Shown: in pieces, positions 1-26,978 of the stretch | Numbering within the stretch: the first letter of the stretch is position 1 | Layout of the letters: every line of letters starts with the position of its first letter | The notes under the pieces: generated by a model | Databases searched by the model: none | What the model was told of the DNA's origin: nothing | What the model saw: only the letters and a program-made list of their open reading frames with translations | From: a virus | Virus record (IMG/VR): IMGVR_UViG_3300032562_000149 | Location: 1 to 26,978 of that record | DNA: 26,978 nt | Reading direction: 5' to 3' (one strand) | Made by a program: the position numbers and the translations under genes

Positions 1-23
1 ACCCAAGGGAGAAGATCAGAAGC

Positions 24-1349
24 ATGAGCAACATCACGCTAGCCGCGCGGAACGCTGACTTGTCTGAGGTAGTAGGCATCCTCACGGAGCAGCGCGCCCG
101 CAGGCTGGACCTGGTGGTCCCCGCCAGGCACATCAGCGCGGCTGACGGCAAGATCGTCATCGCGGACAGCGAGGCTACCCAGCTGGTCACCGAAGACGGC
201 GTTTCGTCCACGGCCGGCAGCTACAAGCCCACGGCAGTGGCGCACGAGGGGCTCGGCGACAAGCTGGGCATCCCGACCGCTTACCTCAAGAAGCTGGCGG
301 AAGCCCGCACCGACCTGTACGACGCCAACGTGAACGGCATGCTCCACGGGCTCGTCTGGGACTGGTCAGGGTTCCTGGGACTGAAGCCGGATACCGAGGT
401 CACCCACGAGCCCTACGACGGCAACCTGCTGCTCCGGCTGCTCAAGGGAGACGAGTCCGACGACGGCGTGCTGCGCGCGGTGCTGTCCCCGAAGTACAAG
501 TTCATCGACAACCTCGATGTGCTGCTCGCGATCATGGACGGCATACGCAAGGCGGGTGTCAACGCCGTGCCCGGGTTCGCCGACCTGTCCGAGCGCCGGA
601 TGATCGCCCGGTTCGATGTCCCGGAGATCGCCGCGCTGGCACCCAAGCTGCTCGACGGCTACCGGTCCCCGTTCGAGGGTGCCGGGGCCGTGGAACGCGC
701 CGGGGAGGACCGCCCGGGGTACCGGCTGCGGTCCGAGTACGGGAACTGGTCGCCGGAGGCCGCCATGCGCGCCGCAGCGGCCGAGGGCCAGGGATACGAG
801 CGCGGCAAGGAGCCGGTCGTGTGGGCGGGCCTGCGGGTCAGCAACAGCGACGTCGGCGGCGGTGCCCGCACCATCACCCCGGAGATCCGCGTGAAGGTCT
901 GCAAGAACGGCCTGACGCTGATCGCCGAGGCCAGCCGCGCCGTGCACCTGGGCAGCACCCAGGCCGAGGGCGTGGTCGAGTGGAGCGCCGACACGCAGGA
1001 GAAGGAGCTGGCGCTGATCACCAGCCAGACCGTGGACGCGGTGCGGAAGTTCCTGGACCCGGACTGGTTCAGGGGACAGGTCGCTAAGATCGAGGCGCTG
1101 GCCGGCGTCCCGGTGATCAAGCCGGAAGAGACGGTCCGGGAAGTGGCGGTGGCGGCGAAGTTCACCAAGGCCGAGACTGACGGGATCCTGGAGCACTTCT
1201 TCCGGGGCGGCCAGTTCACCAGCGGCGGCGTGGCCAACGCGGTCACGAGCTACAGCCAGACCATTGAGTCGCCCGACCGGGCGGCCGAGCTGGACAGCCA
1301 GGCGGTCAGGGTCATGGAGCACGCGGCCAGGATCGGGAACCGCAGTTAG
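24..1349 (+). CDS. DUF932 phage/plasmid-like protein
   Basis: This 441-aa protein looks like the DUF932 (TIGR03299, phage/plasmid-like) family, whose biochemical role I do not know. The family-like core is seen around residues 140-180 (LLRLLKGD, then VLSPKYKFIDNLDVL) and in the segment around 270-345 with GLRVSNSDVGGGARTI, VCKNGL and a helical stretch before the RKFLDPDWF motif. Length fits the family. An AAGGGAG box lies 12 bases before the ATG, which is rather far, but no better in-frame start is visible in the window. It is by far the largest gene of the plus-strand cluster and is followed by a perfect hairpin that separates it from the small genes. The family call is from recognition of sequence pattern only. 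Confidence 0.82.
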   Translation: MSNITLAARNADLSEVVGILTEQRARRLDLVVPARHISAADGKIVIADSEATQLVTEDGVSSTAGSYKPTAVAHEGLGDKLGIPTAYLKKLAEARTDLYDANVNGMLHGLVWDWSGFLGLKPDTEVTHEPYDGNLLLRLLKGDESDDGVLRAVLSPKYKFIDNLDVLLAIMDGIRKAGVNAVPGFADLSERRMIARFDVPEIAALAPKLLDGYRSPFEGAGAVERAGEDRPGYRLRSEYGNWSPEAAMRAAAAEGQGYERGKEPVVWAGLRVSNSDVGGGARTITPEIRVKVCKNGLTLIAEASRAVHLGSTQAEGVVEWSADTQEKELALITSQTVDAVRKFLDPDWFRGQVAKIEALAGVPVIKPEETVREVAVAAKFTKAETDGILEHFFRGGQFTSGGVANAVTSYSQTIESPDRAAELDSQAVRVMEHAARIGNRS

Positions 1350-1358
1350 GTAACAGAC

Positions 1359-1408
1359 GTGAAGGCCCCGGGGTTCCATCCAGATCTCACCCCTCCCGGG
1401 GCCTTCAC
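1359..1408 (+). terminator. perfect 14-bp hairpin after the DUF932 gene
   Basis: Arms 1359-1372 and 1395-1408 are exact inverted complements (GTGAAGGCCCCGGG and its complement) with a 22-base loop. The hairpin starts 10 bases after the DUF932 stop and ends before the next gene's ribosome binding site. No T-run follows, so it may be a factor-assisted terminator, an RNA processing or stability element, or an attenuator for the genes downstream. The structure is seen directly; the function is inferred. Confidence 0.6.
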
Positions 1409-1434
1409 CCATGTACGAGGAAGGACACAGAGAG

Positions 1435-1698
1435 ATGGACGGAGGACTGGCCAGTTTCGCGATCCTGGCACGGGTGCTGAACGCCACGTTCGGCATCGAC
1501 CCGCCGATCGGCCGCGCGCAGGTGTGGGCCTGGGCCAAGCGCTGCAAGCCGACAGTGAACAAGGCCGGGGTACCGTTCCCGCAGCCCGCCGCGTCCAACA
1601 CCGACCGCAGGCGCGGCCAGCCTCATGACCTGTACAGCGTGAGCGAGGTCATCGACTGGTACCGGGGCGGCGTCCCGGACCGGCGGTGCGCGGCGTAG
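1435..1698 (+). CDS. small unknown protein, possibly DNA-binding
   Basis: This is an 87-aa protein if it starts at the ATG at 1435, which has AGGAAGG 10 bases upstream. An in-frame ATG at 1411 would add eight residues but lacks a binding site and sits just after the hairpin. The N-terminal half (ASFAILARVLNATFG and then RAQVWAWAKRC) and the C-terminal SVSEVIDWYRGG could form short helices as in small phage helix-turn-helix proteins, with a basic TDRRRGQPHD segment between them. That is a weak resemblance and I would not assign a function. It stands alone between the DUF932 hairpin and the first copy of the repeated leader motif. Confidence 0.6.
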   Translation: MDGGLASFAILARVLNATFGIDPPIGRAQVWAWAKRCKPTVNKAGVPFPQPAASNTDRRRGQPHDLYSVSEVIDWYRGGVPDRRCAA

Positions 1699-1720
1699 CG
1701 GGGAATACCCGGGCGCGCTA

Positions 1721-1737
1721 TACTGTTGACAGAAGTG
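1721..1737 (+). promoter_or_regulatory. repeated leader motif, copy 1
   Basis: TACTGTTGACAGAAGTG lies in the gap between two small genes, 40 bases before the next ATG. The same 17 bases recur at 2008-2024 and 3683-3699. A TATACT hexamer at 1719-1724 overlaps its left end and could be a -10 element, but there is no -35 box at the right distance. A GGCC-GAGA-GGCC mini-hairpin follows at about 1741-1752. The motif is seen; a role as operator or leader start is inferred. Confidence 0.5.
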
Positions 1738-1776
1738 AGAGGCCGAGAGGCCGGGAAAAGGGAGATGGATCACACG

Positions 1777-2010
1777 ATGAGCAGCTATCTGACCGCCTTC
1801 GAGAGCGGGATGCTGAACAAGCCCAGAATCGCGTACGGGCCGGCCGAGCACGACCGGACGCCGGAGCAGGACGCGGCGCTGACGGCGGAGCGCGAGGAAG
1901 AGACCCGCCAGCGGTACATAGCTGCTGACCAGGCGGCTGCCTACCGGACGTACGCGCCGAACATCCTGTTCAGCGGTGTGCGTGCCGGGGAACAGATCAG
2001 CACTCCGTAG
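1777..2010 (+). CDS. small unknown charged protein
   Basis: The protein is 77 aa from the ATG at 1777 (MSSYLTAF). AAAGGGAG at 1757-1764 is 12 bases upstream of this start; it directly abuts another ATG at 1765, which would add four residues but leaves no spacing. The middle is a charged helix (about residues 22-45, rich in Glu, Arg and Ala), followed by a short hydrophobic C-terminal part (YAPNILFSGVRAGEQ). I do not recognise a family. It is the first gene after motif copy 1, and its stop codon lies inside motif copy 2, so the leader of the next gene begins where this one ends. Confidence 0.55.
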   Translation: MSSYLTAFESGMLNKPRIAYGPAEHDRTPEQDAALTAEREEETRQRYIAADQAAAYRTYAPNILFSGVRAGEQISTP

Positions 2011-2024
2011 TGTTGACGGAAGTG
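2008..2024 (+). promoter_or_regulatory. repeated leader motif, copy 2
   Basis: TAGTGTTGACGGAAGTG differs from copies 1 and 3 at two positions. It overlaps the stop codon of the preceding gene and its last two bases begin the structured leader at 2023-2086. A weak inverted pair (CACTCCGT at 2001-2008 against ACGGAAGTG) spans it. Confidence 0.5.
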
Positions 2025-2086
2025 ATCAGCCGGGACTGAGGGCCTGCACCGGGAGACCGGAACATCGGCGAGGCCCCGGCTGGTCA
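2023..2086 (+). ncRNA. structured 5' leader candidate
   Basis: The region can fold into a long stem: TGATCAGCCGG (2023-2033) pairs with CCGGCTGGTCA (2076-2086) over 11 bp with one G-U, then GGCCT (2041-2045) pairs with AGGCC (2071-2075), enclosing a small CCGG-GAGA-CCGG hairpin at 2050-2061. It is followed by two ribosome-binding-site-like boxes (AAAGGGA at 2090-2096 and GGGAGG at 2109-2114) before the ATG at 2125. It is too long and layered for a simple terminator. It could be a cis-regulatory leader or a processed RNA; I cannot match it to a known riboswitch class. Confidence 0.4.
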
Positions 2087-2124
2087 GCCAAAGGGAGACA
2101 GGCACAGAGGGAGGACCAGGGAAA

Positions 2125-2505
2125 ATGACACCCGACCAGGCAGTCCGCCAGATCAGGAACATCGCATTCAAGCCGGGCTGGCGTCTCGACGCCCTCGCGC
2201 TGGGTGACCGCGAGCACGTCGCGGTCACCTATTACATCGACACCGTGGACTCCAGCTACCCGGGCCTTGACGGCATCTGCCGTCGTCAGGTCACGCTGGA
2301 GCGTCCGGACATCATCGACGTCACCGGCCTGGACGAGGCGGGTCTCTGCCACCGGCTGCTCAAGCTGGCCAGTGCCGTGGACGAGCACGAGAACCGCGAG
2401 TTCATGAAGGTCCGCCAGCCGGACGGCAGCTGGGCAACCCCGCTCCACCCGCACACTGACCAGGGCAATTCGTCCTGGCGCACGCTGGAGGCCAGCGCAC
2501 GATGA
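2125..2505 (+). CDS. unknown phage protein, 126 aa
   Basis: This soluble protein opens with a helix (PDQAVRQIRNIAF), followed by alternating beta-like segments (WRLDALALG, HVAVTYYIDTVDSSYPG) and a second helical region (GLDEAGLCHRLLKLASAVDEHENREF). The pattern resembles small alpha-beta phage proteins of unknown role; I do not recognise the family. GGGAGG lies 10 bases before the ATG. Its stop overlaps the next start (ATGA), so it heads a coupled group running to about 3670. It lies directly behind the structured leader, so it is the gene most likely controlled by it. Confidence 0.72.
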   Translation: MTPDQAVRQIRNIAFKPGWRLDALALGDREHVAVTYYIDTVDSSYPGLDGICRRQVTLERPDIIDVTGLDEAGLCHRLLKLASAVDEHENREFMKVRQPDGSWATPLHPHTDQGNSSWRTLEASAR

Positions 2506-2828
2506 CGTTCTACGAGCACGAGCCCGTCACGGTCCTGGGCGAGAGCCCGGACCGTGCCGAGGCATGCATCGAGACCAAGACGGGCGTGCACCTGCACGTG
2601 CCGTTGCGCGAGCTATCGGATGTGCGCTACCCGGAAGTAGGCGTCCGGTTCCCGGTCGGCGAGCACGCCGGCACGATCATGGCAGACGTCACCGATGCGC
2701 TCAAGCGCGCCGACGCCAAGTACTCGCACATCACCGAGTGGCGGACCAGCGTTTTCGACAACACGTACGAAGAGAATTGCAAGAACGCGGGGACCTGGGT
2801 CGTGGTCAAGTGGGGAGACGAGAAGTGA
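2502..2828 (+). CDS. unknown phage protein, 108 aa
   Basis: The protein starts in an ATGA overlap with the preceding gene and ends in a GTGA overlap with the next one, which strongly supports it as real and translationally coupled. The first half is beta-like (PVTVLGESPDRAEACIETKTGVHLHVPLREL), then a helix (IMADVTDALKRADAKY), and the end (NAGTWVVVKWGDEK) looks like a terminal strand. Two cysteines are present but no metal motif. No family is recognised. Confidence 0.7.
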   Translation: MTFYEHEPVTVLGESPDRAEACIETKTGVHLHVPLRELSDVRYPEVGVRFPVGEHAGTIMADVTDALKRADAKYSHITEWRTSVFDNTYEENCKNAGTWVVVKWGDEK

Positions 2829-3106
2829 GCCAGTTCGATCGCCGGGCGGCCCTCTGGGTTGCCCGGCGGTTCCCCGGCTCGGACCCGGTGATCGGATCCG
2901 TCGAGTTCGTGATCGATGCCGCCGCGTACCCGGAAGGTGCGTATTGCGACCTCGAAGTGGCCTGGGATGACGCCAGGCCCGACTATTACCGCATCCTCGA
3001 TCAGGAGATGCCAGCCGTAGAGCGTACCGAGATCATCCAGCACGGCGCGTGGGACCACAACCTGACTGTCCTGATGCGCGAACTGGCCGACATGGAGGAT
3101 GTGTGA
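2825..3106 (+). CDS. unknown small acidic protein, GTG start
   Basis: This 93-aa protein begins with GTG at 2825, overlapping the previous stop, with GGGGAGA about 6 bases upstream. A much longer open frame extends upstream to 2564, but that part is an Arg-rich shadow of the preceding gene. The real product begins with SQFDRRAALWVARRFPG, has central strands (SVEFVIDAAAYPEGAYCDLEVAWD) and ends with an acidic helix (NLTVLMRELADMEDV). Function unknown. It shares its last base with the next ATG (TGATG). Confidence 0.68.
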   Translation: MSQFDRRAALWVARRFPGSDPVIGSVEFVIDAAAYPEGAYCDLEVAWDDARPDYYRILDQEMPAVERTEIIQHGAWDHNLTVLMRELADMEDV

Positions 3107-3438
3107 TGAGGTACCTGTACCCCGCGAGGTACGGGACGAGCTGGCCAGGTAACCAGCCAGGCGTCCGGCACTGGCTCGTCATCCCGCTGTTCTTCCGGGT
3201 CAGCGTGCTCCGGCTGCTGTTCCTCTGGCTGCCGCTGGCGCTGGTCCTGGGGTTCACCTGGGCGGTAGCCGAGTTCTGGATCCTGGTCGCCTGCGGTATC
3301 GTGCTGGCGCTCAAGGTAGCCGAGGGCTGGGGTCCGCACCTGGACTGGGCAGCTATTCACTGGGAGCCGTGGGGGCATGTCTTCGCGGCGCTGATCGTAC
3401 CACCGAGGGAGACGGGCAAGCATGCACGACGAGACTGA
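3106..3438 (+). CDS. small membrane protein, two helices
   Basis: This 110-aa protein starts at the ATG overlapping the preceding stop, with GGAGG about 8 bases upstream. Two adjacent hydrophobic segments (about residues 34-53 and 55-71, LLFLWLPLALVLGF then FWILVACGIVLAL) are flanked by a basic, aromatic N-terminus (YPARYGTSW) and a C-terminal tail ending KHARRD. The topology is compatible with an inner-membrane hairpin. It could be a holin-like or host-membrane-modifying protein, but it lies far from the endolysin and on the other strand, so no function is claimed. Its last 17 bases overlap the next gene. Confidence 0.68.
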   Translation: MRYLYPARYGTSWPGNQPGVRHWLVIPLFFRVSVLRLLFLWLPLALVLGFTWAVAEFWILVACGIVLALKVAEGWGPHLDWAAIHWEPWGHVFAALIVPPRETGKHARRD

Positions 3439-3670
3439 GATAGCCCGCAGGGCGATGGTCCTGTCCGGCCAGCCGCGCCAGGACCTGAGCACCGCTGCCG
3501 TCAAGGGCGAGCAGACCTGGGACACCGGGGAGATGCAGGCCGAGTTCGAGGTGCTGGATTTCGTGGCACCGTTCGTGGTCGTCCGGCGCAGGAGTGACGG
3601 CGCACTGGGCAGCCTGGAATTCACGCACATGCCAAGAACGTATTTCGGCTGGCGGGAGCACGAGGAATAA
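3422..3670 (+). CDS. unknown phage protein, 82 aa
   Basis: The protein starts inside the 3' end of the membrane-protein gene, with GAGGGAGACGGG upstream. It has an N-terminal helix (ETEIARRAMVLSG) and then beta-like segments (AEFEVLDFVAPFVVVRRRSDGALGSLEFTHM), ending FGWREHEE. The second half resembles a small barrel-type fold, such as the SH3-like domains often found in phage accessory proteins, but I recognise no specific family. It is the last gene of the first coupled group; motif copy 3 and its hairpin follow 7 bases later. Confidence 0.62.
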   Translation: MHDETEIARRAMVLSGQPRQDLSTAAVKGEQTWDTGEMQAEFEVLDFVAPFVVVRRRSDGALGSLEFTHMPRTYFGWREHEE

Positions 3671-3676
3671 TCCCGA

Positions 3677-3707
3677 GCCCCGTACTGTTGACAGAAGTGT
3701 ACGGGGC
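3677..3707 (+). promoter_or_regulatory. perfect 9-bp hairpin with the repeated motif as loop
   Basis: GCCCCGTAC (3677-3685) and GTACGGGGC (3699-3707) are exact complements, and the 13-base loop TGTTGACAGAAGT is the core of the repeated leader motif (copy 3, 3683-3699). The structure sits between two coupled gene groups, 7 bases after one stop and 31 before the next ATG. It could terminate the first group, act as an operator, or expose the motif to a protein or RNA partner. Only this copy has strong flanking arms. Confidence 0.5.
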
Positions 3708-3737
3708 AAAGGGAACCACGTGTAAGGGAGACAGGCG

Positions 3738-3956
3738 ATGAGCAAGATCACCGAGGCAGTGCCCGGCAGTGATTTCGACCTGCTGGATGCGCTGATCGGG
3801 CTCGATGAGGGCACGCTAGGCGAAGATCAGGAGACCGAGCTGTTCCAGTACCTGGTTGACAGCGGACTGGCGTGGCGGCTCCAGGGACGGATCGGCCGCC
3901 AGGCGGCTGACATGATAGAGGCAGGCGTGATCACGCCGCCGGAGGGAGACAGGTAA
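3738..3956 (+). CDS. DUF7417-like small phage protein
   Basis: This is a 72-aa protein with AAGGGAG 7 bases before the ATG. The segment ETELFQYLVDSGLAWRLQG followed by IGRQAADMIEAGVI closely resembles the small actinophage proteins with an LFQ.LVD.G.AW.LQG..GR.A..LI..G pattern (DUF7417 as I remember it); the function of these is unknown to me. The acidic N-terminal part is poorly conserved in character. It heads the second coupled group; its stop overlaps the next start by one base (TAATG). Confidence 0.7.
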   Translation: MSKITEAVPGSDFDLLDALIGLDEGTLGEDQETELFQYLVDSGLAWRLQGRIGRQAADMIEAGVITPPEGDR

Positions 3957-4345
3957 TGGCTGGATATGAGTTCGAGCCGGGTCAGAAGGTCGAGACCCGG
4001 TACGGCAGCCGGTGGATGCCGCGCACGGTCCGGGCACTGACCAGCAACATGGTTACCTTCGAGGAAGGCGGATTCGCGGACAAGACCCGGGTGCGCCCGG
4101 TGCCGGAAGTCCGGCCGCTGGCCGTGATCGCGCAGGACATCCTGGACCACTGGGCCAGCGTCTACTTCGGCGCGGTGCCCTACCTGGAGGCGATGGGCCG
4201 GCTGGACAAGATCACCGACATGTACGGCGCGGACGACGCCGAGTCGATCGTGATGTACTTCCTGTCCAACGCCACCGGCTGGCGCGGCCCGGATGCCCGC
4301 CGGATCAAGGCCGAGCTGAAGAGCATGCTCAAGGCGGCGAAATGA
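3956..4345 (+). CDS. unknown phage protein with SH3-like N-terminus
   Basis: The 129-aa product has a short beta-rich N-terminal domain (residues 1-50: YEFEPGQKVETRYGSRWMPRTV and MVTFEEGGFADKTRVRPV) that looks like an SH3 or Tudor-like barrel. The C-terminal part is helical (about 55-129), with AVPYLEAMGRLDKITDMYG and SNATGWRGPDARRIKAELK. Similar helical segments occur in small actinophage proteins of unknown function. The gene overlaps both neighbours (TAATG and ATGA). A nucleic-acid or protein-binding adaptor is possible but unproven. Confidence 0.68.
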   Translation: MAGYEFEPGQKVETRYGSRWMPRTVRALTSNMVTFEEGGFADKTRVRPVPEVRPLAVIAQDILDHWASVYFGAVPYLEAMGRLDKITDMYGADDAESIVMYFLSNATGWRGPDARRIKAELKSMLKAAK

Positions 4346-4614
4346 GGACGTTCAATATGAGAGACGGCGGCCAGTTCACCCGCGACACCATCGAGGCCGC
4401 GCTGAGCAGCCACCAGTCGGCGAAGCTGATCAGGGAGTGGCAGCGCGCCCCGCACAGCTTCTCCGGCATCCTGCACTACCCGGTGTTCATCGTGACCCTG
4501 GCGGACGGCAAGCACCTGGAGCTGGCGACTATGTGGGAAGCCCACGCGTTCGTCGCCGGCCTGGCCAGTGCCAGGCACGCGTACGAGCACCAGTTCGCAT
4601 TGAGAAAGTCATGA
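4342..4614 (+). CDS. unknown phage protein, 90 aa
   Basis: The frame is open from 4012, but the correct start is the ATG at 4342 in an ATGA overlap with the preceding gene; upstream codons are a Gly/Arg/Asp-rich shadow. The protein has an N-terminal helix (FTRDTIEAALSSHQSAKLIREWQR), a beta pair (GILHYPVFIVTLADGKHLELAT) and a C-terminal helix (MWEAHAFVAGLASARHAYEHQF). It is soluble and slightly basic. No family recognised. It ends in an ATGA overlap with the following membrane-protein gene. Confidence 0.65.
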   Translation: MRTFNMRDGGQFTRDTIEAALSSHQSAKLIREWQRAPHSFSGILHYPVFIVTLADGKHLELATMWEAHAFVAGLASARHAYEHQFALRKS

Positions 4615-4832
4615 ACATCAGATGGGTTCTCTGGGTGTACCGGCAGATCACGCTCAAGTCCTGGATCGTGGCGATCCTCTGGATGGTCGTGGCGTTCGGC
4701 GCGCTGCACGGCACCGGCCGGTACTGGTTTCTCGGCGGCGCGGCGTTCTTCCTGGCCGGCGGCTGGTTCGAGGCTAGGTACGACCGGCGGAAGCGTCAGG
4801 AGCAGCGGTCACGGGCAGGCACCCGGTCATAG
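4611..4832 (+). CDS. small membrane protein, holin-like topology
   Basis: This is a 73-aa protein coupled by ATGA to the gene before it. Two predicted membrane helices (about residues 16-33, SWIVAILWMVVAFGALHG, and 37-52) are joined by a short GTGRYW turn and followed by a strongly basic tail (ARYDRRKRQEQRSR). Size, two helices and charged C-terminus are the general features of class II holins, and it lies only about 230 bases from the endolysin, but on the opposite strand. It may therefore be a holin, a host membrane effector, or neither. It is the last plus-strand gene, ending 13 bases before the convergent hairpin. Confidence 0.65.
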   Translation: MNIRWVLWVYRQITLKSWIVAILWMVVAFGALHGTGRYWFLGGAAFFLAGGWFEARYDRRKRQEQRSRAGTRS

Positions 4833-5061
4833 GGTCAGATCCCGGCGCGGGCACAGGAACATCCTGTGCCCGCGCATCGCGTTGCCTGTCAAGCGACCAC
4901 AGGCCGCGCGGGTTCAGCAGGTCGAGCACGTGACTGACACTGACATGGACGTCCTGGCCCCGGCCGCTCGCGGCATAGCCCTGGAGCATGCCGCGTACCC
5001 GGGCGATCGTCTCGGCGTTCTCCAGTGCCCGCTGATCGGCGGCTGACCTGCGCAGTCCCAT
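4774..5061 (-). CDS. small unknown protein after the endolysin
   Basis: This 95-aa frame starts at an ATG overlapping the endolysin stop by one base (TGATG), the coupling style of this operon. Its N-terminal two thirds have a charged helix (SAADQRALENAETIARVRGMLQGYAA) and a short hydrophobic stretch (VHVSVSHVLDLL). The last third is low-complexity and is encoded across the convergent hairpin at 4845-4875 and antisense to the end of the plus-strand membrane-protein gene. No membrane segment, so it is not a holin. Either the gene is real and ends in overlapped sequence, or only the first part is meaningful. Confidence 0.48.
   Translation of the reverse strand: MGLRRSAADQRALENAETIARVRGMLQGYAASGRGQDVHVSVSHVLDLLNPRGLWSLDRQRDARAQDVPVPAPGSDPMTGCLPVTAAPDASAGRT
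4845..4875. terminator. perfect 14-bp convergent hairpin
   Basis: GCGCGGGCACAGGA (4845-4858) and its exact complement (4862-4875) are separated by only three bases. The hairpin lies 13 bases after the last plus-strand stop and at the end of the minus-strand late genes, the expected place for a bidirectional terminator. There is no T-run on either side, as is common in high-GC actinobacterial terminators. Structure seen; function inferred. Confidence 0.7.
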
Positions 5062-5612
5062 CAGTGCCTCGGGCCGACCCCGCCGCGCTGGAACAGCCAC
5101 TCGTCCACGACCGAGAGGTCGATCTCGGTGCCGCCGAACGCGACGTCAGCGGCGTACTGATGGCCGTGGATGCCCCCGGACGGCAGGGTGTCCTCGCCGT
5201 TGTATGCCGCGACCCAGTTGTTGGTCGCCTTGTTCGCGAGGATCGTGCTGGCCGATCCGTAGGCTATCGCGAAGAAGCCCTCGGTGTTGATCTGGACAGC
5301 CCAGCTGTGGTACCACTCCGGTATCTTAAGGGTTTCGAGGTCGCAGATGATGCCCCGCTGCGCGATCACGTCATGCGCCTCCCAGCCGAGCGCGACGGCC
5401 GCCGCAGCCGCTTCCCTGGCGTTGTCCGCCGGGTTCTCGGTACCGTACGGCACCCAGCACGGGAACTGGTGCAGGCTGGCGAACCGCTGCCAGTTCTCCA
5501 GGGTCCAGGTCCGGTAGGCGCGAGCGCCGCCGATGTACCCGAGCACGCCGGTACAGCCAGCCGGGGCCTTTGCGGGAGGCGTGGCCGCGTCGAACACGTG
5601 AGAGAGCGTCAT
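5061..5612 (-). CDS. endolysin candidate, glycoside-hydrolase-like (DUF1906/GH25-type fold)
   Basis: The 183-aa protein has the layout of a small TIM-barrel glycoside-hydrolase-like domain (the DUF1906/Rv2525c-like group or GH25-related lysozymes). An Asp sits near the N-terminus (D8), with GYIGG at 25-29, an IICDLET strand carrying D91 and E93 as likely acidic active-site residues, AIAYGS at 115-120, NWVAAYNG at 132-139, GHQYAAD at 150-156 and EIDLSVVD at 163-170. It would cut peptidoglycan glycan strands for host lysis. It has no signal peptide and no separate wall-binding domain, so it needs a holin or a leaky route. It lies at the end of the tail genes, 25 bases after the preceding stop; the ATG at 5612 has no strong binding site. 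Confidence 0.72.
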   Translation of the reverse strand: MTLSHVFDAATPPAKAPAGCTGVLGYIGGARAYRTWTLENWQRFASLHQFPCWVPYGTENPADNAREAAAAAVALGWEAHDVIAQRGIICDLETLKIPEWYHSWAVQINTEGFFAIAYGSASTILANKATNNWVAAYNGEDTLPSGGIHGHQYAADVAFGGTEIDLSVVDEWLFQRGGVGPRH

Positions 5613-5637
5613 GGCATCAGGGTACTGCGCGCCTGCC

Positions 5638-7839
5638 TTATGTCGGCAGGATCCTCATGTACGATCCCTGCTCGACGGTATACGGATCGCCTGTATTCGA
5701 GACCTGGCAGTTCAGCGTCAGCGTGCCGGCCGCCGTCACGGTGAGGATCGCGTAGATATCCGCCCAGGCACCCGTATTGGTCTGCGGCGGCGAGGTCAGG
5801 CCGGACGTGAACGGCGTCACGTTCATCAGCGTCGATTGCGTGGGTGCGGCATTCGCGGCCTGCGGCTGCCAGAGGATCGCGTTGACGACGCCGGTAGCTG
5901 TCCCGGTGAAGGCGAACGTGAATGTGTGCGATCCGCCCGAGTTCGGGCAGGTGCCGAAGACCCGGACCGTGACCTCGTAGTTGCCGGCACCGAGGGATGC
6001 GGACAGGCCGGGGATGGCTACCGGGCTGGTCGTGTTGAACGACTGACCGCCGCTGCCCACTGTCGTGTAGGCGGTGTGGTGCGTGATGTTGTACCGCTGG
6101 CCGTCGAGCGCATTAACAGCCTGCATCTCTCCAATCGAGTTCGACAGGATGGTCGAGACCGTGGTCGGCAGGGTTCCGGTGAAGTTCGTGAAGGTGAGCG
6201 GCACGGTTGTCTGGACCGACGTCGTGCCGCCCGGTCCCAGGGTGAGCGTCGCCTGCTCGGTGTAGGGTCCTCCTGGCGCGCTGGCGGTCCAGATCGAGAA
6301 GACGCCGCCGTTCTGGTTGGTCGCCACGTACGTCCCGCTGACCAGCGCGTACCCGGTTCGCCCGGCCAGGAAGGCGTTACCGTACTGGTCGGTGCCGGCG
6401 TTGGCGGCATCCGAGCCGATCAGCGTGCCGAGGGCCGCGCCGGTACCGCCGTACTGGAGATCGGCGTTGGCGTTGATCGTCTTGAAGGTACCGAAAATGT
6501 AATTGAAATTTATGGCACCCTGGTAGATCTGGACGGTCAGTGACGCGGACTGGTCAAACGAGGACACGCCGGGCGCGACTCCGTTGCCCTCCGGGTCGAC
6601 GGTGGTGCCGTTCGCCGCGACCACGAAGAACGGGTCGTTGCCGGTCGCGGGCGTGCCGTTGTAGAAGAAGAGGCCGGACGGGTTGATGATCGAGTCGGTG
6701 CCGAGGAACGTCGCGGCGCTGATGACCGTGCTGTTGACGATCCCGGCGTAGACGATCCCGGCCGCGAGCTGTGTCGCGGTGATCGTCCCGGCCTGGATGA
6801 GCGAGCCGGGTACTTGCGGCATCACGAGGATGCCGGCTGCGTAGATCGTGCCGCCGGACGCGTTCGGTGACAGCCGGGCATAGCCGGCACCCGCCGTCCC
6901 GGCGGACTCCTGCACGGTGGTGACCTGAGTCCATGTATTAGGCGTGACCGTGAACGTCTGGGTGGTCGTGCTGACGTATGTCCCGCCGATGCCGGTCAGC
7001 CAGTCGAATCCGACGATGGCCTGGCTGGTTGTCGAGTATATCCAGGCTGTCACCAGGTAGTTCGTGTTCGGCACCGCCGCGAACGGGACAGCAGATTCCT
7101 CCATCGCCCCGGTACCGGAAGTCTGGGTGAACTCGCCCGCGTACGCGTACGGTGCCCCGGCCGGCGGGCTGGCGGTGACGCTGAACGTGCCGTTGAAACC
7201 GGCCCATCCGGTCGGGTCGCCGCCCAGGAAATACGGGTTGGCGTTGAGCGTGCCGATGTTGCCGATCAGCGACGCGGTGAGCGCGGATATCTGGGACGGG
7301 GTGATCTGGAGCGGGGTGCCGGGGATGTAGTCGCTGGTCGCGCTGGCGTTCCCGGCCTCGTTGACCGCGACGAGCACGACGTAGTACGTGACCCCGGCGG
7401 ACAGGCCCGCGATGGTGAAGGTGCCGGCCGAGGCCAGGGTGCCCTGGTAGGTAGCGGCGGTCGGCAGGAACCCGCTGGCCGTGGAGCAGAATATCTGCAC
7501 GACATCGAGGTCGGCCAGCGGGTTGCTGCCGTCCGTCATGGTGCCGTTCCAGGCCACGGTCAGGGCGAGCGGTCCGGGAGTTACCACAGGGTCTGACGGC
7601 GCGGCCGGGACGGATACGCTGTTGCTGACCAGGGAGAACGACCCGTCTTGCTGGACACCGAGTGACAGGACCGGGTTCTGGTTGGCGTCGTTGATCAGCA
7701 GCGTGCCGTTCTCGATCGAGCTGTTGCCGAGCTGGCTCACCCGCTGGTTCCGCTCCAGCATCTGGATCCGGCTCTCCAGGCCCGCGATATAGGAGGCCAG
7801 CTCGTTAAGCGAGGGCGGGAGACGGGGTGTCACGGCCAT
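5638..7839 (-). CDS. minor tail protein with coiled coil, FN3 and carbohydrate-binding-like domains
   Basis: The 733-aa product begins at the ATG at 7839, two bases after the hub gene's stop; the frame is open further upstream, but that part is a His/Arg-rich shadow of the hub. Residues 10-34 form a short coiled coil (LNELASYIAGLESRIQMLERN). About 78-178 is a fibronectin type III domain (LTVAWNG, then GLSAGVTYYVVLVAVNEAGN). About 198-342 looks like a CBM4/9-type jelly roll. The following SLIQAGTITATQLAAGIV stretch is typical of phage tail-fibre linkers. The rest is beta-rich. It probably sits at the tail tip and contacts wall or surface glycans. Confidence 0.8.
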   Translation of the reverse strand: MAVTPRLPPSLNELASYIAGLESRIQMLERNQRVSQLGNSSIENGTLLINDANQNPVLSLGVQQDGSFSLVSNSVSVPAAPSDPVVTPGPLALTVAWNGTMTDGSNPLADLDVVQIFCSTASGFLPTAATYQGTLASAGTFTIAGLSAGVTYYVVLVAVNEAGNASATSDYIPGTPLQITPSQISALTASLIGNIGTLNANPYFLGGDPTGWAGFNGTFSVTASPPAGAPYAYAGEFTQTSGTGAMEESAVPFAAVPNTNYLVTAWIYSTTSQAIVGFDWLTGIGGTYVSTTTQTFTVTPNTWTQVTTVQESAGTAGAGYARLSPNASGGTIYAAGILVMPQVPGSLIQAGTITATQLAAGIVYAGIVNSTVISAATFLGTDSIINPSGLFFYNGTPATGNDPFFVVAANGTTVDPEGNGVAPGVSSFDQSASLTVQIYQGAINFNYIFGTFKTINANADLQYGGTGAALGTLIGSDAANAGTDQYGNAFLAGRTGYALVSGTYVATNQNGGVFSIWTASAPGGPYTEQATLTLGPGGTTSVQTTVPLTFTNFTGTLPTTVSTILSNSIGEMQAVNALDGQRYNITHHTAYTTVGSGGQSFNTTSPVAIPGLSASLGAGNYEVTVRVFGTCPNSGGSHTFTFAFTGTATGVVNAILWQPQAANAAPTQSTLMNVTPFTSGLTSPPQTNTGAWADIYAILTVTAAGTLTLNCQVSNTGDPYTVEQGSYMRILPT

Positions 7840-7841
7840 GG

Positions 7842-9440
7842 CTATATCGTGCCAGCCTGCCCGGTCTCGGCGATGTAGGAGAAGCTGTCCGACCGGGCCA
7901 CGGTCAGTGTCATGATGTTCGTGGTCGGGTCCTGCTGGATGGACGTGATACGGCACCAGATCATGGTGTTCAGCCAGCCGGTGCACATCGTGACCGGGAT
8001 GTCGTCGCCGCACCCGAACGACCCGAACGGAGCGTTCGGGTGGTTCTTGATGACGACCGTCACCGGCGAGTTGATGTTCTGCATCGAGGCCAGCACCTTG
8101 TTCGCCTTGGCGGACATCCGTGCCTGGGTGGTGACCGTCTGGTCGTTGTACACGTAGGAACGGGCGATCCGGCCGGACAGCTGGCTGACGGTACTGGCGA
8201 TCTCAGCGGACCCGGACCCGGTGCCGAGGCCGATGACCTTATCGGCGAACTGGGCTCCGTTGCGTGTGACCTGGACCGGCTGGGTGATGTTCTCGCCTTC
8301 GGCGAACCGCAGTTCCGTCCGCCGTACGCCGAGGCGCGGCACGCCGAAGTTCATGGTGTGCGCGACGTCGGTCTTGGCGGTGTCCGTCCAGGTGTGCGTC
8401 TCGTACCAGTCGAACACGGCTTCCTGCTGGATGGCCTGGATCTCCTGGCCGCAGTCGGTGCTGTTCCACCACAGCAGCTGGAACGGGACCGGTGCCTCCG
8501 TGACGGTCGTGCCCTTGGCCGCGAACCCGGCGAGGCCGGGCTGGACGGTGATGTGCGTCGGGATGCCTGCGGTATTCGTGGCTATGATCACGATGTTGTA
8601 CGCGTTGCCGTTGATCAGTATGGTCTCTCCGGTGGTGAAGCCCTGCGGGTCATCGATGGCGAGGTTCTCCGCGCCCGCGTTCGCATCGACGGAGAGGTGC
8701 GTGAACGTCTGGACCTGGAGAACCGGTTCCTTGACCGAGTGGTTCTCCGTGAGCGGCGTGTTGATCACGATCTCGCCGACCGCGAGGCCGCCGAGCCCGG
8801 TGGGCACCTTGGCGATCGTGTAGCTGGTCCCGCCGTTGACCTGGATCCGCATGCCGGGCGTGAATCCCGAGGACTCGTAGACCCAGAATGACTCCGCCCC
8901 CGCGCTGGCCGGGCGGGAGATCTGCGAGGATGCCAGGTTGTCCACGTACGCGCCAACGTTCACGCCCGCCAGCTCGCTGCCGAGGCGGAGGCCGAGGTTG
9001 CCGTTGGGCTGGGACTGGAGCCAGGCCCAGATGTACCGCACGACGTTGAGGGCGTCGATGTTGTACTCGGTGTAGTTCGGTCCCTGGTAGATCATGCCGC
9101 TGGGGTAGCCGCCGAACCCGGTCGCGGTGATCGTCCACTGCGGCCCGTTGATCTGGGAAGACGTGAGGATGCCGCCCCACAGGATCTGGTTGTTCTCTTC
9201 CAGGTAGATGGCGTCGCGCCATTCCTCCAGCACCGGGTTGCCGGTGCTGTCCTTCATGTCGGAGCGGGGCGGCGCGAGTATGCAGGTAAATGTGTTGGGG
9301 TTGTTCAGGCTCCAGGTAATGGAAGGGCTGGTGATGCCCTGGACGTCCCGGTGGATCCACGCGCCGGTAATCAGGTTCTGGCAGTGCATGCGCGGCATCT
9401 GGGACTGGATGAACACCGGGCTGGCAGGGGCTAGCGTCAT
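7842..9440 (-). CDS. baseplate hub / minor tail protein (ReqiPepy6 Gp37-like)
   Basis: This 532-aa protein resembles the siphovirus ReqiPepy6 Gp37-like hub group, related in fold to T4 gp27 and phage Tal proteins. The N-terminal part has SITWSLNNPNTFTCILAPPRSDM, an EEWRDAIYLEENNQILWGGIL strand pair and FGGYPSGMIYQG. The C-terminal half carries AVFDWYETHTW and RRTELRFAEGENI. Inserted between them are two tandem beta modules (residues about 178-244 and 253-318), each starting AGAE and containing a GF.(P/T)G motif. It starts in an ATGA overlap with the 1015-aa tail gene. It should form the central tail tip that opens toward the cell envelope. Confidence 0.75.
   Translation of the reverse strand: MTLAPASPVFIQSQMPRMHCQNLITGAWIHRDVQGITSPSITWSLNNPNTFTCILAPPRSDMKDSTGNPVLEEWRDAIYLEENNQILWGGILTSSQINGPQWTITATGFGGYPSGMIYQGPNYTEYNIDALNVVRYIWAWLQSQPNGNLGLRLGSELAGVNVGAYVDNLASSQISRPASAGAESFWVYESSGFTPGMRIQVNGGTSYTIAKVPTGLGGLAVGEIVINTPLTENHSVKEPVLQVQTFTHLSVDANAGAENLAIDDPQGFTTGETILINGNAYNIVIIATNTAGIPTHITVQPGLAGFAAKGTTVTEAPVPFQLLWWNSTDCGQEIQAIQQEAVFDWYETHTWTDTAKTDVAHTMNFGVPRLGVRRTELRFAEGENITQPVQVTRNGAQFADKVIGLGTGSGSAEIASTVSQLSGRIARSYVYNDQTVTTQARMSAKANKVLASMQNINSPVTVVIKNHPNAPFGSFGCGDDIPVTMCTGWLNTMIWCRITSIQQDPTTNIMTLTVARSDSFSYIAETGQAGTI
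8487..8909 (-). repeat. two tandem beta modules in the hub protein
   Basis: Residues 178-244 and 253-318 of the hub align with each other: AGAE at the start, GFTPG or GFTTG about 12 residues later, then a strand pair ending in SYTIA or AYNIV, and a closing hydrophobic stretch. Protein-level identity is low but the order of landmarks is the same. A third copy is in the zinc-ribbon protein at 24671-25090. Confidence 0.55.
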
Positions 9441-12400
9441 GTGATCTGCTCCGCGACGGTGCCGAGGTAGGGGACGGCCGGGGCGGCGGGCGTGAACGTC
9501 ACGTTGACGAGACCGAACGCCGGGGTGCCGACGTTAGTGATGGTATAGACCTGGCCGGCGTTCATGAGCGCGTTGTACAGCGCCTCGTACACGAAGTCCC
9601 AGTAGAAGACGGTAGAGGCAGGCGGCGTGCCGGCCGCCGTCGCGAAGACGGCGGCCCCGGTCGCCCCGGCGGGCGGGTACGTCTGCGGCATGATGGTCAC
9701 GACCTGCGTCGTGGCCGCGAGCGCGCCGGATGACGCCAGGCTGGCGGAGATGAGACCGGAAGGCCCGTACCAGTTGATGCCGACCGAGACGCCGGCGGAC
9801 CAGGCGGCCGACGCGGTGACCGAGCCGGTCGCTATGTACTCGTAGCCTCCGCCGGGAAGCGTGATCGTCTCGGATATCATGCCCGGCTGGGACGTGGTGC
9901 CGTTAGGCGTGACCGAGCAGGAGTGCGTGCCGAGGTCGAGTGCCCACGGGTACAGGAGAGACTGGGCGATCACCGCGCCGCCTGTCGCGGTCCACGGCGT
10001 GGTTCCTGTCTCGAATGAGCAGTTCTGGTTGAGCCGGGCAACCGGGGCGGATATGCCGGAGAGCGGGATGGTGACCGGGTTGCCGGAGTACATCTGGAAC
10101 TGCTGCCCGGCGGTCACCCCGTAGTTCGCCACGTCGGCGGCCCGGAGCGTGATCACGTTCGTTGCCGGCCCGTCTTCCACGGCGATGAGCCCCCACGGGA
10201 GCGCTATCGTCGGTTTCACAGTGTAGATGAGCACGTCCCAGGCCCCGGCTGAGTCAGCGGGCGCGAGGCCGGGGAGCGTGACAGTTGTCGTGACAGCGCT
10301 GTAGAAGTCAGCGGCCCCGGCGGTATCTGTCATCGTTACCGGGATCAGGCCCGGACCGGCTGCTGTTTCAGCGGCCCCGGCCGTGTCCGTCATCGTGACC
10401 GAGGATGACCCGGTACCGCTGATTGCCAGCTTGTCGGCGGCCCCCGCCGCGTCCCCGGCCGTGATCCCGACAAGGTAGGCCAGGGTATCGGCAGCCGCGC
10501 CCTCGTCGGCCAGGATGGGCATCACGGCGGATATGACCAGGGTGTCAGCGGCCCCGGCGGTGTCTGCCTGTGGTACGGGTGACGCGCCGCCGGACTCAGA
10601 AGCGCTGTCCACTGCCCCCGCGACGTCGGACATAGCAGTGGCCCGGGTCGGCGTGACCAGGGTGTCTACGGCCCCGGCGGTATCGGACAGAGCGATCCCG
10701 CGTGCCGGGATGGTGTCGGCGGCCCCGGCCGCGTCTGCCAGCGGGGCGGTCACGATGACGGCGGGCGCTTCCACGGCTCCGCCGGCATCGGGGAGCGGTG
10801 CGATGACGGTGACGGCCAGGGTATCGGCCGCGCCCGCGACGTCGGCGGCGGTCGCGGTCACGGTAACCGGCAGGGCGTCGGCGGCCCCGGCCACATCTGC
10901 CGCCGGCACGGCGGCCGGGCTGGCCAGCGCGTCCACGGCTCCGGCCGCGTCCGCCTGGGTAACAGGGGTCACCGTCGCCTGCGCGACCGCCTCGTTATCC
11001 GCCGGAGGCAGGTAGAACGGTGTGACTTCAGGGCCTTCGGGAGCGCCCGGGAACCAGCCGGGACCGAAGACGAACGGACCCGGGGGCATGCCCGGGTCGG
11101 CGGCCATCACGGGAGAGAGCCCGGCCGCGATCGTGACGATCCCGGCCGTCCAGGCAGCGGTGCCGACGCTCGACTGCGCCCATGAGTACGTCTGGCCCTG
11201 GCTGCCCGCCGCGATCTGCACGCCGGACCACGCGTAGAAGCTGGGGTCGCTCAGGATGCTGGTCCACGGGTACCCCGGCGTGGCGGATGTAAGGAAGTAC
11301 CCGATCGCCGAGCCGACGATCAGCTCGTTCGGCTCGGTCGTCGCGCCGGCCGGCCCGGCGGACGGGTTGGCTGTGTTGTTGCCGGTCGCCAGCGCCTGTG
11401 CCGGCGTATCAAGGTACGGGTACGAGCCCAGGCCGTAGACCTCGTACGCCTTGAGATCGAAAGCCGTGCCGCTGACCGTGACGCTGACAGCGGTCGATCC
11501 GCCGGGAACGCCGGCCAGCACGTAGACGTACTGCTCGACCGTGCCGCCGCCGGCCACCGGCGACTGCGTGAACGGGAAGGACAGCAGGGTGACGGGAACG
11601 CCGCCGCCGTAGGCCGGTGCCGAGAACGAGATCGTCCCCGAGCTGGCGTACGCGCTCGGGATCAGGACGATGGCATTGCCGGCCGTCACCGCCAACGGGA
11701 AGTTGCCGGACGCGCCGGTGATCTGGGCGGCCTGGACGACCCGGATCCCGTTGTAGACCGGTGTCTCGACGTCGGTGCTGACCGGCCAGGGCTCGAACGG
11801 TACGCCGTTCGGCGTCGCGGGGGCCGCCGGGAACCACCCGGGCGGCATAGGTGCCGGGTCAACGTTCTGCGCGAAGACCGGCAGGAGGGTCTCGTCCGAC
11901 ATCAGGACGGCGATGCCGAGGTCCGAGCCGGAACCGGTGCCCCAGACCGGTTGCTGGGTAGCTGACGTGCAGTCCGGGTTGAACGCCAGCCCGTTGCTTT
12001 CCGGGTCGATGAAGTACGTGTAGCCCGGAGTGGACCCGGCGGCATAGGAAATGCCGAAGTAGCAGAAGCAGAAGTACAGCTCGCCGGGCGCGGCCGGGGT
12101 CAGCGCCGGAAAGAACGCCGTCGCACCGGAATCCAGGTTCCCCGAGACATCCAGGTGCCAGGTGCCGACAGTGGATGAGAACTCCTGCCCGGCGATCCGG
12201 AGATTGCCGGGCAGGGTCGCGGTGAAGCTCAGGGTCGCGGTCGATGACCCGGTGGCATAGGACGTGCCTGCCCAGACGACGGCGCAGCACGGGCTGTACG
12301 TACCGCCGAAAGACGGGGTGACCTGCTCCCAGGTACAGTTTCCCCCGCTGATCCCGTCGCAGTAGACGATGCTGGTGGACTCGCAGATGATCTCTACGAG

Positions 12401-12484
12401 GATCAGGTCACCGGTGTTGACCGGGCTGACGGTCAACGATGAGCTGGTCCCGGCGAACGGGCTGCCGACCGCCGTAAAGGTCAT
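9437..12484 (-). CDS. large minor tail protein with tandem AGA repeats
   Basis: The 1015-aa product has four parts. Residues 1-200 and about 243-455 are two related beta-sandwich domains, each followed by a proline-rich linker containing GWFP (216-219 and 476-479). Residues 512-750 are 13 repeats of D-x-A-G-A-x-D spaced 17-24 residues. About 815-965 looks like a CBM4/9-type jelly roll (NCSFETGTTPW...), and a short beta domain closes the protein. The N-terminal domain is unusually rich in cysteine. AGGGAGGG lies about 4 bases before the ATG. The likely role is a long, flexible receptor-binding or tail-tip fibre protein, given its place between small tail genes and the hub. Confidence 0.78.
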   Translation of the reverse strand: MTFTAVGSPFAGTSSSLTVSPVNTGDLILVEIICESTSIVYCDGISGGNCTWEQVTPSFGGTYSPCCAVVWAGTSYATGSSTATLSFTATLPGNLRIAGQEFSSTVGTWHLDVSGNLDSGATAFFPALTPAAPGELYFCFCYFGISYAAGSTPGYTYFIDPESNGLAFNPDCTSATQQPVWGTGSGSDLGIAVLMSDETLLPVFAQNVDPAPMPPGWFPAAPATPNGVPFEPWPVSTDVETPVYNGIRVVQAAQITGASGNFPLAVTAGNAIVLIPSAYASSGTISFSAPAYGGGVPVTLLSFPFTQSPVAGGGTVEQYVYVLAGVPGGSTAVSVTVSGTAFDLKAYEVYGLGSYPYLDTPAQALATGNNTANPSAGPAGATTEPNELIVGSAIGYFLTSATPGYPWTSILSDPSFYAWSGVQIAAGSQGQTYSWAQSSVGTAAWTAGIVTIAAGLSPVMAADPGMPPGPFVFGPGWFPGAPEGPEVTPFYLPPADNEAVAQATVTPVTQADAAGAVDALASPAAVPAADVAGAADALPVTVTATAADVAGAADTLAVTVIAPLPDAGGAVEAPAVIVTAPLADAAGAADTIPARGIALSDTAGAVDTLVTPTRATAMSDVAGAVDSASESGGASPVPQADTAGAADTLVISAVMPILADEGAAADTLAYLVGITAGDAAGAADKLAISGTGSSSVTMTDTAGAAETAAGPGLIPVTMTDTAGAADFYSAVTTTVTLPGLAPADSAGAWDVLIYTVKPTIALPWGLIAVEDGPATNVITLRAADVANYGVTAGQQFQMYSGNPVTIPLSGISAPVARLNQNCSFETGTTPWTATGGAVIAQSLLYPWALDLGTHSCSVTPNGTTSQPGMISETITLPGGGYEYIATGSVTASAAWSAGVSVGINWYGPSGLISASLASSGALAATTQVVTIMPQTYPPAGATGAAVFATAAGTPPASTVFYWDFVYEALYNALMNAGQVYTITNVGTPAFGLVNVTFTPAAPAVPYLGTVAEQIT
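10211..10954 (-). repeat. 13-copy DxAGAxD repeat tract
   Basis: Coding repeats inside the 1015-aa tail protein. The heptad D-x-A-G-A-x-D begins at residues 512, 530, 548, 566, 584, 601, 620, 641, 660, 678, 700, 720 and 744; the first four steps are exactly 18 residues (54 bases), later ones drift to 17-24. On the plus strand this appears as recurring GCGGCCCCGGC blocks. Two copies (residues about 697-706 and 717-726) share TMTDTAGAA, suggesting a recent duplication. Confidence 0.85.
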
Positions 12485-12535
12485 GCAGCCCTCCCTAGCA
12501 GCGTCTTCTTACATAAACGGGGCTGGCTCCGGGGA

Positions 12536-12823
12536 TCAGGTCGGCCCGGTCACCGCCGTGAGCGCGTTCATGAAGTTGAATTCGCTGGCCTGGGTCGCGG
12601 TGCCGCTGCATACCCCGGCGATCGTTCCCATGTAGTCCGATATGGTGATGAAGTTGGTAGCATCAGCCGACGCGAACCCGATCGTCTCCAGGCCGGCCGC
12701 GCCCTGGGCGGTGGTGTACGCGTACAGCTCGTCCGCGTCCGCTACCCAGCTCTGGAGTATCTGGGCGAGCTGCTCCACGAGCGCGTTCAGGCTCGCGACG
12801 GTGGGGATGTCCCCGATAGCCAT
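12536..12823 (-). CDS. small tail-region protein of unknown role
   Basis: The 95-aa protein has an excellent ribosome binding site (AAAGGAG, 7 bases before the ATG). It opens with a helix (VASLNALVEQLAQILQSWVADADELYAYT), followed by a second helical or mixed part (FITISDYMGTIAGVCSGTATQASEFNFMNAL). A similar pattern occurs in small proteins among actinophage tail genes, of unknown role to me. Position between minor tail genes suggests a small virion or tail assembly component. A 51-base gap to the next gene holds only that gene's binding site. Confidence 0.7.
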   Translation of the reverse strand: MAIGDIPTVASLNALVEQLAQILQSWVADADELYAYTTAQGAAGLETIGFASADATNFITISDYMGTIAGVCSGTATQASEFNFMNALTAVTGPT

Positions 12824-12835
12824 ATCCTGTCTCCT

Positions 12836-13450
12836 TTACCCGAGTAGTTCGCAGGTCAGTTCGTCGGTGGTGATGGATGTCAGGCCCGTGTTCGTCGCGA
12901 CCGTCACGCCGACCGAGACGAGCTGGGCGATGTTCGTGACCATGCCGAACCCGGGCGTCCCGGTCTGCTGGACGGTGACCGCTGCCAGGGTCTGCGGAAG
13001 AGGCACGGGAGTGGCGAACGCGGTCAGTGACGTGCCGGTAGTAAGCCGTCCGCGTCCGACGATCTGCGCGTTAGTCAGCGAGACGATAGGACTGGACACG
13101 GAGGTGATCCGGCCCCAGTACTCCAGGATCCACGGGATGCCGGTGACGGCCACAGCAGTGACAGACGGGCTGGCTCCGAGCACGGCAGACGACGCGACCA
13201 GCGGGTTGGAGACCGTGGCCGTGGACGCGGCGGTCATGTAGAAACCCCAGGTAATGGCACTGGCTGTCGTCGTGGCGGCATAGCTCCCGTGCGCTATCAG
13301 CCGGACCCGTGTTCCCTGGTTGAGCTGGGGCGGGAACAGGATGAGCTGTGCCGGGCTGATGTCCGTGAGCGTAGCGGTAGTAAAGCTGCTAACGGTTACC
13401 GACGTGTTGTTAAGTTGCGGGATAGGCGCAGACCAGAGGGTACCGGGCAT
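12836..13450 (-). CDS. beta-rich minor tail protein, 204 aa
   Basis: The protein is dominated by Thr/Ser/Val-rich strands (TSVTVSSFTTATLTDISPAQLILFPPQL, then GTRVRLIAHGSYAATTTASAITWGFYMT) and a late strand (GMVTNIAQLVSVGVTVATN). This is the composition of trimeric tail-fibre or decoration proteins with a jelly-roll or beta-sandwich fold. It starts one base after the preceding stop (TGA-C-ATG). Likely a virion surface component attached to the tail tip; the exact role is not visible in sequence. Confidence 0.68.
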   Translation of the reverse strand: MPGTLWSAPIPQLNNTSVTVSSFTTATLTDISPAQLILFPPQLNQGTRVRLIAHGSYAATTTASAITWGFYMTAASTATVSNPLVASSAVLGASPSVTAVAVTGIPWILEYWGRITSVSSPIVSLTNAQIVGRGRLTTGTSLTAFATPVPLPQTLAAVTVQQTGTPGFGMVTNIAQLVSVGVTVATNTGLTSITTDELTCELLG

Positions 13451-13451
13451 G

Positions 13452-14156
13452 TCAGACCACCGTTCCTGAGCCGCTCGGGTAGCCGAACGAGATTGTTTCC
13501 GTGGCGGTCCAGGTCTGGCCGCTGGCCTTGGTGCCCATGCCCCCGGCCGGGACGCCCCGGTTGAAGAAGATGGTCGTGCCGCCGAGCCCGTTCAGGTACA
13601 CGCCCGAGGCGGTGTAGTTGTCGGTGCCGAACTCGTTCCACGCGAAGTTCGCGACACCGGTGCCGAACGTTGACGTGAACGTCAGGGTGGGCGGGGTCGA
13701 GCCGGTCGCGATGGTGGGCGAGGACGAGACCAGCTGGTAGTACGAGGTGGTCGATGACGAGCCGGTGTCACCCTGGAGATATGTCTGGGCGTAGCTGACG
13801 GCGGTGGATGACGTGCCGACGCCGATCCTGCCAGCCGACGCGGAGAACTTGGTGGTGATCGAGGTGCCCGCGACGCCGCCGAGCAACGCCACCCAGCCGC
13901 CCTGGACGACGTTGTTGCAGTTCTCCTGCGTCCAGGTACCGGAAGGCGTGACATGCAGTTCGCGGAACGCTTCCGGTGAGACGGTGAAGTTACCCCGGGT
14001 CATGATTCGTGACGGGTCCGGCCCGAGCAGTTTCTCCAGTGCCCACCGGGTCTGGTCCTCGTCCCACTTCTCGATCGTCATGCTGGTCTGGACCACCGCG
14101 TACTCGTGCATGGGTGAGTGCACCGCGACCTCGAACCGCTCGCTGGCGCTGTTCAT
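13452..14156 (-). CDS. minor tail protein, 234 aa
   Basis: I chose the ATG at 14156; an in-frame TTG at 14162 would be 5 bases from the AGGGAG box, against 11 for the ATG, and is a real alternative. The N-terminus is charged and helical (EKWDEDQTRWALEKLLG), probably a docking region. The remainder is a Gly/Ser/Thr-rich beta domain (NNVVQGGWVALLGG, SYAQTYLQGDTGSS, NFAWNEFGTDNYTASG, ending GQTWTATETISFGYPSG). That combination is common in actinophage virion-surface proteins. It sits among minor tail genes and shares its binding site with the upstream stop codon. Confidence 0.7.
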   Translation of the reverse strand: MNSASERFEVAVHSPMHEYAVVQTSMTIEKWDEDQTRWALEKLLGPDPSRIMTRGNFTVSPEAFRELHVTPSGTWTQENCNNVVQGGWVALLGGVAGTSITTKFSASAGRIGVGTSSTAVSYAQTYLQGDTGSSSTTSYYQLVSSSPTIATGSTPPTLTFTSTFGTGVANFAWNEFGTDNYTASGVYLNGLGGTTIFFNRGVPAGGMGTKASGQTWTATETISFGYPSGSGTVV

Positions 14157-14171
14157 GTCCAATGTGTCTCC

Positions 14172-15149
14172 CTAGATTGTCGCCGCGAGCTGCTGGAACT
14201 CTACTAGCAAAGCGATTTGCGATGACTCGTCCGTATAGTTGATGCCGGTCTGCACGCCGTCCGTGGTCTGCGCGAACTGGAGCGTCTGGGTGGTGCCGCG
14301 CAGCGACGGGCCGACCGACGCCTGTGCCGACCCGCAGATGGCGTGCCTGCCCGAGCCCTGCTGTGCGACGTTGACCGAGGTGAGCGTCTGCTGGAACGCG
14401 AGCGCGGGCGAGGTCACCGATGAGCCCAGCACCGGGTAGAGGAAGCCCCGCGCGTTCCCGTTCCCGGACGAGCTGCTGAAATACACGTCCGAGAGGGTCC
14501 AGGACAGTACTGCCGTGGTGCACCAGGCCGGGATGAACACCTGCCAGGACGCGCCGGGCGGCCAGGCGTGCGGGGTGGTGCTGACCGTCCAGTTGGTGGA
14601 CGGGTTGACGCCGCTCCAGGCGAACGCCTCCATGATGCGCTGCGGCGTGCAAACGTACCGCAGGTCATGGATGTAGCTCTGCTGGACGACTGACGTGCTG
14701 GCCGGCATGTCTACCCGGGCCAGCGGGATAGCCGAGAGCGTCGCGGGCGGCAGTGTTGCCCCGGCCGCGCAGGAGATCACGCGCGGGTAGATGATCTGCC
14801 CGGCGGCCGGGCCGGTCCACGGGCTGCCGCTCCAGGTCGGGTCTTCCGCTCGCGCGATCACCATGTAGGACTGCGCTGACCCGCCGGTCGCGGGTACCGT
14901 GCATGTCGTGTCGTTGCCGACGTTATACCCGTAGTAGCTGCCCTGGTACGAGGTTTCCGTGCCGGCGATGACGACCGCGCCGGTGGTGATGACGATGCCG
15001 CTGGTTGCGGGGCTGTTGGCGTTGACCTGGCAGTCCAGGTGCCCGACGACGCCTTCGCTGCCGATGGTGGCGCTGTTCAGCATGAGGCGGAGGAAGTTGC
15101 CGTTCTCGCTGTTACCATCTACAGCGTATGTGGCAGTCTGGAACGTCAC
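14172..15149 (-). CDS. minor tail / baseplate-periphery protein, 325 aa
   Basis: The gene starts with GTG in a GTGA overlap with the Dit-like gene. The N-terminal third has a pattern seen in many actinophage tail proteins: FLRLMLNSATIGSEGVVGHLD, then SGIVITTGAVVIAGTETSYQG and a QSYMVIARAEDP strand. After the PLARVDMPASTSVVQQSYIHDLRYVC hinge, residues from about 180 form a second beta-sandwich (WPPGASWQVFIPAW, LSWTLSDVYFSSSSGNGNARG). It is plausibly a fibre or peripheral baseplate protein with a tail-binding N-domain and a receptor-facing C-domain. Confidence 0.72.
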   Translation of the reverse strand: MTFQTATYAVDGNSENGNFLRLMLNSATIGSEGVVGHLDCQVNANSPATSGIVITTGAVVIAGTETSYQGSYYGYNVGNDTTCTVPATGGSAQSYMVIARAEDPTWSGSPWTGPAAGQIIYPRVISCAAGATLPPATLSAIPLARVDMPASTSVVQQSYIHDLRYVCTPQRIMEAFAWSGVNPSTNWTVSTTPHAWPPGASWQVFIPAWCTTAVLSWTLSDVYFSSSSGNGNARGFLYPVLGSSVTSPALAFQQTLTSVNVAQQGSGRHAICGSAQASVGPSLRGTTQTLQFAQTTDGVQTGINYTDESSQIALLVEFQQLAATI

Positions 15150-16079
15150 GATGATCCTCCGATGGCCAGGGTCGCGCTATACCAGCTCACGATGCACGTC
15201 GAGCTGCCGGTCGGGTCCTGCCCGCCGAGCCGGACCAGGGTCGCGCCGGGCTGGGCCTGCATCGAGATCAGCGCCGATCCGGTCAGCAGGCCCGCGATGC
15301 CGGTGGTCACTCCGTTGAGCGTGACTCCCCGGTTCCACGGCCTGGTATCGATGACCAGGATGTCGGTGTTCTTCAGGATTCCGTTGTACCCGGTTGATAC
15401 CGGTGTGTTGACATAGGTGAGGGTAGGGTAGCTGATCGGCCCGTGAAACGTGAATACCGGCCAGGTCGGCAGCGAGCCTGTGTTACTGATGGTGCTCTGC
15501 TGGTAGTAGTCGGTTTGCGAAAGCTGGTACGGCGGTGTGAGCGGCGGGGTCAGCGTGCCGAAGTAGCTCGGCACCATGGTCAGGGTGACCGAACTCTGGA
15601 CGTCCTCGTACCAGGTGTTGTCGGCGGCCTGGAACTGGGCGGTGAACGGGACGAGGCCGTTGAATACCTGGCCGTAGCTGGGCATGATCTTCCGGCCGCG
15701 CCCGTAGCAGCGCCGGGTGACGTCCGATCCCTGGTAGTAAGCGCGGAGTACCTGGTAGGAGTTGTCGAACAGGCGGACGGTGGGGTCATTCCACATCGCC
15801 GCGAGCGCGCTGTAGCTGTCCATCGCGGCGGCCCCGCCGCCCGGGTACGTATACGCCTGCCCGGTCTGGGTGACCACCATGCCGGGAAGCGTGTCAACGC
15901 CGAACAGCAGGCCGTCGTGCCCGACGACAGCCTGGTCCTGCACGTTGATGCTTCCGGTGTCGGTCTGGGTGTTGCTGATCTGGATGTTGTTCGCGACGTT
16001 GGGCGGCAGGCCGCCGTAGACGAACGCGTTCGGCGCGTTGTCGTGGCCGACCGAGTACTGGCCGGGCAAGAGCACGGGA

Positions 16080-16087
<8 letters not shown>
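15146..16087 (-). CDS. distal tail (Dit-like) protein
   Basis: The 313-aa protein directly follows the tape measure gene, overlapping it by 8 bases, the normal place for the distal tail protein that caps the tube and starts the baseplate. Supporting sequence: DGLLFGVDTLPGMVV, VRLFDNSYQVLRAYYQGSDVTRRCYGRGRKIMP and GLVPFTAQFQAADNTWYEDV, a pattern typical of Dit/phage tail N-domains. The C-terminal half is a second beta domain (PTWPVFTFHGPISYPTLTYVN), similar to the galectin-like half of Dit. Inference from order and pattern, not from structure. Confidence 0.75.
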
Positions 16088-19319
<3,232 letters not shown>

Positions 19320-19322
19320 GTC

Positions 19323-19787
19323 TCACCGCCCTCTGTCCCAGGCCCGGTCCCGAGAATGCGGGTTAGCTTCCAGTTCCGCCCGCATCTCGCTCAGGTTGAT
19401 AACCTTCACGCCCGCGTCCACGTTCTCCCGCACGGCCGGCCCGCTGGGCATGCCCGGGATCACGTCGCCGCCCGGCTGGCCGTACCCGCCGCTCGCGTCC
19501 GCTTGCATCGCGAACGGGATGTCCTCGTCATCATGCAGTCCCTGGAGGTACGTCTCCTGGACATCCCATGACAGCGCGTCCCATTCGTCTTTGCTGAACC
19601 CGAGCCAGCGCCTGACGGCGTAGACTACCGCGCGGCGGCTGCGGGTGGCAGCGTCAGTACCTGCGCGTTCCCACCGCCGCCGACGACTTCCGGGGACATC
19701 ACCTCTTGCTGGAGCCAGCCGAAGAACACGTTCCGGATACGCGGCGGGAGCTTGAGGATCTGGGCCTTGCTCGGGTGGTCCGAGCAC
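19323..19787 (-). CDS. tail assembly chaperone T extension (-1 frameshift)
   Basis: This frame is -1 relative to chaperone G and overlaps its 3' end, then runs on to the tape measure gene, stopping 3 bases before its GTG. The conserved-looking part starts near the G stop (RRAVVYAVRRWLGFSKDEWDALSWDVQETYLQGLHDDEDIPF), as in many siphovirus G-T pairs. The upstream section is an Arg/Pro-rich shadow of G, so independent initiation is unlikely, and the product is expected to be a G-T fusion made by ribosomal frameshifting between about 19787 and 19625. The fusion helps load tail tube protein onto the tape measure and is absent from the virion. Confidence 0.8.
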   Translation of the reverse strand: MLGPPEQGPDPQAPAAYPERVLRLAPARGDVPGSRRRRWERAGTDAATRSRRAVVYAVRRWLGFSKDEWDALSWDVQETYLQGLHDDEDIPFAMQADASGGYGQPGGDVIPGMPSGPAVRENVDAGVKVINLSEMRAELEANPHSRDRAWDRGR

Positions 19788-20065
19788 AGGCCGGAGTAAA
19801 TCCCGGCTACCCGGTCGGTGATCGCGGCGATGACCTCGAAATCCAGGTCCTCGATGATCCCCATCAGCTCGGTCGGGTCGGAGATCGAGTCAGCGCCCTC
19901 GGGCAGCTTGCCCTTGAAATCGGCCAGCATCGTCTTGATGCCCTGGTAGAACTCCTGGAGCTGCGCGTCGGTAGGCTCCCTGATCGTCCCGGCCGCGCCT
20001 TTGACATGAGGCTCGAACGTGTAATTCAGCGGCTCGACTACAGAACCGGCGTCAAAACCTGCCAT
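19625..20065 (-). CDS. tail assembly chaperone G
   Basis: The 146-aa protein starts at ATG 20065, with AAGGA directly overlapping the preceding stop; the longer open frame upstream is a shadow of the tail tube gene. It begins MAGFDAGSVVEPLNYTF, has helices at about residues 44-60 and 72-95, and includes LKLPPRIRNVFFGWLQQEV, a pattern typical of chaperones encoded between tail tube and tape measure genes. The C-terminus is Gly/Ala-rich and overlaps the T frame. It acts in tail assembly and is probably not part of the mature virion. Confidence 0.82.
   Translation of the reverse strand: MAGFDAGSVVEPLNYTFEPHVKGAAGTIREPTDAQLQEFYQGIKTMLADFKGKLPEGADSISDPTELMGIIEDLDFEVIAAITDRVAGIYSGLCSDHPSKAQILKLPPRIRNVFFGWLQQEVMSPEVVGGGGNAQVLTLPPAAAAR
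19688..19696 (-). promoter_or_regulatory. possible -1 frameshift site
   Basis: Read on the minus strand, 19696-19688 is TCC CCG GAA in the G frame and CCC GGA in the -1 frame. Proline codons stand in both frames, so a P-site slip is possible. No classical X-XXY-YYZ heptamer is present in the overlap (19625-19787). This is the best candidate I could find, not a proven site. Confidence 0.3.
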
Positions 20066-20073
20066 GGGCGTCC

Positions 20074-20697
20074 TTACGAGGTTGCGACTGCCGTGAGGTC
20101 GGTGATCGTCACGGCGCTGAAGTTGCTGATCGAGGATAGCGTGAGCGGGTAGAGCCGCTGCTGCGCGGCGCGCCGGAACGCGGTCTGGACCTGGCCGGCC
20201 GACACCGCGACCGGGATGTAGAGCACGCGTGCGTAGCCGAGCTGGTTCTTGCCGACGATCGCGCAGCTGACGGTCTGGAAGTTGGTCGAGAGCGTCAGGA
20301 CCGACTTGCCGGGCTGCCCCGCGCCGGGTGCGGTGACCGCGATCGAGCCGCCGTTGCCCCAGGACATGTTGATGTTCGAGATCGTTTCCTCGGACAGGTT
20401 GGTGGTGATCTGGAGATCGGCCGTGCTGATGGCCACGCCTACCGGCGTGGGCTGTTCCTCGATGGTGATGTTCTGGACGGTCGGGTTGAACGTCATCGTG
20501 ACGCCCGCCTCGGTGGACCCGACGTAGGTCCAGCCAGCCGTCAGCCACGATGTGCCCACGCCGAGGTTCTGGTCGATCGGCACGGTCGCGCCGACCCCGG
20601 CCGAAGGGTTGTTCTGGACGAAGAAGACGCCGATCCCGTACAGCACGTTGGTCGTGGTGTAGTTAGGCGGCGAGTAGACCAGCGGTGCACCGGACAC
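20074..20697 (-). CDS. major tail tube protein
   Basis: The 207-aa protein starts at GTG 20697 with AAGGA about 8 bases upstream. Position immediately before the chaperone pair and tape measure gene is diagnostic for the tail tube subunit. The sequence fits: GWTYVGSTEAGVTMTFNPTVQNITIEEQPTPVG followed by a long beta region (VAISTADLQITTNLSEETISNINM) and a final LGYARVLYIPVAV strand, the pattern of gpV-like tube proteins in actinophages. It polymerises as hexamer rings around the tape measure. There is no C-terminal Ig-like extension. Confidence 0.85.
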   Translation of the reverse strand: MSGAPLVYSPPNYTTTNVLYGIGVFFVQNNPSAGVGATVPIDQNLGVGTSWLTAGWTYVGSTEAGVTMTFNPTVQNITIEEQPTPVGVAISTADLQITTNLSEETISNINMSWGNGGSIAVTAPGAGQPGKSVLTLSTNFQTVSCAIVGKNQLGYARVLYIPVAVSAGQVQTAFRRAAQQRLYPLTLSSISNFSAVTITDLTAVATS

Positions 20698-20700
20698 GGC

Positions 20701-21027
20701 TTATCCTTCCGGGGTCAGCGTGACGCCCGCCTCGATAGCGGACTGCATCACGGCGGGGACCATGCCCTCAGGCACGGGGCTGAACTCGGTGCCGATGTGC
20801 GCGGCACCGAAATGGAACTCCGAATGCGGCGGCTCGACCTTGATCCGCACCGTGCCGGGCGGCGCGGGCACAGAGGCGTCAAGTTTGTCGGCCTCGGCAC
20901 GCAGCGCGAGTGCCCTGGCTGCCGGGTCGTCCGGCTGCTCGACGGCTGGCAGTTTCTGCGCCTGCGCTTGCTGGCTTACTGCCTTGGCAGCCGCGTCCGG
21001 ACTGCTCCCTGATGGCTGCTCGGTCAT
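20701..21027 (-). CDS. small acidic protein before the tail tube gene
   Basis: The 108-aa protein is disordered and Ala/Gln/Pro-rich over residues 1-60. It then has a folded C-terminal piece (TVRIKVEPPHSEFHFGAAHIGTEFSPVPEGMVPAVMQSAIEAGVTLTPEG). The EPPHSEF segment and the helix ending in AGV resemble small proteins that sit between connector and tail tube genes in other actinophages; their role is unknown to me. GAGAGGATCGAGGAC precedes the ATG, giving a good binding site. The stop lies 3 bases before the tail tube GTG. Confidence 0.65.
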   Translation of the reverse strand: MTEQPSGSSPDAAAKAVSQQAQAQKLPAVEQPDDPAARALALRAEADKLDASVPAPPGTVRIKVEPPHSEFHFGAAHIGTEFSPVPEGMVPAVMQSAIEAGVTLTPEG

Positions 21028-21049
21028 GTCCTCGATCCTCTCACGTCAC

Positions 21050-21547
21050 TTACGGCAAGGCGGGAATCAGCTCATAGAGCCGTAGTGCGAAGTTCGTCAG
21101 CGTGCCGCTGAAGTCCACGCAGGTGTACCCGACTCCGGACGGCGTACTGGCGCTGATCTGGCCGCCTGGCGCGCTGCTGAACTGCGTGCCGTCTGTCTGG
21201 GTGAACTGCTGGACCGACCACGGGCCTAGCCAGCCGTACTGCGCTGTTGCCGGGATGGTGACCGGGTACGCGGTGTATGGCTGGGCAAGGCCGCCTGCCT
21301 TCTGCCCGATCAGCGGGTACGCGGTGATTGCCTCGGACGCCGGGTTGTAGTACCAGAGGTACATGTATCCGTTGTTGATGAACTCGACCCCGGCATAAGG
21401 ACCGGATGCCCAGGTCGTGGCGAAAGACGAGCCGCCTGTGCCGGCTACGTCGATGCCGCCTGACGGTGCCGTGGGGAATATGCCTCCGGCTGTGGCCAGT
21501 GCTGACACGTTCATCGCTACCGGGTTGATGAGAGCCCGCGTGGCCAT
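21050..21547 (-). CDS. unknown beta-rich structural protein, 165 aa
   Basis: The protein opens with a short segment (MATRALINPVAMNVSALATAGG) and then has strand-rich sequence with many aromatic residues (GVEFINNGYMYLWYYNPASE, YTAYPVTIPATAQYGWLGPWSVQQF, VDFSGTLTNFALRLYELIPALP). The binding site is AGGAGG and the start overlaps the tail terminator stop by one base. The composition and position between terminator and tail tube suggest a virion component, perhaps a decoration or neck-associated protein. I do not recognise the family. Confidence 0.62.
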   Translation of the reverse strand: MATRALINPVAMNVSALATAGGIFPTAPSGGIDVAGTGGSSFATTWASGPYAGVEFINNGYMYLWYYNPASEAITAYPLIGQKAGGLAQPYTAYPVTIPATAQYGWLGPWSVQQFTQTDGTQFSSAPGGQISASTPSGVGYTCVDFSGTLTNFALRLYELIPALP

Positions 21548-21978
21548 CAGCCGCCTCCTGTAATGATCAGGTACGTGCAGGTGTACTCGAACCTGCGGTC
21601 TTGTGGGTTGAGCGGCATCGGGACCGGCGGGCTGCCCATCCGGGCCAGGTTGATCACCGGCACGCCGTTCACCGTGACGGGATAGGAGCCGTTCAGCACC
21701 GTGACGTCGAACAGCTGGGCGGCCAGCTCAGGCGCGAGCGGGTCATCGTCCGGGCCGCGCACCCGGGCCTGGAATGACCAGCAGTCCGCCCCGGCTTCCT
21801 CGGTGACGTAGCCTGGCCCGCCGCCGGGAGTGATGTGCACGGCCCGGTCCGGCGCGGACAGGATCTCGGGTCCGGGAATGAGCAGGTACCCGGTTTCAGG
21901 GATGTTCTGCCAGCCGAGCGCGACCATCAGGTTGATGATCAGCTGCGTGCGGGCGATCGCGGGCACCGGGTGCGTCAT
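21547..21978 (-). CDS. tail terminator / minor capsid-like protein
   Basis: The 143-aa protein is coupled by ATGA to the connector before it. An N-terminal helix pair (RTQLIINLMVALGW), a central strand (WSFQARVRGPDDDPLAPELAAQLFDVTVLNG) and a C-terminal strand (PQDRRFEYTCTYLII) form the alpha-beta layout of gpU-like tail terminators and the similar neck proteins of siphoviruses. It would cap the tail tube and join it to the head. The call rests mainly on gene order, with moderate support from the sequence pattern. Confidence 0.62.
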   Translation of the reverse strand: MTHPVPAIARTQLIINLMVALGWQNIPETGYLLIPGPEILSAPDRAVHITPGGGPGYVTEEAGADCWSFQARVRGPDDDPLAPELAAQLFDVTVLNGSYPVTVNGVPVINLARMGSPPVPMPLNPQDRRFEYTCTYLIITGGG

Positions 21979-22502
21979 AGCCTGCCCCGCAGCGCGTGAG
22001 GTTCATTCCTGCCGGGGATGACGTGAACCTTGCCGTTCTTCATGAAGTAGACCGTGAGCCCGGCTGCCAGCCGCATCCGGAGCAGGGCGCGGCTCTTGAT
22101 CTTCAGCTCGTACTCGCTGATCCGGCCGACTTTCGGCGGCCGGTCGAACACCTGGTCACCGCCGGCCGTCACCGAGGGGTGCCCGGATCCCATCAGGTCG
22201 CCCCATTCGCGCGGCGCGTGTATCTCAACCTGGTCACTCAGGTCTTCGGCCGCGCGCTTGAGCGCGGGCACGCCGCCGTCATCGAGCACGGTCCGGGCAT
22301 AGTCGTCCAGGTACCGGCCGTGCCGCTCCATCAGCGGCGTCTCCAGGTACTTGGCGTGGCCGCCGCGCGGGTGATGAAACTCAAGATGCTCGTGCTGGTA
22401 GTGCGCGTACACCTGGTCCACGACCACGGACATGCCGAGGGTCTCCGGCGCGTGCACCATGCGCCGGAGGTCCTGCATCCTGTCCGCGAACGTGGCTGTC
22501 AT
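21975..22502 (-). CDS. head-tail connector, HK97 gp10-like
   Basis: The 175-aa protein overlaps both neighbours by four bases (ATGA). Helical N-terminal half: RMQDLRRMVHAPETLGMSVVVDQVYAHYQHEHLEF, then LETPLMERHGRYLDDYARTVLDDGG. The middle segment QVEIHAPREWGDLMGSGHPSVTAGG resembles the HK97 gp10-like head-tail joining proteins (loop with PREWGDL, then strands). The remainder is basic (KIKSRALLRMRLAAGLTVYFMKNGKVHVIPG). It would sit at the neck between adaptor and tail terminator. Confidence 0.65.
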   Translation of the reverse strand: MTATFADRMQDLRRMVHAPETLGMSVVVDQVYAHYQHEHLEFHHPRGGHAKYLETPLMERHGRYLDDYARTVLDDGGVPALKRAAEDLSDQVEIHAPREWGDLMGSGHPSVTAGGDQVFDRPPKVGRISEYELKIKSRALLRMRLAAGLTVYFMKNGKVHVIPGRNEPHALRGRL

Positions 22503-23068
22503 CCCTGGTATGTCGCCCCTCCGTTGTCCAGCCCGAGACCGGCGGCATGCGGGGACCAGCCGAACGGGTCATCCGACGTCAGCGCGCCGGTGAGCGGGTC
22601 GATCCGGGTGTTGCTGTCCTGGTGCGTGAAGATCCTCGGGATCAGGTTGATGACCTCGCCGATCTCGCTGTTGACGCCGCCGGCCGCTGCCGGGTCGAGA
22701 CGCAGCACGCCGTCACGGGCGTCGTTGAGCATCTGCTGGGCGTTCTGGTATGCCAGGTACGCCGGGTGATCGGAAGGTATCGCCTTGCCCTTGAGGTACG
22801 TGCGCCAGGCGAAGAACGCCGCGAGGTCGAGCGTGAGGTCGTGAAAGATGCTCGGCGGGGTGGCGCTGGCGTTGCTGTCGTCCTGGATCGAGCCGAAGTA
22901 CACGCTGACCCGGTTGGACGCGGACGTGAGCGCGAGGATGAGCTGGGCCTGGCTCAGTGTCGCGGGCGTGCCGGTCCCGCCGTCCGTCCCGGCCAGCACG
23001 TTGATCAGGTCGGTCACGCTGGCGTACAGGACCGGGTTCGGGAGCACCGGGTAGACGGGCGTGGTCAC
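22499..23068 (-). CDS. head-tail adaptor/connector, 189 aa
   Basis: The gene starts with GTG in a GTGA overlap with the small membrane-protein gene and ends in an ATGA overlap. The protein is helical through the middle (SQAQLILALTSASNRVSVYFG, then FHDLTLDLAAFFAWRTYLKGKAIPSDHPAYLAYQNAQQMLNDARDGVLRLDP). That is the pattern of phage adaptor proteins of the gp6/DUF1320 type, which bind under the portal. The C-terminal region is polar and probably flexible (DSNTRIDPLTGALTSDDPFGW). Confidence 0.7.
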   Translation of the reverse strand: MTTPVYPVLPNPVLYASVTDLINVLAGTDGGTGTPATLSQAQLILALTSASNRVSVYFGSIQDDSNASATPPSIFHDLTLDLAAFFAWRTYLKGKAIPSDHPAYLAYQNAQQMLNDARDGVLRLDPAAAGGVNSEIGEVINLIPRIFTHQDSNTRIDPLTGALTSDDPFGWSPHAAGLGLDNGGATYQG

Positions 23069-23256
23069 GGCACCGCTCCCGCCAGCACCCAGGCCGCGAA
23101 ACCGCCGAACGCCCAGGCCAGCGGCATCTGGCCGGTGAAGACACCATCTTCAGCCAGCGCGGCGACCACGAAGCAGATGCACCCGGCGACGAGCAGGACA
23201 CGGACAAGCCACCACGCGCCCGTGTGCTGGACCGGCTGTCCTGGCTGCGTGCTCAT
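23065..23256 (-). CDS. small membrane protein within the connector genes
   Basis: This 63-aa protein has two predicted membrane helices, about residues 14-34 (AWWLVRVLLVAGCICFVVAAL) and 44-62 (MPLAWAFGGFAAWVLAGAV), joined by an EDGVFTGQ turn. It overlaps the upstream gene (ATGA) and the downstream gene (GTGA), so it is translated as part of the head-tail block although membrane proteins are not structural connectors. Possible roles are holin, superinfection exclusion, or late membrane effector; none is shown by the sequence. Confidence 0.68.
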   Translation of the reverse strand: MSTQPGQPVQHTGAWWLVRVLLVAGCICFVVAALAEDGVFTGQMPLAWAFGGFAAWVLAGAVP

Positions 23257-23552
23257 TGCGGGTACGCGAAGGGCATGCCGGCCCCGGTCGGGTTGCCGCC
23301 GTTGATGCCGGTGTTCTCGTAGGTGGCCGGTCCCATCGCGACGCCGCCGAGCGAGTCCTGGGTCTGCTGGCTGGTCAGCGGGGTGACATGGCTGGACAAC
23401 GTTCCTGACGAGGAACCGAAAACAGTAGCCGGTGCGTTGGCCAGTGCTGACCCGGCTGGCATGTCGATGATGGTGCCGCGCATGATGCGCTGGCTCACGC
23501 CGTCATAGGTGATAGCGATATCCGTGTTCACGAGCTGCGGGTTGGCTGCCAT
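23253..23552 (-). CDS. small head-region protein, 99 aa
   Basis: AGGAGG lies about 7 bases before the ATG, and the stop overlaps the next start. The first half (NTDIAITYDGVSQRIMRGTIIDMPAGSALANA) is similar in order to the neighbouring 62-aa protein at 23562-23750 (CTVRGQFVRAGTVVDLDPAGELAAEYG), so the two are probably diverged tandem copies of a small beta unit. The second half is Ser/Thr/Gly-rich and probably flexible. Small proteins of this type lie between capsid and connector genes in other actinophages; the role is not known to me. Confidence 0.65.
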   Translation of the reverse strand: MAANPQLVNTDIAITYDGVSQRIMRGTIIDMPAGSALANAPATVFGSSSGTLSSHVTPLTSQQTQDSLGGVAMGPATYENTGINGGNPTGAGMPFAYPQ

Positions 23553-23561
23553 CTGAGCCTC

Positions 23562-23750
23562 CTAGTTCCCGGTTTCCGCATGGTCTGCATCATCGCCGGT
23601 CTCGCTGGCGGGCAGGGGTGCCAGGTTCCCCGGCCCGCCGTACTCTGCCGCCAGTTCCCCGGCCGGGTCCAGGTCCACGACGGTGCCCGCACGGACGAAC
23701 TGACCGCGAACGGTGCAGGCCGCCTGGACGACGTACGGGCCGATTGCCAT
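23562..23750 (-). CDS. small head-region protein, 62 aa
   Basis: The frame is open for 243 codons, but most of it is an Arg-rich shadow of the upstream gene. The start at ATG 23750, two bases after the preceding stop, gives a sensible 62-aa product: a short beta unit (VQAACTVRGQFVRAGTVVDLDPAGEL) plus an acidic tail (ETGDDADHAETGN). It shares the RAGT(V/I)(V/I)D...PAG pattern with the next gene. It has no transmembrane segment or metal site. Confidence 0.65.
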   Translation of the reverse strand: MAIGPYVVQAACTVRGQFVRAGTVVDLDPAGELAAEYGGPGNLAPLPASETGDDADHAETGN

Positions 23751-23752
23751 GT

Positions 23753-24355
23753 CTAGTTGGATACCCCCGTGGCAAGACCGGTTTGCGCGAGAGTGGCGTG
23801 CTGCGCGTAAGGCAGCACGGTGTACGGGTTGTAACCGGCGGCTTCCGCCAGGGCGTTGTTGCCGTAGAAGCCAGGGTCGTAGCTCTCGTTCAGCGGGTTG
23901 GTCCAGGTCCAGGTCGGCGCGCTGCTGTAGATCAGCGTGACCGAGCCGGTCGGCGGGAGCGGCACGCTGTACGGCGACGCGACCGGGCTTCCGGAGATGC
24001 CGGCCAGCAGGCTGGTCCAGGTCCAGGACGTGGGCACGACGGAGTACGTCAGCGCGATGGTGCCGCCGCCGGGGACGACGGCGGTAACGCCGGTCGCGGT
24101 GAACTGGGTGACGCCGTTGACCGCGACCACGGTCACGGTGCCGCCGGTGATCGCTACCGCGACCGGGTTGGTGCTGGAGTTGGTGGCCGTCACGGTACTG
24201 GCCGGGATAGCGGGCGTGAGAGCGGAGGCCAGCGAGGGCGACGTCACGAGGATGCCCTGCACGGTGCCGCCGGTCACGGTCGCGACTGCCCACTGGCCGG
24301 TCTGGTTGAGCTGGGCCACGCCGGTAGCCGGGACAGCTGGCGTAGGTACGGTCAT
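23753..24355 (-). CDS. head-fibre-like structural protein with duplicated WTWT segment
   Basis: I start this 200-aa protein at ATG 24355, with GGAGAGAAG just upstream; the longer frame begins 11 codons earlier in the stop region of the previous gene. The N-terminal half has Val/Thr/Gly strands (TVQGILVTSP, VTATNSSTNPVAVAITGG, VTVVAVNG). Residues about 98-120 (TIALTYSVVPTSWTWTSLL) and 138-157 (SVTLIYSSAPTWTWTNPL) are a clear internal duplication. Similar VPAGGTI.LTYS..PTWTW strands are found in head-fibre or decoration-type proteins of actinophages. Position shortly downstream of the capsid gene supports a head-surface protein. Confidence 0.65.
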   Translation of the reverse strand: MTVPTPAVPATGVAQLNQTGQWAVATVTGGTVQGILVTSPSLASALTPAIPASTVTATNSSTNPVAVAITGGTVTVVAVNGVTQFTATGVTAVVPGGGTIALTYSVVPTSWTWTSLLAGISGSPVASPYSVPLPPTGSVTLIYSSAPTWTWTNPLNESYDPGFYGNNALAEAAGYNPYTVLPYAQHATLAQTGLATGVSN

Positions 24356-24368
24356 CGCTTCTCTCCGA

Positions 24369-24671
24369 TCAATTTGAAAGAGCTGCATGGCCCACGTCGT
24401 CGGAACCGTCTACGAACGCACGCAGGTTGCTCGCGCCGATCGCCTGGTACAGGAGCTGCGGTCCGTTGCTGCCTGCGGTGGAGTCGGCGTATATGACTGT
24501 GCCGGCCAGGAATGTCTGCGGGACGTTCGACCACACGCCAGCCGCCGCCGTGATCGCTGTGCTCCCGTACCCGGCCGCACCGCCGGTTCCCGGCTCGCCG
24601 GCCGCGACGGCGGCGGGCAACCCAGGCGGGAGCGTAATGGTAGCAGTGAGGACGAACCGGCTGAGTGCCAT
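24369..24671 (-). CDS. small unknown head-region protein, 100 aa
   Basis: The start overlaps the previous stop by one base (TGATG). The protein has strand-like ends (RFVLTATITLPPG; TFLAGTVIYADSTAGS; PQLLYQAIGASNLRAFVDG) around a Gly/Ala-rich linker (AAVAAGEPGTGGAAGYG). There is no recognisable domain. The binding site is a weak G-run, so expression is probably coupled to the zinc-ribbon gene. Likely a minor capsid-associated protein by position only. Confidence 0.6.
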   Translation of the reverse strand: MALSRFVLTATITLPPGLPAAVAAGEPGTGGAAGYGSTAITAAAGVWSNVPQTFLAGTVIYADSTAGSNGPQLLYQAIGASNLRAFVDGSDDVGHAALSN

Positions 24672-25090
24672 CAGAACCCCCAGGGCGGCGCGTTGTTGAT
24701 GTTCTCAACGCTGGTGAGCGTGAGCACCGGAGTGGCCAGTGATACGTTCTGAGCGGTGGCGTGGTTGTACTGGAGGGCATTGACCGGCACTGACGTGGCG
24801 GATGTTGCACCGGTGACCATGACGATCTCCGGTGTCGCGCCCGCGTAGTACAGGTACTGGCCCGGGGAGAACTGCGTTCCGCCGGAGGCGAACGGCAGTG
24901 CCGTGGCCCCGGCGGTCGTCAGCGCGCTCGTCGCCAGCGGGCTGCCGCCAGCGCCGATCGTCACCTCGTACTCGCATCCGCCGCACCAGTACGTGAGCGT
25001 GCCGGTAGCGAACATCACGCGATTGACGTGGCAGCGCGGGCACACGGCTGTGATCTGCGCTGGCACGAGCGTTCCCGCGATGTTCGGCAT
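24671..25090 (-). CDS. zinc-ribbon plus beta-module structural protein
   Basis: Residues 17-39 contain two CxxC knuckles (CPRC at 17-20 and CGGC at 36-39) spaced as a zinc ribbon, which probably binds one zinc ion. Residues about 57-122 are a small beta module (AGATALPFASG, FSPGQYLYYAG, PEIVMVTGATSATSVPVNALQYNH) related in landmark order to the two modules inserted in the hub protein. The gene has a good binding site (GGAAGAGG) and follows the 212-aa capsid-proximal gene. A virion protein or head assembly factor is plausible; the metal site could also mean nucleic-acid contact. Confidence 0.68.
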   Translation of the reverse strand: MPNIAGTLVPAQITAVCPRCHVNRVMFATGTLTYWCGGCEYEVTIGAGGSPLATSALTTAGATALPFASGGTQFSPGQYLYYAGATPEIVMVTGATSATSVPVNALQYNHATAQNVSLATPVLTLTSVENINNAPPWGF

Positions 25091-25093
25091 GTC

Positions 25094-25732
25094 TTACCTC
25101 TTCCCCGCCGCTCGCGGCGGTACCTGCGGCCCGGCCGCCATCCTGGCCCTGGCCGCCGCCACGATGTCCATGTCCGCGCCGTCGCGCGGGTCGGATCCGC
25201 CCCCCGCGCCGCCGGGCACGATGTCGATCGCGTCCTCGGACTTCTGGTTCTCAGACCCGGGCATCGCGGGCTGGGACTCGGGGATGACCGGGGCGGTCTC
25301 GATCACCCGTGAGCTGCCGGGCGGGTCAGGGCGCGGCCCGGTGTCGCCGCGTACCGGCGGCCCGGGCCGGAACACCGGGCCGGATAGCAGCGACGGGTGG
25401 ACGCGCTGCGGGAGCGACGGGTCGATGGTGCCCTTCTTGCGCACCACCTCGATCCGCCGTCCGTCGCGGTCCGGGTCGTGCCGGTTGAACCGCGCGGCCT
25501 CGTCCTCGGTGAGGTACACGGTGTCGCCGGCCATCACCAGGTCGGACTGGCGGTGCTCGCCCTTCTCGACCGGCCCGCGCCGGGGCAGGGACAGGTTGAC
25601 CAGGGCGATGTACGGGTCACCGAGCTGGACAGCCGGGGCGTGCGGCTGTCCCGCGTTCAGCTTGGTCAGCAGCTTGTCGAGCGTGGCCTGCTCACGCTCG
25701 GACAGCGGCGACGGCGGGGCGTCGGTCGTCAT
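25094..25732 (-). CDS. unknown protein downstream of the capsid gene
   Basis: The 212-aa protein has a helical start (LSEREQATLDKLLTKLNAG), a structured middle (DPYIALVNLSLPRRGPVEKGEHRQSDLVMAGDTVYLTEDEAARFNRHDP), and from about residue 115 a long Pro/Gly/Asp-rich disordered tail ending in a short helix (DMDIVAAARARMAAG). It starts 4 bases after the capsid stop, with GGAG 9 bases upstream. It is not a typical scaffold (no extended coiled coil) and it lies on the wrong side of the capsid gene for one. Probably a capsid-associated protein. Confidence 0.62.
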   Translation of the reverse strand: MTTDAPPSPLSEREQATLDKLLTKLNAGQPHAPAVQLGDPYIALVNLSLPRRGPVEKGEHRQSDLVMAGDTVYLTEDEAARFNRHDPDRDGRRIEVVRKKGTIDPSLPQRVHPSLLSGPVFRPGPPVRGDTGPRPDPPGSSRVIETAPVIPESQPAMPGSENQKSEDAIDIVPGGAGGGSDPRDGADMDIVAAARARMAAGPQVPPRAAGKR

Positions 25733-25736
25733 TGTG

Positions 25737-26648
25737 TCAGACTCCGCTCAGGAGGCAGACACCCAGCGGCTGGTCCAGGCCGATGGCCGCGCTGCGCTGG
25801 GTGTCGGAGCGCCAGGTCTTGCGCGGTTCCTCGCGGTAGAGCGGGCCGGCGACGAACGGCAGCTCGTCGGCGTAGAAACCGGCCCGCTGGCGCTGCATGA
25901 TAATGGCGTTGCCAGCCGGGACCTGGCGGCTGACCAGCACGTCCAGGTTGAAGATCTTCTCCGGCAGGACGCCTGTGTAGAGCAGGTTCTCGGACGCGAT
26001 GTCACCGATGTACGGCGCGGCGAACGTGTTGCTCTGGAGCAGCGTGTTCTTGGTGCCGTGGTTGATGATCAGCGTGTCAGCCTCGAACCCGAGCCACTGC
26101 GTGACACCGGAAGGGGACACGATGTTGGCGTTCTCGACCAGGTAGCACGCCTGGGCGATGTCGGCGCGGGTAGTCGCGCTCGCGCTCGACCACGGGTTGG
26201 CCACGGCCAGGGTCTGGATGGACGCGTTGGCCACCACGGCGCTGTAGAACGCGGTGTTCCAGCTGTAGACCATCGTGTTCTTGACCTGGAGCAGCTGCCG
26301 TGTCACCGGGTCGATGGACTGGCGGCGGCGCATCTCGTCGGAGACCATGACGGCCATCGCGCGCTCATGGCTGAAGACCACGCGCGGCGTGCCGATCGAG
26401 GTCGGCATGACCGGGACCTCGCCGAACTCAGGCCGGATCTCGGGGAAGTCATCCGCGTACAGCGGCGTGGACTCCGAGTACCTGACCGCGCCGCTCGGGG
26501 CCGCGCCGCCCATCCGCAGAACCGAGTCCATGATGAACTCGTTCTCGGTGATGTCCAGGATCAGAGCCGGAATGACCAGGGGGTCTTTCAGCAGCTCGTT
26601 GACGGTTATCCGTGGTGCGTCAGAATAACCCCGCGCGCCAGTAGGCAT
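25737..26648 (-). CDS. major capsid protein (HK97 fold)
   Basis: The 303-aa protein has the order of HK97-type capsid subunits. An N-terminal arm (ITVNELLKDPLVIPALILDI) is followed by the E-loop region (SESTPLYADDFPEIRPEFGEVPVMP, then RVVFSHERAMAVMVSDEMRRRQSIDPV), a spine-helix part (LLQVKNTMVYSWNTAFYSAVVAN), a long P-domain helix (TTRADIAQACYLVENAN) and C-terminal strands (TLIINHGTKNTLLQSN, NLDVLVSRQVPAGNAIIMQRQRAGFYADELPF). AGAGGGAG lies 7 bases before the ATG. No protease or scaffold gene is visible inside the window; they may lie to the right. Confidence 0.85.
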   Translation of the reverse strand: MPTGARGYSDAPRITVNELLKDPLVIPALILDITENEFIMDSVLRMGGAAPSGAVRYSESTPLYADDFPEIRPEFGEVPVMPTSIGTPRVVFSHERAMAVMVSDEMRRRQSIDPVTRQLLQVKNTMVYSWNTAFYSAVVANASIQTLAVANPWSSASATTRADIAQACYLVENANIVSPSGVTQWLGFEADTLIINHGTKNTLLQSNTFAAPYIGDIASENLLYTGVLPEKIFNLDVLVSRQVPAGNAIIMQRQRAGFYADELPFVAGPLYREEPRKTWRSDTQRSAAIGLDQPLGVCLLSGV

Positions 26649-26670
26649 CTGTTCACTCCCTCTCTAATGC

Positions 26671-26978
26671 CTAGTAAAGACGGATCCGGCCGAGGAAGTA
26701 CGTCGCCGCACCCTGGCCGCCGATCTGCTGGGTGAGCATGCCGGCCGAGACGCCGCCGGGGTGCGCGCACCGGCCGACGATCACGGACGGGCCGGTCGCG
26801 GTGATCGCCGTGGCGGTGCCCGGCCAGTACGCGGTCTGCCGGAGCGAGGTGACGCACCCGGGGGCCGCGCCGGCCGAAGTACTCGTGCCGATGACCAGCA
26901 GGTCACCGAGAACGGCCGGGCCGGCGTACCAGCACCAGATGTCAACGCTGCCGTAGTAAACCGAGCAGTAGTCAGTGA
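26671..26978 (-). CDS. partial virion-type protein upstream of the capsid gene
   Basis: The minus-strand frame is open from the window edge to a TAG at 26671-26673, giving the last 101 residues; the start lies outside. The sequence is strand-like and rich in Gly, Tyr, Cys and Thr (DYCSVYYGSVDIWCWYAGPAVLGDLLVIG, then RQTAYWPGTATAITATGPSVIVGRCAHPGG), ending QGAATYFLGRIRLY. This is not the helical composition expected of a scaffold; a decoration or other head protein is more likely. The 22-base gap to the capsid start holds only its ribosome binding site. Confidence 0.6.
   Translation of the reverse strand, partial: TDYCSVYYGSVDIWCWYAGPAVLGDLLVIGTSTSAGAAPGCVTSLRQTAYWPGTATAITATGPSVIVGRCAHPGGVSAGMLTQQIGGQGAATYFLGRIRLY

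Follow-up and report, generated by a model that had tools for sequence, protein, structure and literature searches.

The stretch of DNA analysed here, hereafter the window, is a linear IMG/VR virus record of 26,978 nucleotides in which large structural-looking open reading frames (ORFs) occupy the minus strand and small genes the plus strand. Its major capsid protein is 34-40% identical to capsid proteins that come mostly from actinophages. Among isolated phages its nearest relative, at 40%, is the capsid protein of PP395638.1 (L196), a phage recorded as infecting Microcystis; as the family is otherwise one of actinophages, this host record may merit checking. A near megablast of the window against isolated phages returned no match, and no tRNA genes, sought as a clue to the host, were found. 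The plus-strand genes of interest form a single short ORF and two small operons (Table 1). The last ORF of the first operon (3422-3670) shares 51% identity with a gene of the operon behind the corresponding element of another viral contig, G003, and the DUF7417 protein that opens the second operon is found in Streptomyces and Rhodococcus phages too. Upstream of these genes, an ORF at 1411-1698 belongs to a family of 95-110 aa (A3; 38% identity in the alignment with L072:1001-1333, minus strand) that turned up nowhere but in the window and a further contig, G001; each of the two has the element described below. The family has no recognisable domain and was rejected as a common regulator. A long G+C-rich inverted repeat (GAAGGCCCCGGG...CCCGGGGCCTTC, 1360-1406) lies between an ORF end at 1349 and the ORF start at 1411, and is terminator-like but lacks a T run.

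A preliminary description of this DNA had drawn attention to a 17-base motif, TA(C/G)TGTTGAC(A/G)GAAGTG, repeated in the leaders of small genes. Its three plus-strand copies were recovered exactly where they had been placed, at 1721-1737, 2008-2024 and 3683-3699, against 0.08 copies expected, and none of 100 shuffled sequences reached three. No fourth copy was found on either strand of the window with up to three mismatches, which agrees with the earlier remark that the late operon is devoid of the motif and disposes of the concern that it might occur at random elsewhere in the contig. The motif proved to be only the right (downstream) half of a larger element, since a GGAA(T/C)A box stands upstream of each copy, always exactly 17 nt before GTT. 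The full element thus reads GGAAYA-N17-GTTGAC(A/G)GAAGTG, and the three elements are the only matches to GGAAY-N17..19-GTTGAC in the 27-kb contig (0.04 expected). All three lie in, or border, intergenic leaders: the 17-mer of element 1 is located 3' of the upstream stop at 1698; element 2 reaches back into the 3' end of the preceding ORF, whose stop codon is the TAG of its 17-mer; and the stop codon of the ORF preceding element 3 falls within its GGAATAA. The distance from the end of GTT to the ATG of the next plus-strand gene is 49 nt (1777), 110 nt (2125) and 48 nt (3738), which bears out the assignment of the copies to leaders. Element 3 is also flanked by an inverted repeat of 8-9 bp (CCCCGTAC/GTACGGGG, 3679-3706).

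Table 1. Two-box elements in the window and the genes that follow them.
Feature	Position	Strand	Details
Element 1	1702..1737	+	-35 GGAATA 1702-1707, 17-nt spacer, -10 GTT 1725-1727, tail GACAGAAGTG to 1737 (-35 and -10 as predicted)
77-aa ORF downstream of element 1	1777..2010	+	begins 49 nt downstream of GTT; matches no family
Element 2	1989..2024	+	-35 GGAACA 1989-1994, 17-nt spacer, -10 GTT 2012-2014, tail to 2024 (-35 and -10 as predicted)
Small-ORF operon downstream of element 2	2125..3670	+	2125-2505, 2502-2828, 2825-3106, 3106-3438, 3422-3670
Element 3	3664..3699	+	-35 GGAATA 3664-3669, 17-nt spacer, -10 GTT 3687-3689, tail to 3699 (-35 and -10 as predicted)
Operon downstream of element 3	3738..4345	+	DUF7417 protein 3738-3956, then 3956-4345

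SigR and SigH are actinobacterial ECF sigma factors for thiol-oxidative and heat stress; trxB is a classic SigR target, and trxB and small heat-shock genes are members of SigR/SigH-type regulons. The Streptomyces SigR promoter consensus is GGAAT-N18-19-GTT (PMC9205884). In C. glutamicum the SigH consensus is gGGAAta / (t/c)GTTgaa, the trxB1 promoter reads GGAATA-N17-GTT, and at the -35 position SigE takes GGAAC whereas SigH accepts either base (PMC10012870). The window elements have the GGAAT or GGAAC of this class (GGAATA, GGAACA and GGAATA, respectively), and GTT follows GGAAY at 18 nt, within the 18-19 nt of the class, in all three as well as in five canonical copies from related contigs. 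All three occupy leader positions, and their architecture is identical to that of actinobacterial trxB promoters. The phage element shares with the SigR promoters of Streptomyces and the SigH promoters of Corynebacterium and Mycobacterium a -35 box GGAAT/C, the 18-nt spacing, a -10 box GTT(G/GA), a gene close by and an actinobacterial setting; unlike these host promoters, it precedes small genes of unknown function and has an additional conserved stretch, the tail CAGAAGTG, across the region where transcription would start.

This likeness was checked independently on the 30 Actinomycetes trxB loci retrieved, all of which (30/30) have GGAA(T/C)-N18/19-GTT before or at the trxB start, compared with 1/30 for the complementary strand of these regions. 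When a weight matrix built solely from these host trxB promoters was run over both strands, the window copies ranked 2nd, 3rd and 5th of all positions and the G001 copies were the top matches of their loci; the G003 copy scored low. In addition, a blind scan of about 85,000 prokaryote genomes in GTDB with the phage element yielded 31 matches, a count that is itself near chance level, the telling part being their location. Three matches were actinobacterial: one upstream of trxB in Arthrobacter (L098), one upstream of hsp20 in Amycolatopsis (L106), both gene names resting on a reading of the translations, and L107. About 10 of the 31 were discarded as promoters, as they look, from codon reading, like antisense methionine aminopeptidase coding sequence.

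We consider it probable, at roughly 0.7, that each window copy is an ECF promoter of the SigR/SigH class, most likely read by the host's own SigR/SigH-like factor. The TTGAC(A/G) centre of the motif, previously equated with a -35 hexamer, is on this reading no -35 box at all, its GTT corresponding to the ECF -10 box and the -35 box, GGAAYA, starting 23 nt upstream.

Scanning 2.9 million viral contigs (IMG/VR) with the two-box pattern returned 48 stretches. Among those with a GC content above 0.55, only G001 (35 kb) and G003 (24 kb) have GTTGACAGAAGTG or a one-base variant of it in leaders, the remaining high-GC stretches offering the bare pattern only. G001 contains four copies of the element, all on a single strand and in a small-gene region that comes after a block encoding DNA polymerase and helicase, and G003 contains one canonical copy. 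In the window and these two contigs, every TGACAGAAGTG site (up to one mismatch) is tied to GGAAYA-N17-GTT, eight times in the canonical register (three in the window and five in G001 and G003); in a second G003 copy the tail box is shifted about 13 nt downstream relative to a separate GGAATA-N17-GTT. Between copies the boxes are 91% and 95% identical as against 41% for the spacer and 30% for the downstream region, a contrast which suggests that selection maintains the two boxes. The element is thus conserved in three contigs with little else in common, the window sharing one 82-aa family with G003 (51% identity) and one 95-aa family with G001. Flanking inverted repeats of differing sequence were also observed at G001 and G003 copies.

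Beyond these contigs, the 17-mer by itself occurs in 14 other viral stretches; those read in context are of low GC and lack the upstream GGAAY box, and for this reason the 17-mer-only stretches were treated as background. The element was not found in the phages that share single genes with the window (G002/L066, L127-L130), and none was seen in the stretches read of phiC31, R4, phiScoe3, Megan and Mwe-JY05. The expectation that leaders of related phages would carry the motif therefore holds for two other phage contigs and fails for phages sharing one gene. Relaxed tail patterns disclosed no further clear members in the IMG/VR scan. Among the matches listed for a pattern retaining only GTTGACAG there is at least one probable member, L302, in which GGAATA-N17-GTTGACAGAGACG, with a differing tail (AGACG), precedes a small gene (minus strand, ~622-586), and which has proteins in common with both G001 and G003. 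L302 is a probable fourth phage with the element, although the match there extends over the end of an ORF and may be due to chance.

Among the phages, conservation of the tail that follows GTTGA (CAGAAGTG) equals that of the -10 box, which is not so in host promoters: downstream of GTT, host trxB promoters agree mainly on one G, and a near-full element was present in 1/395 Actinomycetes genomes, namely the one at the centre of that search. Because the tail covers the position where transcription is expected to begin and has moved downstream in the second G003 copy, we regard it as a second module. It probably serves as another protein-binding site, for a repressor or an activator, or, in G001, forms part of the sigma-A -35 box of an overlapping dual promoter; its most natural reading is an operator. 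A sigma-A -10 hexamer lies exactly 18 nt from TTGACA in two of the four G001 copies (TAGTCT and TATTCT), which may be dual promoters with TTGACA doubling as the sigma-A -35 box. A fifth G001 site, of the form TTGACAGAATGT (CCGTTGACAGAATGT; L071 ~18450, minus strand), has no GGAAY and shows TAGCAT 19 nt downstream of TTGACA; it may be a sigma-A promoter that has the motif in common with the elements. These G001 sites are what would favour taking the element at large for a sigma-A promoter, with TTGACA as -35 and GGAAYA as an upstream activator box. We judge this very unlikely, since a -10-like hexamer at 16-19 nt is missing from all window copies and from the first G003 copy. The earlier observation that the window copies have no -10 box at the right distance downstream stands, with no TANNNT at 16-19 nt from TTGAC(A/G); on this ground a sigma-70 promoter was rejected for the window copies, and none was found in window positions 1-5200.

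The preliminary description had offered three explanations for the motif: an operator for a phage repressor, a promoter for a phage-specific factor, or an RNA element. The promoter for a specific factor fares best, with the amendment that the factor is most likely the host's stress sigma. Since three phages that have few genes in common all use a sequence equal to the host consensus, the simplest candidate for its recognition is a SigR/SigH-like factor of the host. The same fact counts against assigning the ECF-type promoter to a phage-encoded sigma factor whose gene would lie beyond the incomplete contigs and whose specificity would include the tail, an arrangement that we hold to be rather unlikely even though the tail is phage-specific, all contigs are fragments, and proteins annotated as sigma factors exist in R4, Megan and phiC31 (gp12). 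Searches of the window, G001, G002 and G003 revealed no sigma region 2, and those of the window and G003 no region 4; the region-4 matches obtained were weak and came from R4 and from a GntR-type regulator encoded by G001; moreover, the small annotated sigma factors of R4 and Megan, each of which shares a gene with the window, have no Pfam support. A lead to an ECF sigma factor of phage phiJoe was dropped, being only a reference-list entry.

The operator-stoperator of phage L5 is an asymmetric site of about 13 bp with a TTGACA core (CTTGACA on one strand), and it has been suggested that the motif shares this core. The tail does resemble L5 and cluster A sites in its asymmetry, in a TTGACA core that agrees with their consensus and in its single orientation relative to transcription, a property reported for those sites (PMC9283540). 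One could accordingly take the two boxes for the bipartite site of a phage repressor or activator, with GTTGACAGAAGTG as an L5-stoperator-like operator and the ECF likeness accidental, and the 13-nt displacement of the tail box relative to GTT in the second G003 copy would fit such an arrangement. The agreement with L5 ends at the core, as the right half of the motif, GAAGTG, differs from the outer half of the 13-bp consensus, and the motif is always linked to a second box at fixed spacing. In addition, L5 sites extend through the late genes, whereas the late-operon part of the window, an incomplete genome, has no copies; no repressor was recognised among the left-arm genes scanned, nor a repressor-like gene identified on the contig; and a sequence and spacing equal to the trxB promoter in 30/30 hosts are unlikely to be accidental. 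As an account of the whole element this is quite unlikely, and we keep the notion of an operator for the AGAAGTG tail. A further parallel is the leader element of the Streptomyces phage phiC31, CGGGTTGCCGACTCCCTTAC, likewise about 20 nt long, present in many early-gene leaders of an actinophage and in a single orientation; it differs from the window motif in sequence, in having no GGAAY 18 nt upstream, and in that phiC31 has no TGACAGAAG copies before genes. In L313 (phiC31), CGGGTTGCCGACTCCCTTAC was seen upstream of genes 2, 9a, 11, 12, 13 and 25. Finally, an RNA hairpin presenting a conserved loop in the leaders might be invoked on account of the inverted repeats of different sequences that flank several copies (CCCCGTAC...GTACGGGG at element 3) and of a weak dyad excess (post hoc test, with p between ~0.005 and 0.06 according to which control was used). 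Element 1 and the second G001 copy have no dyad, transcription is predicted to start within the motif itself, and an RNA structure would leave the promoter-like, fixed-spacing upstream box unexplained. A known RNA family is ruled out by the lack of any Rfam match at gathering score over the whole window. We therefore regard this last explanation as extremely unlikely.

According to the preferred reading, that of a SigR/SigH-class promoter used by the host's own factor, GGAAYA would serve as the -35 box and GTT(GA), exactly 18 nt after GGAAY, as the -10 box, and transcription would start a few nucleotides downstream of the latter, within or just past AGAAGTG, the transcript leading to expression of the small gene or operon. 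The reader would be an actinobacterial SigR/SigH-like sigma factor freed from its redox-sensitive anti-sigma factor upon thiol-oxidative or heat stress, and the phage units would thereby be tied to the state of the cell. More broadly, and tentatively, we suggest that a set of soil actinophages with little gene sharing place several small gene units on host thiol-oxidative-stress ECF promoters, with a conserved phage operator fused to the -10/start region, such that their expression senses redox stress.

Phages mostly rely on the housekeeping sigma factor or on a polymerase or sigma factor of their own. In the open-access literature searched, no actinophage gene was described as having a SigR/SigH-type promoter. 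It is probable that the soil phage studied here, and no fewer than two others that differ from it in most respects, place groups of small genes under a stress-response transcription factor of the host. If true, this would link the timing of phage genes to a well-studied redox switch, raise the question of whether thiol stress or loss of the host SigR alters the course of infection, and make the regulation of unknown small phage genes predictable from sequence.

Follow-up and report, generated by a model that had tools for sequence, protein, structure and literature searches.

An 18-residue acidic-turn repeat in a virus tail protein and its relatives in viral contigs and isolated mycobacteriophages

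The repeat protein and its tract

We examined a stretch of 26,978 bases, here referred to as the window, which is the whole of IMG/VR virus record IMGVR_UViG_3300032562_000149 (67% G+C, with no end repeats found in the record). A siphovirus tail module in the window encodes a protein with a long tract of acidic-turn repeats (Table 1). Minor tail proteins are encoded between the Dit-like gene and the repeat gene, and beyond the phrog_1885 gene lies one whose product matches fn3 weakly. In the tape measure, the C-terminal stretch 908–987 matches phrog_12661, which is labelled transglycosylase.

Table 1. Positions of the tail genes, the repeat tract and its motifs in the window (for motifs, the residue number is in brackets)
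Feature	Position	Strand	Evidence
Tape measure	16080-19319		phrog_305
Dit-like protein	15146-16087		phrog_33
Conserved upstream neighbour	13452..14162	-	tblastn homologue in 18/61 loci of the first DNA pattern
Repeat-protein gene, 1015 aa, putative tail-tip accessory protein	9437..12484	-	ORF; sits among tail genes
N-terminal region, residues 1-480	11045..12484	-	tblastn, 31-38% identity
Repeat tract, 13 units, residues 506-755	10220..10969	-	motif scan, shuffles, autocorrelation, profile A2
Motif 1 DAAGAVD (512)	10931..10951	-	motif scan
Motif 2 DVAGAAD (530)	10877..10897	-	motif scan
Motif 3 DVAGAAD (548)	10823..10843	-	motif scan
Motif 4 DAGGAVE (566)	10769..10789	-	motif scan
Motif 5 DAAGAAD (584)	10715..10735	-	motif scan
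Motif 6 DTAGAVD (601)	10664..10684	-	motif scan
Motif 7 DVAGAVD (620)	10607..10627	-	motif scan
Motif 8 DTAGAAD (641)	10544..10564	-	motif scan
Motif 9 DEGAAAD (660)	10487..10507	-	motif scan
Motif 10 DAAGAAD (678)	10433..10453	-	motif scan
Motif 11 DTAGAAE (700)	10367..10387	-	motif scan
Motif 12 DTAGAAD (720)	10307..10327	-	motif scan
Motif 13 DSAGAWD (744)	10235..10255	-	motif scan
C-terminal region, weak CBM_4_9 resemblance, residues 820-892	9809..10027	-	Pfam
Downstream phrog_1885 minor tail protein	7842..9440	-	phrog_1885, E 2.8e-52

The motif scan detected 13 acidic-turn motifs within residues 512–750, of which 10 are exact copies of DxAGAxD and three (motifs 4, 9 and 11) are inexact; acidic residues stand at positions 0 and +6 around small residues in all 13. 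The relaxed motif, observed 13 times, appeared at most 3 times (mean 0.14) in 10,000 shuffles of the whole protein and at most 4 times (mean 0.27) in 10,000 shuffles of the tract alone. Successive motifs are spaced by 18, 18, 18, 18, 17, 19, 21, 19, 18, 22, 20 and 24 residues, and autocorrelation showed maxima at lag 18 (0.249) and lag 36 (0.218) with no peak at lag 9 (0.098). The tract is rich in A, T, V, D and G, with alanine at 76 of 275 residues.

Thus, the repeat of 13 copies of about 18 residues in the original prediction was recovered, as were its extent of about a quarter of the protein and its phasing, exact in the first five copies and looser afterwards. The prediction had also noted a longer match between two copies; copies 11 and 12 do share VTMTDTAGAA, but their DNA agrees at only 34 of 54 bases. 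As for the domains it had placed around the tract, the carbohydrate-binding-like C-terminus retained a CBM_4_9 match with an E-value of 0.0088, whose 16.8 bits are below the 25.9 cut-off. The supposed duplication of N-terminal beta-sandwich domains was not borne out, since the best blastp match between the parts was a PGWFP linker (E 0.096) and profile-profile comparison gave a probability of 17.7% (pairwise E 0.0014, 64 columns).

The repeat family in viral contigs and isolated phages

Viral contigs were searched with two DNA patterns, the first for three acidic turns 18 residues apart and the second for the DTGxGxD form of the unit. The first retrieved 61 stretches, 36 of them with repeat-bearing ORFs, and the second retrieved 51, of which 41 were new and 37 of these carried the repeat. 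Altogether, the unit was present in ORFs of 73 of the 102 viral-contig stretches, here given L numbers; 25 of the 61 and 4 of the 41 were dropped as other sequence by regular expression and by eye. Together with the window and four isolate proteins, the 73 loci gave 78 proteins, and 64 after removal of near-copies, some rows being from the same virus.

Among 646 spacings (up to 30 residues) in these 64 proteins, 18 was the most frequent (438), followed by 19 (81), 20 (52), 16 (31) and 17 (15). As the patterns force acidic residues, we inspected 38 units whose place was set solely by the middle of a 36-residue gap. All 38 have an acidic residue 0 (24 E and 14 D), and 30 have an acidic residue 6. 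Across 778 units, hydrophobic residues occupy 70% and 68% of positions -4 and -2 and 65% and 63% of positions +8 and +10, and only 7–20% of the odd positions from -7 to +9. At -6 and +12, where a solenoid would have core residues, they reach only 37% and 34%, which counts against that fold, and a further third is alanine. The unit therefore consists of two short alternating-hydrophobic stretches around a small-residue turn (AGA or GxG) that is bracketed by two acidic residues, and it recurs in phage proteins with varied N- and C-terminal domains.

Profile A2, built from 12 metagenomic rows with the window left out, matched all six records that it was given: Rhodococcus phage REQ1 (3e-18), prophi91-4 (1.5e-15), Muddy (1e-14), IdentityCrisis (7e-14), the window (4e-13) and Gordonia phage BetterKatz (1.7e-5), the last of which is L105, also a repeat carrier. 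In the window the matches lie at 10601–10978 (E 4e-13) and 10226–10696 (E 3e-9). A 12-row profile without the window scored the window tract at 62.9 bits. In 500 shuffles with every D kept in place, 79 were reported with a best score of 26.6 bits; the turn A/G were also moved in these, so they do not isolate the flanks alone. No match was obtained with 500 full shuffles of the tract.

With tblastn, L082 retrieved 111 phage records, including Muddy, REQ1, IdentityCrisis and prophi91-4, in all four of which the unit lies in a minor tail protein, and the Muddy N-terminus with its tract retrieved 206, of which 190 are named Mycobacterium. The L082 query also matched a pectate lyase of Bacillus phage SP-15 at 24% identity. 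Judged by sequence, the window repeat is a member of a widespread, unnamed virus repeat family common to isolated mycobacteriophage tail proteins. Many actinophages have the repeat in their tail proteins, among them Muddy, which is reportedly called therapeutically useful in a paper title, and none of the Pfam or NCBIfam models tried describes the unit: no model scored above cut-off on the tract among the 28 repeat proteins scanned with Pfam and the 6 scanned with NCBIfam. Literature searches aimed at the 18-residue unit returned no description in the text available, and the accessible parts of the Douge paper (PMC13033339) and of the Claus/Corndog/Mysterious preprint (PMC13252515) do not describe it.

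Muddy gp25, IdentityCrisis gp21 and prophi91-4 gp73 have the same 18-residue unit with a D-x-[GA]-x-[GA]-x-[DE] turn and are encoded in tail operons, and profile A2 matches these mycobacteriophage minor tail proteins and the window tract alike. The Muddy gp25-like proteins have about seven units, with the gene downstream of a large minor tail gene, whereas the 13 units of the window tract are rich in alanine, its flanking domains are different and its gene precedes the phrog_1885 gene. Above the Pfam cut-off, the flanks gave Laminin_G_3 in L002, DUF7483 in L025 and Gly_rich_2 (PF21722) in four proteins (Muddy gp25, IdentityCrisis gp21, REQ1 and L105); Gly_rich_2 stands behind the tract in Muddy and IdentityCrisis and is absent from the window protein. 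Among PHROG profiles, phrog_416 spans the tracts of Muddy gp25 (whole protein, E 7e-82) and IdentityCrisis gp21, whereas the window repeat protein had no PHROG match at E 0.1. In addition, phrog_1696, labelled major tail protein, matched eight stretches in L082, and phrog_12240 matched L015 and L006 weakly.

Several searches returned no relatives. A profile search of 396 genomes, a sample of one actinobacterial phylum, gave no match at E 1e-6; in larger genomes this covers only six scored candidates, and tracts as weak as that of BetterKatz would be missed at this threshold, so that some prophages may still carry the repeat. The strict pattern retrieved 15 stretches from genome contigs, none with the repeat by regular expression and by eye, and a few of these were other low-complexity sequence with an 18-residue spacing. 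Searching phages with the whole window protein or with a tract by tblastn gave nothing, likely because of the low-complexity filter; likewise, no phage match was found with megablast for bases 1–25000, nor any relatives in related-locus searches that started from the repeat protein or from the product of the gene downstream. Among PDB sequences the tracts matched a single entry, the LIM-domain protein 9e5c_0q (E down to 3e-19), which was rejected as a composition effect, as it is alanine-rich, lacks the D/G turn and has a bias about equal to its score.

By tblastn, residues 1–195 of the window repeat protein match L005, L033 and L044, and residues 242–359 match L015 and L059. Homologues of the phrog_1885 protein were found in 7 of the 61 loci of the first pattern. 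In all four loci with both flanks (L050, L055, L032 and L045), the repeat gene lies between the homologue of the 13452–14162 gene and that of the phrog_1885 gene. In case of L012, the phrog_1885 homologue (residues 130–567) is fused directly behind the tract, which has four motifs between residues 34 and 95, and in L005 the tract precedes, in one ORF, a part that resembles Sipho_Gp37 weakly (E 0.018, which falls short of the cut-off). The neighbour order, the L012 fusion and the L005 architecture thus indicate that the tract adjoins the tail hub. The far ends of the repeat proteins vary, with lectin-like, Gly-rich or unassigned domains.

Copy number and its evolution

We counted motifs in 18 ORFs of the window's tail type: that of the window itself, that of L013, and those of 16 loci from among the 18 in which the upstream neighbour has a homologue. 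Counts range from 9 to 30 in the 12 ORFs that are complete, the window ORF among them, and from 7 to 31 in the six that run off their contigs; in L082, 43 matches to a looser motif were found. A constant copy number and a model with no regular repeat would have spoken against the original prediction; the family gave counts of 9 to 30 and two regular AlphaFold2 models (see below).

Whole-unit gaps were observed in the tract in 8 of 16 homologous pairs aligned. Those of L082 and L103, at 77% identity, measure 93, 111, 19, 19 and 76 residues, those of L048/L050 20 and 36, and those of L005/L061 16 and 19; L005/L036, L097/L110, L013/L028, L013/L045 and L032/L050 also have them. No whole-unit gap was present in the other eight, which are the close pairs L005/L033 (82%), L008/L054 (89%), L081/L111 (94%) and L079/L086 (100%) and, at 55–62%, L097/L107, L107/L110, L036/L061 and L005/L044 (cut by the contig end). 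Because the aligner keeps the repeats in phase, individual gap lengths do not count as independent evidence of length change; what does count is how far the tracts differ in length once their flanks are aligned. The suggestion that the tract grows and shrinks is thus upheld in half of the pairs, but the process is neither general nor fast, given the eight gapless pairs and the far-diverged DNA of the window copies.

Twelve isolate proteins were also compared, of which four were obtained through L082, seven were taken from the spread of the Muddy-query matches and the last was that of BetterKatz. All have 341–359 residues, and in 11 of the 12 the first motif is at 42–45. The regular expression found 4–8 units, and with degenerate copies most look like seven by eye. 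From these sequences, the unit count in the mycobacteriophage (Muddy-like) branch looks fixed near seven.

Predicted structure and possible role of the tract

AlphaFold2 modelled the window tract, aligned with 24 other rows, as a monomer with pLDDT 70.0 and pTM 0.58 (five models 62–70), and the divergent L007 tract, with 11 other rows, as a monomer with pLDDT 76.3 and pTM 0.68 (70–76). Most units of both models have a strand, a short turn and a strand. Foldseek found nothing below E 0.001 with either model, and against viral models the best match was an Acidovorax phage protein (E 0.32, TM 0.51). In a structural second look, the window model aligned with parallel beta-helices, the best being the AlgE6 A-module (Z 15.6, rmsd 4.5, 251 aligned). 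The L007 model was aligned with CsgA (Z 19.9, rmsd 9.8, 295 aligned), Vag8 (Z 17.5, rmsd 4.0) and the RTX S-layer protein RsaA (Z 14.6, rmsd 8.5, 334 aligned). An unlike fold, the leucine-rich-repeat protein YopM, also scored with the L007 model (Z 13.4, rmsd 13.5), and for repeats, Z values below about 13 may reflect no more than a shared arrangement.

According to the accessible text of Pratt et al. (PMC11795689), the beta-solenoids that AlphaFold2 yields for perfect repeats can be confident and yet unrealistic, one sign of which is the stacking of charges, while four diverged natural families agreed across methods. We hold a solenoid at moderate confidence because its acidic residues would stack, though the tracts are diverged; metal binding would resolve the stacked acidic charge.

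If so, each unit would be one rung of a two-strand beta-solenoid, with the conserved turns stacked along one edge and the variable loops along the opposite one; such an arrangement would account for the restriction of length variation to the stretches between motifs. The rod would keep the terminal, glycan-binding-like domains at a distance from the tail hub. We somewhat favour the reading of the tract as a long protein spacer within an accessory protein of the baseplate. Read most simply, the tract is likely a spacer that separates the hub from surface-binding domains, and from its position and the domain architecture it is plausible that the tract sets the reach of the putative receptor-binding end. 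With a spacer built rung by rung, tract length would be a countable variable for phage tail reach, and the variable and fixed branches would make the reach idea testable.

Curli CsgA and other two-strand beta-solenoids also have two short strands per repeat, as in the models of the unit, but the CsgA alignment has 4% identity besides its high rmsd, and the window unit is of 18 residues with an acidic turn. The RTX calcium beta-roll (HemolysinCabind, PF00353) is built on the nonapeptide GGxGxDxUx, and one full turn of the roll takes 18 residues. The DTGxGxDxL form of the unit resembles this nonapeptide and the L007 model aligns with RsaA, but the motif of the unit comes once per 18 residues and not once per 9. 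PF00353 was matched in none of the seven repeat records, window included, even at E 10, and the control matched in 4 of 14 genomes. L057, with DSGxGxD units, matched NF046115, a calcium-binding repeat of NCBIfam, with E 1.3e-14 and 54 bits against a cut-off of 625. Both acidic residues share the parity of the hydrophobics and, in a strand, would face the core side, a pattern that suggests one-edge, RTX-like metal binding. Speculatively, the stacked acidic pairs may bind calcium. It is possible, though we think it unlikely, that the tract is related to the RTX beta-roll or mimics it, in a form specific to viruses, in which one acidic turn per 18-residue rung would form a single-edge calcium ladder; actinophage tail-tip stalks would then stiffen on extracellular calcium, and their length would evolve by whole rungs in some lineages and be held near seven in the mycobacteriophage lineage.

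That the repeat is instead a DNA-level feature, maintained for recombination or imposed by an antisense ORF, is hardly credible. A 166-aa ORF (10515–11015, plus strand) does run antisense across the tract, probably as a by-product of G+C-rich repeated codons. On the other hand, Tandem Repeats Finder reported no 54-nt array in the tract, only a 12-nt unit in 2.1 copies (10437–10461), and the longest exact DNA match within the tract is 18 nt (copies 8 and 12). The window units share on average 28–30 of 54 bases, with third codon positions agreeing at 0.54, slightly above the 0.46 expected from codon use, so that the copies are old and are kept as protein. The conservation of the repeat as protein across diverged phages and the dS of 0.8–1.0 in diverged pairs also speak against a DNA-level feature. 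Within the tract, dN was lower than dS in all five pairs tried (ratio about 0.15 to 0.46), so that its substitutions are under purifying selection.

This selection also argues against a flexible, mostly disordered acidic and alanine-rich linker in which the motif is a low-complexity leftover, as do the acidic residues of the position-located units (38/38 and 30/38), the far lower scores of the D-preserving shuffles, though the turn A/G also moved in these, and the L007 tract, which has bulky residues and keeps the period. We consider such a linker quite improbable, although the composition of the tract, the loose spacing of its later copies and the bias of AlphaFold2 to solenoids (PMC11795689, in its accessible text) agree with it. 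A trimeric fibre shaft, in which three chains would wind around each other in a stalk similar to a triple beta-spiral, each unit giving one strand-turn-strand, as known from the shafts of adenovirus and other fibres, is a conceivable but not very likely reading. Trimers are common among phage stalks, alternating hydrophobics with a tight turn fit either fold, and the models here are of monomers only; the regular monomer models of two divergent tracts count against the trimer. The central fibre of Douge, gp20, is a trimer in the part of its description available (PMC13033339).

Tandem repeats in phage proteins also include the BACON-domain repeats of crAss-like phages, studied as evolving in the accessible part of that work (PMC6949934); the repeats there are whole domains, whereas here they are 18-residue units. 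Repeats of other kinds were seen beside those described here. LeBron gp21 (L131:6712-7887), encoded beside gp20, has no acidic-turn motif, and its middle looks by eye like an alternating repeat of another kind, suggestive of an exchange of the spacer. The C-termini of L006, L057, L008 and L011 have short secondary repeats of other kinds, such as DRTGPT, SRSQGGAAG and LKRWDG.
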